Assembly (NCBI GenBank): GCA_036768485.1
Contig: JAVLUZ010000596.1
Span: 1 to 64,000 of the forward strand
From: Mermis nigrescens
Lineage: Eukaryota > Nematoda > Enoplea > Mermithida > Mermithidae
Reading direction: 5' to 3'
DNA length: 64,000 nucleotides
The notes beneath the pieces were generated by a model. That model did not search any database, was not told the DNA's origin, and saw only the letters and a list, made by a program, of their open reading frames with translations. A program made the position numbers and the translations under genes. Shown here piece by piece: positions 1-64,000 of the stretch (position 1 is the first letter of the stretch; the number at the start of each line of letters is the position of its first letter).

Positions 1-49
1 GCCCCAGATGCTCAATTTAGTGCTTAATTTATATTTGCACGTACGCGAC

Positions 50-311
50 GATACGTGGGCAGCAAGAAAATTCTGGGGGGGGTGCAAGATTTTTTGAAGG
101 TCGAAAATGGCCTTAAAAATGGTGGTATAGCGATAAAAACACCATTTTTCGGACGTTTCTCACCAAGCACTATCCATTGGCATCAAAAAATTGCAAAAAA
201 AACGAAAAAAAATTTTCAAAAATTGAATTCTAGGGGGGTATTTTGATTTCTGGGGGGGTATTTTGGTTTCTGGGTGTGCACACCCCCCCCAAACCCCCAC
301 GCCCAGGTGTG
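50..311 (+). mobile_element. hAT-type MITE, copy 1
   Basis: Complete 262-bp copy of the dominant repeat family of this window. It starts with a TACGTGGGCAGCAAG-type end and finishes CGCCCAGGTGTG, so the two ends are short imperfect inverted repeats. Flanking 8-mers TACGCGAC (42-49) and TATGCGAC (312-319) agree at 7 of 8 bases, the length expected of a hAT target duplication. The body has several runs of 6-8 G, including a near-direct repeat of a GGGGGTATTTTG module, and no coding potential. Confidence 0.8.
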
Positions 312-1478
312 TATGCGACCACTCAGCGTAACGCGTTAGTGTGTCGCCCGGGACCACTTTCTCTCTTAAAATTATCAAATCCTCATTTCCTTTCCCACAC
401 CTGTTTTCAATAAAAATCCGGGATAGGAAAATGGGCACTCGGGCTTAATGTGACTTGAGTACGAATTGGTATGTGTGCTATCATATCATACGTGTGTTAA
501 AACTCCATATGTGTGTGTCTCATATTTGTGCCTATTTTGTTTGTACATTCTTTACTGTAAGCTTTGCCCATAGGTCTATTGTTATTCTCGTAGATCCATT
601 CCGCGTTTCTTTGTCCACGTTTGATATGCCTCTTTTTTGTATCGTTTAAAACTGCGTGTGAGCACAGTTTTGACGAAATTACGATTCTGGCACTTTAAGA
701 ATTTTTCATTTTTACATTGAGCTTTGAGCCTTTTACGCCAGCTTGTACGCTGCCCATCATTTTCTTTTCCGTGCGTCGAGTAGTCTCCGCACGTTGTCTC
801 TGTTGTTCGTCCCCTGCGTGGCTGCACGGAAAATCTCATCAGTTTTTGTTGCATAGTGGGCAGGCTTTTTTCGCCCCTACGCATTTGCTATTTTATTTGT
901 GTGCCTTCACTGCATTTGTTGTATGCCGTTGGCAGGCTACGTACCCTCGTAATTACAGTGTTTGTTTTTAACCAATTAGCATAACACGACAGTCGGCAGC
1001 ATGCATCTTCATGCTGTCGCGTTTTTCATTGCTTCATAATTTTCTGTCCAAAAATATTGTAAAAATTAATTATTTAATTAACGATGTTGGGCTCGGTTGA
1101 ATTTCCGTGCAGTTGAATTCTGTTCTTGTGCTACACTATACTTAGGAACCTTCAATATTTTCAAGCACCGGAATTTGGTCCCAAAACAAGTTAAATAATA
1201 ATCTTTTTGAGCCCTCAATCAGGTTTCCGGGTAACTTTCATTATTTAGGTACTTAATCTCAAATGGGGGTTAAGTAAGTAAGTTTCACTAGGTGCGTGCA
1301 CTAGAGGGCCGGGCTATCTTGGTGGGCCGGGCCTTACCCCCGAGTCGCCTTTTGTGCGAGCGCATGAGCTTAAGTTTTGGGCATATGTAAGCAAGTGAAC
1401 GTAGCGTCCGACTACGTTTACATATAGAAAATGGTCGGCATAGAACTCTGCACACTTTTTTCAAACTCTGCACACGTT
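312..1478. other. No recognisable gene
   Basis: Mixed-composition sequence with short open frames on both strands, none of which I can match to a family. A short hairpin (GGCAGCATG ... CATGCTGTC) lies near 985-1020, and a GC-richer patch lies at 1290-1400. It may be decayed repeat sequence. Confidence 0.5.
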
Positions 1479-1736
1479 TTAGATCAAAATGGTTGACATA
1501 GATGAGTTGATGTGCACATCAATGTTTTTTGTGAAAAGATTTGCAAAGTAAAACTTGGCTTCTGGACTCAAATACTCCCATAACTTGAATAACACACATA
1601 GACCTCCTCCTTTTAGATGTTTTCTGATATACTTTGAGAAGCTCAAAGCCCCATTCTCATCAGGTCCGAGCAATGCTTTCTTATATTGCTTGCTCATTTT
1701 TGGCCAAAGATAACCCCTAATGGCATCAATAAACAA
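1479..1736 (-). CDS. Unrecognised 85-codon open frame beside an integrase remnant
   Basis: An open frame on the minus strand directly downstream (in transcription sense) of the Polinton integrase tail at 1855-2205. The predicted peptide is moderately basic with a short hydrophobic stretch (FKLWEYLSPEAKFYFANLF). I recognise no family. Its place suggests it may be a remnant of another gene of the same Polinton, but that rests on position only. It could also be a chance frame in AT-rich DNA. Confidence 0.2.
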   Translation of the reverse strand: MFIDAIRGYLWPKMSKQYKKALLGPDENGALSFSKYIRKHLKGGGLCVLFKLWEYLSPEAKFYFANLFTKNIDVHINSSMSTILI

Positions 1737-1854
1737 ACAGATATATTGTTATAAATAATGCAGAATATGGTTTAAAAACCCTGGCTGGTCTCTATTTTTC
1801 ATTTTACAGTGGGGGTAAAATTATTATTTATAACTTTACTAGGCTAGTGACCTA

Positions 1855-2205
1855 TGAATCGAATTTGGGTGGATACCCCGCCAATGTAAAAAATTGTCTG
1901 TTTTTCGAGCACGTTTTCGAGTTTTCAGAATTTTCTCTACTATAAACAAGACGCATCAATTTTTTGTAATTCTGGCTTGTAAAAATACCCTCCGATTGTT
2001 CACCCTTCTCATCTTTTAGCAAAAAAACAGGTGGAGTGCATGTGAACCTTTCATTGACTATAAAATACTCTTTGGTCCAATTGGACCAAACCCCTTTCTT
2101 GAACGTCTGCTTAACTTTACTTACACAAACTTTGCTGCCTACATTAAATATAAACAACTTACAGTGCGAGACACAAACGGAGCCCCAAACTTCAAATTTC
2201 TTCAA
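1855..2205 (-). pseudogene. Polinton integrase, C-terminal remnant (SH3-like plus chromodomain)
   Basis: Reads leftward. The segment VGSKVCVSKVKQTFKKG followed by WTKEYFIVNERF and PPVFLLKDEKGE is the C-terminal SH3-like DNA-binding region typical of the retrovirus-like integrase of Polinton/Maverick elements. Downstream, a GYPPKF motif marks a chromodomain-like end, reached only after a frame change near 1900-1950. The DDE catalytic core is absent from the window. This is a decayed fragment, not a working gene. It lies outside the Polinton terminus I place at 8138, so it belongs to another copy or a rearranged one. Confidence 0.6.
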
Positions 2206-2389
2206 AGATTTACAAACAATTTATGCTTAAATGACGTCTAAGGTCGCCTTGGGCCATTCAAACTTGGGCAAACATCCACAAACTCTCGCTATGTCATAAA
2301 TCTTGGCTTGTTAGGCAGGGTTTCTGAGTGCCACATATTAGTTACAAACATCAGTCTATGTACCCACGTTATGTGTGCTTGCAATGCTT

Positions 2390-2705
2390 ACGAATAATAT
2401 CTTATAGAAATGCTTGTTAGTTTTCTTGCAAGATCTGTACCTTTTGCTTGTCATGTGCTTATTTGCCAACTTACAGGAAAACGTAATGCTTACAAGCAAA
2501 CTTACAAGAAATTTTGAATCTTATTGAAATGCTTGTAAGACCTTGCTTATCCAAATCTTACAAGAATTCCTATCTTGCAAGCATACTTATAATTTTCCTT
2601 GCAAGTGCTTGCCCTACAAGCAGTTCTACAAGATCCCAGCTTACTGCTTATAAAAACGTGCAAGCATCTTATAAGTATATTCTTGCATGTGCTTAGAAGC
2701 ACATG
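2390..2705. repeat. Cluster of CTTGTAAG/CTTGCAAG/CTTATAAG palindromes
   Basis: More than a dozen irregularly spaced variants of the 8-bp palindromes CTTGCAAG, CTTATAAG and CTTACAAG/CTTGTAAG occur in about 300 bp, often extended to TGCTTGTAAG. Spacing is not constant, so this is not a simple tandem array. The same vocabulary returns at 4620-5545. No coding potential. Confidence 0.6.
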
Positions 2706-3059
2706 CACTGCTGATCAAAAAAGTTTTGGCAGCCGGTCTTAGTTACAGTGCACTGAGCACAACCACCAAATACACATCTACATCTGCATTATTGTGCAAG
2801 ATGCTCCAAGTCAGGCATGCATGCGCTGCTTGATAATCGTGATATTTTGAACTTACTTAATATGAACTTTAAACATAATCTTCACGGGTTTAATAGCAAA
2901 GAGAAGTGCTTATAAGCAAGTATAAAATTTTTTAAAAATTGCCCAAAATTTGACAACATCAACTTGGTTGTGCATAATTATAAACGTCTAAAGTTTAAAT
3001 CTTGTTTATGTATGTAGACATGTCCCTCACAGCTTCAAGATAAACATAGGGGGCAGCTT

Positions 3060-3319
3060 GCATACGTGAGCAGCAAGAAAATTCTGGGGGGGGGTGCAGG
3101 ATTTTTTGAAGGTCAAAAAATGGCCTTAAAAATGGTAGTATGGCGATAAAAACACTATTTCCCGACGTTTCTCATCAAGCACTATCCATTGACATCAAAA
3201 AATTGCGAAAAAAACGAAAAAAATTTTAAGAATTGAATTCTGGGGGTATTTTGATTTCTGGGGGGGTATTTCAGTTTCTAGGGGGTGCATACTCCCCAAA
3301 CCCCCAACGCCCAGGTGTG
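3060..3319 (+). mobile_element. hAT-type MITE, copy 2
   Basis: Complete copy of the same G-rich family (CATACGTGAGCAGC ... CCAGGTGTG). Flanking octamers GGCAGCTT (3052-3059) and GGCAGCTA (3320-3327) match at 7 of 8 positions. Confidence 0.75.
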
Positions 3320-3500
3320 GGCAGCTATATGCATAGATGGACAAAAAACAATTTGGGCTTATATGTCAAATTTTCTTTGAATTTCATTGTAATATACCTA
3401 CAATATATCTCCATTTATATTTTGTTTTTTTTTTGGAAATCAAAACCATAGGCAGAATTTCTTCATTTCAGACATATGACCAAATGCAGCATCAGCATGA

Positions 3501-3976
3501 CTGTAGGTTGGCGGCTTCAAAGTTCTGGGGTGCAAAATTTTTTAAAGTATTGGCCTTAAAAATGGTGCTAAGGCAAAAAACACCATTTTTGAACGGTTCT
3601 CGTCAAGCTCTATTGATTGGCATAAGAAAACTCGAAAAAAGCAAAAAAATTCCAAAAACTGAAATTCTGGGGGGATTGTTGGGTATTTGCTATTTCTTGT
3701 TGGGTACTTGCCTTCTGGGGGATGCATACCCCAAACCCCCCGCGCCCAGGTAAGCCCAACAATACCCCACAGTTCATTTTTAAAAAATTTTAAGTTTTTT
3801 TGGATTATTTGATGCCAATTGATATAGCTCAATGAGGAACGTTCAAAAATAGTGTATTTTATCATAGCACCATTTTTAGGCCAATATTCGACTCTCAAAA
3901 AATTTTGAATTCCTCAGAACTTTGGAGCTGCCCACTTTTGGTGCATGCCTCCAAACCCCCCATGCCCAGGAATGAT
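3501..3976. mobile_element. Rearranged head-to-head MITE copies (variant B)
   Basis: A forward copy of a divergent subfamily (GGCGGCTTCAAAGTTCTGGGG ... CCGCGCCCAGG, 3501-3750) abuts a reversed copy (3755-3938, ending GGAGCTGCCCAC), followed by an extra right end (CAAACCCCCCATGCCCAGG, to 3976). The order suggests one copy inserted into another, or an inverted duplication. Subfamily B differs from A by a TTGTTGGGTATTTG module. Confidence 0.6.
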
Positions 3977-4619
3977 CACCACCACAATTATTGTGTGTTT
4001 TCATGAAAAGCTATTTCTGACATGAAAATGCGAATTTCGGACCAAAAACAGCAGCAACCCAGCACATTTTATTTAGTCCTTATAAAGTTTTCAAAAATTT
4101 CCGATAGCTGAAGGTTGGCTAAGACTTTCAACATCTTACAAGATTTTGGATTGCTGAAAAAAACTATAAGCATTCAATTATTTTTGTAAGAATTTTGGCC
4201 TGTTTTCATGACTTATATGCACAATTGGCTCAGCGTGTTTATGTATACAATTATAGCCTTCCTTGAAAAAAGCCGTGGAGGATGAATAATACACATTAAA
4301 TAACCTTTTGAGGAGAGTGGCAGGTGCACCACTTGCTTTAGCAATATTTTCTGCATCACTGGAGTTGCTTAGCAGTAACTAGTATGCTTGTGAAAATTTC
4401 AATAGACTCATTTTATTTAATTGACTTAATTTTAGTTCAATTTTATTAAATTTCCGTTTAACCATTTTTGTGGCCTTACACATGCGGAATAATTGAATTC
4501 AAGAGAAAACCATAAAGTTGAAGTATCCAGACTCTGTACCTACAAGAATTTGACTTCATTCCAAATCATTTCTGGTCAGTCTGATAAAACTTCACTGTAA
4601 ATCCGTAGATATATTTAAA

Positions 4620-5545
4620 ACTTATCTTGCTCTTCTGCTTGTCAGTGCTAACAAGCAGAAATAAGCAAAAATGTTGTCTTGCGATAATGCATACTATGAC
4701 TTATAAGTTTGCTTATCCATGCTTGTAAGCAACAAGAAAAATCTTTAAAAAATCAATTTTTGGAGAACTGTTGAGTATTTACACTTTTGTGTTGGGTATT
4801 TGGCCTTCTGGGGTGCATACCTACACCAAACCCCCACACCCAGGTTAGCAAGGCCGGCCTTGTGAGTCAGCTGGCCTGTTTCGCTCAGTAATCGAGCTTC
4901 TTGAAGGACAAATTTCCTAAAAAAGTATTACAATGACTAATGACTTGTAGATTAAAGTTGATTCACATTTTTATGCTCTTTTGCGAAAAGATATTTTCAA
5001 TCATCTTCCAATTTTTTTTGTTATTTTTTCATCTTTTCAGTCACTTTCATTATACTGATAATATTACCATTTTTACAGCATGACGTGCCTAGGTAGGTAC
5101 ATATATGTATCTTATAAGACAGCTTGTATTATCTTATAAATGAATCGTGTCTTGCTTGTTATGCCACAAGCACACTTAAGCAATCATGCAAGTCATCTTA
5201 CAATAAGGCATACAAGAACGTAATTTGCTTGCTCATGCTTGTCTGTAATACGCGGACATAACTTTCTTACAAGACGGCTCTTTGCTTACGCTGTCCTACA
5301 ATCCTGCTTGTCCTTAATTATTGTTTTGCTTATGACTGCGTGTAAGCAAAAAGCAAAGGCTGGCAAGAATGTAAGATAGTATATGCCATCTTATAAGAAT
5401 TTTATGTATTGTAAGACTGCTTGCAAGCAGTAACGTTTTCTTATAAAATCCTGCAACAACATAAGCATCTGGAGGAAGAAAAATAAGATTTCTAAGAATC
5501 TTTTAAGAATTCACTCACTACTTATCAAGATGTAAGGAGCAACAT
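4620..5545. repeat. Second and third CTTGTAAG clusters with a MITE fragment
   Basis: 4620-4737 and 5095-5545 are again dense in CTTATAAG, CTTGTAAG and TGCTTGTAAGCA-type words. Between them, 4738-4848 is the right-hand half of a variant B MITE (TTGGGTATTTGGCCTTCTGG ... ACACCCAGG). No gene is visible. 5561-5650, just beyond, is rich in GTAGGTACC/GGTACCTAC palindromes. Confidence 0.55.
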
Positions 5546-5732
5546 AACGTGGGTACATATATGTACACAGCAGGTACCAATGTAATATAATGTAGGTACC
5601 ATCTATAGGAGGTAGGTAGGTACCTACCATGTAAAGCACACATTAAAACGCTAGTACCTAGATGTTTCATATCTATTACCTATATGGTTGCATAAGATGG
5701 CCACTGGCCACACACTGCACATCACATGTACC

Positions 5733-5918
5733 CAGGGGAGGATTTAGGGGGTGGGGGCGACCATCCCCCTATTGGCCCAAAATAGTGCGCAAAATTAAGT
5801 ATTTTTGAGCAATTCTTAGCAAGTATTGGGTTAAAACGGCTAATTTTTCCATCCAAGTCAGGCTTCTGCCCCTCCCTTTGGGGTACCGCCCCTTAGAAAA
5901 ATCCTAGATCCACCACTG
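5733..5918. mobile_element. 186-bp non-autonomous hAT element with exact 8-bp duplication
   Basis: Begins CAGGGGAGGATTTAGG and ends CCTAGATCCACCACTG, an imperfect terminal inverted repeat of the CAGTGGCGGATCTAGG type. The flanking octamer CATGTACC is identical on both sides (5725-5732 and 5919-5926). It is related in its ends to the larger element at 41759-42822. Confidence 0.85.
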
Positions 5919-6339
5919 CATGTACCTACTTACATATACTATATGCCTGCATACACACATACCTACAGTAATATTTCATGTAGTGTCCTTAGTATTTAGG
6001 TAATTTATATTAGATTATATATTTATTAGACAGTGTTAGATAAAGGGATTCAATGTTTAGTTATACTGTGTGTACCCGTGTAATTTTTTGTTCTCTTCTA
6101 ATGTAAGGTACATATGTACTAAGTAAGCATGGCAATAATATCAACAGCCTCAGGTCCAAGCAACATCTCATCAGGTTCGCAAGTTGACAATATTGTGCCA
6201 TTGCTGCAGCGTTTTCATTCCTTAACGTCTGATATCAGTGATGCGAATGACGAATTCAGTTCTCTCACAATGTAAATCTAATAAATGGCAAACTGACAGC
6301 TGTGTGAACTTCTGGTATGATGTTCATTGCTTTTTTACT

Positions 6340-6762
6340 GATGCCCCTGGATTCCCTCACTTCGAGAAAATATAATTGTTTGCACTAAATTTGTTGTTTT
6401 TACATTTCTCAAATGCAGCCATTGAATGGGTGTTTTCTGCTAAGAATTTAGTTGAAACTAATTTGTGCAATTGTCTTATCTGTGAAACTGTAGATTCAAT
6501 ATTGTCAGTACGTTTTGGTTTGAAGTTTATTGATTCAAATGTGTCAAATTTTAATCCATCACAGTACATGTTGAATAGCTTTACTGCGTCAATTTATCTG
6601 AGTGATGAAGATGTAGGTGATAATATTACTGAAGATGCATTTTCTGATGCCATAGACATGTTGTCCAAGTCTCATGTCAAGTGCTTTAATTTTTTGCAAT
6701 TCTGGTTTAGTATACATATTTCTGTAAATAAAAAATTTACTGTCTGTGTTGATGCCCTTTGA
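6340..6762 (+). pseudogene. hAT transposase, C-terminal dimerisation region remnant
   Basis: The translated segment from about 6340 contains an FP-HF-K start, then SNAAIEWVFSAKNLVETNLCN and ETVDSILSVRFGLKF. This matches the C-terminal hAT dimerisation domain, whose hallmark is SNA-xERxFS followed by K-x-RN and a leucine-rich LxVRxGL block. The usual Arg in the ERVFS core is Trp here. Upstream sequence (6129-6300) may be part of the same gene but is broken by stops. The catalytic core is not present. Likely the tail of a dead autonomous hAT. Confidence 0.6.
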
Positions 6763-7490
6763 TGTAAATTTATTGCAAATGCATTTATGTTTATACTGCT
6801 ACTTATGTTGTAAACATACTGCTATTTTATGATAAATTTGATGGTTTTTTTTGACGGGTTCCTAGCCAGCCAGCTGTTGAGGGTTTTTGATGGGTTTCTG
6901 GCATGGGTGGGACACCTGACTAAAGCATCTGGCAACCCTGGCTTGTATCTCAACCACCATTTTGTCCACATTCAGGGGTTTATGAGAATCAAAATTTGAC
7001 ATGTGGAAAAAAATTTGGGCTTTGTTTAGCATTGTGGAAAGTTCTATAAAGCGTTCTAGAAAGGTGAATTTTCAAAATTTTCCATTGCTTCACGCCGGAT
7101 TGATTTAATCTTCTATTTGTTATTGATGCAAAGCCGCGCTGAGCTTATTGCATCACTTTTATTACAACTTGCTCTAGAACTTTACTATGACTGAAAATCC
7201 TTATCTTCTGCAATGATTTTGGACAAATTTTGTAATGCAGAAGGTTGTTTTAGAGCTGTAAAATTTCAAAATATTCTGACACTTTGTGCCAAGTCAATTC
7301 AATTTTATTACTTGTCATTCAAACTTCAGCGATGCCGGATTCTGACAGTTTTTTGTGATGCAAAAATGTGCAGTACTTATACAGAATAGTAACTGCTTTT
7401 ATGCAAAGTATAGTCACAGCAACAGTTATTGATTTTTTTCAAATTTCTCGATTTTTCCTAGGCCAAGGCTGAGATTCATGCGACATCTGC

Positions 7491-7553
7491 TTAGGTCGGT
7501 ATTGCTCCTGCTTAGGTTGATATCACTCCCGGTTAGGTTGAGATATGGGCATC
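7491..7553. repeat. Three tandem copies of a 21-bp unit
   Basis: Three consecutive 21-bp units of the form TGCTTAGGTYGATATYRCTCC. Surrounding sequence from 6763 to 7840 shows no gene I can support. Confidence 0.6.
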
Positions 7554-7844
7554 AGTGTGTCTGATGACATCATAATTGTTACTATTCCTTACAGAGGTGT
7601 CAAAAACCAAGATTTCAAAATCTCGAATTTCTAGTTTTTAGTTTTTGCTATGGTTTTTGATGGTTATAGGTAGTATTATGCAGGAAGCGTCACAAAGGTA
7701 TTTTAAGGGTACCGCTATGTTATAACGTGGGGACAGTCCGCCTATCTTTTGCATACAAGGTACCACTGTTTAACCTGCTTGTTTGGCTGTTTAATGCATA
7801 ACAGATTGAAGCATCATAATTATAATAAGCAGACTCAATTAGGT

Positions 7845-8095
7845 TGTACATTGGCTAAGTGACACAATTGTAATATCATGCATTGGCTAAGCAGCTTGTG
7901 ATGCATATTGCACTTTAGTGAAGCATTTTTGCAACTGGCGGCTCTCTCTGATGTCCGAGCAGCCTGATGGAATTTATAATAAGCGCATTGGCGAAGCATT
8001 TTTTTCTTGATGTCCATAATATTGCGCATTGGCAGCCCGACTAATAATACGCGCATTGGCCAAGCATTTTTCATGATACAAATTTATTGGCGCAT
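7845..8095. repeat. Recurrent GCATTGGCNAAGCA motif cluster
   Basis: Variants of CATTGGCNAAGC occur about six times (near 7850, 7879, 7988, 8028, 8053, 8089) at uneven spacing, ending about 45 bp before the Polinton-like terminus at 8138. Function unknown. Confidence 0.5.
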
Positions 8096-8137
8096 TTTTT
8101 TGACTACCAAATCAATTTTTTTACAATAGGATTAAAA

Positions 8138-8650
8138 AGAGTAGTTAGCCCTGTAACCCTGGGGCGTAACGTTATAATATAGCCCATGTTATAAGATAGG
8201 CAGCTCTTGAATAAAGCATAGGCAGTGCTTAAGTATAGCCCACAATGCATAAGTATATACCTGTGTTGATAGGACAAGCATTAGTGTGAGAACAACTTGA
8301 GAGAAATAGGGGGTAGTCCCTCCTACCCCCAGCCCCAGCGGTACCTGATCATTTTTTAGGGTAAAAAAAGGTTGCTCTCAGTGAGGCTGCTCTTGCAACA
8401 CATCAACATGTCTAACATGTTTGGGTGATAAAAGATTAACAAATCTGAGGCAGGGGTCCGCTCTTGCTACCCCTGCATGCAGTATCCCCTGTACACAGTT
8501 GTGTGTATCCTCTGCACGCAGTATCCCTTGTACATACTTGCGTGATAAGAATTAATCATAATTGTGAGGCAGGGGTCCGCTCTTGCAATACATCAAATTG
8601 CTTAGGCATGTTGTGTGTATCCCCTGTACACAGTGTGTAGGCCATTTGGT
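8138..8650 (+). repeat. Polinton-like left terminal region with subterminal repeats
   Basis: Starts AGAGTAGTTAGCCCTG. Polintons characteristically begin 5'-AG, and the start resembles the proven end of the inner Polinton (AGTAGTAACTGCC) and the sequence at 54550. It contains two diverged copies of a roughly 130-bp unit (8384-8465 and 8559-8640) sharing GAGGCAGGGGTCCGCTCTTGC-type cores and GTATCCCCTGTACACAG. The PolB gene at 8734 lies just inside. No matching right-hand copy was found in the window. Confidence 0.45.
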
Positions 8651-8733
8651 AAGCACACCCTAACAAGTCTGAACATGTTTTGCCTGAAGGCTATAAGTCT
8701 ATAAATAAGGATTCTTACAACTGAAATATAGTT

Positions 8734-10494
8734 TTGGACAAATGTCAGAGTATTACTATAATTGACATTGTTGAATCTTGTTTTACTGGTCTCAGCGGGG
8801 CTTCTAAGGAGCCTCCATTGGCAGACGCCAGTAATCTTTTTGGTGCCAATTCAAACCAATTGCAGCTTCCGAAGCGCAAGCTGCACATAGGTGGGCAGCA
8901 CCAAAATTCTGGGAGAGTGAAAAATTTCTGGAGGGGGTGAAAAAATTTTTAAAGGTCAAAAAATGGTCTTAAAAGTGGTCGTATGGCAAAAAACGCCATT
9001 TTTCGACATTTCTTATTGAGCACTATCCAATGGCATAAAAAAATTGCTAAAAAGCAAAAAAAAATTTTTCTGGGGGGGTTTGATTTCTGGGAGGGGGGTA
9101 TTTTAACTTCTGGTGGGGTGCATACCCCCAAACCCGCCACGCCCATGTGTGAAGCTGCACCAATGTACTGTATGTGGTAAATTTTTTACACATCAAAGCA
9201 GGTTAGTGGAGCAAGAGAATTCAACGCATTAAGGATCTAGGTATATATGTCCCTCATGTGCCTCTCTTTTCCGATTAAGAAGGAATTTAATTACTCATTT
9301 TGAGGTGAAACATGTAGTACCAAAATGTATGTATTGTGAGCAATCATTTGATTCAAATAAGGAATTATTTTCGGACACTCACATGAAAAAAATGCCTAAA
9401 AGTACATGCTAATCCTGTCACTGAACCAACTGAAAAAAATTGAAACTACTGAAATTATCCCTGAGAACAAAATGATTGCAGAACGTTTGTCCACCTACAT
9501 TGAAGAAATTAGGGATGAAGTTGGGAGATATTGGCGACTTATCTGAACAATTAAAAGTGCGAATGATGTGTTGGATCATGCATATAACTATAGACGGGGA
9601 ATTGGAAATTACCTAGAAATGTTGAGTGATATTTTCCAAAATGAAAAGGAAGCTTTTTGGGTAGATGCAGTGGGTGTCTTCTGAAAAATCGTGAAACTGG
9701 GGCAGTAAATTATTGGTATGCATGTCAGAATAATTTTACGCTATTAGGAAAACTGGTTCTTATGTCTAATGGTAATGATGTAAAAAATGTGGCTTATAAA
9801 TTGCACAAAAATTGATATTAAAGAGAAATTTACTCGCCCTGACACTAAATAGGGACTACTGGCAATAACCAATGTTGAATTTTTTGTGACACCACAGAAA
9901 GATTCTAAAAGTGGATGCACAGATGTGGAACTTTCTGAAAATATTGCTTACCAGTGACACATTTTGCATATGACTCAAGATAATAATTGTAATAAATTTA
10001 ATGATAATTCATGCTTTTTCCGCTGTTTAGCACAGTGTCTTGTGGGAAACTTTGGGCTAAACATTGCTCATCAAGTTTTTGTCAAATACTGCCGAAAGAA
10101 AAATATTCAAGCAAGTATTGAGACTTTTATTGGCGTCCCATACACAGATTTAGGAAATGATCGAAAAATTGTTTCAGGTAGATATTCAGTGTCTTTAGAT
10201 GCATGAGGCAGCTGTCTGTTGGAAGAATATAGTTAAAAAGTATGAAAAACAATTAAATCTTGACATTTCTTACACAATATCCAAGCAGGCTCAATATAGT
10301 TACATTATAAATCTTGATCAGTATGCTAAACGATATATGTGCCTCATGTGCAGGCGGTTATTTTAAAAAGCAGAAAAATTGAGTGATCATGCAAAACATC
10401 ATTGCAGGCATGGCAAAACAAAACATAAGTTTTCTGGTGGAGTATATCAGCTGAAGAAAACGATTTTTGAGGAATTGCAGGAATATGAAATATA
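8734..10494 (+). pseudogene. Outer Polinton PolB, N-terminal half (C2H2 fingers plus N-terminal domain)
   Basis: Protein-primed family B DNA polymerase of a Polinton-type element, N-terminal part. Zinc-finger units follow the inserted MITE: a CTVCGKFF finger and a textbook C-x2-C-x12-H-x4-H finger beginning CPSCASLF (about 9160-9400). Further on, SCFFRCLAQCL (about 10010), a second Cys/His pair (MCLMCRRL ... HAKHHC) and FSGGVYQLKK (about 10430) match the conserved block that precedes the exonuclease domain. Many stops and frame changes make it a pseudogene. A MITE (8886-9151) interrupts it, and the 16.2-kb inner Polinton ends it at 10494. The continuation is at 26701-29776. The exact start codon is unclear. 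Confidence 0.7.
8886..9151 (+). mobile_element. hAT-type MITE, copy in PolB zinc-finger region
   Basis: Variant C copy (CATAGGTGGGCAGCACC ... CGCCCATGTGTG), 266 bp, with an exact 8-bp duplication AAGCTGCA at 8878-8885 and 9152-9159. It interrupts the N-terminal finger coding region of the outer PolB. This copy fixes the family's true ends. Confidence 0.9.
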
Positions 10495-10835
10495 AGTAGT
10501 AACTGCCATAACCCTAGCTGGCTAAACCCTAGCTGGCAAACGACCTTAGCTGACATCAGGCGGGAGTGCATAAGCATATACCTAGCCTTTATACGTAATA
10601 CAAGTACTTATGCCCGCATGCATGCGCGTCTATCTGCATGTATATAAGCACCCTGGGGACAATAAGAATGCATGTGCATGACTCTAAGGACCTTGCATAC
10701 TTTTGGGGATTTAAATACCTACATGTTATTGTGGTTGTAAGCATACTGGGGATTTGTACATACAGTAGTCCGTGTACCTATGTATACATTGTACCTACTT
10801 ATGTACCTATGCAGAATAGGTCTGCGCAGTTATAA
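10495..10835 (+). repeat. Inner Polinton left terminal repeat
   Basis: First 23 bp identical to the reverse complement of the right end. Beyond that the two repeats are collinear but diverged, sharing for example GAGCACCCTGGGG-ACAATAAGAA-type words. Contains GTACCTATGTATAC-like palindromes toward its inner edge. Confidence 0.75.
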
Positions 10836-13800
10836 TGTCTAATAGGTTTTATAGCCATTACCTACACCAAAAATCGATTTTAATGGCTTGCTATTCAATC
10901 TACATATTATTTGCAAATGTGTCTTTAGGTTAGTAATTTTTAATTTTTCAATGCAAATGTAGACAGCAGTATAAAATTAAAATGCTGCGGTAATAGACAC
11001 AGTTCTAAACATGTGGAAAAATGCAAGTCTGGTTATATGTTTTAAACAGCCAATACGACTTTATACAGATTGATAACTAGATTTTGATGGCTATTTAGAT
11101 GAATATTTTTATAATTTAAGGTTATAACATTTATTGTGCAACTTATGTTATTATGCATAAATATAATAAATTTTAACAACTTATTGTAAACATTCTAAAA
11201 TTCGAAAGCTTCATGATTTAGAAAATTATTTTTCAAAACTTAGGGCTATGTACATAATTATGAGATCTATATAAATGCATGAGATATTCAAATTTACAAA
11301 TTTTTTTTTAATTATCGATACTTTTCCTAATTAATAACAACTTTTCAGTCAGGTATTACACACCATTACATAACTAAAACCGTCATTTCTATTTATTCTT
11401 TACTTTTTTAATTCTATTTGTTTTGTCTTTTAAGCATTTAACACTTTATAAAGAGAATACAAAATTATATTTATCTATAAGTTAAACTGAACATTAATAC
11501 TATAGAATGCTAAAAAATTGTTTGTACTATTTTAATGCCTGGCTGTCTTAATTAATAAACAATAGCATTATTTACACTACTTTTCATTGTTTTATATTCT
11601 TAATTAAAAAATTGTAAACCTATAAACAATTTAGCGAATATGAAAAATTTAAACTTTTGGAGGCTCAATTATTTCATATTAGAGCCCTTGGAAATGGGTG
11701 CTTACACAATGCTTTCCAGATGTTTGAGAAAAAGCTTCAATGTTAAAACAATACTATATAATTTTTTGCAAAATGTTATTTACGATTAGAAAATCAAAAA
11801 GCACATAACATTTTAGAACAAGAGTGCTTGTTATAAAAGCAATAAATTGCAAAAAAATCATGTAACTTACTACATAATTTGAATGAAATTTTTATTTCCG
11901 AGTCATTTGAACAAAAAAAATTGCATCGCAATTAAAAAAACGATTTTATACTTTACGTGAAGTTTATGCGATAAAAATTCTCCTTAGCTAAGGGGACGAA
12001 TAATTCATCTCATGGTCATTTTTGCCCTTTGTCACTTAAATTTTTAAATAAAGTGAGTGCGTAATTCCAGCTGCTTTTGCCGGACAACTGTATTGCAATT
12101 TTGTTCGCAAAAGCCCAAAAAGCGGAAAGCTTTTTTCCCGCTCAAACCATTGAGCGCGTTGTGTATCAGCTGTCACTTTGTAATGTTCTTTGGAGCTTTG
12201 CAGAGAACTTGGTCCAAAATATTTCACCCAATTTTATTTTGCTTTTGGACATAAACGGGGCGCCTAGAATTATTAGAAATAGTTCATAAATAATAAGTTT
12301 TAGTATAATTTTTCACGACATAAGAATCAAAACTAACTTTTTATTGCTTTCTTATCTTTTTTATTTAGTTTACTAAAATTTAAATTTTATATTTATGTAT
12401 GATGATATAAATTTTTAAAAATAATAATATACATAAAATCTACACCTTTTGAACAATTTACCTGCCATCACACCTGGGCATGGGGGGTCTGGGGTATGCA
12501 CCCCTCATAATACCCCCAGAAATCAATTTTCGAAACTTTTTTCGTTTTTTTTCGCAATTTTTTTTGATGCCAATGGATAGTGCTCAATGAGAAACATCAT
12601 AAAATTGTGTTTTTTTTGTCATACCACCATTTTTTTATTTTTGAAAAATCTTGCACCCCCAGAATTTTTTTGCTGCCCACGTATACCTGCTACCGTTTTT
12701 GAGTGACAAAATCAATTTACAGTAATCAAATTTTATGTTTGAATGTAAACAACCTTTATTGACTTCTGCACAAAAAAAAATTAAAGACAAGAAGTTATAA
12801 GCTATTTGTATGTAAAGTTTTGTTACTGCAGCTAGGATCGATTAAAAAAAGGTGGCGGGTTAATTGTTCAAAAGGTCCCCCCATGTTTATTATCATCAAT
12901 TTTATTTTAGTAATTGAGGATATCTACTATTCATTTTTTGTTAATGTTAATATTAAGTCAAAGATTTCTATAATTTTTTTATCCAATAGTAATTAATTTA
13001 TTGCTTTACTCAATTATCAATGATGCTTTATCTTGTAGAGAATACAGAAAATGCACTCAAAATTAGTTTTATAGATTTTTAATTACTTTTTATCCTGAAA
13101 ATAAAAATTTTTCAGAAATTAAATATGCGTTTTAAGTGACACTTGAATAGAATGAATTGTGTGAATTTTTAAAAAATTGTCCATTATGCAAAAGGTTTTT
13201 CTTTTCGCGAGGATAAACTTTTTTTTGGTCTGCCGCTTGTCTGATATAAAAATGTTATAAAAAGTTTTTTATATAAACTAAACGCTGAGCAAAAGTGGAT
13301 TTAGGAGCAGCCGCCTTGTCGTCAAAATGAATAAGAAATAAGTTATTTTTCTTTGGATAATTTTATACATTTTTCATGATTTTTGAATTTTAGTACCCAT
13401 TCATGACATTCACTGACTTACATACTTGGCACACTAAGAAAACCTTCGTTTAAATTAGCAGACTAGTTTTTTTTGTGCATGAACAGTGACTGATTCTTAT
13501 AATGATTTCTAGAGTAAGGACATACTAATTCAATTAGTTTTATTTAGTATTTAGTAAAAATTGTCAAGCTTTTTGCGCTTTTGCATCTTTTTAAGTCACA
13601 TTTTATACAAATTTAAGCATTAAATAAAAATTATAAAAAGAAGCGACGTTTTGCATTCTTAGGCCCTTTGTGCCCAATTTTCACTCTAGTTTGCGCGTCT
13701 TTTGTAGAAAGCTTTCAAAAATGTGGGAAATTCTTTGGATTACAAACAATTATACCTATCAAAACAACACCAATAATCTATGCATAATTGGCATAATTTT

Positions 13801-15226
13801 CAAATTATTTAGACAATATTAAAAAAAACTTTTGGGTTCTGTCCGTTTAAAAATTCTAGATCCGCTAATTATTTGAAGCTTTTTATTATAAACTCAGAAT
13901 GGATAAAACAAACTATTGTCTAAATAATTCTTCTTTATAAAAGTAATAAATGTACAAAAATATTACCTTAAAAATACCCATTCAGTTTTTCCATGTAAAC
14001 GCTGAAATCTTCGAAATTCATTGTAAATTGTTCTTAAACAAAAAAAAAAAGACGAGCACGAATGGAAGATGGAAGAAAATATAGAAATGATTACTGCAAG
14101 TTGGCGGCAACCCTATTTGCCCTTTTTGCAAGAATGCGCCATCTTATTAATCATTTTCTGCAACATGCATATACGAATGCATCTGTTAACAAAACTTTAT
14201 TAATTATCCTTTCTTGAATTTTTAAAGACTTCAAACATCTGCTTTTGTTTTGGCCTTGATAAAATGTGTAAGTACGGTAGGTATGAGTTTAACACAAGTA
14301 GTTTATTGTGTATTTATTTGCCATACGATAATTCTTTCAGTAAAACAGCTTCGACAATTCGCAAAAGCATGCATAACACGCACCCCTGATTATTGCTATG
14401 GATCTTTTGCCGCAGGCACATAATAAAATTGGGCAATAAAAATGAATAAAAATGAGAATGTGTGACCTTTACAAATAAAGATATATTGCTTGAATTCAAA
14501 AATTTTGGTCTGACATATGCTCTTAGCACCAAATTATATGTAAAATGTATTTATATAAATTTAATCTATTACGCTTTTTGCGAAAATAGGTAGACCAGAA
14601 TTAATTTACTCACACGCTTTTACACACGATGCTTCCCTATTTTTATAAAAATTATTAATTTAAAAAAACACCAGTTTTCTAGGGAATCACTGCAATTAAC
14701 TAATTATCCTAAAATAATAAAAACATCAGAATTGATTCAAACTTTTTAAGTACTTATAAAATTTGATGCCGCTTTTTACAAAATTTTAGAATTACTAATG
14801 TACTGCTAATAATTTTTTAATCTGTAAACTTTATTTTTATAGATTTCAAATGGAAACAATCTGATTTTAGCAGTTTATTGCGAATTTTAAAAACAAAAAA
14901 AAACTTAGCCATATCTAATTTCAGAATTTCTTGCTTTGAAGTAGTAATCAGCTAAATTTTACAAGAGAATCACTTTTCCATGCAAAATTTAAGAAAATTC
15001 GCAGTTTTATTAAGAAATAATCAGTGTATAAAGTCGCCAACTTGGAATAAAAAAAACGCTTTTTGAAGAAATCTAATAAATTTTTTAACTTTTTAAAAAA
15101 TAATCTAGGTACTTTTTTCATAAATTATAAACTTTCCACTATTTTTTCAATAAAAAATCTAAATGTTTGCTCAATATGCACAATATCCTTAAATTTTTAA
15201 GGAAAAGATCAAGCGAAAAGACTTCA
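10836..15226. other. AT-rich part of inner Polinton without recognisable gene
   Basis: About 4.4 kb of very AT-rich sequence with frequent stops in every frame. A GC-richer pocket at 12050-12260 is open on both strands for 60-70 codons but matches nothing I know. 14050-14170 is another less AT-rich patch. A reversed MITE lies at 12469-12685. Capsid, ATPase, protease and integrase genes, expected somewhere in a Polinton, are not visible here. Confidence 0.55.
12469..12685 (-). mobile_element. hAT-type MITE, reversed copy
   Basis: Reverse-oriented copy (CACACCTGGGCATGGGG ... TTGCTGCCCACGTATA), shortened internally to 217 bp. Flanks CCTGCCAT and CCTGCTAC agree at 6 of 8. Confidence 0.7.
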
Positions 15227-15293
15227 CTAAAATGTTAAGTTGAAACAGTTGTACACTTTATTTACAAACGAATGCTTATGCCAAGGTACTGAC

Positions 15294-18200
15294 TCAATAT
15301 CCATAGGGTATAGTACTAAAATTGCGGCGAACAACGCGTTTATCATACACGATGCAAAATTTTTCAACATCAATTTTGTAACAACTTTACAACCTTCGCG
15401 TTTGCATTGAATATGCAAAGACACAACAGAAATTTTGTTCTTACAATTTTCCTTTACAAATACATGTACAAGGCGACGTAGTGAAATAAAATTTACGCGC
15501 TTTAAAGTCAGATAAGACATAGTTATACCACAAACTTTATTTACAAAATACTCCTTGTGGCCCTTTGTGCTAAAAACACTGTATCCATAGTTTTTAGGTC
15601 CGCCGCTGCAGAATTCAGTAATGTAGGATCCATTGCCAAAATCTCAAAGTTCGTCAGTCATTTTGCCTAAATAGGTGCCAATAGGTACGCGGTACTCTAG
15701 CTCTCAGTTTAAGTTAGAAATGTAAATGACACTATCAGTATCAAAATATAACACTCTTTTGTCAAGTTTTTTGATGTAAGAGTAAAGCTTCAAATGAGCT
15801 TGTGCGGTTGTATAGGCGGCAATAATGGGATTTGTGTTGCCCATGACGTCAACAAAATTGTCGTGTTGTTTGTATGTGACGCCAATCATTTCTTCGCTTA
15901 TCATGTGAATTGCTGTGATTGTGTTGGCTGGATTGAACACGTGGGCAAAATACTTTGCAGGATCAGTGAAATACACCGTCTTAGTTAGGTTGTTCCTTTG
16001 ACCAAACTTAAAAAGCGTGAAATTTTTAAAAAGCTTAGATATTTACAATATAGAATGTTAGAAAGTAGTATAAAAAATGAAATAAAATTTAGTATTTCAA
16101 CAAATTCGGCAAACAAACAAAAATAACTTTTTATTTAGCTGGCAAAATCTTATAAAAATGCTGGAAAAATGCAAAATCATGTACAAAAAAATTTTTGATT
16201 TAGACAAAATTGACACAAAATTGACAAGAAACACAATATTTCAGAATGTAAACCAAAACTTATTGCTATAAATGCATTTATCACATGAAAAGCTAAAATA
16301 ACAGCTGGAAACAAAATAAAGAGAAAAATAAATAAAAAAACGCTAAATCTAAAGAGTATGTTGTGAAAGTGTAACATACATTCTAGAAATATGCATTAAA
16401 CCACATATGTATGTTTATTAAGAAATATTTAAAGTTTATAAATCTGAATTAATCGCAAAAATGCTATATAAATGGTAGAAAAATTAGTCAAAACGTTTAA
16501 AAAACACTTGCACGTCTTAGACTACTCCAACAAAATTGGCATAAAAAAGCAATATTCATAGAGTCTAGCTAAAAATTAGATTTAAATCCTGGAAAATCCA
16601 ATAATGTAATACCTATAACGCAGTAATTGTTTAATCGAAATCAAAAAATATCTAAAAACACAATAGTATTTAATATAAATGCTTTACCTAAATAATTATA
16701 TTTGTTACACATTTTAGGAAAAAAACAAACAAAACGCAGATGAAAAACGCAATATTTGGAGTTTTAACAGTTTTAATGAAATTTAATTCTAAAATTGCGA
16801 TAAATTACATAAAAGAAGCGATGCCAACCTGTTATGTTAACAAAATTGATGCAAAACTGACTAAAATGGAAAATCTAAACGCTTTTAACAAAATTTTCAA
16901 GAAAAGACCTGATATAAATGCTAAAAAATGTTTTGTGGCGCTCAAGAAAAAATAAACACTATAAATTGACAACAAACTTATAAAAATGCAACATTTGAGG
17001 AGTCTAGATTCCATTTATCCAAATTTTATGCGGAAATATGTTGAAAAAATTATTACACAAAAGATAATCATAACCAAAAACTGTATATTTTACCAAATTT
17101 AACTAGTATGTAGTAAAGGAAATTTGGTGTCAAAATAAAAGCCGGAATAGAATTTTCTCACCTTGCCCCAAAAACTGTTCAACATAAGCTTGGCAAGCGT
17201 CCGTTTTCCCAAATTTCTTTGAATTTTAGCTGGATCCATCGTAATATTTTTGCGATGTTGAATATCTGCGAGGTACTTGAGCCTATTGGACTTAGTCGTC
17301 ACTGCTTGAGGATATCCTCCAGCTTCCTTAAATTGTTAAAATTTTGAAAAAAGACCATACACTTAAACATATAAAGGATTTTTGTGCAAATTAACAAAAA
17401 CTTTTTAAGCATTAGGCGAAAATTTTAAAAATCTGTTTTAAATTGCATATTAAACGCACAATTTCAACACCTAATAATGAATTTTAAACAAGTTTAAGCA
17501 GAAAATTAGCTTGGTGACGTTTTTCCTGATTTATAAAATTTAGGAACGTAATCATATTTTTGATCTCTCAGCGTAAATTCACATTTTAACCATTTTCATT
17601 TTCATGAATGTGTTCACGTAATCAGTGAATAGACCGCCAGCCGGATTAATAGCTTTGTCGTATTGTTCTGTCACGTCATAATGCCATATTTCAAAGATTC
17701 ACAGAATCTTAAAACAAAAAAACGACCTTTTTTTGTATTTGGCAAAGATTTTTTGGAACCATCTTTGTACATGTACAAACATTTCCAGAAAGGCTAAAAC
17801 TATGATAAAGGTCATAAATTTAGGAAAAATTTTGGTGCGTTGCAGCGAAATGAGTAATCGTTTGTTCTATATGTCATTATAATGACAAAAATCGCATTTA
17901 GAAAGGAAAAATGTCAAATTTTTTGGAATTTTTAATAGTTTTTCTCGTCAAAAACCCCAGAAATTAGTTAAAATACAATTTAAAAGATTAAAAAACCCTG
18001 TTTTACTGTGCTAAAAGCGCTATTGTACCATATTTTTGTAATGAAGAAACATATTAGAATACGACAAACTTTATATCCTTTTTCCAAGGCCTTGTAAAGC
18101 TCCATCGTTACCCAACTGCCTTGAAGAGCTCGTTCCCGGTCGCTGTGCCGGCATTTTTTCCTTTTGTTGAAGATTAGCGCAGGCTTGGCACATAGGAAAC

Positions 18201-21200
18201 ATCAGTTTTCCTCCAGAACAATATGGGAGGACAGGATGATATAATTTTCTTGGAGGCAAAATTTTGCATTTTATTAAACCTTCATAAGGTTGATTTTCCA
18301 GGGACACAGTTCCAAAATTTTCTGTTAAAATTTTAGGATGCCCAATTGGATATTTTCCATATTTGTTAATAAATGGGTAAAGTGAACAAATGTACACATA
18401 ATTTATCTTTTGCAACAAATTTCCATTTGCATCTTGTTAAATTTTGTGGTACAATTTAATTGCATTGGTTCTGCCGCCGTAAAATGCTAAAAAACGCTAA
18501 AATACTCAATGTACGGATACAATTATAAAATGCTAAATCTTTACCTCTAAAATATTTTTAAAACTATACTATTTTATTTTAAAGTTTTAAATAAATTTTG
18601 AAATATTTTTAAAATTATCTAATTCTAATTTTCAAATTATCACTTTACATAATGTTTACTATACAAAGTTTCAAATTTTCAAATAATTTGTGAATATTTT
18701 CAAAACTATCTACTTTTTTATATTCAAATTTTTAACTTCCTAAATAACTTTCGAAATATTTTTCAAATTATGTAAGTTTTTCTTATAGATATTCAAAAAA
18801 TTCTCAAAATTTAAGCCAATAGAAGAAATTTTCATCAAAAATTTGAAAGATAGCAGATCACAACTTACAAAATTACGCGTAAATACCTAATTCTTAACAT
18901 TTTTTATTGCATTGGGTAAGAAATTTTTAAAGTAGGCATGTTAAAATACCTTCGCGAGGATCCATTGGTGCTTCATTTGTGACCACACTGTCAAAAAACG
19001 CCCTCATGGTCAGATTGACCGTAAGCTGCTGATTCAGCTCACATTCCCAAATTTTGAAGAGCTTGTACCCGGCCTGCTGAATAAATTTAGCGTGCTCCAA
19101 TGTCCGATTGTAGGCTTTTTTGGCGGTAGAAGCCCTGTCAGCCCCCAGCTGGTTTCGCTTTGGCATGCATCTTGGACATCCATGCCAATGGCAACTGTAA
19201 AACTTGTACACAGTATCATTACAAAAACCATCTACTCGGTATTTTCCAATTTTCACTTCGTAACCATTATGCTTATGCAAAATATATTTATTTTCAATAT
19301 GACTGATCCATTTAATCCATTTTATAGCAATTATAGAGTGTTTTTTGTTCCTTCTGTACCCGTCATTTGGAACAATGCCTATAGTATTTGGCTTTCAAAA
19401 ATAATTTGCGAAAAACGGTATTACATGCACTAGCTATGGTTAATGAATGCTCAAATGGGTCTACCATAGTTTCGTCAATAAACATGTCTCTGAATTTAAG
19501 GCTGCATTGCCTCAAAACGGCAACGTCACTTTTGCAATAAGCCATAATTTTGCGCTTAAAGTTGAAAATCTGAAAAAAGTGCATAAAATATGGTTAAAAC
19601 TACAAATTTTATTTAAATTTCTAACTTTTCCCTTTTGCAACTTGTACCAATCTTGAAACGCTTGGTACTCATCCAGCTTCATGCTAGCTGGATTATAAAA
19701 GCTTTGGTTCGGGCCACTTACCAATGTAATCCCAATTGGCTTTTGTGTTAAATAAATGAGGAAAATACCCCTTGCATAATTTGTTAATGCCAAAGGTTTT
19801 TGGCAAATTTGCCAATTTCATTGGCAAAAAATTAAACAAATCAATAATTTTGACCATTTTATACAAAATTGTCATCAAAGCTAGCCCTAATTAATGAGAA
19901 AAAATAGAAACGTTAATGAAAAACATATTGCTTTTTCTTACCCTTGCTGATAATTTTTTGCACTTTGCCTTGTTTGTAAAAGAACTGTAAAATAAATTGT
20001 CCGTCGAAGCCTGTGGCGTTATGGGCGATTGCCATTACGTGCTTCATGCCAATCAAAAATGCACAAAACTCATCTACACAATTTTTTCCCAGAAAAATCC
20101 TTCTGTTTTGACCACAATGAAAACAGATTGATAATTCATTATGCCTACACTTGTCACAAACAATATGAGCCACACACAAATTTGGAACGTGTTCCAATTC
20201 AGGCCCATATGGTGTATCCCTCAAAACTTTTTCTTGGGTTGTTTCAAAGTCAAAAAACACAAAACGTTGGAGGAATGATTCTTTTTCAGACTTTTCCTCA
20301 TCAGGATTGTTGTAATTTTCTGCATCATCTTTTTTGCAGATCTTCTGCATATAACATAAATGCCCTGAAAAGTTTCAAAAATAAGTTGAAATCAAAAAAA
20401 ATTATACTTGAATTAATATAACCTTTTTGACGGACGTATTTCTTGCAAAGTCGGCAATCAAAATACCCGCATTTGTGTTTTTTCTTCCGGGCGTCCGTGA
20501 AATGCTTGCCGCATTTCGTGCAGCGTTAAATTTGTATGCAAATTGATGATTTGATCGTCTTATTTTTCCTCTTTAGTTTGTGAATTTGGCGATGATTTTT
20601 GAAACAACTTTGATTGTAAAAGTAACGATTGCACATTGAACACGTCAAAATTCTGGTTTTTGTGCAAGGCGGAGAATTATAACATGATGTGCACTTTTTG
20701 ATACATTGATGACGTTACTTATGACTACATGGTTTGTTACAAAGTTCGCAAAAATAATTGTTCTAGAAAAATACCAAAATTCTGCTAATAAGGTGTGATG
20801 ACCATCATGCAAATATAAGTGTAAAACCTTGTCGCACCTAATTGGACCTGTAAACATGCGATAATACTGCAAAGCATGGCACAAAAACAATGATTAAAAA
20901 TTTTTTTGATGTGTTGATAATTTTACAAAATTTGGTCTAAATCAAACAAGCAAATATAATGCAGGTACGTTTTTTGTAAGCAAACGACGCATTCCATACT
21001 GATTTTATATATTATAAAACCACAGGTATGTAATGAGCAAAATCCAAGAAACCAACTAAAAAAATTTAAATTACCAAACTCGAGACGCTAATTTAAATGT
21101 GCACTTCAGCACAACATACGTGTTTTACTGAAAAGTAAAGCGTAAAATGCAAAAGGTAGTAGAAGTCAAAAACAATTTATATAAATGACAGCATGCAAAA

Positions 21201-23164
21201 ATAATATGTGAGGAAGCAGTTGAATGGTTGGAAGGCGTTTGAAATAAAAGATCAGGCCAATGTGCGGAAGTATGAAAACAACAATAGAAATTATGTGAAA
21301 TATACTGCACGAGCATGAAACCAGTGGCAAAAACTTAAAACATTTATTTTATTAAAATTAAAAATAAAAACTGTTAATATCGACAATCTAAAAATTTGAA
21401 TGAAAAAAGTTGCTTTTTACAACAGATAAAAAAGAAAGTTTTCTCCTTAACCAATTTGTTATTTTTTTACGCAACTACTCATTTGATTTTTTTTAATTTT
21501 TGTTATTTCCTAAATTTTCAAAGTGATCAAATAATTCATTAAATAAAATAATCAAAAACGTGAAATTAATAAATCTAGCATGCGCTAAGGAAATACAATA
21601 CATATAAAGTGTGAAGCGCATCGTGAAATTTATTTAAGAAAGTTTTGCAATCTTAAATTAAAACATCATTTTTATAAATTTTTAAGATTTTTTAAAAATT
21701 AAGAAAAAAGGTTGACGAGGATTGTTAAAGTTTAACAAAACAATATAAACCACATCAAGACAAGAAACAAATTTTGCATGTTATCATAAAATTGTTTCAA
21801 AACATCAATTTTACTTACATTCATTCATAAAAATGCTTAATGTTTTGCGTAAAACCAAGAGAAATGGCATAAAACATAAAACTTTAAATAATTTATCTAT
21901 AAATTAATTAGAAAATCTATAGTTTATTGAAAAAATATCATAACTTTATTTAAATTCATTTGAACTCGACATTTATAAATCCCCCAAAAATAATTAAAAA
22001 TTTGTAATTTCTAGAGGTTATGAAAAATTTATTTATAATTCATAAATTCATTTGTAAGAATATTTTATGCATAATTTGCAATTCAAATTTATAAATATAT
22101 TCAAAAATTCACAAATAAAGCTTTTTCCTATAAATTTTCATATTCATTTTAGGTTAATTATATACTATTTCTGTCTTTTTATGAATTTAACTTAAAATAT
22201 TTTTGCAAAATAAAACTAGCGATTGAATTCAAAAATAGAATAAAGATTCACACAATTTTTGCTTCACTCTGAAAAAATTCATCTCACCCTCGTAGAATAA
22301 TTTGCAATAATCTGCTTTTCTGAAAATCTTGATCTGATATCCCGGCATAGCTGCTTGTAATTTCATGATTTTGGGTATACCGCACGCCCCATCGTGATTG
22401 TCAGTTCCGCTAATTTCATAAGTTTGTGAGCTTTATTTTTTTGCAATGTACACCGTTTGCATCGCCTAAGCTAATCGTTTTTTATTGGAAAGATGGATCA
22501 TCCTTATGAAGACGGGCTCGGGCGACCACTAAGGCTCTAGCGAGGCATAAATTATCCTCATTTTGAATTTGAATAAAGCAGCCGCCATGTGGCCCCTGAT
22601 TCAAGAATTTATCGTGAAGAATTTGGTTCAAATAGCGTCCAATTCCTTTTGGTGGTTTTACAGCCACAATTTTCAGAGTAGAGTCTGCAGAATCAATTTT
22701 GACTTCCTGATTTGATTGTAATATACGCTCTATCTGCTTGAGAATTATTTCCTCATTAATACTTGCACGGTTTTAAAATGCACCAAAATTGGTTTATCTA
22801 AATCAATGTGGGACAACTGAAGTCCAATAAAAGTTGAATCGTCATATTTTGATAAAATTTTATCCACTGCATGATCAAAAATAGCCGGTAAACAGTCAAT
22901 TAAATTCGTACAATCATGGGAATTCTTCAAATGCATTTGATATTTGAACCCTTCGGTATTATAATGTTTGATTCTTTGCACCTTGGGATCGCTGAGTTTG
23001 TAAAAATGATTTGGAGGAAAATCGCCTTCAATTTGCTGAACTCTGTCTTTGGATTCAAGGGCATCAGCAGTATCCGCAGCTTCAACTGAATCCGATTCTG
23101 AAATGTCTTCTGAACTTAGCATTTTGGACATTTCCGAGTCATTGGTATCCATTAAACTCTCCAT
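15294..23164 (-). pseudogene. Inner Polinton DNA polymerase B, intron-containing and inactivated
   Basis: Runs leftward from an ATG at 23164-23162 to a TGA at 15296-15294, after the canonical end TIPYGY. Landmarks in order: N-terminal DNA-binding region (FIGLQLSHIDLDKP, about 22830), QNEDNLCLARALV (about 22540), CGIPKIMKLQA (about 22360), exonuclease VFFDFET (about 20260) and AHNATGFDGQFIL (about 20010), FNFLPMKLANLPK (about 19820), palm motif A region SLYPF (about 18380), KLMLNSFWGK motif B (about 17180), YFDTDS motif C (about 15740) and GGPKNYGY (about 15600). At least three mini-introns are clear (20365-20422, 19887-19941, 19570-19625), and larger AT-rich introns are implied. Lesions: the usual Asp of motif A is Tyr; frame breaks near 22762, 19388, 18160 and 15360; in-frame stops near 22465, 22420, 15703 and 15640. 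Not functional. Confidence 0.85.
17725..18045. mobile_element. Fragment of the 41759-42822 hAT family inside a PolB intron
   Basis: Shares with 42150-42500 the ordered words TTTGTACATGTACAAA, AAAGGTCATAAATTTAGG, GCGTTGCAGCGAAATGA and AACCCTGTTTTACTGTGCTAAAA. Ends are missing or too diverged to place. Confidence 0.5.
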
Positions 23165-23973
23165 ATTCACTAATTAACGAATGAAAATATTGAATTAGTT
23201 GAAAAATGCACAAAGAAAATCAAAAAATAAATAAAACAATAAACACGCAGTTCAACACATTTGAAAGGAAAATTTTTAGCACAGGTGATAGATTAATTCA
23301 GATTAATTGTACAATAGAAAGATGCGCATACTTTAAACTCTAAAAGTCGCTAGAATAATATATAGACATACAAAAGCATATAAAGTTGTTCTAGAAAGCC
23401 AATCAATAAATGTACGCACTTGATTGCAGATACTCAAGAAATCACTAAACCATGTGAGAAGACAAGCAAAGCGTAAAGCAAATAGAAAAGTAAGCGCACG
23501 CATCGCTTATTTATACTTAACGGCAGGAACGCATTTGGCACCAAAGCTTTTGGCAAAACTGCAAATTTTGCTTAAATTAGCGCCAAAAGATAAATTCTGA
23601 AATTTATATATGCATAATAATGAGCTATAATTAATAATGTAGCGTCGGTCACGCAATAATTAATATGCCATATAGATAGTGATTTATAGTGTTTACAGTT
23701 TTTCAGAATTACAGAAGCCGAGTGCATCGGTGATTAAATTTTAATTTTGCTTTCTTTTCTGAATCAGGCTAGGACCTACAGCTATTGTGGCTTGCTTTTG
23801 GTAACAAAATGACATAAGCCAATTAATGCATTTTCCCAATGGCGCAAAGGTCATCAGTTCTCAAAACTGCCTGCGCGTTGGTCACGCAATGTTTTCCATT
23901 CTTTATAATTGCTGATTTTGTTGGTTAGATTCATTCGGTACCTACTGTGACTGTTTGCAGCATTTTCTGAAAA
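23165..23973. promoter_or_regulatory. Divergent promoter region between PolB and PC4-like gene
   Basis: The two inner-Polinton genes are transcribed away from each other across this 0.8-kb gap. A 16-bp word GCGTYGGTCACGCAAT occurs twice in the same orientation (23642-23657 and 23875-23890), differing at one base. It is the only conspicuous repeated word here and GC-richer than its surroundings, so it is a candidate binding site. No clear TATA box was assigned. Confidence 0.4.
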
Positions 23974-26120
23974 ATGGCTTCTGATAAGCGCTTTAAATTT
24001 GACTTGGGCGAAAATGTTTACTGCTTGGTATCAGAGTGGAATGGCTTTGTCAGCATTGGATTCAGAGAATGCAAGGTCTGGGATAATTTGTTTTCCCTAC
24101 AAAAAACGGCATTAATCTTATGCTTTGTCAATACAAGAAGCTTATAGGTGCTACAGAAGAGATCAAGGAAGCTATATTATATGGCAGGCCAGCTTGCAAA
24201 GTAATTTTGACCTGGAATACAGTCGCAAGAGTGGAAACGGGGTTATGCAACAAGAAATTTGTTTTTGAGAATGACGTACGAGGAAAGCAATTTATTTTGA
24301 CATCGATTCAGTTTTTGAAATGGTGCAATGTGAAAAAGGCTATCAAGGAATCAATCAAAACAATTCAAGGTATGTTTAAAATTTAGTACATTAAACTTTT
24401 TAGGAATAAACAGCACATTAAAAGAAAGTTCAAAAACAAAAAAGCCAAATATTTGTGCAAAAGTAAAGCTAACCAAGGTGTAGCCCTAGTTCGTTAGTTA
24501 ACAAAAAATTTTAAAAATCTTAGATATGCGCTATTAAGTTTTGTTTATTGTGCCCAAAGGAATTATAATTTGAGTAGGGCAGGATTTGAGATTTTTATTG
24601 CATTAATGTCAGATTTATGTAGAAAATTACAGCCAAAAAATTTTCTTTTGAAACCATTATTTTTTATAAAATTGTCTACATTCATTTTTTATGTTTAAAA
24701 TGTAATTGATTCGTTTCAAGGCTCGTTGATTTGTAAAAGGCGAGACAAGTGCAGCAAAATTAGTGTTCTGTGTCAAAAGAAAAAAGACAAAACTGCCCAA
24801 GCGAGTTTCAAAAATAAGAATATGTACGGCGTGTTCGATTTTGATGCAGGTCAGATATAATTTTGTACGTACTAAACGACAAAATAATTTCGCAAATTTT
24901 AGAATTTATATGACGTAATATTATATATTTTCTAATTTGTAGATTTTATAAACACACAGATTTTCAATTTTGGATGTAGAAAATAGAAAAAAATGTTAAA
25001 TGAAAGTCAAATAAATCTTTTAACTTTATTTGCTGAGAATATCTTGCTTTCAAGTACTATTTTTAGATCAGCAATCAACACAAAACATTCCAAACAGTGC
25101 GACGATTTGGCTGCAACTGAACCAACTGGTATAATTTGCAAAAATTTGTCTTTGTGCCTAATTAAGTTTTCTATTGTTTGCCAGTTTAAAATTATGCAAA
25201 ATTGTGATAACAAATTTTTTTATCTAGACGGGAATGACTTTTTACCTAAAAGAAGAAGCTGCGCATCATCAAACTCGAGAAGTCAGAAGGTATGCTAAAA
25301 CTTTAAGTTGATTTTTTAATAAGTTTAAATTTGCCGCTTATTGCAAATATTACGATAAATAATTACAAATGTTAAAATTAATTTGATATCATATCAAAAC
25401 TTTTGATTGAAATTTTCACTATTGTTGATAAATTTTTTATATAGATGGCAATTTGCCCAAGAAAGAAAAGGTGCAAGTGGAAGAGGAGTCAAGCGACGAT
25501 TTAGTTATAGGTAAAATCCTTTATTAAAAATTTTACAACTTATTATTATGCTGTGCCATCTGAACACGTTCAACAAATATTCAAATACTAATGTCCAAAT
25601 TGATTAGACAGTATAATAAAAATTTTGAAAAATTCCTTCCTCAGAAGTCAATACCCCAAAAAACTGCGCATGAATGAGAAGTCAGGCTATGATTTATTTT
25701 ATGTTTTGTAAAAGAAAGCTATAAAATGCGATTATTGCAATTTGTTTACAAGTAAAATTTTTATTAAAAATAATAAACACTCAGCTTTGAACATTATGCT
25801 AAACAAATGTTTTACAAAATTTATTAATAAAAAATTTTTGTAAATCAGTAAATTTGTAACAAAATTATGTAACAAATTCTTATGATTTTTGCACTTTAGT
25901 TGAATCACCGGCTTCTCCGCCTTGCAGCCAGTATGTGTTCAATTTAAGCGGGTGGGAGCAAAAAATTTTAATGGCTGATGCACAAGAGATGGACGATGAA
26001 TTTCCTGCTGACAAGTATTTGAAACTGACAACAAAGTTAAACAGAAGTGAAATTTCCATAAATAACAAAAACATTTTGCATTCTTGTACAAGCCGTTTAC
26101 TTAAATTAATTTTTCAGTAG
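23974..26120 (+). pseudogene. PC4-like protein gene of the inner Polinton, six or more exons
   Basis: ATG at 23974. Exons I can support: 23974-24369, 24721-24849, about 25067-25128, 25228-25289, 25445-25510 and 25900-26120, with GT...AG borders. The first exon encodes NVYCLVSEWNGFVSIGF and, after a one-base break near the A-run at about 24100, GINLMLCQYKKLI ... EIKEAI. This order resembles the PC4/p15 single-stranded-DNA-binding fold (SEFxGxVxIxIR, then KGIxLxxxQWxxLxxxxxEIxxAI). A second similar unit follows (VARVETGLCNKK ... FILTSIQFLKWCNVKKAIKESI). Later exons are acidic and Lys-rich (VQVEEESSDDLVIG). A homologue occurs at 39149/50520-51320. The PC4 link is by motif only. Confidence 0.5.
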
Positions 26121-26379
26121 TGTTTAGCACAGATTGTGTTGTCATACACACTGTAGTTCATTTGCACACGTCAAAGGTTTGTACTTCAGTTTTATTGATA
26201 TTTTAATAAGAGCACCTAAATACAAAAACTTGCTTGATCAGTGCTATATACAATGCTGCCTATATTCCATTGTAGGTCATATGAATAAAATTCAAATGAC
26301 GTAAGTATCCACGAGTTATTGGCCACGTGACAATTTTTGGCCAAAGTCGTTAATTTGCCACAAAATTGACAGTAAGTAC

Positions 26380-26694
26380 GTGGCTAACATACTAGGTACA
26401 ATATGGCGTGTACATATAGACCCCCCAGAGTATGCAAGGTTATACCATAGGCACCGTCCTACTTTATGTACAATCACCCAAGGTGCTTATGCACATGCGT
26501 TCCTACTGTAGGCACAATCCCCCAGGGTACTCGTGCACATGAGTTCTTATTGTCCCCCAGGGTGCTCATACACATGCTGATAGGCGCATGTGCGTACGGG
26601 CGTACATAAGCACAACGTTATGTATGCCTATAGTTAACATACATAGGTACTGTTCTAGAGTCGCTAATGTTCTAGGGTTATGGCAGTTACTACT
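26380..26694 (-). repeat. Inner Polinton right terminal repeat
   Basis: Ends GGGTTATGGCAGTTACTACT, the exact inverse of the left start. Contains three CCCAGGGTG/CCCCCAGGG-type words each followed by CTCATRCACATG, a subterminal motif family. Confidence 0.75.
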
Positions 26695-26700
26695 CATATA

Positions 26701-29700
26701 CATTGAATGCTTTGTACAGCTTAACACTTTGAATCATATTTGGAATTTATTGTGCAGATGACAAAATTTTGAAGCTCTCCTTGTAAAAACATGCATAGAA
26801 ACTTCTGAAAAGTTAAGATTTGTTGCTTAACATCAATCCATTCCCTGTGCAGTGCATACAAGTGTTCTGAGGTTTCAGCCCCATTGTTTTGTAGACAGTA
26901 ATCCGGATCATTTAGTCAAACAGCTTCCAGAACATCTAGAAAAATTTCAAAAGATGCAAAGTGTCATTCATTTATCAATATTTCAATATGTTTTTGATGC
27001 TCTTGATGTAGAAATAAGCATTAGTGAAACATATATCAAGGAGCAAGAAGCCAATGTTAGACGAGAAAAAGGCTTACTCAATAAATTTATTTGGACTAAA
27101 ACTAAGCTGCATAGATACTGCACACAACTTATGTGTCTCGATTTAATTTGGGAAAATATGATGTAAATTTAATTAAACGCAATCTATTTCCTGCTTTCAT
27201 TCAACAAGTGCGGATGACCCTAAAGACAATACATGGCCAAAAGCAATTTTACGAAATGGGTCAACACTTTGCTTATCCACTAGCATTTTTAAGTTTCTCG
27301 ATGTTAATACTTTTGTTGCACCTGGTTTCAATATAGAAGTGTTCATCAGAGCATACAAGGCGACAATATAAAAAGCCAAATTCCCTTATGAATATTTAGA
27401 TTCATTTAAAAAATTGTCTGAGACACAATTACCGCCTGCTGAAGCGTTCTACAGCTCAATTAAAGATGAATGCATCAGCACAGCTGATTATGCACAATGC
27501 CAGCAGTACTAACAATAATATAATATGACTACATTGAAGGCCTACCTAATTTTTTATAATATGAGCGATGTTGTACCATTCTTAGAAGCCTGTAGTAACA
27601 TGTTGCAGCTGTATTGGGACAGATTTAAGATTGATATTTTTAGAGAAGCAATGTCCTTACCCGCAACCACATAACAATATCTTTTCAAAAGCATACCTGA
27701 CACTAAATTATCATTTTTCTCGGAAAATTCAAAAAATGTCTACTATATGCTAAAATCGAGTATGTGTGGAGGTCTTTCAATGGTCATGACTCAATTAGCA
27801 ATTAAAGACCAAACATTTATCAGGAACAACCCATTAAAACCAGTAAAATCAGTAGTAGGCCTGGATTTTAATGCATTGTACTTATGGGCACAATCTAAAG
27901 ACATGCCTACCAATAAATACGACCATAGGTGGGCAGCACCAAAATTCTGGGGGGAGGGGGTGAAAAAATTTCTGGGGGGGGTGAAAAAATTTTTAAAGGT
28001 CAAAATGGCCTTAAAAATGGTGGTATGGCGAAAAAAACACCATTTTTCGACGTTTCTCATCAAGCTCTATCCAATGGCATCAAAAATTGCTAAAAAAGCA
28101 AAAAAAATTTTTCTGGGGGGAGGTATTTTGATTCTGGGGGGGGGGTATTTCAACTTCTGGGGGGATGCATACCCCCCAACCCCCACGCCCATGTGTGATT
28201 ACGACCACTGGATAATTGAGAGAAATAATAAATTCCACAAAAGTACCTCTTCTAGGCCTATTTCTTTTGAATACTTAGAAAGTGTGAGTGAAAAAATAGG
28301 TCATCATATTCAGCATTTAGGTAACAATAAGGAAAAAAGAATAGGACCCGCCTGCTTACCTGTTGATGGATTTTGCTCAGATACACATACAGTATATGAA
28401 TTTTACGGTTGCTATTATCACTGCCATATCTGCTTGGCAGGGCAAGGAAACAAGAAAAAGGATCCTGCAGATGATGGATTCAGACAAAAGAAGCCTACAT
28501 ACAATCACTGGGCTATAATGTAATTAGTATGTGGGAATGTGAAAGGCACTCTATTAGGAGGGAATATTTGAAAACTGTCTGCAAATTTTACTTCAAAGTC
28601 CGGATAAATGAAGCAGAAATGACCCAATCAGTCTTAGATGGGTCGGTTTTTGGCTTTGCTAAAGTAGATAATTCTACTCCTGAAAATTTGAAACCCTTAC
28701 TTGCCAATTTCCCGCCAATAATAAAATGTGCAGAAATTGGTAGGGAGGATATTGGCCCTCTGATGAAAGAGTATATAGAGAAAAATGGGCTACTTACAAA
28801 ACCTCAACATAATCATCTCAGTAGTTATTTCAGAAAGGAAATTAAATTCTGCTTTCCACAGAAATGATTAGATTTTTGGTCCAACATGGACTCATACTGG
28901 AGAAAGTTTATTAAGTTATTCAGTACGATTGATCAAAGCCATTTGAGAAATTTCGGGACACTGTCACCAAGCATAGACAAGAAGGTGATGAGGATACTGA
29001 ACTGGCCATGATCGCTTTTACTTTCAAACTATTGGGCAACACCGGATATGGCAAAACACTAACAAATAAAGAGCAGCACATAGATGTCTTTTAAGCCAAT
29101 TACAAAAAGCAGCTGAAGCAAGTCTTAGCCCATATATTAAGGAAGTTAAATTCATAAAAACGAACTGTTATGAAGTGCCTATGTTCAAGAAAGAAATTGT
29201 TTTAGATTTGCCTATAATAATAGGTCTATTGGTCTATAATTGGGCAAAAATTTGAATATTGGACTTCTTTTATGATGTGCTGTTGAAATATTTTGACATT
29301 TCAAATTATCAGTGTATGCAGACAGACACTAACAGCATATACTTGGCACTATCCAAAGAAAATTTGTTGGATTTAGTGAAGCCTGAAGTTAAGGAAGAGA
29401 TTGCAGAAATACATAAAAAGTGGTTTGTGACATCAAAAGCCACTAAACAAACTCCTGGTCTGCTGGAAGAGGAGTTTAATAGATTAGCCATGTGCTGTTT
29501 AGCCGCAAAAACATACATTGCTGTTGACAACTTGACAGGAAATATCAAAGTCAGCAGTAAAGGATTAATGAAAAAATGAATCGGCTAACTTTTGATCAGT
29601 ATACTAATGTGTTGGATACTCAAACAGCACATGTGTGAAAAAAATATTGGATTCAGGATGCAACCTGATAATCAGATGTAGATGTACATTCAAGAGAAAC

Positions 29701-29776
29701 AGGGACTGCCATATTTATACATTAAGAGAAAAAAGTCCTGTCTGATAGCATATCTACAGTCCCACTTGACATTTGA
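26701..29776 (+). pseudogene. Outer Polinton PolB, C-terminal half
   Basis: Continuation of the gene cut at 10494. Order: QPHCFVDSNPDHLVKQL (26880), NVRREKGLLNKFIW (27050), FNLGKYDVNLIK (27140), PPAEAFYSSIKDECIS (27430), DVVPFLEAC (27570), motif A VVGLDFNALYLWA (about 27860), PVDGFCSDTHTVYEFYGCYYH (28350-28420), IKCAEIGREDIGPL (28720), motif B KLLGNTGYGKTLTN (29020-29065), motif C QTDTNSIYLA (29320), GLMKK (29560), and a terminal STVPLDI before TGA at 29774-29776. Motif A, B and C cores are intact, but frame breaks and stops occur between blocks, and a MITE at 27924-28197 splits it. The sequence type (NALYLWA, TDTNS) differs clearly from the inner PolB (SLYP, FDTDS), so the two Polintons are different lineages. 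Confidence 0.8.
27924..28197 (+). mobile_element. hAT-type MITE inside outer PolB
   Basis: 274-bp variant C copy (CATAGGTGGGCAGCACC ... CCCATGTGTG). Duplication AATACGAC (27916-27923) versus ATTACGAC (28198-28205), 7 of 8. It falls shortly after polymerase motif A. The insertion keeps an open frame through the MITE, so a naive translation looks like a 258-aa protein with a foreign middle. Confidence 0.85.
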
Positions 29777-30856
29777 ACACATATCAATATAAAAAATAAA
29801 TTTTCAGGATTTTGTGCTCTTTCATGGCAATAGGGCGCCTAATATCCTTCTGGACGGAGCACGTGGTTAGGAGTTCTAGAGCCATACTTAAATAGACATA
29901 CACTGAAAATGACATACCATTGTGCCAACCTCCTTGTGGTGTAGGTCGGACATCGACAAATTGGCACAAAGACTTCTGTAGAATATGAATCAAAGTTTGT
30001 AATATTTAAAACACTTTTTGTAAAGTTTGGAACCTAATTTATAAGTTATAAAATAGCAAGTGTGTAAAGTTTGGAACACAGTTTGTAAAGTTTGGAGCAT
30101 AGTTTGTCTAATTTGGAACAGAGTTTGGAATACAATAGTTCATAAATGCAATAACAAATACTTATCAAAAATGATGAAAAATGGAGAGCAAAAAAATCAA
30201 TGGACGTGAAAAGTCCGGCCTCATTTTCAGGAGTGAATAAGTTGCAGCAAGTTTCAATGAATTCAAAAAGTCATCAAATGGATGCACTGTCTGTTGTTGA
30301 AACTGCAAATTAAGTCTCTGCAGTGGCTCCAGAATATCATGCAAATGATGAATCGCTAAAACACTTATAATCCAGGACATTTTCCTTCTGACTCTACAAT
30401 GTTAATTTTTCATTGATGCATAAACATTTAGGCGCTTTTTTATAACATAGGAACATAAATGCAAAAGCTTAGTATGGCCATGGAGAGGTGGAGGATGGAA
30501 TTTGGAATTAATAATGCAAGGATGAAGAATTTTTAAAATGTTTTTTAATTTGCTTCAAAATAAACTATTTATTTCAAAATGGCTTGACAGTACCTAAGTT
30601 TTTTTTAACCTTGTTAACGGGTGGGGCTAATAACCTCTGACCTCTCCCCACGTATGTGTATGCATTGAAGCTCACTTTAATCATTGGAACTAATTCTTCT
30701 TTTGACTGGATGAAAATTAGAATGGGCACCATCATTTTTACAATTGTCTTGACAACATTGAATCTCAAGAGCCACCTGAATAGATTTTAATTCTATCAAT
30801 GAGAAATGCTGATTGTGAAGTAAGTAAATTAATTTCTAATTTTTCAGCATTGCTAC
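29777..30856. other. No confident gene; short degenerate tandem repeat
   Basis: After the PolB stop, 29995-30135 contains four to five degenerate copies of a GTAAAGTTTGGAACACAGTTT unit. Minus-strand frames at 29784-29993 and 30165-30380 are short. The latter (HLHDILEPLQRLNLQFQQ) is faintly like the leucine-rich part of ZNF862-type hAT transposases, which would fit the hAT remnant at 32100-33205, but I would not call it. Confidence 0.4.
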
Positions 30857-31125
30857 CACACGTGGGTGTGGGGATGTTCTGGGGGTTTGCACCTGCAGAA
30901 GGCTAAATACCCAACAAGACAATTAAAATACCCAACAGCACCCCCAGAATTTAATTTTTTCAAAATTTCTTGCTTTTTTATGATTTTTGATGCCAAGAGA
31001 TAGAGCTCAATAAGAAACGTTCAAGAATGGTGTTTTCCCTGCTATAGCATTAGTTTTAAGGCCAATATGTGACTTTTAAAAATTTTGCATGCACCTCTCC
31101 ATAATTTTGGAGCTGCCCATATATG
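30857..31125 (-). mobile_element. hAT-type MITE, variant B, reversed
   Basis: CACACGTGGGTGTGGGG ... TTTTGGAGCTGCCCATATATG, with the B-type CCCAACAAGAC module. Flanks ATTGCTAC and CTTGTTCC agree at only 5 of 8, consistent with an old insertion. Confidence 0.65.
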
Positions 31126-31689
31126 CTTGTTCCCTTATATATGCCTTTTTATATCTGATTTCATAAATGTGCTGAGGTGAAAAGTAGGTTGATTGTAAAA
31201 TTTAGCACAGTTCTTCAATGTCAACATGGTTTGACTGCTGAGAGATGAAAACCACCAGCTCTTTCATTATCCGTTCTATTTTCCAGAAGAATGGCAATTT
31301 TTTCTCCTAAGATTAATTCGACAATTCAACTAAAGCAGTTGCGATTACAATGAATAACAAAAATTTATACTCTGGAAATTATGTCAAGTTACTTTTATGC
31401 AACACAAAATATAATTCATATAAAAATTTTAAAGTGATTAAATTTTCTACAAATAGCTTTTTCCAGTACTTTAGTGAGCATAAATTATATTAGTAATATA
31501 ATGTAATCCATGACAATTATATAATATGATAATGTTCCTTGATCTAATGCTAATTAAGTAAAGTAACATAAAGCACTGTGTTTTTGTATATAAATATATA
31601 ACATAATTTATTTGTGGACATATTTGTGAATTTATCAGCATTGATCTTTATTAGAATCTTATTGGATGATATTTTGTAAGATAAATACA

Positions 31690-31900
31690 CTCCAAGTGGA
31701 GGAGGCATCCGACGGATATTATTTCCTCTATCTCAGGGTCCAGGGTTCAAATCACTGCAGGCAATTTTGAAGTTTGACCAACCAGTCAAAAATCTTTTTC
31801 ACGATTTTTGGAAACACTAAAGTAACAAGAAATCTCCCGGCACTTGTTTCCTTTACGCATAAAATGCCACAAATTCAGTTTAAATGATCTCAAAATTCAA
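31690..31900 (+). repeat. Possible tRNA-derived SINE
   Basis: A GTGGAGGAGGCATCCGACGG segment (box A-like) is followed after a pol III-like spacing by GGGTTCAAATCACTGC (box B, consensus GGTTCRANNCC) at about 31744-31760. The downstream part is not tRNA-like. No clear duplication or A-rich tail was found. Candidate only. Confidence 0.3.
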
Positions 31901-32099
31901 AATTTTTGATGAATGCTTATGGATTTTATTTATTAAAGAGAAAAAACAAGTCAGAATTGTATAAAAAGTATTAAAGATGCAGTATTTCACATTGGATCAT
32001 TTTTATGAAGTATGTTTTGAACATTTTTCATGCTTGACTTTCAAAAAACTAGAATGCTAATTTAACAGTCCCTAATTTTGGGATTCTACTCCCCTTAAC

Positions 32100-33205
32100 T
32101 TTATCTTGGGAAACTATTTACATACACATAGAATATCTTTCAAGGCCAAAGCTTCTCTATGGGCTACACAATGATTCTCAATCAAGTGACTGAGACCATA
32201 ATCTGATTCCAGGCGCTGAGAGACACCGCGTTTACATCCCAGCATAACTGAAGCTCCATTGCTAGTAAATGACACAATATTTTTCAGATCTAATCAGTAT
32301 TTTTGAAGACATCAACTATTAGCTCGCTTATACTTTTGGCATCACATTTTGTCACCTTCATCAGCATCAAAAATTCTGATTCAGCTTCTAACTTTTGGGT
32401 GTTCCACGTAGTTGTATAAAGCATGAGATGTGTTTGCTTGGTGACATCCGTCAATTCATCAATATGAATGTTCAAGAATTGTCGCTCTTTCAATTCTCAA
32501 ACTTTTTCCTCAAAGTAAGCATTGTTGATTGCATGCATGAATTGACACAATGAGAAATTAGAGTAGTGGCTATATGGCATTATACTGTTTCTGCATTGAT
32601 CACCACACATTTACAAATACTTGTGCAATTCATTTGCATGAGGAATTGGCTGATTGCATTGCACAACAAAAAGCACCTTTTGCATCACTTTCATTGTGTC
32701 TATATTTGCCTTTTCTAAAGCAATATGAACAGCTGCATCCAAAAGTCTCTTTGGTTGACATTTCTGATTCTCAGCTGCTTTGATATGCTCTTTATCTTTT
32801 TCTTCATGGTACTTTAGTCTGTCTTTCCACCATGTGGGCAGCTTTTGGAGAGCCCAAGTAGACTTTGCCTTTTCAGTCTGACAGATAGCACAATAGACTG
32901 TATGTTCCTTTTGATTGATAATACGCAGCCAATGGAACTCTTTCAGCCAATGACAATTCAGTATATACTCTCTTGAGCTCACAGGTGATGAAAATTTTGA
33001 TAGTATTTTTTTCATTCGTAAAATCTACTTCAGTGAAGGACACATCCAACAACTCATTTTCCTCTTCCTTGGCTACTGTACTTTGAATGTTTTCAGCTGA
33101 ATCACAGTCAGATAGATCTGCAGCAGGAGAGTCATTATCTAATCTTGGTTTTTTGGCAGTTGTCGCTTTTTGTGTAAAGAAAGAAGCAATTGATCACTGA
33201 CTCAT
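32100..33205 (-). pseudogene. hAT transposase of the ZNF862/SCAND3-like type, N-terminal and central remnant
   Basis: Reads leftward. An acidic, Lys-rich start (FFTQKATTAKKPRLDND) is followed by a cysteine-pair zinc-binding unit (HTVYCAICQTEK, 32870-32900) with WWKDRLKYHEEKDKEHIKA, typical of TTF/ZNF862-type hAT proteins. Next comes FLNIHIDELTDVTKQTHLMLY (about 32460), the first catalytic-Asp region (usual core DE-TD), and finally SNGASVMLGCKRGVS and ENHCVAHREAL (32130-32240), the SDGAxVMxG/HCxAHR block, with Asp replaced by Asn. Stops near 33190, 32500 and 32250 and frame changes kill it. The C-terminal dimerisation domain is missing. Confidence 0.7.
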
Positions 33206-33710
33206 AATAAGTAATGTGTGAAGAATCAGTTGCTAAAATAAATGATATATAGATATATACATACATATTACATATATAGATTGGTCAAACAGACCAGATG
33301 GTTGTAAATAGCATGGGTTTTGTTAGACATATCAGTAAGACGCAAAGTAGTATGAAATTTTCATTGAGAAAAATCATTTAGTTGCAGATTAAGAGAAAGT
33401 CTTATATGTACATATGATAGGCAAGCTCGATTCCAATGATTCTGTGTCCAGTATTGCCCGATTGATAATTAGATAGAATTGACTGCTTGCTGTACCAGTT
33501 TCTGAGAGTGCAATATATTGAATTACTACTTACTAGTATTCAAACAGAGTTAAATACAAGGACTGCACAACAATACTGTAAACAGATGTCAGAAGTCAAA
33601 GTGAGAAATCATTTCATTCCGCTTTTGCATTTTCTTTATGTCTCTATAAACTAATTTTTGACATTTTATCTGTGATATTTACAAAAAATTCTTACCCAAA
33701 AAATCTTTGT

Positions 33711-33999
33711 CACACCTGGGCGTGATGGGCGGGGGGGGGGGGGGGGGGGGGGTTTGGGGGGTATGCACTCCCCCAGAAACCAAAATACCCCCCCCAGAAA
33801 TCAAAATACCCCCCCAGAATTCAATTTTTGAAAATGTTTTTTGCTTTTTTTGCAATTTTTTTGATGCCAATGGATAGTGCTTGATGAGAAATGTCAAAAA
33901 ATGGTGTTTTTATCACCATACCATCGTTTTTTAGGCCATTTTTTGACCTTCAAAAAAATCTTGCACCCCCCCCCAGAAATTTCTTGCTGCCCACGTATG
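33711..33999 (-). mobile_element. hAT-type MITE with 22-G tract
   Basis: Reversed copy (CACACCTGGGCGTGATGGG ... TTGCTGCCCACGTATG), 289 bp, exact duplication ATCTTTGT at 33703-33710 and 34000-34007. Contains an uninterrupted run of 22 G (33731-33752), an expansion absent from other copies. Confidence 0.9.
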
Positions 34000-34210
34000 A
34001 TCTTTGTACATGTACAAAGACAGTCTCAAAAAGTTTTGTACATCGCAAAAAATCTTTGCCGAATGCAAAAAAACCGTGCTCTGATGTGCATTTATAAATG
34101 TTTCATAGAATGGGTTCTAGAAACTTGTGGAAATTTGATGTGCATTTACAACTGTTTTGTTATTGGCACTAGAAACTCCTAGAATTCTTCATCATATTAT
34201 ATAGTGTTCA
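34000..34210. mobile_element. Fragment of the TTTGTACATGTACAAA hAT family
   Basis: Carries TTTGTACATGTACAAAGA, GTCTCAAAAAG and TTTTGTACATCGC words shared with 42150-42560, 45620-45680 and 46220-46260. The MITE at 33711-33999 inserted into it. 34211-34560 shows nothing I can assign. Confidence 0.45.
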
Positions 34211-34569
34211 AGAATGTTCTCCAATGTTTTTGTGTTATATGTTTATACTGTATACGCTGATACTTTGGTATTGTTTCTTGTTGTATGCAACTTATCAATT
34301 ATCTTATTATTTGTGGTTATTACTATTAAATATGTACCTTCTTGCACATCGGCTAATTCATTTTTTATCCATTCTTGAATTATGGTCAAAGTCACAATCT
34401 GTTATGTCTTCAAAGGACAGTAGTATGGACCTTGAGTAGTGCACAATTGGAGAATGAACAAGTCTGCATACCATACCATTTAATGAAGTTCACCAGTGAC
34501 AAACACCTGTTTAATTTAATGAGTAACTTATCTTAAGAGAAACAAAATTAGCTGATTTATAATGGAGGA

Positions 34570-34965
34570 GTTCACGTTGATCATGATGCCCAAATATGCC
34601 ACACCATGAAGCAGAACTTTTGACCAGGTTCAAATATCTCCAGTAACGATGATACACTTGTTCAAACAAAGTAATAATTAAAATCAGACAAGGAACCTAT
34701 CAAAGTATTTAGCACTAATGCGCCAGATATGAATAAGAATAACTTTTAAACAGTGTATCTGTACAGTAACATTGTTGCAAATCAGCTTATAGGAAACGTA
34801 ATGGCGCAACTTTTGCATGCTATTGATGTGCAAGGATGTTATAAATAAAACATTTGATGGTCCACTTTACATTTCAGTCCTTGAGAAGGATATCGAATTT
34901 GTTTCATTTGAATTTCGTAAAACTATAATCAAGCTCCATTCTAGAAAACATTAACATTATTTTAA
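34570..34965 (+). pseudogene. Polinton penton/minor capsid protein, C-terminal remnant
   Basis: The translated blocks VYLYSNIVANQLIGNVMAQLL and FDGPLYISVLEKDIEFVSFE, then IIKLHSRK, follow the C-terminal pattern of the single jelly-roll minor capsid (penton) protein of Polintons: YVYCDIV-x-QxVGD-x-x-x-LL, PxYxPVS-x-x-x-D-x-I, a final LHFR. Stops separate the blocks. It is immediately upstream of the pVI-like and major capsid genes, the expected virion-module order. N-terminal half not recognised. Confidence 0.5.
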
Positions 34966-34975
34966 TATTTGAAAA

Positions 34976-35444
34976 TGCATGCAATTCACACACCAGATAG
35001 TGCAAATGATTGGCTAGAATTTTATCAAAGTTCTATAAGATCCAATCCCCAGTATCAGCTAGGGGGAGCAATTTGTGATTTAAAGCATATGCACCTTATC
35101 ATATAGGATCAGGATTAGGCAGCTTTTTCAGAGGTTTATATAGAATAGCATTGCCATTTTTGAAAACAATTGGGAAAAACATTCTGGTCAGTGGGTCCAA
35201 AACTGCTGCTCATGTAGCAAGTGGCCGTAAATTACAAGAAAGTGCAATAGAGCATGGTAAAAGTGGTGCTGCTCAAGTATTACATGAAACAGCTGATCAT
35301 TTTAATCCGGAAAAGGAACAGGTCAATGTAAAAAAACATCAAGCATTAAAGTATTTAAAAAGAGAAAATGCTCAAGAAAACCATCATTTTGTAAAGTTAA
35401 GCTACTTAAACCAGTCAGTTCGGACGTTTTTACTAACTAAATGA
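34976..35444 (+). pseudogene. Polinton small hydrophobic virion-associated (pVI-like) protein
   Basis: ATG at about 34976, a short N-terminal part ending QYQLGGAI, then after one frame break near 35085 the signature IGSGLGSFFRGLYRIALPFLK, followed by a Gly/Ala/Lys-rich helix-prone tail. The G-LGS-FFRGL-R-ALP-LK motif is typical of the short protein encoded between penton and major capsid genes in Polintons and compared with adenovirus pVI/pX-type proteins. The reading frame meets the next gene's ATG at 35441, a four-base overlap with its own stop. Confidence 0.55.
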
Positions 35445-35519
35445 GTAAATTAGTAGACGAAAATTTGCTCCCTAGTATCAAGAGCGAATTAGATCTTTTT
35501 ACTGTACCTACAACACAAG

Positions 35520-36425
35520 TTGCAATATGACAATTGTATTGCACATTGTTTTCCCACAATTTGAGAGTTTCAGTACATTTAAGCATATAACTTTTGATCA
35601 GCTGGTATTTGTTAATAAACTAAATACAATAAATGATCACAATTCATTCAGCTTGCTCAAAAAATAGTCCATGTTTCATTTTATAAGACGCCTATTGTGT
35701 GACATTTGGTCAAAGCTGGTGAACCTGCTCACCATTGAATAACTCATTTGAGTGAAAAGAGGTTTTTTGAGAAAAAGTGAAGAACCACTGAACAGATTTT
35801 TATGAATTGAAGTGCTTTAGATAGACAATTTTAAATTTAAACTATTTTGACCAAAAAAACTATAGCTAGCTTATGTCTACAGTATGCCAGGCTGGAAAAA
35901 GTGCTCAAACGTTGCTTAGTCACTAAAGTATACAGGTTGAGTTTCATATTTTGAATAAAAGCAAAATAAATAGATATTTTTGTGCCCTTAATTTCACCCT
36001 TTTTTCGTGTTTCTGAATAGTTCGTCCTGCAAATTAAATTTAATTTTTTTCCAATATGGCTGCCCACATAAGGTATGCATCTTACTCGCGCTATTTCTTA
36101 TCTTTTTAAATGTTTAGGCATATTTTAGAAAGCACAAAAAAAGCTCATTCGAATGATATCCTATTTGTCTGATTTACTAAAGAATTCCAGTTTTTCAAAA
36201 TGGCCGCCAGAAAGACTGTCATACTGTAGCTATTAGTGTTTTCAGCATTATTCTGTGAGTTTCTGACATAGTTCAAAAATTTTTTTAGTAAATAGCTAGA
36301 AAAATTAATGTTCTTTCTAATGAGCTATGTCATATGTTCAGAATCCTTCTAGTTCGATCAGGAAAATTCAAAACACTCCAAATTATTCATTGTATTGTGA
36401 AAACAACCTGATTGGTCCGAAGTTC
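35520..36425. other. Unidentified sequence interrupting the capsid gene
   Basis: About 0.9 kb lies between two recognisable parts of the major capsid gene, longer than the coding distance expected there. It has no clear termini or coding potential; ATGGCTGCCCACATAAG near 36055 faintly resembles a MITE end. It may be a badly diverged insertion plus decayed capsid sequence. Confidence 0.4.
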
Positions 36426-37542
36426 AACTGCAAAACCCTTGCACAAACAATGCCTCTACGAATTTTGTATTCCGCCTGATATGTATATGTTAGATTTATC
36501 AAAAAAATTTCACAATTGATATTGTGAAACCTGATGGCTCAGCATGCAGAATTACGACCAGAGCGAATTGAGCACAAGCAGGTGACCTTGTACTGCCTAT
36601 CAACCTTATTTGAAAGACTTTTTTCAAGCAAATCAAAATGTTTCTTAATGGAAAGCTAATTTCTGATAGGCATGAGAACACAAAACATAAAAGCTGAAAT
36701 TAAAATGTTTTCTGTTTTTTTTAGTCGCCACAGATATGCGTATTCATCTTTCTACAGAAACTGAGTTGAAATTTGGAAGATGTTAAAAAAAACTTAGTTA
36801 CAAGCTGCAATGTATCACCCCAACTTTGATGATAGTGAAATGCAACAAAATCCTGGTTTTCAAACTCACATGAGCATATTCAAAGACAGCGCATGGGTGG
36901 AACTAATGGCACAAATTAATGCCAATTTAATGTTTCAAGACAGATTTTTAATAAATCAATGTGAACTATGCTTAGAATTGTACAGAAACAGCAATAGTTT
37001 TTGTTTAATTGATATAGACCAAAATCCACAAACATATTATAAAATTGAAGTCAAACAAATGTGTTTATATATTGAAAAGGTTGAAGTTGCAGACTCAATC
37101 TCCTTAGCTATAGAATCTATGCTACAAAATACTACCTTAAAATATCCAATTCAAAGGACACAAATAACAATTCTACATATAACTGAAGACTGTTGTTTGA
37201 CTCAACTGAATGCACTTTTTTCTTGCAATCTGCCATGGCATACTGTCATTGGACTAGTTAGAGCATATGCAGCAAGGGGTTCATACAAAGCATCACTATT
37301 TCAATTTCTAGATTTTGGAATTTCCGAAATTAAAATTACAAGTGGCACAACTACAGTACCCTCAATGCCCAATAAATTAAATTTTGATGAAAATCAGCTG
37401 ATTCAATCATTTGTACAAGTGTTTGATGGTTTAGGAATTTTGCAAGATGATAAAGGAAATATGATTAGTTTAAAGCAATATAGAAATTGGTTTTACTTTT
37501 TTGTTTTGGAATTAAGTGTCGATGGTGCTGACAACCATACGT

Positions 37543-38728
37543 GGGCAGCAAGAAAATTCTGGGGGGCTGCAAGATTTTTTGATGGTCAAAAATGCCCTAA
37601 AAATGGTGGTATGGCGATGAAAACACAATTTTTTGACGTTTCTCATCAAACACAATCTATTGGCATCAAAAAATTGCGGAAAAAAGGAAAAAAATTTTCA
37701 AAAATTGAATTCTGGGGTTTGGTTTTTTGATTTCTGCAGGGGTTATTTTAGTTTCTGAGGGGTGCATCTAGTGTTGTAAAAGATATCTTTATCTTTATCT
37801 TTTTAGCAAGATAAAGATAAAGATAAAGATATCTTTATCTTTATCTTGACGATTTTTAATCTTTATCTTTATCTTTTTCTTCATCTTTTGGAAAAATCAC
37901 AGGCTATCTTTATCTTTATCTTTATCTTTTTGATAGGAATTTATCTTGCAAAAAAGATAAAGTAGGTATGTACATAAGTTAGCTTGTAATCCAAAACGCA
38001 GGTTTGACGTGAAATACATTTAGACGCATTCAAGTTTTATTGTAATACAAGAAGAGAAAAGAAAACGATTTTTAAACCCTAGGTCGTGTGGCCCAAATTA
38101 ATGCCTGTATATCAACCTAAGTAAGCGGGAGTGATACCGATCTGAGCGAGAGTACTACTACTACTACTAGCACCCACGCTAATCTAAGTCCAAGCCTAGG
38201 AAACATAGAGAAGTTTGAAAAAATCAATAACTGTTGCGACCATACTTTGTGCAGGCGCACAGAGCAGTGTTTTGATGCTTGTGAAAAGAAAGAAGTGACT
38301 TGCTGTCTGCCAGTAGTAGTAGTAGCATTACTAGTAGTAGTACGTGGGTCAGTCAGATACTGCGGGTAAACCCTCAAACCTACATTTGAGCGTGCCTAAT
38401 GCCCATCACCTCTTTGATCTCAGGTGTAAAAATTAGGGTATCAGTTGGCTGCTTTACATCACTCACTCTCGTTTATTGCACTTCACAAAGATCATTCTCC
38501 TGGGTCCAGGCGACCATATTTACATATGTATACTTTATCTTTATCTTTTTTGTTTCTTTATCTTGCAAATTATCTTTATCTTTATCTTTCTTAATTTTTT
38601 ATCTTTATCTTTATCTTCTAGATTTCAAAATTTCAACTTTATCTTTATCTTTTATCTTGCGAAAAATCCTTATCTTTTACAACACTAGGCACCACCCAAA
38701 CCCCCTCCCCCACACGCCCAACTTTGGA
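37543..38728 (+). mobile_element. hAT-type MITE (variant A) split by a nested repeat
   Basis: Left part 37543-37767 (CATACGTGGGCAGCAAG ...) and right part 38689-38728 (CCCACACGCCCAAC) are one MITE, interrupted by the element 37768-38688. It lies inside the major capsid gene. The flanking 8-mers do not match convincingly. Confidence 0.7.
37768..38688. mobile_element. Inverted-repeat element with ATCTTT-rich arms
   Basis: Termini CTAGTGTTGTAAAAGATA are perfect 18-bp inverted repeats. Subterminal arms are long arrays of TTTATC units (37785-37960, 38525-38670), and a second, inner pair of arms is made of ACT/AGT trinucleotides (38145-38170 versus 38310-38345). The element could form nested stems. 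No coding potential. The terminal type suggests a hAT-like non-autonomous element, but no 8-bp duplication is evident. Confidence 0.65.
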
Positions 38729-41049
38729 GGGTACCATGAGTTTAGAAATTGTTTTTCATAAAGCTTTACTCACAGGAGGGGTTGAAAGCATCATATGCAG
38801 CGAGTTCGACAGTCTTATCATGCTGGATCACTCCTGACAGGTATTCTAAGACTATACAGTGTAAACATTTGTGCATGCACGGAAATGTGTTTTTATTGTG
38901 ATAGTTGATTTTAGAATAAAATTTCTGCTTTTTTAAATTGTGTGTAGAAACAAAGTACATACATTTATAAAATTATAAAAATGTATTGATTAAATAAACA
39001 AATTCAAGTGCTGTATTGCACTAAATAATTTTATTTACCAAGTCACATGATTAGTTAAAAGCAGTAATAAGCAAATTTTACTTGAATATTCTATTTAGCA
39101 TGAAAATTTAGATTCAGATGGGCAGAAAGTATAAATTTCTCTGTCATAATGAGTTCCAATACACACTCTGGCCCATATGCATAAAGGCCAATTAGCGCTA
39201 ATTGGAGATTAATCTACAACTTTAATCTCTGGTTAAATTTATCAGTATGCACAGAGGCCGATTAGTGGTAATTGGCAATTTGGTTCATTAGAGATTCGAA
39301 TCCTACCTTTCACCAGGTTTAAACACCAATTAGTGATAGTTTCCTTCGTTTTGTGAGCCAGTTGATTTCTGTTTTCTTTGATTATGGACGTTCTTAACTT
39401 TCTTGACAAATTGGACAAAAACGATGATGAAAATTTGGAAAACGTGATTCCAAGGAGGGTATTTTTGGAACAATTGAATCCGCTGGAAAGTTACGCTGAT
39501 GATAAATTTTGGTCAAGATACAAATCAAACAAAAATAGCACTAGAGAATTAACTAATTGACTTGAAAATGACTTAAAACTAAAAATCAAAGTCATGCTGT
39601 GCTGCCAGCTTTAAGGTCAGTTCACACAGCGGCTACTAGCGGCCACCAGCCACTGGCCACCTGGTGGCCAGTGGCTGGTGGTTGCTAGCGCAAAATGACA
39701 CAGCAACCAGCCGCCACCAACCACCGGCAACCTGGTGGCTGGTGGACAGTGGCTGCATGCAGCCACCTCGTTCACACAAGATGGAAGCTGGTGGCGGCAA
39801 CTTACCTAGGCAACCTGTTCAAAATGTCTACTTTATTTTGAATCAATATGGCTCAAGTAAAAGCTGCTTTGTTGTTGTATGGGTATTACAAATTATTTGA
39901 AAATGATTAAAAAAATGGCAGATTTGTGTTAAAAATTACATTGCTAAGCGTCAAGAAAACGGATTTTTTAATCAACTGATTGCTGAATTGAAATTAGAAG
40001 ACCCTGATCTATACCGCCATTCCGCATATGAATGTTGACAAATTCGATTTTTTGATACAGCTTACTTTGTCTCAAGTGCAACGGAATGATACTAACAAGG
40101 AAAGCTATCCCTGCAGTGGGAAAATTAGCCGTTACCCTTCGGTTTTTAGCCACAGGTAATCATTTATTGTCATAGTCCATAAAGATGTGATTCATACATA
40201 AACACGTTTAGCTGAAACTTCACAAATTAATTCGGGAAAAATGCCCAGAAGAATGGAAGTAAGATGCTGTAGAAGTTGTTGGAGGCACCAGGTTTTGATA
40301 GCTCATTTGTGACGTGGGAAATGATTGAGTAGAACTTGAGGCCATTTGATAACAAATCATTATATGTTGCATTTCAATCATTGCCATGTCAGCCTGAGGA
40401 CCCAACTGATGAAGCGTCTCTGCTACAAATTTGCCATACTTATCAAAACGGATGCCCGCTTGTGTCTGAGGTTTCAGTGCCTTTCCAACCAAACTGAAAA
40501 AATGACTGCTTGATTTTCTGTTTTTTTGTGAGAAATTTTCAGTTTAAGTGTAAAAAAGAATAATTACATAAATCTGCTGAATTTTTTGTTTTGATTCAAA
40601 AATTATTGCATTATCTAATTTCATAGCAGTTTTAGACATAACCAAAGAGAACAGTCTTGTTTGGGGTCACAGCGTTTCATGACAAAACTTATTTTAGCAG
40701 TCCCAGAATTTTGGAAAAATATTTCTTACAATATATATTTTGATAGTCCTGTGCAGTGTTCTTAGCAATCAGCATAAATGACCGTGAGGGTTTGGGATAT
40801 CTCACCTCTCAAAATTTGCAACTTTCCTGTGAATTTCCAAAAAAATCAAAGGAAAGTAGCTCTTTAGAAGGTTTCTGCATTTCTGTGCTTCAAATAGAGC
40901 AGAAACTGTGTAATAATGTAATTTTAATGCTGTTATAGCGCTTATGCCAGTTTTTCTTGTCATTTTGGCCACAAAAAGCTTATTTTTTGACCCTCAGACC
41001 ATCTAACTCCTTTACATTGGTCATGCTGTGCAACTATGGTCTTCAAAAC

Positions 41050-41308
41050 CATAGGCGGGCGGCTCCAAAGTTCTGGGGGGGTGCAAAATTTTTTATATTC
41101 AAATTTGTGACTTTAAAAATGGTTCTATGGCAAACAACATTGTTCTCAAATGTTTTTTGTCAAGTTCTATCAATTACCATAAAAAACCCAAGAAAATCAA
41201 AAAAATTAGATTTCTTGTGGTATTGTTGGGTATTTGCATTTTCTTGTTGGGTATTTTGCCTTCTGTGGGGTGCATACCTGCAAAACCCCTTCTCCAGGCC
41301 CAGGTATG
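41050..41308 (+). mobile_element. hAT-type MITE, variant B
   Basis: CATAGGCGGGCGGCTCC ... CCAGGCCCAGGTATG, 259 bp; duplication TTCAAAAC versus GTCATAAC, 6 of 8. Confidence 0.7.
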
Positions 41309-41594
41309 GTCATAACTTTTGCATAATACGGCAGTACATTCTTGGGATGTGCCGGTTTACCGGAACCAGAACTGGCTGGAACCAACCATTTTTTTGGAAT
41401 CGGAATTGAGAACCAATTTTTTGATATTCTAAGAATTGGAACCAGAACCAGAACCAATTTTTTGATTTTCTAAGAACCGGAACCAATCTTTTTTGGAGTC
41501 GGTTATCAGTTTTTAAAATTATAGTTGAAAATTGAACTCCATAAAATTTAGTGAAGACATGAAGCAGCAATTCAACCTATTATTACCCAAAAGT

Positions 41595-42941
41595 TTACAG
41601 ACAAAAACTTAGTATTGTTCTGGGTAAATTGTATTTTAAAAATAACAGTTGTTCTGCTTTTTCGCCATGTAGCCTGTTTCTGAGAGGGTCATAAATGATT
41701 CCATTCCATTGTAACTGAACAGCTGCTCCAATGGAACGCTTGTAGCTGGCGCTGCAAGCAGGGGCAAATCTAAGGGGGCGGGGGCCGCCCCCATTAGCCA
41801 AAAATATTTGGCAAGATAAAGAATGGATATACAATTTGCAATTATTTTTTGGCCCTCAGTGACCATAATTTCTTGAATTTTTTGGCGCTACGCGCCAGAT
41901 GATACTTATTAATGACATTTATTTACTTTCTTTGCAACCTGTAAGCCATTTTCTGTTCATGTAGATTTCAAAACAATTTTAGCTGCAGAAACAGCTATTT
42001 TTGCATAGTTTTATTCTATTTTCAATTGAAAATTTTGATGTTTTGCATCAAATGCTATAAATACAATAAATCAAGCTGTAAATTATGCTTTTTGACATCT
42101 ATCCATCTTAATCTCACTAAAAGTTCCGGCGCTTCATGCCACAGTTTTTTTGTACTAGGCAAATATTTTTCCCTATGTGCAAAGACTTTTTGGGACCGTC
42201 TTTGCACATGTACAAAGATTTTTGGAGGGACAAAAATTACTAAAAAGGTCTAAAATTCGCAGAAATTTATGGCGCTTTGCGTCAAAATGACTGATTGTGT
42301 GCTCTATTTAACTTTTTAATGGCAGAAACTGTATTTTGAAAGAAAATGTCAAATTTTTAGGCGCTTTGCGCTGTTTTAAGATAATTCTTAGTGATTTTTG
42401 CCCTTAGAGACCCATAAATTAGCTGAAATACACTACCAAAAGTCGAACAACTCTGTTTTTACCACACTAAAATTGCTACTGTATCATATTATAGTACCCA
42501 AAAATTTGTGTGTACACAATGTACAAGGACTTTTGGGGATCATGTTTGCACATGTCAAACGGACCTTGTGCAAAAAAACTGCTGCGCGCCAGAATTCTGA
42601 TAAAGTTAAAGAATTTTAGTGATTTTTAGCACAAAATTGTCAAAAATTTTAAAATTTTAAGAGAAAATATTGCATCAAAAGTGATTGAATTTAAAAGTAT
42701 ACATTGTAAAACGCCAAAAAACGCTGTTTCACGCGTTAAGGGCAAATTTTTGGACCTATTTTTGACTGTTTTTGGAAAAGTTGGGATACTGCCTCCTTAA
42801 GAAAATCCTAGATCCGCCACTGGCTGCAAGATACTGCTTACCTATAACTACAAGAATCAGCAAATTCTTCAACTTCTCTTTCCACCATTGCAGCAGATCT
42901 TTGTCATGAATTAAGCATTTCGATTTTGTATAAGCCTCCAA
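41595..42941 (-). pseudogene. hAT-a transposase C-terminus, split by hAT-b
   Basis: Reads leftward. 42941-42823 gives KDLLQWWKEKLK, the DPLQWW block before the dimerisation domain. After the hAT-b insertion, 41758-41595 gives PATSVPLEQLFS, then, one frame change on, PLRNRLHGEKAEQLLFLKYNL, matching PATSVPSERxFS ... RNRL-PEKAEQLLFLKxNL. Only the C-terminal hAT_C region is present. Confidence 0.65.
41759..42822. mobile_element. hAT-b: 1.06-kb non-autonomous hAT with exact 8-bp duplication
   Basis: Starts CAGGGGCAAATCTAAGG and ends CCTAGATCCGCCACTG, imperfect TIRs of the CAGTGGCGGATCTAGG type. Exact duplication GCTGCAAG at 41751-41758 and 42823-42830. Contains the palindrome-like TTTGCACATGTACAAAGA segment seen in fragments elsewhere in the window. 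No transposase recognised. Confidence 0.9.
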
Positions 42942-43589
42942 TTAAGAAATACATAGATAATATTCAGTGATTTATAAGTAAATTGCCAACTAGACATAAA
43001 ACTTATTTGAATGTGCAGTTGCCAGATTGAAATGACTTCCTGAATAATTTATCTTTCGATTACATCATCACATGTTTTGGTAAAGTCAAGCTATCAAGAG
43101 CATACATACTTTAACACAGGAACCAAGAACCGGAACCAACGATTCTCTAGTTGAAGAACTGGAACTGGAACTGACGGTTCCAACTTACGCAAGAACCGGA
43201 ACCAAAACTGGAACCAAAATTCTTGTTTTCCAAGAACCGGAACCGGAACCAATTTTTTTGAAAAACCTGAAACCGGAACATCCCTAGTACATTCATAGAT
43301 ATGACATAAGTAGTAGATCAGTAAAGGTTAATTAGTTAATCACAAACAGAAATCACTGAAGGAGTTCTACATAAGATCCACATTCTCTGGATTGGCCTCA
43401 GAATATATTAGAAATGCTAAATAGTGTCATTCAAATGATACTCTAGAACAGCACCAGCTTTTAATTAATTTTAAGCACTCTTGCATGAATTTCTAAATTT
43501 TCATTCATTTTTAGTCATCATTTGCCAAGAGTAATGCTAAGTACCTAAAAAGTTTTTACTTTTCTACATTAGCTGACAAAAGTTAATGC

Positions 43590-43880
43590 TTTTGAATAAG
43601 CTTGGTGCTAACCGCCTGAGCTCCTACTTCTGGTGTATTAGTAGAGGAACGTTGGCTATCGGATTCATTAACTAAACTGTCTTCCAGGTTATCTGATGAT
43701 TTGGATGGCTCAATCGCATCAGCTAGAAACATTAAATTGTTGTAAAATTGCCATTTGGAAACGTAAACGTCATCAGTCCCGTCCCCACCGCGCGCACATT
43801 TTGATTTCTTATTTTCCTTTTGGAAAACCGTACAAAGAGCTTTGAATCTATCTCTGATTTAAGCAGCTGAAAAAAGTAGA
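43590..43880 (-). pseudogene. MADF/Myb-like accessory protein of Harbinger-2
   Basis: Minus-strand frame with IRDRFKALCTVFQKENKKSK, GGDGTDDVYVSKWQFYNNLMFL, followed by an acidic Ser-rich tail. This fits the second half of a MADF domain (basic helix, then VYxSKWxYYxxLxFL) found in the DNA-binding accessory protein of PIF elements. The first MADF half is missing or in an unrecognised exon. Opposite in direction to the transposase. Confidence 0.5.
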
Positions 43881-44393
43881 TAATTTGAAATTCTAAAATT
43901 ATTAATCATAGTAAGAGAAGGCCGGGTTAATACATTCTAGGCTCTCAATAATTCAGTAGACATTAATGATTGTAATAACAAGCATAGCTCGAAAATTCTA
44001 AAAACAGTGTTTTTGACATGTACCCAACATTTTTTTAGCCCAAAATAGGCACTTTTTCAAAAGTTTTGGGTCTGACCCCTAGAATTTCTATGTTGTACAT
44101 TGATGCTGCTCAAGGTGAGCAGCACCAAAATTTTAGGGGTCCACTGGGGCCTGAATCGCCAAAAACATCACTTAAAAGCACTGGAAGTTAAATTCTGAGA
44201 GTCCACCAGATTCTTGGGGGTTACAGCCAGACCACACATGCAAATCATTTTTGGCCCATAATTCCCAAATTTTCAGCGTTACACGCCCAATATACTTTTG
44301 AATATAATTTATTCAAATTTCTCGATTTTTTATTTTTTTGAAGTTCTAGGAAAAATACTTTTTGGAAATTTCTTGGGTCTGACCATAGGTGGG

Positions 44394-44631
44394 TGGCTCC
44401 AAGCTTCTGGGGGATGTGTGTACAATTTTTTAAAAGTCAAATTTTTGGCGTTTAAAATGATGCTGTGGCAAGAACATTTCTTGTTGAGCTCTATCGATTG
44501 GCATAAAAAAACCCAAAAACAGTAAAAAAACTTAAAAAATGAAATTCTGGGGGGTATTGATGTGTATTTGCATTTTTTAATGGGTATTCTGCCTTCTGGG
44601 GGTGCATACCTCACTCCTGCACCCAGGTGTG
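44394..44631 (+). mobile_element. hAT-type MITE, variant B
   Basis: CATAGGTGGGTGGCTCC ... CACCCAGGTGTG; duplication GGTCTGAC versus GGCCTGAC, 7 of 8. A further eroded piece with GGTGAGCAGCACCAAAATTTT lies at 44112-44240. Confidence 0.75.
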
Positions 44632-45448
44632 GGCCTGACCCCAGAATTCCCATGCTGTGCATTTGATGCTTTTTAGCATTATCTTGTTGATGCTTTCATT
44701 TATTTAATTATTCATTCTTTTGATCAGGTGAATCTTTTGAATCACTTCATTTATAATTTTGCATTGGGTTGTCGACATTGTCAGAAGCAATCCCTGAAGT
44801 TTGTATGGCAATTCACGATGTTTTGAAAGATTCTTATATGAAGTGTCCACAGAATCCCAACAATTGGTTGAAAATTGCGATACAATTTGAGAAATTATGG
44901 CAACTTCCCAATCTATGTGGTGCTGTTGATGGCAAACACGTAAAAATATTGCCACTTGTTGGTGCTGGATCACATTACTTCAACTACAAGGGGTTTCATA
45001 GCTTAGTTTTGATGGCAGTAGTCGATGCGGATTTGCGTTTCACTTATGTGGATGTTGGAACAAACGGAAGGGTCAGTGATGGAGGAGTTTGGGCGGACTG
45101 TACTTTAAAGAAACAACTAAAAACTGGTACAATGGGGCTACCAAACCCTTCTCCTATCATTGGAAATGGATTGCCAATGCCCTATGTTTTTGTAGGTATT
45201 GAAGCATTTGCGCTTAAAACTTATATGATGCATCCTTACCCAGGCCAAGAGCTGAATGAGAGCACGGCAAACTTCCAAAAATGCATTTGGAATTTTGTGC
45301 GCTAGATTCAGAATTTTTTTACATGCCCATTATGTTAAAACCTGAAAAGGTAATTGCATTTGTAAAAGCAGTGACTGTTCTGCATAATTTCCTTTGTGAT
45401 GGGAAAGACACCCGCTTAGCTTATACACCTGATTCTGCACTTGAATGA

Positions 45449-46720
45449 GAAGATGTTGTATCTGGGACTATAGTTCAAGGATCATGGCATACAGAAACTC
45501 AAAACATGAGTGGATTAGTGCTCTTCACACATCGTTTTATGATAAAAATCTTTTGTTTTGTTTTACTCATAGTTTCTGTACTCGGCAAACACTTTTGGCT
45601 AGGGTAGATAGATTTTTCAAGACTGCTTTTGTACATGTACAAAGATATTTTACATCAAAAAAATTTTCCTGTCGTTTTTCTGTAGAAACAGCAATATGTT
45701 TTGTTAGTGCAAAGTTCATACCTCAAATCAAAACTTTGAAAATTTTTCATTGCTTTGCTCCAGAATGAATTGAACTTCTACTTCACTAATTTTTTTATTG
45801 TGCACACAAGTCTGCTACTTTCTGCTACTCTTAGTTTTTTGTATGGTTCTCGATTGTTCCGGTTAGGGATACATAGAAGCTTAAGTTTACTTTTTCAATA
45901 AGTGCTGTAATCAATGAAATTTTTTGTACGATTCACTCACAAAAATAATTTTACTTTGATATGGTACTTTTTTCCATAAGATTATTTTGTAGAAAACTAT
46001 TGCAAAAGTTTTACTATCATGTTCCAAAGATGGTAATTACGTATTGTTTAATATCTGTTGATTTCCTACTGTTAGAGCTTCCATTCAGAAACTTTATATT
46101 CTGATTTTTGACACAGATAAGCTCTCAATGTTATGCAGTACAAAGTGAATTCAATAAATGCAGTAAAAATCCATATGTACCCTATTACAGGCAAAAAATG
46201 CATTTTTGCATTATGCAAAATGTACAGACTTTTTGAGACTATCTTTGTGCATATGCAAAACAGACTGAGTACCAAACCCCAACAGTGATTTCACTAAAAC
46301 TTTCTTTTAACGTCTGCTTATATACTTGAATTCATTGGCATTTAGTCATCTTGCTCAACCTGTTCCTCTTAGAAAATAGAAGAATTGGGAACAGCATCAC
46401 TGTTGAATGAGCAAGGAATCCTTTCAAATTGCATTGGAAAAAATAATTTGTAAACTTTCCAATAAATGGAAGGGGGTTTGTCTAGTGGAGAGCCGCCACC
46501 AGTGGCTGAAAGAGCTTGCTTGTAGGTAGCAATAGCTTTTTTGGCAGCATAAATGGAATTATTTACTACCGTGAGCAGTATGTATTAGCGCTGAGGTAAA
46601 GACACTTGATTGGGACTATCAAAAATTTTGGGTCATTAGCCCAAAGTGCTGGTGAAAATTTTATGGAATGCAGATTTCAGGGCAAAATGAGTAAATGTTT
46701 GGCAGTTTTTTTCTGAAATA
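45449..46720. other. No gene; hAT-b-like fragments
   Basis: 45590-45790 and 46190-46260 contain TTTGTACATGTACAAAG-like and GCTTTGCTCCAGAATGA words of the hAT-b family. A TAGTGGAGAGCCGCCACCAGTGG segment at 46480-46505 may be a diverged hAT end. No coding sequence identified. Confidence 0.4.
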
Positions 46721-47647
46721 CAGGGTGGTCCAAAAATACGGTGCTCATGTTTTGAGCTGTAACTTTTTCCCTGCTGAAAGCATAAGCACATAATTTAAAC
46801 CAAAGGATGCATAAAACATCTAGGAGTAAGGATCTATAAGATCTATCAAATTGGTAGAGTAGTTTTTAAGTTATGATGTTTTTACTCAACCCTGTAAATT
46901 TGTGAGTTTGTAAAAAACTTATATTTTTGTATCTATTGAAAAATGTGTTTCTCAAATTAAAACATCAGAAGTTATGTTTAAAAATTTTCACCCAAAATTC
47001 GATTTCAGCACAATATTTGCATAAGAATGCGGAACCTTTTAGTAGCATTTAATTCAATTTTAATTATTTTTGACCAACCACTTTTACAGGGTGTCTTACA
47101 AAACAATAGCTGAATTTTTGATTTCCTTCCAAATGCAGTTCGAAATATGCAATTTGAGTAAAAATGTTGAAAAAACATCTGCAAGCATGAATGTGTAAGA
47201 TTTAGTGATTTTGCTGCTGCAAATTTTACAGTTTTTTGTTTCTCTTAGATTGGCATGTTGTTTAAAAATTAACCTTGAAACTAACATTCAATCCTGTAAG
47301 CCAATTCATACTTCCCCGATTGATTTTAAACTTTGGCATAATTTTACACATCTATTTCAGTTATTGTGCTAAAGTATTATAAGCCAGAATAAATTGAAAC
47401 TCAAGATTTGAACCCACCAAAGCAGAATTTAATGCACTTTTGAAAATATTAAATGCCTGAAAAAATACAAAAAAGTGAGATTTAGAAATCATCACAACTA
47501 CGGAGCTACTCAAGCAGTGGCAATAAACGTTACATATCCGTACTTCCAGGTATTTTCTACACCTTTTAGTCTAAATTTTGTGTGTCTACTTTCATTAGAA
47601 AAAGAGTTATGTCACAAAATGGAATACCATTTTTTTGGACCACCAGA
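46721..47647. mobile_element. Mariner-like non-autonomous element flanked by TA
   Basis: Left end CAGGGTGGTCCAAAAATACG and inverted right end TCTGGTGGTCCAAAAAAATG are about 28-bp imperfect TIRs, with TA at 46719-46720 and 47648-47649 as expected for Tc1/mariner. No transposase frame survives. An internal CAGGGTGTCTTACAAAAC at 47088-47105 looks like a second end, suggesting an older partner copy. Confidence 0.6.
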
Positions 47648-47649
47648 TA

Positions 47650-48654
47650 TAAATTTATATAAGGTTGTTAATTATTTTTGAGCCAAAAATCAGACAAAAA
47701 AACTTTGGCGTCTTCCACTGATTTGAGGCAGTTTAATAATTTTTTATTATCAAGTTTGCTTTGAAAAATGGTACAATATCACAAAGATCCCTGCTTATCC
47801 TGTCGCATTATGCAATATTCATCTTTGGTCAGCAATCAGTTTGGCCGAGGATGTTCTATAATTTCTGAGACTAACTTAATTTGATAAGTTGACATCAAAA
47901 CTGTTTTCAATTAACAGACAGATTAGGCGCCTTTTTAATTTTTGTTAACAAAAAACGATTAGTTTTTTCTCACTTCAACATTTTGATTGTTTGAATACGC
48001 ATCTTCAAAAAAAAGTTTCTATTTTTGAAAGACTCAATTAGCATTGATAAATACAGTGATATCGATTTTTGACAACAAAATCAAGCTTTAAATTGATATT
48101 TAGTTACATCACTTGACACATCTAGAGCTTGGTACAGTAGGCAAACAGGGTGTCTTCACAAATGCTAGGAAAAACTGTGATTTTGTACATATGTCTGTTT
48201 TTAATGTAAAATTGTAGCTAGAGCTATGCCTCCAGGTATTTTTGAAACGTATCTATTCCTCCCTGTTACATGTGTGTAATAAATGTAATTAAAATTGGGA
48301 TAGTCTCAAAATATATTGAACATAAAAAATGTAACAGTGAAAAAATTTTTGGCATTACATGGTGAGTAATAAAAATTTTTTGGGCTAATGGACTAAATTG
48401 ATCATTAGCCTGTAGTCTAAGGAGGGGGTGGGGGACTGGGGGTCAGTTGCACTAAAAATCACTGATCATTATTCACTCACTTTTGGCAGCAAGTGAAACT
48501 GGTAAAGTCTTTATACTTTATTGCATAAATTATGCAAATTAGCATGTGATGCAAATTAACAAGTGCAGTTCTAGCTTATGTTTATGGTTTATTGTATGGA
48601 TTTTTGTAGTATGGAAATGAGGGTATTAGTTAGTCTCATTTAAGGTTTTGCTAA
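47650..48654. other. No recognisable gene
   Basis: AT-rich sequence between the mariner-like element and the resumed Harbinger-1 frame. A CAGGGTGTCTTCACAAATGC near 48147 may be another eroded terminal repeat. A GGAGGGGGTGGGGGACTGGGGG patch lies at 48420-48441. Nothing else supported. Confidence 0.4.
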
Positions 48655-48910
48655 CACTGCGATATTTTGGAACCGGATGTTTTCAAATGGAAAAATCTGA
48701 TATCCATGGCCTGCATCAATCCACTATATCCTGGTGCGTTTACAGGGTCACGAGACTCATAGCTGAATACAGAAATTGGTTCTTGTTTTTCCGAGCCCAA
48801 ATGAATATTCAACCATTGTAAATGGATTCTGTCAAAAACAGGAATATCCCAGTGTGATTGGTTCTCTTAATGGCACCCATATTTGAATTTTGAATCCTGG
48901 TGGTGAAAAC

Positions 48911-49178
48911 CACACATGGGCGTGGGGGGAGGGGTATGCACCAACCCAGAAGTTGAAATACCCCCACCCCAGAAATCAAAATACCCACCCCCCCCTCAGA
49001 ATTCGGATTTTGAAATTTTTTTTTGCTTTTTTAGCAATTTTTTGATGCTATTGGATAGTGCGCAATGAGAAACGTTAAAAAATGGTATTTTTTGCCATAC
49101 AACCACTTTCAAGACCATTTTTTGACCTTTGAAAAAAATTTTAACCCCCCCCCAGAATTTTAGTGCTGCCCACCTATG
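48911..49178 (-). mobile_element. hAT-type MITE inside Harbinger-1 transposase
   Basis: Reversed variant C copy (CACACATGGGCGTGGGG ... GTGCTGCCCACCTATG), 268 bp, with duplication GTGAAAAC (48903-48910) versus GTGAAGAC (49179-49186). It separates the PGGEN box of the transposase from its continuation. Confidence 0.85.
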
Positions 49179-49887
49179 GTGAAGACTCAGAGTTGTACAG
49201 ATATTGTAAGGGCTGGTTTCCCATCAATGTGCAGATGCTTTGTGACGACAAGCTGATAATTTGGGACGTCATAGCCAGTCATAAGGGTAGTGCACACAAT
49301 TCCAGCATTTTCAATGAATCAACTTTGAAGACCAAAAGTCAAAAACCTGCCTCATGCTTTACATGTCCTTGGTGACTGAGGCTACACTTGCTAGCACTAC
49401 TTGATGACCCCTTTGGCCAGCCCTAAATTACCAGCTGAGCGTCGTTACAATTTTGCCCAATTGTCAACTTGCATGGCTATTGACAGAATTTTTGGAATCC
49501 TGAAACGTCATTCCCCTTGTCATTCAAAATGCATCAATTTCAAACCAGAAAAATGTGCGGCCATAATAATTGAATGTGTTGTCTTATACGCCTTCATAAA
49601 AATGAGGAATGATGAAATTGATGATGATGTGGAAATTGACAAAGATGAAGAAGAGCAGGATCAGTTCCATGGAAATGACAATATACAAGGCTCAGCAAAA
49701 AGACAAACTATTATTCACGATCATTTTGATTAACTCTCAGTATAAAACAATCAGGGATGGGGTGCCATTGATTCATCAAGTAGACCTCATTTGCACACTT
49801 TGTCTCTTAAGAAAAATTCAAATTTGCAAATTTATTGAAAATGCATAAACCTCTCTTTTCATTTGCCACCAAAGTTGAATAAAACTT

Positions 49888-50157
49888 TTAAAAATATGCG
49901 ACATGCTGATTAATCACCCCTTTTGTATTTTTCCATTTATTGGCCAAATGATCTTTGCTGTGATCTTTCACATTAGGATTTGCTTCAAAAGCTTCTTCAA
50001 TAGCACCACATGCCTTGCTTTTAGCACTTACCATTTTTGAATCCGTTTTTTTATTTTTGATAGTTTCAGCTTTTTTGGAAACGCATTCAAAGAGAAATTT
50101 GACTTCTTTGTTGTCAAAATTTTGCTTTCTTTTGCAAAGTTTATTCCTGATGTCCAT
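49888..50157 (-). CDS. Harbinger-1 Myb/SANT-like DNA-binding protein
   Basis: Intact 89-codon frame from ATG 50157-50155 to the stop at 49888. KRKQNFDNKEVKFLFECV, then KKAETIKNKKTDSK, KSKACGAIEEAFEANP and HLANKWKNTKG give the trihelix Myb/SANT-like pattern: an aromatic/Leu first helix, acidic second helix, then the recognition helix ending W-x-x-x-K. This is the accessory DNA-binding protein that PIF/Harbinger elements encode with the transposase. It is convergent with the transposase, 150 bp away, and 360 bp from the right TIR. The frame extends upstream to 50271 without a clearly better start. Unlike its neighbours it has no stop or frameshift. Confidence 0.65.
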   Translation of the reverse strand: MDIRNKLCKRKQNFDNKEVKFLFECVSKKAETIKNKKTDSKMVSAKSKACGAIEEAFEANPNVKDHSKDHLANKWKNTKGVINQHVAYF

Positions 50158-51359
50158 TTTTTGCAGTTTTAATAAATGCAACCAGGTATGACAAAATATT
50201 TCAAAACCACAGCTTCCCACCCAACCTGTTTTTACTTTTGTGCTTTTATCAATCCTGTCCAGGCATGCCAAAAAATAACCGATTCGAACAGAAAAATAAG
50301 TACTCGCTTTTCTACCTACTGAACTTGTCCTATACCCAAAATTCCAATCAAAATTATTGTTAATCAGTGTTTAATTGACAATTAAAAATTTAATCTGCAA
50401 TTTGTCAATTGGCCTTTAATTGGCTTGGCGTTTGTGCATATGGATTTTGATTGGTCATTAATCTCCAATTAGCCTTAATTGCCGATTAAATTTATTGGCC
50501 TTTGTGCATGCGGGCTTCTGAGTTTAGCTTAGGAAATGATTTATACTGTTTAGTTTCAAAGTTAAATGGTTTTTTAACATTGGATTTTGTATTTGTAAAT
50601 CTTTTCATTTTGGCAAGCTACCATTATATCCCACTACTCATAGCTACAATTTAATGATCTATCAGTATGAAAAGCTTCTAAGTGTGATGGATAAAATTAA
50701 TGGATTGATGTATGGTAATCCGTTTGGAAAACTTGAGTTATCTTATGACACTGTCGCTTCAATTGAGACTGGCGTAATATCAGATAAGATTTTGGTTTAA
50801 AAAAATGATGAAAAGAAGCATAGAATCGCACTAACCCCATCCCAATTTATAGCTTGGCAAAAACAAAAGGAAGATATTATGAAAGCAATCAAAAAACTGC
50901 AAGGTATACATTAAATTTATTTTTAATTAATTCTGAACAATTATTCATTTTTTAAGGATCAACTAAGTGTAAACCAAAAAAGGGTAAAATTCTTGGCGGC
51001 GATTTGGAGTGAAAAAAGAAGAAAGCAGAAATAAATCCGCCTGCAAAAGGTATATACATAGATTAACTTATTTAATTATTTCTTGATTTATGTTGACAGT
51101 TTTAGATATAACCAATCAACTACCACCAAAAACTGACAATTCAACAAGCAATGTTGCAAATGATACTATCAATTAGTTCTTTTCACAGTTTTGCATGCCT
51201 CCAAACACACAACAGTTAAATGAGTTTTTTTGGATTAATATTCCACAAATTAAATATCTATTTGATATATCTTTTGCTATAAATAATAATTCATTTTTGA
51301 TAAATGCATTGCAATTGTAGCAAATATTAAATATTTGAATTTAAATAAATATATTTAAA

Positions 51360-51660
51360 ATGACATTAAGCAGTTTCTCCTTGATTGGAGCCAAATAAGA
51401 ATTCAACTGAAAGAAATATTATATAATCAAAAATTGCATAGGCTGATGTTAACTAAAAGACACCTACACATCTCTTTGATTTCTTCTGGAGAAAGAGATT
51501 CACTTCCCTCTATCTTGAAAAATTTTGTGTCATATTGAATATATTAAAATAAAAATTTTTTATCAAAAGTGACTGACCTCCGCTTCGACTTTAACTTCTT
51601 TGATATTGACATAATTATCTTTAATGAATTTATCATTTTAGTAAAATGTTGCATTTATTT
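51360..51660 (-). CDS. Candidate exons of a small acidic protein
   Basis: On the minus strand, an open block NYVNIKEVKVEAE ends at a GTCAGT donor near 51583. After an AG near 51532 a block IEGSESLSPEEIKEM follows, and a further AG near 51413 opens another short exon. Composition (acidic, Glu-rich) resembles exon 1 at 52052-52108, so these may be alternative or downstream exons of that gene. No family recognised. Confidence 0.3.
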
Positions 51661-51776
51661 TTTTGCATTAAAAATTTTTTTTGCTCAAAGTTTCAGTGAA
51701 CATTTTTTGATTAAAGAGTAAACTAATAAACATTGTATCATAGAAAAAGTTTCATGTCTCCTTGCTGTGGGATATA

Positions 51777-52108
51777 TCATGATTCAATCAGTGGAGAGGG
51801 TGAATTTGATGGGTCATATTCATGATTCCCATAATTGTTATAAATACATTTTAATCCTAGAAGTTTTTTGTCTATTAATTTAAGTGTCAATAATTTAAAA
51901 ATATAAATAAAATAGCTACACACGGATAATACTAACATTAAAATGCTTTTTGATTTTTGAGCCACCTAAATATACTTTTAATTTGGCTGTGTGTAACCAT
52001 ATCTTCCTGTACACAACTTTTTTATATAGCATATTAATAAGAACAACTTACTTCATCTTCTTTTGGTATATGAGACAATTCACCATCTGATTCGTAGGCA
52101 ATGCCCAT
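51777..52108 (-). CDS. Small single-pass membrane protein, two exons
   Basis: Exon 1 is 52108-52052: ATG and 19 codons, acidic, ending in a strong GTAAGT donor. Exon 2 is 51965-51777 after a TTTAG acceptor; the 86-bp intron leaves the frame in phase. The predicted product is about 81 residues: acidic N-terminus, short Lys/Ser stretch, a hydrophobic segment SILMLVLSVCSYFIYIF, then a polar tail ending SPSPLIES. No stops or frameshifts interrupt it, unlike nearby Polinton genes. Convergent with the PC4-like gene; perhaps the last gene before this Polinton's right end. I know no matching family. Confidence 0.4.
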
Positions 52109-53108
52109 CTTAAAAAATTTTTATTAAATCAATTTAAGATCAGTGTAAAATTATCCAGAATTTTACTTGGGGCATTAAACCAATTGACACAAATAATTGA
52201 ACCAAATTTATTTCATTCGATGGTTCCAACAAGTTGCTACCTAAATGCAAGATGAACATTTAATAAAAATATGAAAACAAAGGTAAGCAGTACAGGGTAT
52301 AATGAATGTTTTTGTAATATAGTTAATTAAAACTTTAAAGGGAAGAATATTAACTGAACATTTTTCTTCAAGTAGTAAAGTTAGCCAACACATATCTTTC
52401 AAAATTGCATTACCATATAATTGCCAACAAACTGAGAATATTGGGACCTATTTATTTGCTCTGCTAATTGCATGTAATGTATTTGTATATTGACTGGTGA
52501 AGTTTGTATACCTATGTATATCGAACATTGTAGACATCAAAATTTATGGTCTACTTACACAACAATACAGCAGAGCCCTATGAAGCCATTTACTTTACAT
52601 GCTGGAAGCTAGCTGACTGCACATAGTTGTTTACATATTATGATGTATGTATAAAGCATAACAGATGGGACTTTGGTACCTATACTTAGTGTATCAAGGA
52701 CTCTAGAAGGCAAAATTTACCATCTAGTTATAAAATAGTTACTACTGCTGACTTTATTTAATTTATCCTCCACACATTCAATCTACTATTATTTAAAAAA
52801 AGAATGAATTGTTTGACATTTGCGTTTTGATCTCACTTTCATTGAAATACTTGTATGTAAATCAACTCTGCATGTAATTTATCTTTGCTGAAGTAGTGTT
52901 CTATAGGTCATTGTAATTTACTTCAGCAATTCAATTTTACCATAGTTGTATTTCATAATATTGATAAAGGATGATGATGACAATGATGCAATACACAACA
53001 AGGTGAAATATATGAGGCTAACTCTGATTCATGTTTTAGTTTGATAAAGTGTTTAATATTATAATGATTATTCTCTAGCTCACGTGCATACAAAGTATTC
53101 TAGGAGGG
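52109..53108. other. No recognisable gene
   Basis: One kilobase of AT-rich sequence with no supported coding frame. The Polinton's right terminus would be expected about here, but no inverted match to a left end was found. Confidence 0.45.
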
Positions 53109-54026
53109 CTATTTATGGGTATAGGTATATAAGCCTGACCCACAACATTACTCTCGGCCTTGGCCTTGGCCGAGGCAAGGATTTAAAGTCGCCTTGACCT
53201 TGGATGAGACAAAGGGTTCAAAAAGCTACCTTGGTCCAATCACTGGTTCTTACAATGACTTCTCGAGTATATTTCGGCAATGTACTGCACTAATTTTGCA
53301 CAGTTTTTGTAGAAAGCATTTGCAATGTTTTTGCTTTTTTCAGATCATGAATGATTCTGTTTGTCAAAAGATGGCAAAAACCATTACTTCAGGTGTAATT
53401 GACTGATTTCTTGGGCAATATTTGACATAATTTGAAAAGTTAAAGCTTCTGCTCATCCCTGCCAGTTGGTGAATCCTGGATTTGTCACTGTGTTAGCTTT
53501 TAATTATTTCAGATGCATCACAAGCATTGTTTTTATTTTGCACAAGGTCCATTTGTACATGTATAAAGCCAGTTCCCAAAACTATTTGAACATTTTGTAC
53601 ATAGTGAATTCTAGTGCCATAGAATATGATGCAGTATGCGTTCTATGTCAACATACAAGTTTTTTACCACTTGTATCATGCCATTGCAATTTATTAGTCT
53701 TAAAATAAAAATTACAAAGATTAATCAAAATGGCTCAAATTTTGTCAATACTGCCTAACAGTGGCGTGGCGGGGCGGGTCTAGGATTTTCTTAAGGGAAG
53801 GGTACCCCAATCTTTACAAAAACAGTCAAAAATAGGTCCAAAATCCTGTTCTTCATTTACAAAAAAGCGTTTTTTGGCATTTTTATTGTATAATTTTACT
53901 CAATGTCACTCATAGCCAGTGATTGGACCAAGGGTACATTTTGGACCCTTGGCCCTGGTCAGGGCTGAGGTGACTTAAAATCCTTGCCTCAGCCGAGGCC
54001 AAGGGTCAAGCTTATATACTTATACC

Positions 54027-54534
54027 CACACATGGATGTGGGGGGTATGCACTCTCCCCAGAAGTTGAAATACCCCCCAGAAATCAAAATACCCCCCACC
54101 AGAATTCAAATTTTGAAAATTTTTTTTGCTTTTTCAGCAATTTTTTGTTGCCATTGGAGAGTGCTCGATGAGAAACGTCAAAAAATGGTGATTTTTTGCC
54201 ATCACACCTGGGTGTGGGGAGGGGCTTGGAGGAGGTATGCACCCCCAGAAACCAAAATTACCCCCCCCAGAATTCAATTCTAGAAAATTTTTTGCATTTT
54301 TTTGCAATTTTTTGATGCCGATGGATAGTGCTAGATGAGAGACGTCAAAAAATGGTGTTTTTATTGCCATACCACCATTTTTTAAGGCCATTTTTTGACC
54401 CTCAAAATATCTTGCACCCCTTCAGAATTTTCTTGCTGCCCACATATGCATACGACCACTTTTAAGACCATTTTTTGTCCATTGAAAATTTTTTCACAAC
54501 CTCCCCCACAGAATTTTGGAGCTGCCCACCTATG
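54027..54534 (-). mobile_element. MITE (variant C) containing another MITE
   Basis: Reversed copy CACACATGGATGTGGGG ... GAGCTGCCCACCTATG with duplication CTTATACC (54019-54026) versus CCTATACC (54535-54542), 7 of 8. It lies within the right arm of the inverted-repeat element, and its body is interrupted at 54203. Confidence 0.8.
54203..54448 (-). mobile_element. MITE (variant A) nested in a MITE
   Basis: CACACCTGGGTGTGGGG ... TTGCTGCCCACATATG, sitting at the GCCATAC position of the outer copy, whose sequence resumes afterwards (CATACGACCACTTTTAAGAC). Confidence 0.8.
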
Positions 54535-54551
54535 CCTATACCCATAAATAG

Positions 54552-54868
54552 TAAGTAGTTATGCCTGGCTCCCTGGTGGCAATGCTATAACATATACGAT
54601 AGTTAAGGATAAGCAATGTTATAAGATAGGCTAATGCTATAACATATACAATGGTTAAGCATAGATGAGGGGTGGAACCTTGTGCCCTAGGGTAGGGGCC
54701 AGGGCGCTATGCTATAACATATACAATGGTTAATGATAGGCGATTCTTAAGGATAGAAAAAGCTATAACATATACAACGGTTAAGGATAGGCAATGGTTA
54801 AGCATTAGCTAATGCTATGAGATATACAGTGGTTAAGCATAGGCAAGAGGAAGGAACCTTGCACCCTG
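54552..54868 (+). repeat. Polinton-like terminus with tandem CTATAACATATACAATGG units
   Basis: AGTAAGTAGTTATGCCTGG at 54550 resembles the starts at 8138 and 10495. It is followed by about five units of ATGCTATAACATATACAATGGTTAAGCATAG type (54590-54845), two of them trailed by GGAACCTTGYRCCCT. The second such trail is cut by the LTR at 54869. Possibly the left end of another Polinton extending beyond the retrotransposon. Confidence 0.4.
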
Positions 54869-55918
54869 TGTCAAGACGAAACCCAATCTGTACAGTTTCT
54901 TCTTATTTTTGTCTATCACTTTAAACTTGTCATTATCTAAATATGTTAACTCCGCGAGTCATTTATAACTACATATATAGTATGTAAGATGAAACCAATA
55001 CTGTATTTCAGCGTGATCGAGTTATAATGCGTTAGGACCGTAGATTGTATGTATGTTTCGCGTTTTTGCTAAAAGTAAGCATGGCCATGCGGAGAAAAGC
55101 GGTGACTTAAAAGAAGAAAGGCGAAATTGAATACATGGTAAAAATATTCGAATGGTAGACATGAAGACTCCGAAGAAGGGATTAAAACGAAGTTCCAGAC
55201 ACAACACCAAAGTTGATTTAAGTGATATAAAAGCCAGACAGAGTGGCTGGGAGTCAAAACCAAACCGAGTCTGAATCCGCGCAGCAAATACTAATTTATA
55301 AAAATAATGTATCAATTAGCATTGTGAAATATGCTAAGGAATAGGAATGATTTAACACATAACTATGCAACAATCCCTTTAAGCGTAGCAATACGCGCAA
55401 TAATGAGATTGATACAAAAAGCGGCGAGTCTAAAAGAGCTGCACAAAATATAGCGGATGCGGGAGGTTAAAAGAGGTTAAAAGGTCACAATTCAAGTCAA
55501 AACAACACCCATAAAATACAAGCGGATCCTGTGAAAAATATATCACTAGCCAGAGTAAGCAAAGCCTGTTCTGCTCCGACCCGTCAGGATTAAGCTTAAC
55601 TTTAATCCTTTTGCCTGCTAGACTGCATGACTCCAAAAAAAGTATAAAACTTGGATTAGAGCGGCAAAAGGGCTCAGTATCTCTTGGAGTCGTCGTCTAA
55701 TTAGCAACGCCTTTCGCCGATTTCCTTCGCATTACGGCCAGCAATTTTATTCGATTATATATATTTCGTCTTTGTTTTGGACCCTCAGCGATCCATTGTA
55801 AGTAAAATTAAATAACTTACTTTATTCGAAATTAGAGATCACCCCAACCCTTAGGCCATTCACCTAAAGCATCTTTTAATATCATAAGAGTAAAGCGTTG
55901 CGTTTCCCGAACCTGACA
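54869..55918 (+). repeat. 5' LTR
   Basis: Starts TGTCAAGACG and ends CCTGACA, giving TG...CA with a TGTCA/TGACA inverted end, five bases before the primer-binding site. Contains a TATA box and initiator. The second LTR is outside the window, so the 1,050-bp length is inferred from these ends. Confidence 0.65.
55643..55678 (+). promoter_or_regulatory. LTR core promoter (TATA plus arthropod-type initiator)
   Basis: TATAAAA at 55643-55649 and TCAGT at 55674-55678, placing the A of the initiator 33 bases after the start of the TATA box. TCAGT is the arthropod initiator consensus. This would make U3 about 800 bp and leave about 240 bp of R-U5. Confidence 0.6.
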
Positions 55919-55923
55919 TAATT

Positions 55924-55942
55924 TGGCGCAGAAAGTAGGATC
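55924..55942 (+). other. Primer-binding site
   Basis: TGGCGCAGAAAGTAGGATC begins with the TGG expected opposite a tRNA CCA end and resembles the tRNA-Ser type sites of some insect gypsy elements. The exact tRNA is not established. Confidence 0.6.
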
Positions 55943-56127
55943 CGCCCCTCTGTTGGAAATTCGCCTTTCTAGCGTTTACGAAAACTTTCTTTCCGAATCC
56001 GTTAAAATATTTTGATCCCCTCTCATCTCACGATTTAGAAAGGAACGTCCTGAAAAATCTAAAGACTATTTAATATTTTGAAATTAATTTAAATCACGAA
56101 CAGCAAATTGATTCTTTCCTTGAAGAA

Positions 56128-56293
56128 TTATTTTTCTGTTTCTCGAGGTACTCAAGAGCTGGAATATTGTTCTGGTAGTCCAGTGAAAGAACAGAAAAAC
56201 CTTTTGGCTATTATTTTTCTGATTCCGGAGGTACTCAGGCGCTGAAATATTGTTCCAGTAGTCCAGTGAAAGGTCAGGAAGAAAATAGCTAAA
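56128..56293 (+). repeat. 83-bp tandem duplication in the retrotransposon leader
   Basis: Two adjacent diverged copies (56128-56210, 56211-56293) share TTATTTTTCTG, GAGGTACTCA, CTGGTAGTCCAGTGAAAG-type words. A second pair, AAAGAGGCGTGGAAAAGCCG and AAAGAGGCGTGAAATAGCCG, lies at about 56659 and 56729. The 5' leader between PBS and gag (55943-56935) has no long frame; packaging or translation signals could lie here. Confidence 0.55.
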
Positions 56294-57298
56294 AATTTGC
56301 TGATTTTCTGTGAAGTGATCAAGCTGTGATAAACCAGCCCCTGAATCACTAAAATCAAGATATTTTGAGCTCGGTCAAGCTGCGAAAATCTCTGAAATAA
56401 TAGGGAAACGCGCAGTTTTACCAAAATCAGTGTTTTTCAACATATTTAAGGAGGTTAAGCTGCGGTGAATCTCTAACTGGGTGAAGCGCAGCCTCTAAGC
56501 ACTTAAATAGAAAAACTGAGGATAACATATTTAATTCACACGTGTAAGCTTTTGAGATTGGGTAACTGTGGAAATCATCTCATAGGATTAAGTTGCCTTC
56601 GAGCCCAGCTTTAAGCGCCCTAAAAATCTCCAAGTTTTCGCGTTTGAATAATTAAAAGCGAAAAGAGGCGTGGAAAAGCCGATAAATTCGGATAAAGCAC
56701 GACCCTTAAATTAAAGTTAAAATTATTAAAGAGGCGTGAAATAGCCGATAAATAAATTGACCTTTAAAATTCATTTTTCTTCTGACCCTTTTACGTGATT
56801 TCGGCCAGAAGGTGCGCACAATTTTCCTACTGAATTCGTCCGGCCGGCGTTTTCAGCAATCCATTTTCCAACGTTCCAATAAATAATTAAAGTGTTTTCG
56901 GAGAGAAGGAAAAAAATCAAAAATTAAAGCTTTAAAATACGGATTCTAGTTCAGAAAGTTCCAACGAAGCAGTAAGCACGCAAAAAAGTGCTGAAAATTC
57001 TGAAATTTCTGATACTGAGTTTCAAAGTACTCTTGAGGCTCATCAGAGATTTTTATACTCAGTTCCCACCGAGACACCCGAAAAAATTCTCGAAGCTCAT
57101 CAAACATTTCTTAACGCGCTGTTTGAGAGTGAAATAGGACACCCAGCAGGCCAGAGTACCCCAACAAATCAATACTCTAATTTGAGTGCAAATATTTCGG
57201 AACTGGTGCGAAGAAGGGAACCTGTATTTTCCAAACCGGATATTCCATTAATTAAAAGATTTTTGGTTGAAAGATCGGAAAGACCTTTTACGAGAAAA

Positions 57299-59449
57299 AT
57301 GGCGAATGACAGTCAACAATTAGAAGACGCTTTCAGACGTGCTTTTGAAGTTTATGGCGCCCCATTAAACCAACAAATGAGAGAACTTAGGGACGTTGTA
57401 GAGCAAGGGAGTTTCGCTGCTCCAGCCACAGCAGGGGACCCTCTTCTACGGCTAGGTGCTTTAATGAATGCGAAATCGCCTAAGCCATTTTCCGGCGCTT
57501 TTGGAGAATCTTTTGGGGAATGGTTTAAACAGTTTCAAAAATCTTTGGTTTTACAAGGTGTTTCGAATGCCGATGATACTTATAAAATAGCATTTTTAGA
57601 GTCAAATTTTACCGCGACTGCTCTAGCTACTCTAACGGATATCATAAAAAGTCTTCAAAGTCCTAATTTTGATGATATCGTATACGAGCTCAAGCAGGCC
57701 TTCCCAGAGGGACGGGACTCTGATATTTATCAGGGGTTAATTTATGACGCGACTCAAAAGAGAACTGAAGCCGTCCTGGAATTTTCTGAAAGATTAAAAA
57801 AGCTTGCTAAATCAGCTTATCCCCAACTTTCAGAAGGAGACCGGGAATCCATCATAAAGCCTATATTTATACGAGGGCTTTTACCTAAAATTTATCAGGG
57901 GTTAAAATATCAGGAAACTGAATGCTTAAAAGATGCTATTAAAATGGCTGTTTACACTGAGCAGCAAGTTTTTCGTGAGCAAATACAGAATTACCCTACC
58001 TGTTCGGAATCTGCAGGTAAATCTAATTTGTCCGTTTTACCCTCAGCAGAAATGGACCAATCGATGCAGGAAATTCGTGCCTTGGTTGCCGAAACACGTC
58101 AACAGCAAGGCGCGAGAAATTGCATAAACTGCGGCGGTGGTGGTCATTGGGCGGCCGACTGTTATTTCGCCGTCGGAGGCCGTCGCGCTGCTGGAAATCG
58201 CAATAGGCCAGCCGTAGAGGGTAATAATAATTTTAATTCCAATAATTATCGCGGACGACCCTTAAACAACAATAATTCAAGCTACGATATGAATTATAAC
58301 AGACGGAATTTCAACCAAAATTCAAATTTTGGAAATAACAATTACAACAGAAGAGATTTAAATGGAAATTCAAACTTTAGGAATAATGTTAGACGAGAAA
58401 TTCAACTCGGAAATGGAAGAAATTTTGGATATGGTAATTCTCACGAAAATTTAAATAGACGTGATCCCTTGAACCGCCAGGGTAATCAAGGTTTAAGCGG
58501 GCAGAGATCGGAGGTGCGAAGCCCCAGGCCACGTTCTCGAACCCCCGAACTGTATGAAAATAATGGAAGAAGGGTTCAATTTTCGGATAATTCAAGAAGA
58601 TCGACAAATAATAATATTTCGAGCGAAAATTTAGAATTTCAGAAATCTGAGCAATGTGAACTTTTGGACATAGAAGATGAGGGACTGATCCCCCAGACCC
58701 CTAACTGTGGGCGAATTAACTTAAATGTCGCTTCAAACACAGGCCTGGCAAACGTTTTCGGCGGCAATGGTTTTGATTTACCGCCAGATTTTTACACGGA
58801 AGCGGCGCTCGAGGATATAAGGTACCTCTTCGAGCCGCCTGAACCCCAGGTCGGAGCGGCTTGGTCGTCATCGGACGACGAAAGCGACGAGTCCGATACG
58901 GACTACGCTGCTTTAGAAGCGGCTAATTTGGAGCGATACTACCAGCAATGGCGGGCCGAACACCAGTTTTTCTGGTATTATCGGGGACAGCTAGTCCCTT
59001 TCGCCAATTTCCCATGGGGACACCCCGCGAATGTGCTTAATGAGCTAGGATCGGAGTCTGAAAACGACACTTTTTCAGCGCCGACCAGCCGCCCCCCAAC
59101 ACCACGCAATCATCACCGCCACGCCCGCGGTCAACGTAATCAACGCCGCCAGACCCACGGCCAACGCAATTATCGTCGTCAGACCCGCGGCCAACGCAAT
59201 CATCGTCAACAGGCTCGAGGCCAACGCAATCATCGTCACCCCCGACGTGGCGCTGTTTGTGGGCGGTGCCCACTGCACTGCCACCAAGCAAACACGACAC
59301 CACAGGGCCCACCTGCAACCCCTCGCAGCCCGCCAACTGCCACACAGGATGCGCTCATTTCGCCCCCACTTTCGAACGACTTATCGCAGCCTGGAATAGC
59401 GGAGCCGAATGTCCGCCCTGCTTACGTCCGATGGGGACGTTACTCGGGT
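57299..59449 (+). other. Gag-like segment of the polyprotein
   Basis: N-terminal retrotransposon gag-type region: FSGAFGESFGEWFKQF, FLESNFTATALATL and VLEFSERLKKLAKSAYP show the capsid-like helical gag core (retrotrans_gag type) over residues about 60-200. A perfect C-x2-C-x4-H-x4-C zinc knuckle begins at 58121 (residues 275-288), for RNA binding. Then an Asn/Arg-rich stretch (residues about 300-440), an acidic stretch (WSSSDDESDESDTDY, about 521-535) and the Arg-rich decapeptide repeats. No protease lies directly behind it. Confidence 0.75.
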
Positions 59450-62400
59450 GAGAATATTTATCCAAACTGTATTTTCGTATTTTATTACTATATATATTAT
59501 TTCCTATTAAATGCGGAAACTTTGCTTAATCTAAATTACCTTTTTGCTATCGATTGTATTATTTATAGAAATACATGCACTCATATAAATTATTCCAACC
59601 TTTTTTTATATTTCACAAAATTTTTGCTCATTTTAAACAGTTGTCGATATCGGTCCAAAGGAAATAGTTGGAAAGCAAGCATTTTGAGCCAAAAATGGGC
59701 TATATACTATTTGGAGCCGATTTTGAAGATCTTAAGCATTTTAATTATACTCATTCTTAACTATAAATTAAATCTTACACAGTTTTCAGTGTGCATGCCA
59801 TTGTTTGTTTCCGTGTTAGTAGATTTTTGTGCATCTGCAGTTTATTTGCGTGTGATTAAGTTGCAAGATGAGAAAATTAGACGAAAAGATGAAAAATCAG
59901 TTGAGGCAAAACAGAACCAATATTTGTTGCCTCAATGGTGGTTTAGAACAAGCTTTGAGGATACAAGTTTCCATATTAATATTCAAAAAATCACTTCGAA
60001 TCTTGACCATTACGTCTTTTATAAGTTTTTGATCGGAAATAAACGAAGATTCACTGAAAAAGGCCGAATTTTCGATATTACCACTTCTTACAAACTCGCG
60101 ACCGAAAACAGGCAAAAACATATACAAAGTCTAAGTAATTTTGTTGTTTATAAATACCGAATCGCCTACAGGCAGAAAATTGTGAGTAGTCAAACTTTTG
60201 CCGATGTTGTTCCGGAAATTAATCAATTTTTTGGTTCAACAAAAAGGAGCTACCTTAAATGCCTTTTGGAAAATAAAGCGATGTTGCAAGAGAGTAACTG
60301 TGGAAACTTACATAAAACTCAATTTCGAGTGATGTCCGCTTTGCAGACGTATCCGAGTTTGAACCAGTCGAGGACGGCGGCGTTGGTGAACTCATGTTCA
60401 TTAACCTCGTCGAGTGCGACGACAACGTCATCCCAGCCGACCTCATCGATTTTGATGATGGGCCTGCGGCTAACGACTGCAATGAAACTCAGACCGAAAA
60501 GGCAGTCAATGTTTGAAAAGCTGTTTACTGCTTTGTACTTAAAATTTATTATTATGTACGATTATTCGAGCAATGCATTATTTAAGTTATTTAAAATTTT
60601 GCCTTTACTTTTAAAAGTATTTAATTTAGCAGAATTATCCTTACTTAGCGTGTACGTTATATTTAAAATATACTTTGCGTTTTACGTTTTTACTTTTCAT
60701 AAACGATTATCTATGCTCCATACTTTTAATTTATTTAAATTGTTGACGATATGCGATATTACATTTATTCTCATCCGCTCTTATTTATTTTATATTTATC
60801 GCGTTGCACTTAAATTACTTTATTCTGAACATGTACAACAAAGTAAAGTACTCGAAAATTCCAAAACAAATCAGAACTCTTTAATGAGGACGTTTTTTGT
60901 GATTTTCGTGCTTGCGAGTTTCATGAAAAGTGCCATGGGAGGCCGGGAGTTTCAAATTTGCGGGACAAGCCGCAGTGGACACCCCGTAAATTTGCCCCGC
61001 ACAGTACAGTGTGTTTTACCGGGAGGAGAACTACCGAGGCCGGAAAAACAAAATGTCACGATTTTTGTTCCAAGAATCGAGCCCAAAAGCGTTTTTGCTA
61101 TAAAATGCATGAAAATCTCTAGAGTGGTGTGTACCAACACCGGGTTTTTTGGCTCAAAAGGTATAATTTCAGATAAAACTGAAAGTGAGCCAGTTTCTTA
61201 TGAAACCTGCAAAAATTCGTATGACAATAGAGAATTTCAAGGAACCCCTTTAAAACAGGATAAAAGTGGATTTTTAACAACTGACCTAAAATTTGAATTT
61301 CAGTTTTCTTGGTGCTGCCGAGACGTATGCACATCGGTTACCAATTTTGTCATAGAAGAAGGTCAAGTTGCTAGCTGGACTGGATTGAGTATTATTTCAG
61401 ACTTGGGGGATGTAAGCTTGTGCCACCCTACCTATGGGAAATGCAAAAATTTAGAAAGCACTTTCCTCTGGTATGGCGGATTTTTCCAAGAAATTTGTCC
61501 CTTTATCCCCCGAGGCACTTTCCCCGCCTTGATTAGCGATAGGTACGTCGTTATAGACGACCTGCAGGCGGCTTTTCTGATAAAAGAGAAGTACAAAAAA
61601 TGTCACGAAATACGAAACGCTTTTATCTCAGAGCAGGGAGTTGTGGTAGGATTTAAGTCCGACCGAGAGATAGGCGCTTTACCCAATCATAAATTAGATG
61701 CGCCAAAAATCATCAAAATCGCGAAAGAAAAACTTGACCCTGTGAATTTAAAGCTAAATTACCTCGAAATCCGAATTTTTCAGGAAGAAATTTCGAGCTT
61801 TCGGAGAATTTGGTTAGAACTTTGTCACCAACTTCAACGAAGTTTAGATGTTATTTGGCAACTTCTTTATTTGGATCCCACTATTGGTGCCCGAGCATTT
61901 TTCCAAAGGACTGATTTAGTGGCAGACTTCACCGGCGACGCCCTAACAATTTGGAGCTGTCGGAAAGTCAATGTTTCTAAAGTTCATACCGATCATAAAA
62001 TAAACGGTACCTGCTATAAGTACTTACCTGTAGAGTACAATAAAGAAATGTGGTTCGTCCTTCCTGGGAGCAAGGATTTAGTGCATTTTTCGGAAACGAT
62101 TAATTGCTTACATAAAAAGATCGCAATTTTTCGAGATAAAAATAAATGGGTTACAGAACATGGCTTAATTCATGTTTCAGAGGTACCATTAGAGCTAAAC
62201 TGGAAAGAAAATTTTAGCCTATTCCAGTTTAATACGCCAGTAGTCTTCCACGACCATTTAGCGGCTGGTGAACCAACTTTCGGGCTTTTTCGGAATTATC
62301 TCTATAAAACCGAAAGATTAGAAAAAACATTGCATCGACTATTAGACTACACATCGGAAATGTCATTGCAACCAAGTGTAATTCGCGAAACACTAATAGG

Positions 62401-64000
62401 GGCCGGAACAGAGGTCAAGACTGTGGTCCAAAGTGCCGAAAATGCGATGGAAAAACTAATTACTGCAAGTCAAAATAGTTTTTCCACTAATTTCAATTCT
62501 TTATTAAAAGGACCAGTGCAATTGTTAATAAACTTTTTAATAATTGTATTAATTCTCGCAATCATTGCCTATTTTGCTTATTTATATATAAGTCAAAAAC
62601 GCTCTGCAACAATGTATGCGTCTCCCAACGTTTCAACATCTACCCCCAGTGGATTAGGCGAAGCATTAAGGCGCATTATAAAACCACAGCGAATATTATT
62701 GCCACTTAAGCAGGGCCGACGAAAAGTCACTTGGACAAGGACTTCCGGAGCACCCGGAGAATCCTCGGCCAGCATATTAACTGTGGCAACAGCGAGTAAA
62801 ACACATGAATACACATTGCAAGTCAACGTAATATTAAATGACGAAATAGTAGTCTTAGCAATGTTAGACACGGGAGCCGTCTATTCCCTATTAGATCTAA
62901 AAATTGCAAACAAATTGCCAAATTTGCGAGTGTATAAAAGTTCTATTCGCCCAATAGCAGCAAATGGAGGTGAAATAGAGATTTTAGGGTCAACAGTAAT
63001 AACAGTTTCAGCTTACGATGTGAAAGAAACAATTTTAGTCCACATTCAAAAAGATTGTGCTGCAGAATTACTCTTAGGCTCAAATTTTCTGTCTAGATTC
63101 AAAAACATTAACCTTAGTCTGGAAAAATCTACTATAAAACTTCGAGATGTTACAATGCCGTATCAAGGAATCACCTACCGCCCACCAGAGACGAGAAGCA
63201 CAATAGTGCTCGAATCTGATGAGACTATTTCATCTCGATCAGTTCAAACAATAATGGCAAGAACACCAAACAATTATCGGCCTGGGACTCAAGTTGTGTT
63301 CGACCCAAAAAACAGCCAATACGACGATAATGTTTATTATGCGCATTCTATCTGCACTGTGCTAGAGAATGGTACAATACCCATCCAGGCCTTGAACCCT
63401 AATACATATAATGTCAAGTTATATGCAAACACGCGGTTAGGAACAATAAACACGTATTTAGAGAATGTAGTAAATGTAGTGCAAGATCAAGGAAATACAG
63501 CAACGAATGCTGTGATAGGCAGTAACGTGGACAAATTTAGGCGATGGATCGAATATAATGCCGATGTTTCGCCATTGTTAAATAAAACTGAGCAGGCTGA
63601 AATAATAAATCTGCTCTCTAAATATCCAAATCTGTACGCTCTTGATGATATGGACTCTGGGAAAACAGATTTAGTCAGACATGCAATAGATACGGATAAA
63701 AATTTACCTGTCCATAAACACCCTTATCGTACTTCACCTGCAGAGAAAGAAATCATTATAAGGGAAATAAGAGCACTAGAAAATAAAGACATAATTCGAC
63801 CCAGCGTTTCACCCTGGTCGACAAATATCGTTTTAGTACGGAAAAAGGATGGAAAGCACCGAATGTGTATAGATTTTAGGGGCGTGAACAATATTACCAA
63901 GAAAAACGTATATCCATTACCTCGGATAGACGATATTCTAGACACCCTAAATGGAATGAAGTATTTTACAACACTCGACCAAGCTAATGCATATCACTCA
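57299..64000 (+). CDS. Gag-Env-Pro-Pol single open reading frame (incomplete at 3' end)
   Basis: One frame of 2,234 codons from the first in-frame ATG (57299) to the window end, without a stop. The frame is open further upstream to 56936, so a non-AUG or spliced start is possible. Order: gag-like (residues 1 to about 717), hydrophobic linker (about 718-1195), envelope-like glycoprotein (about 1196-1767), protease with DTGA (Asp at residue 1857), reverse transcriptase with KKDGKHRMCIDFRGVN (from 2182) and YPLPRIDD (2205). I followed the frame line by line from 58900 to 62880 and confirmed phase at the knuckle, ectodomain, DTGA and RT motifs. Typical gypsy elements have gag and pol in adjacent or overlapping frames, and env, when present, after pol in its own ORF. 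Here env precedes pro. Expression could be as one membrane-spanning polyprotein or through spliced RNAs. Confidence 0.85.
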   Translation, partial: MANDSQQLEDAFRRAFEVYGAPLNQQMRELRDVVEQGSFAAPATAGDPLLRLGALMNAKSPKPFSGAFGESFGEWFKQFQKSLVLQGVSNADDTYKIAFLESNFTATALATLTDIIKSLQSPNFDDIVYELKQAFPEGRDSDIYQGLIYDATQKRTEAVLEFSERLKKLAKSAYPQLSEGDRESIIKPIFIRGLLPKIYQGLKYQETECLKDAIKMAVYTEQQVFREQIQNYPTCSESAGKSNLSVLPSAEMDQSMQEIRALVAETRQQQGARNCINCGGGGHWAADCYFAVGGRRAAGNRNRPAVEGNNNFNSNNYRGRPLNNNNSSYDMNYNRRNFNQNSNFGNNNYNRRDLNGNSNFRNNVRREIQLGNGRNFGYGNSHENLNRRDPLNRQGNQGLSGQRSEVRSPRPRSRTPELYENNGRRVQFSDNSRRSTNNNISSENLEFQKSEQCELLDIEDEGLIPQTPNCGRINLNVASNTGLANVFGGNGFDLPPDFYTEAALEDIRYLFEPPEPQVGAAWSSSDDESDESDTDYAALEAANLERYYQQWRAEHQFFWYYRGQLVPFANFPWGHPANVLNELGSESENDTFSAPTSRPPTPRNHHRHARGQRNQRRQTHGQRNYRRQTRGQRNHRQQARGQRNHRHPRRGAVCGRCPLHCHQANTTPQGPPATPRSPPTATQDALISPPLSNDLSQPGIAEPNVRPAYVRWGRYSGENIYPNCIFVFYYYIYYFLLNAETLLNLNYLFAIDCIIYRNTCTHINYSNLFLYFTKFLLILNSCRYRSKGNSWKASILSQKWAIYYLEPILKILSILIILILNYKLNLTQFSVCMPLFVSVLVDFCASAVYLRVIKLQDEKIRRKDEKSVEAKQNQYLLPQWWFRTSFEDTSFHINIQKITSNLDHYVFYKFLIGNKRRFTEKGRIFDITTSYKLATENRQKHIQSLSNFVVYKYRIAYRQKIVSSQTFADVVPEINQFFGSTKRSYLKCLLENKAMLQESNCGNLHKTQFRVMSALQTYPSLNQSRTAALVNSCSLTSSSATTTSSQPTSSILMMGLRLTTAMKLRPKRQSMFEKLFTALYLKFIIMYDYSSNALFKLFKILPLLLKVFNLAELSLLSVYVIFKIYFAFYVFTFHKRLSMLHTFNLFKLLTICDITFILIRSYLFYIYRVALKLLYSEHVQQSKVLENSKTNQNSLMRTFFVIFVLASFMKSAMGGREFQICGTSRSGHPVNLPRTVQCVLPGGELPRPEKQNVTIFVPRIEPKSVFAIKCMKISRVVCTNTGFFGSKGIISDKTESEPVSYETCKNSYDNREFQGTPLKQDKSGFLTTDLKFEFQFSWCCRDVCTSVTNFVIEEGQVASWTGLSIISDLGDVSLCHPTYGKCKNLESTFLWYGGFFQEICPFIPRGTFPALISDRYVVIDDLQAAFLIKEKYKKCHEIRNAFISEQGVVVGFKSDREIGALPNHKLDAPKIIKIAKEKLDPVNLKLNYLEIRIFQEEISSFRRIWLELCHQLQRSLDVIWQLLYLDPTIGARAFFQRTDLVADFTGDALTIWSCRKVNVSKVHTDHKINGTCYKYLPVEYNKEMWFVLPGSKDLVHFSETINCLHKKIAIFRDKNKWVTEHGLIHVSEVPLELNWKENFSLFQFNTPVVFHDHLAAGEPTFGLFRNYLYKTERLEKTLHRLLDYTSEMSLQPSVIRETLIGAGTEVKTVVQSAENAMEKLITASQNSFSTNFNSLLKGPVQLLINFLIIVLILAIIAYFAYLYISQKRSATMYASPNVSTSTPSGLGEALRRIIKPQRILLPLKQGRRKVTWTRTSGAPGESSASILTVATASKTHEYTLQVNVILNDEIVVLAMLDTGAVYSLLDLKIANKLPNLRVYKSSIRPIAANGGEIEILGSTVITVSAYDVKETILVHIQKDCAAELLLGSNFLSRFKNINLSLEKSTIKLRDVTMPYQGITYRPPETRSTIVLESDETISSRSVQTIMARTPNNYRPGTQVVFDPKNSQYDDNVYYAHSICTVLENGTIPIQALNPNTYNVKLYANTRLGTINTYLENVVNVVQDQGNTATNAVIGSNVDKFRRWIEYNADVSPLLNKTEQAEIINLLSKYPNLYALDDMDSGKTDLVRHAIDTDKNLPVHKHPYRTSPAEKEIIIREIRALENKDIIRPSVSPWSTNIVLVRKKDGKHRMCIDFRGVNNITKKNVYPLPRIDDILDTLNGMKYFTTLDQANAYHS
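59110..59250 (+). repeat. 30-bp tandem coding repeat (RGQRNxRRQT)
   Basis: Four and a half in-frame copies of a decapeptide of the form RGQRN-x-RRQT, rich in Arg, Gln, Asn and His (residues about 604-651). Likely nucleic-acid-binding or self-associating. Both strands are open across this segment, a side effect of codon choice (CAACGCAATCATCGT). Confidence 0.7.
59450..60883 (+). other. Hydrophobic linker between gag and envelope-like parts
   Basis: About 478 codons, AT-rich, with no stop in the gag frame. Strongly hydrophobic segments at residues about 724-757, 812-850 and 1078-1178 look membrane-spanning. Between them is a basic, aromatic domain (QWWFRTSF, YKFLIGNKRRF, FVVYKYRIAYRQK). 60316-60516 has a second open frame. 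A GTGAGA donor-like site lies at the start (59450). No family rec­ognised. It could be a multi-pass membrane domain, or partly an intron kept in frame. Confidence 0.5.
60316..60516 (+). other. Overlapping alternative-frame acidic segment
   Basis: In the frame one base ahead of the polyprotein, 60316-60513 is open for 66 codons and encodes a strongly acidic peptide (DVRFADVSEFEPVEDGG, ECDDNVIPADLIDFDD), closed by TGA at 60514. Its codons show a clear purine-N-pyrimidine pattern, whereas the polyprotein frame reads as a Ser/Thr low-complexity run here. This suggests the alternative frame is, or was, translated, perhaps through a spliced message. Confidence 0.4.
60884..62599 (+). other. Envelope-like glycoprotein segment
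   Basis: Begins at an internal ATG (60884) with a textbook signal peptide (basic start, FFVIFVLASF core, small residues before the likely cleavage site at about residue 1214). An ectodomain of about 520 residues follows with about 16 cysteines, including a CC pair, and several N-glycosylation sequons. Then comes a helix-prone amphipathic stretch and a membrane anchor LLINFLIIVLILAIIAYFAY (residues 1742-1761) with a short basic tail. This is the architecture of a type I viral fusion or envelope protein. I do not recognise the specific family, and no furin site or fusion peptide was assigned. It continues without a stop into the protease. Confidence 0.65.
62600..64000 (+). other. Protease and reverse transcriptase segment (pol, incomplete)
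   Basis: Retroviral-type aspartic protease: VVLAMLDTGAVYSLLD with the catalytic Asp at 62867, then the flap region and the ELLLGSNFLSRF block (about 63067) that precedes the protease C-terminus. The RT begins with a DLVRHAIDT ... PYRTSPAEKEII lead-in (63671-63750), IIRPSVSPWSTNIVLVRKKDGK (63791), CIDFRGVNNIT and YPLPRIDDILD, then the start of motif A (FTTLDQANAYH) at the window end. The RT type is Ty3/gypsy. The catalytic YxDD, RNase H and integrase lie beyond the edge. Confidence 0.9.

What the first reader, a model, noticed from the sequence alone, without database searches (positions are those of the whole stretch)
57299..64000. Retrotransposon with an envelope gene fused in frame between gag and protease
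The frame is unbroken for 2,234 codons and carries gag, a complete signal peptide-ectodomain-anchor glycoprotein, then protease and RT. Established Ty3/gypsy, BEL/Pao and retroviral layouts put env downstream of pol. An intact frame of this length in a window where nearly every other gene is dead implies recent activity and selection for the arrangement. If made as one chain, gag and pol would lie on the cytosolic side of the membrane joined through a lumenal ectodomain, an unusual packaging route.
Basis: partly seen in the sequence, partly recalled or inferred. Interest (0 to 1): 0.88.

Follow-up and report, generated by a model that had tools for sequence, protein, structure and literature searches.

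The report
Retrotransposon with mid-frame viral envelope gene
A roundworm genome holds many families of a virus-like jumping gene in which a cell-entry (envelope) protein of a kind seen in unrelated RNA viruses sits in the middle of one giant protein, between the shell protein and the copying enzymes, a gene order not found in the descriptions located here.

Summary
The frame is open from 57299 past the window's edge to 64838 and encodes gag, signal peptide, glycoprotein (GP), anchor, protease and RT. In this copy RNase H is broken by a frame change; integrase follows in another frame and ends 18 nt before the 3' LTR, so no second env follows. The LTRs differ at 2 of 1051 bp.

The host assembly (524 Mb, most likely the mermithid nematode Mermis nigrescens) carries many diverged families with this order. 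Copies L011 and L014 have gag-GP-PR-RT-RH-IN in one frame. Of 150 RT hits, 63 have a GP hit 0.94-1.6 kb upstream; of the other 87, none has a listed GP downstream, and 4 of 4 checked had an unlisted one upstream.

GP is under purifying selection (dN/dS 0.12-0.46). Nine tested linkers hold no stops where 9-48 are expected. The supported splits of the RT tree recur in the GP tree. By profile GP is a Monjiviricetes/gB-type (class III) fusion protein.

Best reading: one polyprotein, threaded through the ER membrane by an internal signal peptide. Splicing cannot be excluded without RNA data.

The parts
54869..55918 (+). 5' LTR, about 1050 bp, TGTCA...TGACA; flanked by CCTG on both sides of the element; 3' LTR at C550:66512-67562 outside the window
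   Evidence: 99.81% identity, 2 mismatches over 1051 bp
55643..55648 (+). TATA-like box in the LTR; the last ATG of the LTR (55627) lies before it
   Evidence: promoter role inferred
55919..57298 (+). leader without any ATG (25.3 expected by shuffling), suggesting scanning to the first AUG; a putative primer-binding site lies at its start (recalled pattern, untested)
   Evidence: sequence
56936..57298 (+). open in-frame extension upstream of the first ATG; its protein resembles the same stretch of family copy L011 (by eye), so gag may begin upstream at a non-AUG codon or a spliced exon
57299..58162 (+). gag: capsid-like domain (57530-57964) and one CCHC zinc knuckle (58118-58162, weak match)
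   Evidence: Pfam, both below curated cut-offs
58163..60883 (+). linker of about 907 codons, no stop; the AT-rich part 59453-60880 has five extra hydrophobic stretches and is matched at full length only in copies of the window's own family
60884..60940 (+). internal signal peptide (cleavage site judged by eye; under the hydropathy threshold)
   Evidence: aligned hydrophobic stretch before the GP N-terminus in the compared families
60941..62521 (+). GP ectodomain; Monjiviricetes_fusion core at 61742-62206
   Evidence: PF24664 E 2.7e-14; 12 of 12 aligned GPs match; gB profile match
62522..62590 (+). membrane anchor of GP, followed by a short tail to about 62815
   Evidence: hydropathy; alignment
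62816..63160 (+). aspartic protease (LDTGA at 62864; ends approximate)
   Evidence: PF13975 match 62825-63097
63482..64000 (+). N-terminal part of reverse transcriptase, Ty3-like; the frame continues past the window to the stop at 64838

Best explanation
It is a recently inserted copy of a large, old lineage of Ty3/gypsy-type LTR retroelements that captured a class III (Monjiviricetes/chuvirus-like) fusion glycoprotein and fixed it in frame between gag and protease. SHOWN: the gene order, the single open frame in many copies, purifying selection on GP and on the linker frame, GP-RT co-inheritance, and no env after pol where this could be tested. INFERRED: genomic RNA is scanned from the cap through an AUG-less leader and translated as one gag-GP-pol chain. 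The internal signal peptide then starts translocation, as capsid-prM does in flaviviruses (recalled analogy); signal peptidase frees the GP N-terminus; the GP anchor stops transfer. Gag (held by its C-terminal signal peptide) and PR-RT-RH-IN (held by the GP tail) thus lie on the cytosolic face of the same membrane, and PR cuts them apart during budding. The lineage would be, or recently was, an enveloped nematode retroelement able to leave the cell.
For: 19 copies were fetched of the 68 profile hits, all with frames of at least 1,024 aa. The window's GP probes match in 19 of 19, gag in 17, protease in 10, RT on the right strand in 16, always in the order gag-GP-PR-RT. gag match and GP lie in one open frame in 13 of 19; L017 and L018 had no gag match; L024, L026, L027, L028 are broken. 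L011 and L014 carry GP, PR, RT, RH and IN in one frame with gag-like N-termini. 63 of 150 RT hits have GP 940-1585 bp upstream on the same strand; of the other 87 none has a listed GP within 8 kb downstream; 35 pairs share one frame, 23 of at least 2000 aa. 4 of 4 checks among the 87 found an unlisted GP upstream. dN/dS L014-L027: gag 0.07, linker 0.26, GP 0.12, tail 0.17, PR-RT 0.11, RH-IN 0.06; linkers 0.28, 0.40 and 0.37 in three more pairs. No stops in nine linkers. All four starred RT splits recur, starred, in the GP tree. AUG-free leader. 3' LTR follows pol closely.
Against: No RNA or protein data, so one-chain translation is not shown. The window copy is itself defective in RNase H. Window-family copy L031 has a 1-nt length change that splits the linker frame, and L032/L033 are decayed. 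The copies used for the linker test were chosen for open frames, which weakens it most for the short linkers. In nine of 19 copies the window's protease probe found nothing, so PR there is assumed from the gap. Window and L011 linkers do not align at all; the window's zinc-knuckle tail (0.77) and AT-rich linker (0.52) show weak constraint against decayed L032, whose GP (0.37) is also less constrained than PR-RT (0.12). Some pairs have too few changes (L019-L023; L010-L026 tail 1.02 on 4 changes). Extra hydrophobic stretches in the window's linker would complicate the topology, and the signal peptides of window and L017 fall under the threshold used. The GP fold was not confirmed.
Confidence: 0.68

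Rival explanations
1. Same element and order, but expression is divided by RNA splicing: GP is made from a spliced message, or GP is an in-frame retained intron that is spliced out to make gag-pol, with the unspliced RNA mainly a genome.
For: The nematode Ty3/gypsy element Cer1 has no stop between gag and pol yet makes a spliced message (PMC10309623, passages). BARE is described as using distinct RNA pools despite one frame (PMC3735527, title and abstract start in the listing). The database protein P0003 of Romanomermis culicivorax joins gag directly to GP without linker and signal peptide; I take it for an automatic gene model. Gag usually has to exceed Env and Pol (recalled).
Against: If the linkers were introns nothing would keep them free of stops, yet nine of nine tested are (copies chosen for open frames), and their dN/dS is 0.26-0.40 in four pairs. 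L016 and L017 show no Met close before the signal peptide (by eye). A small scan found no GT[AG]AGT donor in the window's leader. Splice sites in gag, linker and GP were not scanned.
Confidence: 0.25
2. The GP is a passenger or has been turned to a host or element function other than entry (for example interference with related viruses).
For: Solo chuvirus glycoproteins in mosquitoes were suggested to be domesticated (PMC7642597, abstract passage).
Against: GP with conserved cysteines, signal peptide and anchor in 11 genomic representatives; dN/dS close to that of PR-RT in three pairs, higher in one; 53 of 82 GP hits have a listed RT just downstream and none has one only upstream.
Confidence: 0.06
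3. Chance fusion or assembly artefact in this copy.
For: The published assembly is from nanopore and linked reads with polishing (PMC10989877); single-base errors are likely in places.
Against: Same order in eight nucleotide-distinct groups besides the window's and in dozens of loci; near-identical copies with unrelated flanks.
Confidence: 0.01

Closest known systems
Atlas virus and relatives (Belpaoviridae, hookworm Ancylostoma ceylanicum; PMC9094657, passages seen)
   Same: Nematode endogenous retroelement; a captured RNA-virus glycoprotein is part of one stop-free 2828-residue polyprotein; identical LTRs.
   Different: Order is Gag-Pol-Env with the glycoprotein at the C-terminus; glycoprotein is phlebovirus Gc-like, class II; RT is BEL/Pao, not Ty3-like.
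Anakin (BEL/Pao with chuvirus glycoprotein, mosquitoes; PMC7642597, passages and section 16 seen)
   Same: Glycoprotein captured from the same broad group of negative-strand RNA viruses.
   Different: BEL/Pao backbone. I saw no text stating the position of the glycoprotein within Anakin (figures not held).
Jingchuvirales glycoprotein EVEs (PMC10084718, passages seen)
   Same: Reports chuvirus-type glycoprotein insertions in arthropods and two in Nematoda, and Gypsy fragments beside many of them.
   Different: The nematode ones are described as flanked by simple repeats; the paper reports no clear evidence of capture by Gypsy or Copia elements. Two cases within complete transposon boundaries are mentioned, one of them in Bemisia tabaci.
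Errantiviruses / env-bearing Metaviridae
   Same: Ty3/gypsy-type pol with LTRs and an env gene.
   Different: Their env lies downstream of pol as a separate frame (recalled) and likely came from baculovirus (PMC12440569, passage).
Cer1 (C. elegans Ty3/gypsy; PMC10309623, abstract and passages seen)
   Same: Nematode Ty3/gypsy element without a stop between gag and pol.
   Different: Treated there as an LTR retrotransposon, a class the paper says lacks Env; makes the spliced RNA-export protein CERV.
Flavivirus/pestivirus structural polyproteins (recalled)
   Same: Cytosolic capsid joined to a glycoprotein through an internal signal peptide (mechanism analogy only).
   Different: Unrelated viruses; no reverse transcriptase.

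Membership tests
Ty3/gypsy (Metaviridae) | pol order PR-RT-RH-IN | tested here: met
   (L011 and L014; window copy with a frame change in RH)
Ty3/gypsy (Metaviridae) | RT closest to Ty3-type RTs | tested here: met
   best solved-structure matches 4ol8 (E 1e-16, named RT/RNase H; Ty3 by recall) and 7q5b, Ty3-G Gag-Pol (E 5.6e-16); no tree against named genera was built
Ty3/gypsy (Metaviridae) | Ty3-type capsid and CCHC in gag | tested here: inconclusive
   Ty3_capsid E 1.9e-5, 24.6 bits against cut-off 29.1; CCHC weak
Ty3/gypsy (Metaviridae) | LTRs TG...CA with short target duplication | tested here: met
   TGTCA...TGACA, CCTG on both sides
Ty3/gypsy (Metaviridae) | env, if present, downstream of pol | tested here: not met
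   env between gag and PR; no room after pol in the window copy and four families. A layout habit rather than a defining trait; recalled as general
Monjiviricetes/chuvirus-type glycoprotein | Monjiviricetes_fusion profile above cut-off | tested here: met
   window 52.5 bits against 27; 12 of 12 aligned GPs match at E<=0.01
Monjiviricetes/chuvirus-type glycoprotein | placement in a named viral family by tree | not tested
   no viral GP sequences were returned by the protein searches
Class III fusion protein | sequence-profile relation to gB | tested here: met
   profile A1 to gB 5cxf E 1.7e-5 (HCMV by recall); 6 of 12 members match Glycoprotein_B
Class III fusion protein | class III fold | tested here: inconclusive
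   AlphaFold model unusable, pLDDT 33.7; no fold search run
Atlas-type Belpaoviridae | env at the C-terminal end of the polyprotein; BEL/Pao RT | tested here: not met
Errantivirus | separate downstream env of baculovirus-F type | tested here: not met
   no baculovirus-F family among the matches; no downstream env

The most novel reading that the evidence does not exclude
A lineage of enveloped reverse-transcribing elements that assembles in a way not described for retroviruses: gag and pol are made as the two cytosolic ends of one chain whose middle crosses the ER membrane, so that the envelope protein's signal peptide and tail serve as the membrane anchors for the shell and the enzymes, and every particle starts from equal amounts of Gag, Env and Pol.
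Probability: 0.4. Interest if true: 0.88.

Novelty: new variant of a known kind. Interest (0 to 1): 0.76.

Why it matters
Env capture is how retrotransposons become retroviruses, and env is generally thought to be added at the 3' end and expressed apart from gag and pol (recalled). Here a whole lineage fixed it in the middle of the only reading frame and kept it under selection while its GPs diverged to 32-53% identity to the window copy. That gives a natural experiment on how Gag, Env and Pol can be co-delivered to a membrane, a first capture of a chuvirus-like fusogen by Ty3/gypsy elements as far as the passages read here go (PMC10084718 reports no clear evidence of one), and a possible source of gene flow in a parasitic nematode of insects.

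Tried and rejected
Structure route: AlphaFold on the GP with the only rows allowed (window, P0002, P0003) gave pLDDT 33.7; no fold search was run on it. Viral contigs: two scans found no relative. Protein database: three searches found only P0002 and P0003 or nothing, so no viral GP tree was possible. Rfam and tRNA scans of the window were empty. Linker as intron: judged unlikely from stop counts and dN/dS; splice sites were scanned only in the leader. Whether GP-less Ty3 elements exist in this genome was not settled: the lists are capped, and only 4 of the 87 RT hits without a listed GP were looked at. RT hits that do have a GP upstream were not tested for a second GP downstream. An extra GP search with the L014 family was sent and never answered. 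The LTR search within the 10-kb stretches of the 19 copies gave nothing because the stretches were too short; downstream pieces solved it for four of six families tried, and for L012 and L015 no LTR pair was found. L021 was left out of the trees because its RT is frame-broken. Independent insertion was shown for the window, C55 and C52 copies only; the stretches at the expected LTR place of C66, C332 and C162 hold no LTR match.

Literature: ten searches. 'gag-env-pol' with 'retrotransposon' gave 0 papers; 'located between gag' with env and LTR retrotransposon gave 0. Of the 22 papers with 'between gag and pol' and the 30 with 'upstream of pol' 15 and 12 were listed; passages were seen of PMC10309623, PMC2577118, PMC8556966 and PMC5408684, none describing env in this position. 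The library lacks most subscription journals, so absence in print is not proven.

Full report
1. What is in the window. The frame starting at the first ATG, 57299, is open to the window's end (2,234 codons) and on to 64838. Searched in pieces, it gives a Ty3-capsid-like gag (1.9e-5, under the curated cut-off), a Monjiviricetes_fusion glycoprotein (2.7e-14, 52.5 bits against 27), an aspartic protease (4.8e-6, just under cut-off) and the start of an RT whose best solved relatives include the Ty3-G polyprotein. The downstream contig adds RNase H and integrase in a different frame (L009:728-2494), so this copy's pol is broken inside RNase H. LTRs of 1051 bp at 54868-55918 and C550:66512-67562 differ at 2 positions, have TGTCA/TGACA ends and CCTG on both sides. 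The last integrase codon ends at C550:66494, 18 nt before the 3' LTR: there is no downstream env.

2. The host. The window is C550:1-64000 of an assembly of 523,963,438 bases in 860 contigs. Mermis nigrescens is published at 524,220,005 bp in 867 scaffolds (PMC10989877, passages). One of the only two related proteins in the database, P0003, is from the mermithid Romanomermis culicivorax. The species assignment is likely, not proven.

3. Not one copy but a lineage. The Monjiviricetes_fusion profile hits 68 places (775 candidates, 68 scored; 0 of 14 control genomes), and the window GP itself 82 places (2161 candidates, 82 scored), 27 of them in open frames of at least 2000 aa. I fetched 19 of the 68, all with frames of at least 1,024 aa; they fall into eight nucleotide groups besides the window's. 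The window's pieces match them as follows: GP in 19 of 19, gag in 17 (not L017, L018), protease in 10, RT on the right strand in 16 (none in L022 and L024; opposite strand in L026). Wherever they match, the order is gag-GP-PR-RT. In the nine copies without a protease match there is room for one between GP and RT, but it was not verified. A gag match and GP lie in one open frame in 13 of 19 (L010-L016, L019-L023, L025); L017's frame runs over a zinc knuckle; L024, L026, L027 and L028 are broken between the parts. L011 (frame to 9717) and L014 (frame to 9777) show PF24664, protease, RVT_1, RNase H, H2C2 and rve on one frame; in L011's gag piece Pfam gave only a weak PNMA match, so gag there rests on 48% identity to the window's gag.

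4. Co-location genome-wide. Of 150 RT hits (2782 candidates, 150 scored), 63 have a listed GP hit 940-1585 bp upstream on the same strand. Of the remaining 87, none has a listed GP within 8 kb downstream; the 63 were not tested for a second one. 53 of 82 GP hits have a listed RT downstream, 29 have none, and none has one only upstream. 35 pairs report the same open-frame length, 23 of these at least 2000 aa. Duplicate haplotigs inflate these counts. Because lists are capped, I looked upstream of 4 of the 87 RT hits: all 4 had GP in a stop-free frame. The 3' end was checked in six other families, four with a result: pol stop to 3' LTR leaves 315 nt (L014), 272 nt (L017) and under 290 nt (L011), and in L010 the frame runs into the LTR; L012 and L015 gave no LTR pair.

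5. Selection. Between L014 and L027 (75.5% nt identity) dN/dS is 0.07 gag, 0.26 linker (295 of 380 codons aligned), 0.12 GP, 0.17 tail, 0.11 PR-RT, 0.06 RH-IN; dS is 1.0-2.7, so values are rough. Other linkers: 0.28 (L010-L026, dS 0.57), 0.40 (L010-L024, dS 0.23), 0.37 (L016-L028, dS 1.2). Other GPs: 0.30 (L010-L026, 21 changes) and 0.46 (L010-L024, 8 changes), with PR-RT 0.28 and 0.31 over 120 of 404 codons. Against decayed L032 the window gives gag 0.27, zinc-knuckle tail 0.77, AT-rich linker 0.52, GP 0.37, anchor-tail 0.32, PR-RT 0.12. Window and L011 linkers do not align; several dS values were saturated; pairs with few changes say nothing (L019-L023); RH-IN of L010-L026 (0.98) and L010-L024 (0.84) come from 123 codons. 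Nine linkers (window and eight others, all from copies chosen for open frames) have 0 stops in the gag-GP frame; expected 9.1-48 per frame, and none of 2000 simulations each was stop-free. This is the strongest evidence that ribosomes pass from gag through the linker into GP.

6. Age of the association. GP rows from eleven genomic representatives and the partial P0002 align with 44 invariant columns, nine of them cysteines; identity to the window's GP is 32-53% (P0002 42%). Trees of GP and RT were built for the same ten elements (L021 left out). The four starred splits of the RT tree (window+L011; L014+L027; those four plus L010; L012+L016+L028) are starred in the GP tree too; the GP tree's fifth, L016+L028, is left open by RT; L019 is placed differently by unsupported branches, and neither tree is rooted. 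The simplest reading is one capture followed by joint descent.

7. What GP is. 12 of 12 aligned GPs match Monjiviricetes_fusion, 7 BDV_G, 6 Glycoprotein_B; their profile finds envelope glycoprotein B in the PDB at 1.7e-5, while the window GP alone found nothing there. That makes it a class III-type fusogen by sequence; the fold could not be modelled.

8. Topology and start. In 7 of 9 chains tested a hydrophobic segment over the threshold lies right before the GP N-terminus and another 543-556 residues later; three of these (L010, L012, L019) have just those two, the others one more elsewhere. In the window and L017 the signal peptide falls under the threshold, and the window has five extra segments in its linker. 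The leader from LTR to the first ATG has 0 ATG over 1380 nt (25.3 expected); L014 0 (8.7), L011 1 (18.0), while the 63-nt L017 leader (1; 1.5) says nothing. This fits cap-dependent scanning of unspliced RNA to gag.

9. Mechanism. I infer one gag-GP-pol chain threaded through the ER membrane; see Best explanation. The main rival is division by splicing, for which Cer1 and BARE give precedents.

10. Known relatives. Atlas virus shows that a nematode element can carry env in one polyprotein, but at the C-terminus, in BEL/Pao, and of class II. Anakin shows chuvirus GP capture, but by BEL/Pao; a later survey reports two such glycoprotein insertions in Nematoda and no clear Gypsy capture. I found no report of env between gag and protease in the searches listed under Tried and rejected. 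I therefore rate it a new variant of a known kind.

Noticed in passing
window 55919-57298: Leader entirely free of ATG, and an open in-frame extension (56936-57298) upstream of the first ATG whose protein resembles that of L011: possible non-AUG start or upstream exon for gag.
   Followed up: partly
window 59453-60880: AT-rich linker part with extra hydrophobic stretches, matched at full length only in six places including the window; short weaker DNA matches elsewhere; origin unknown.
   Followed up: partly
window 44757-45302: DDE superfamily endonuclease (DDE_Tnp_4) fragment, a Harbinger-like DNA transposon (name recalled).
   Followed up: partly
window 18927-20374 (-) and 27675-28867 (+): ORF pieces that look by eye like Polinton/Maverick-type DNA polymerase; the three pieces scanned (18927-19394, 19913-20374, 27675-28520) gave no Pfam match.
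   Followed up: partly
L037 and L038 (C332 and C162, upstream of decayed window-family copies): The two loci look identical as printed, and L032 and L033 give the same match figures: probably duplicated haplotigs, which inflate copy counts in this assembly. A GP-like stretch is seen by eye at their element-side end.
   Followed up: no
L034 (C66): No LTR match at the expected place although the internal part (L029) is 99.99% identical to the window: truncated or rearranged 5' end.
   Followed up: no
L014:176-597: A second, broken GP-like fragment lies upstream of this copy's 5' LTR, in two frames.
   Followed up: no
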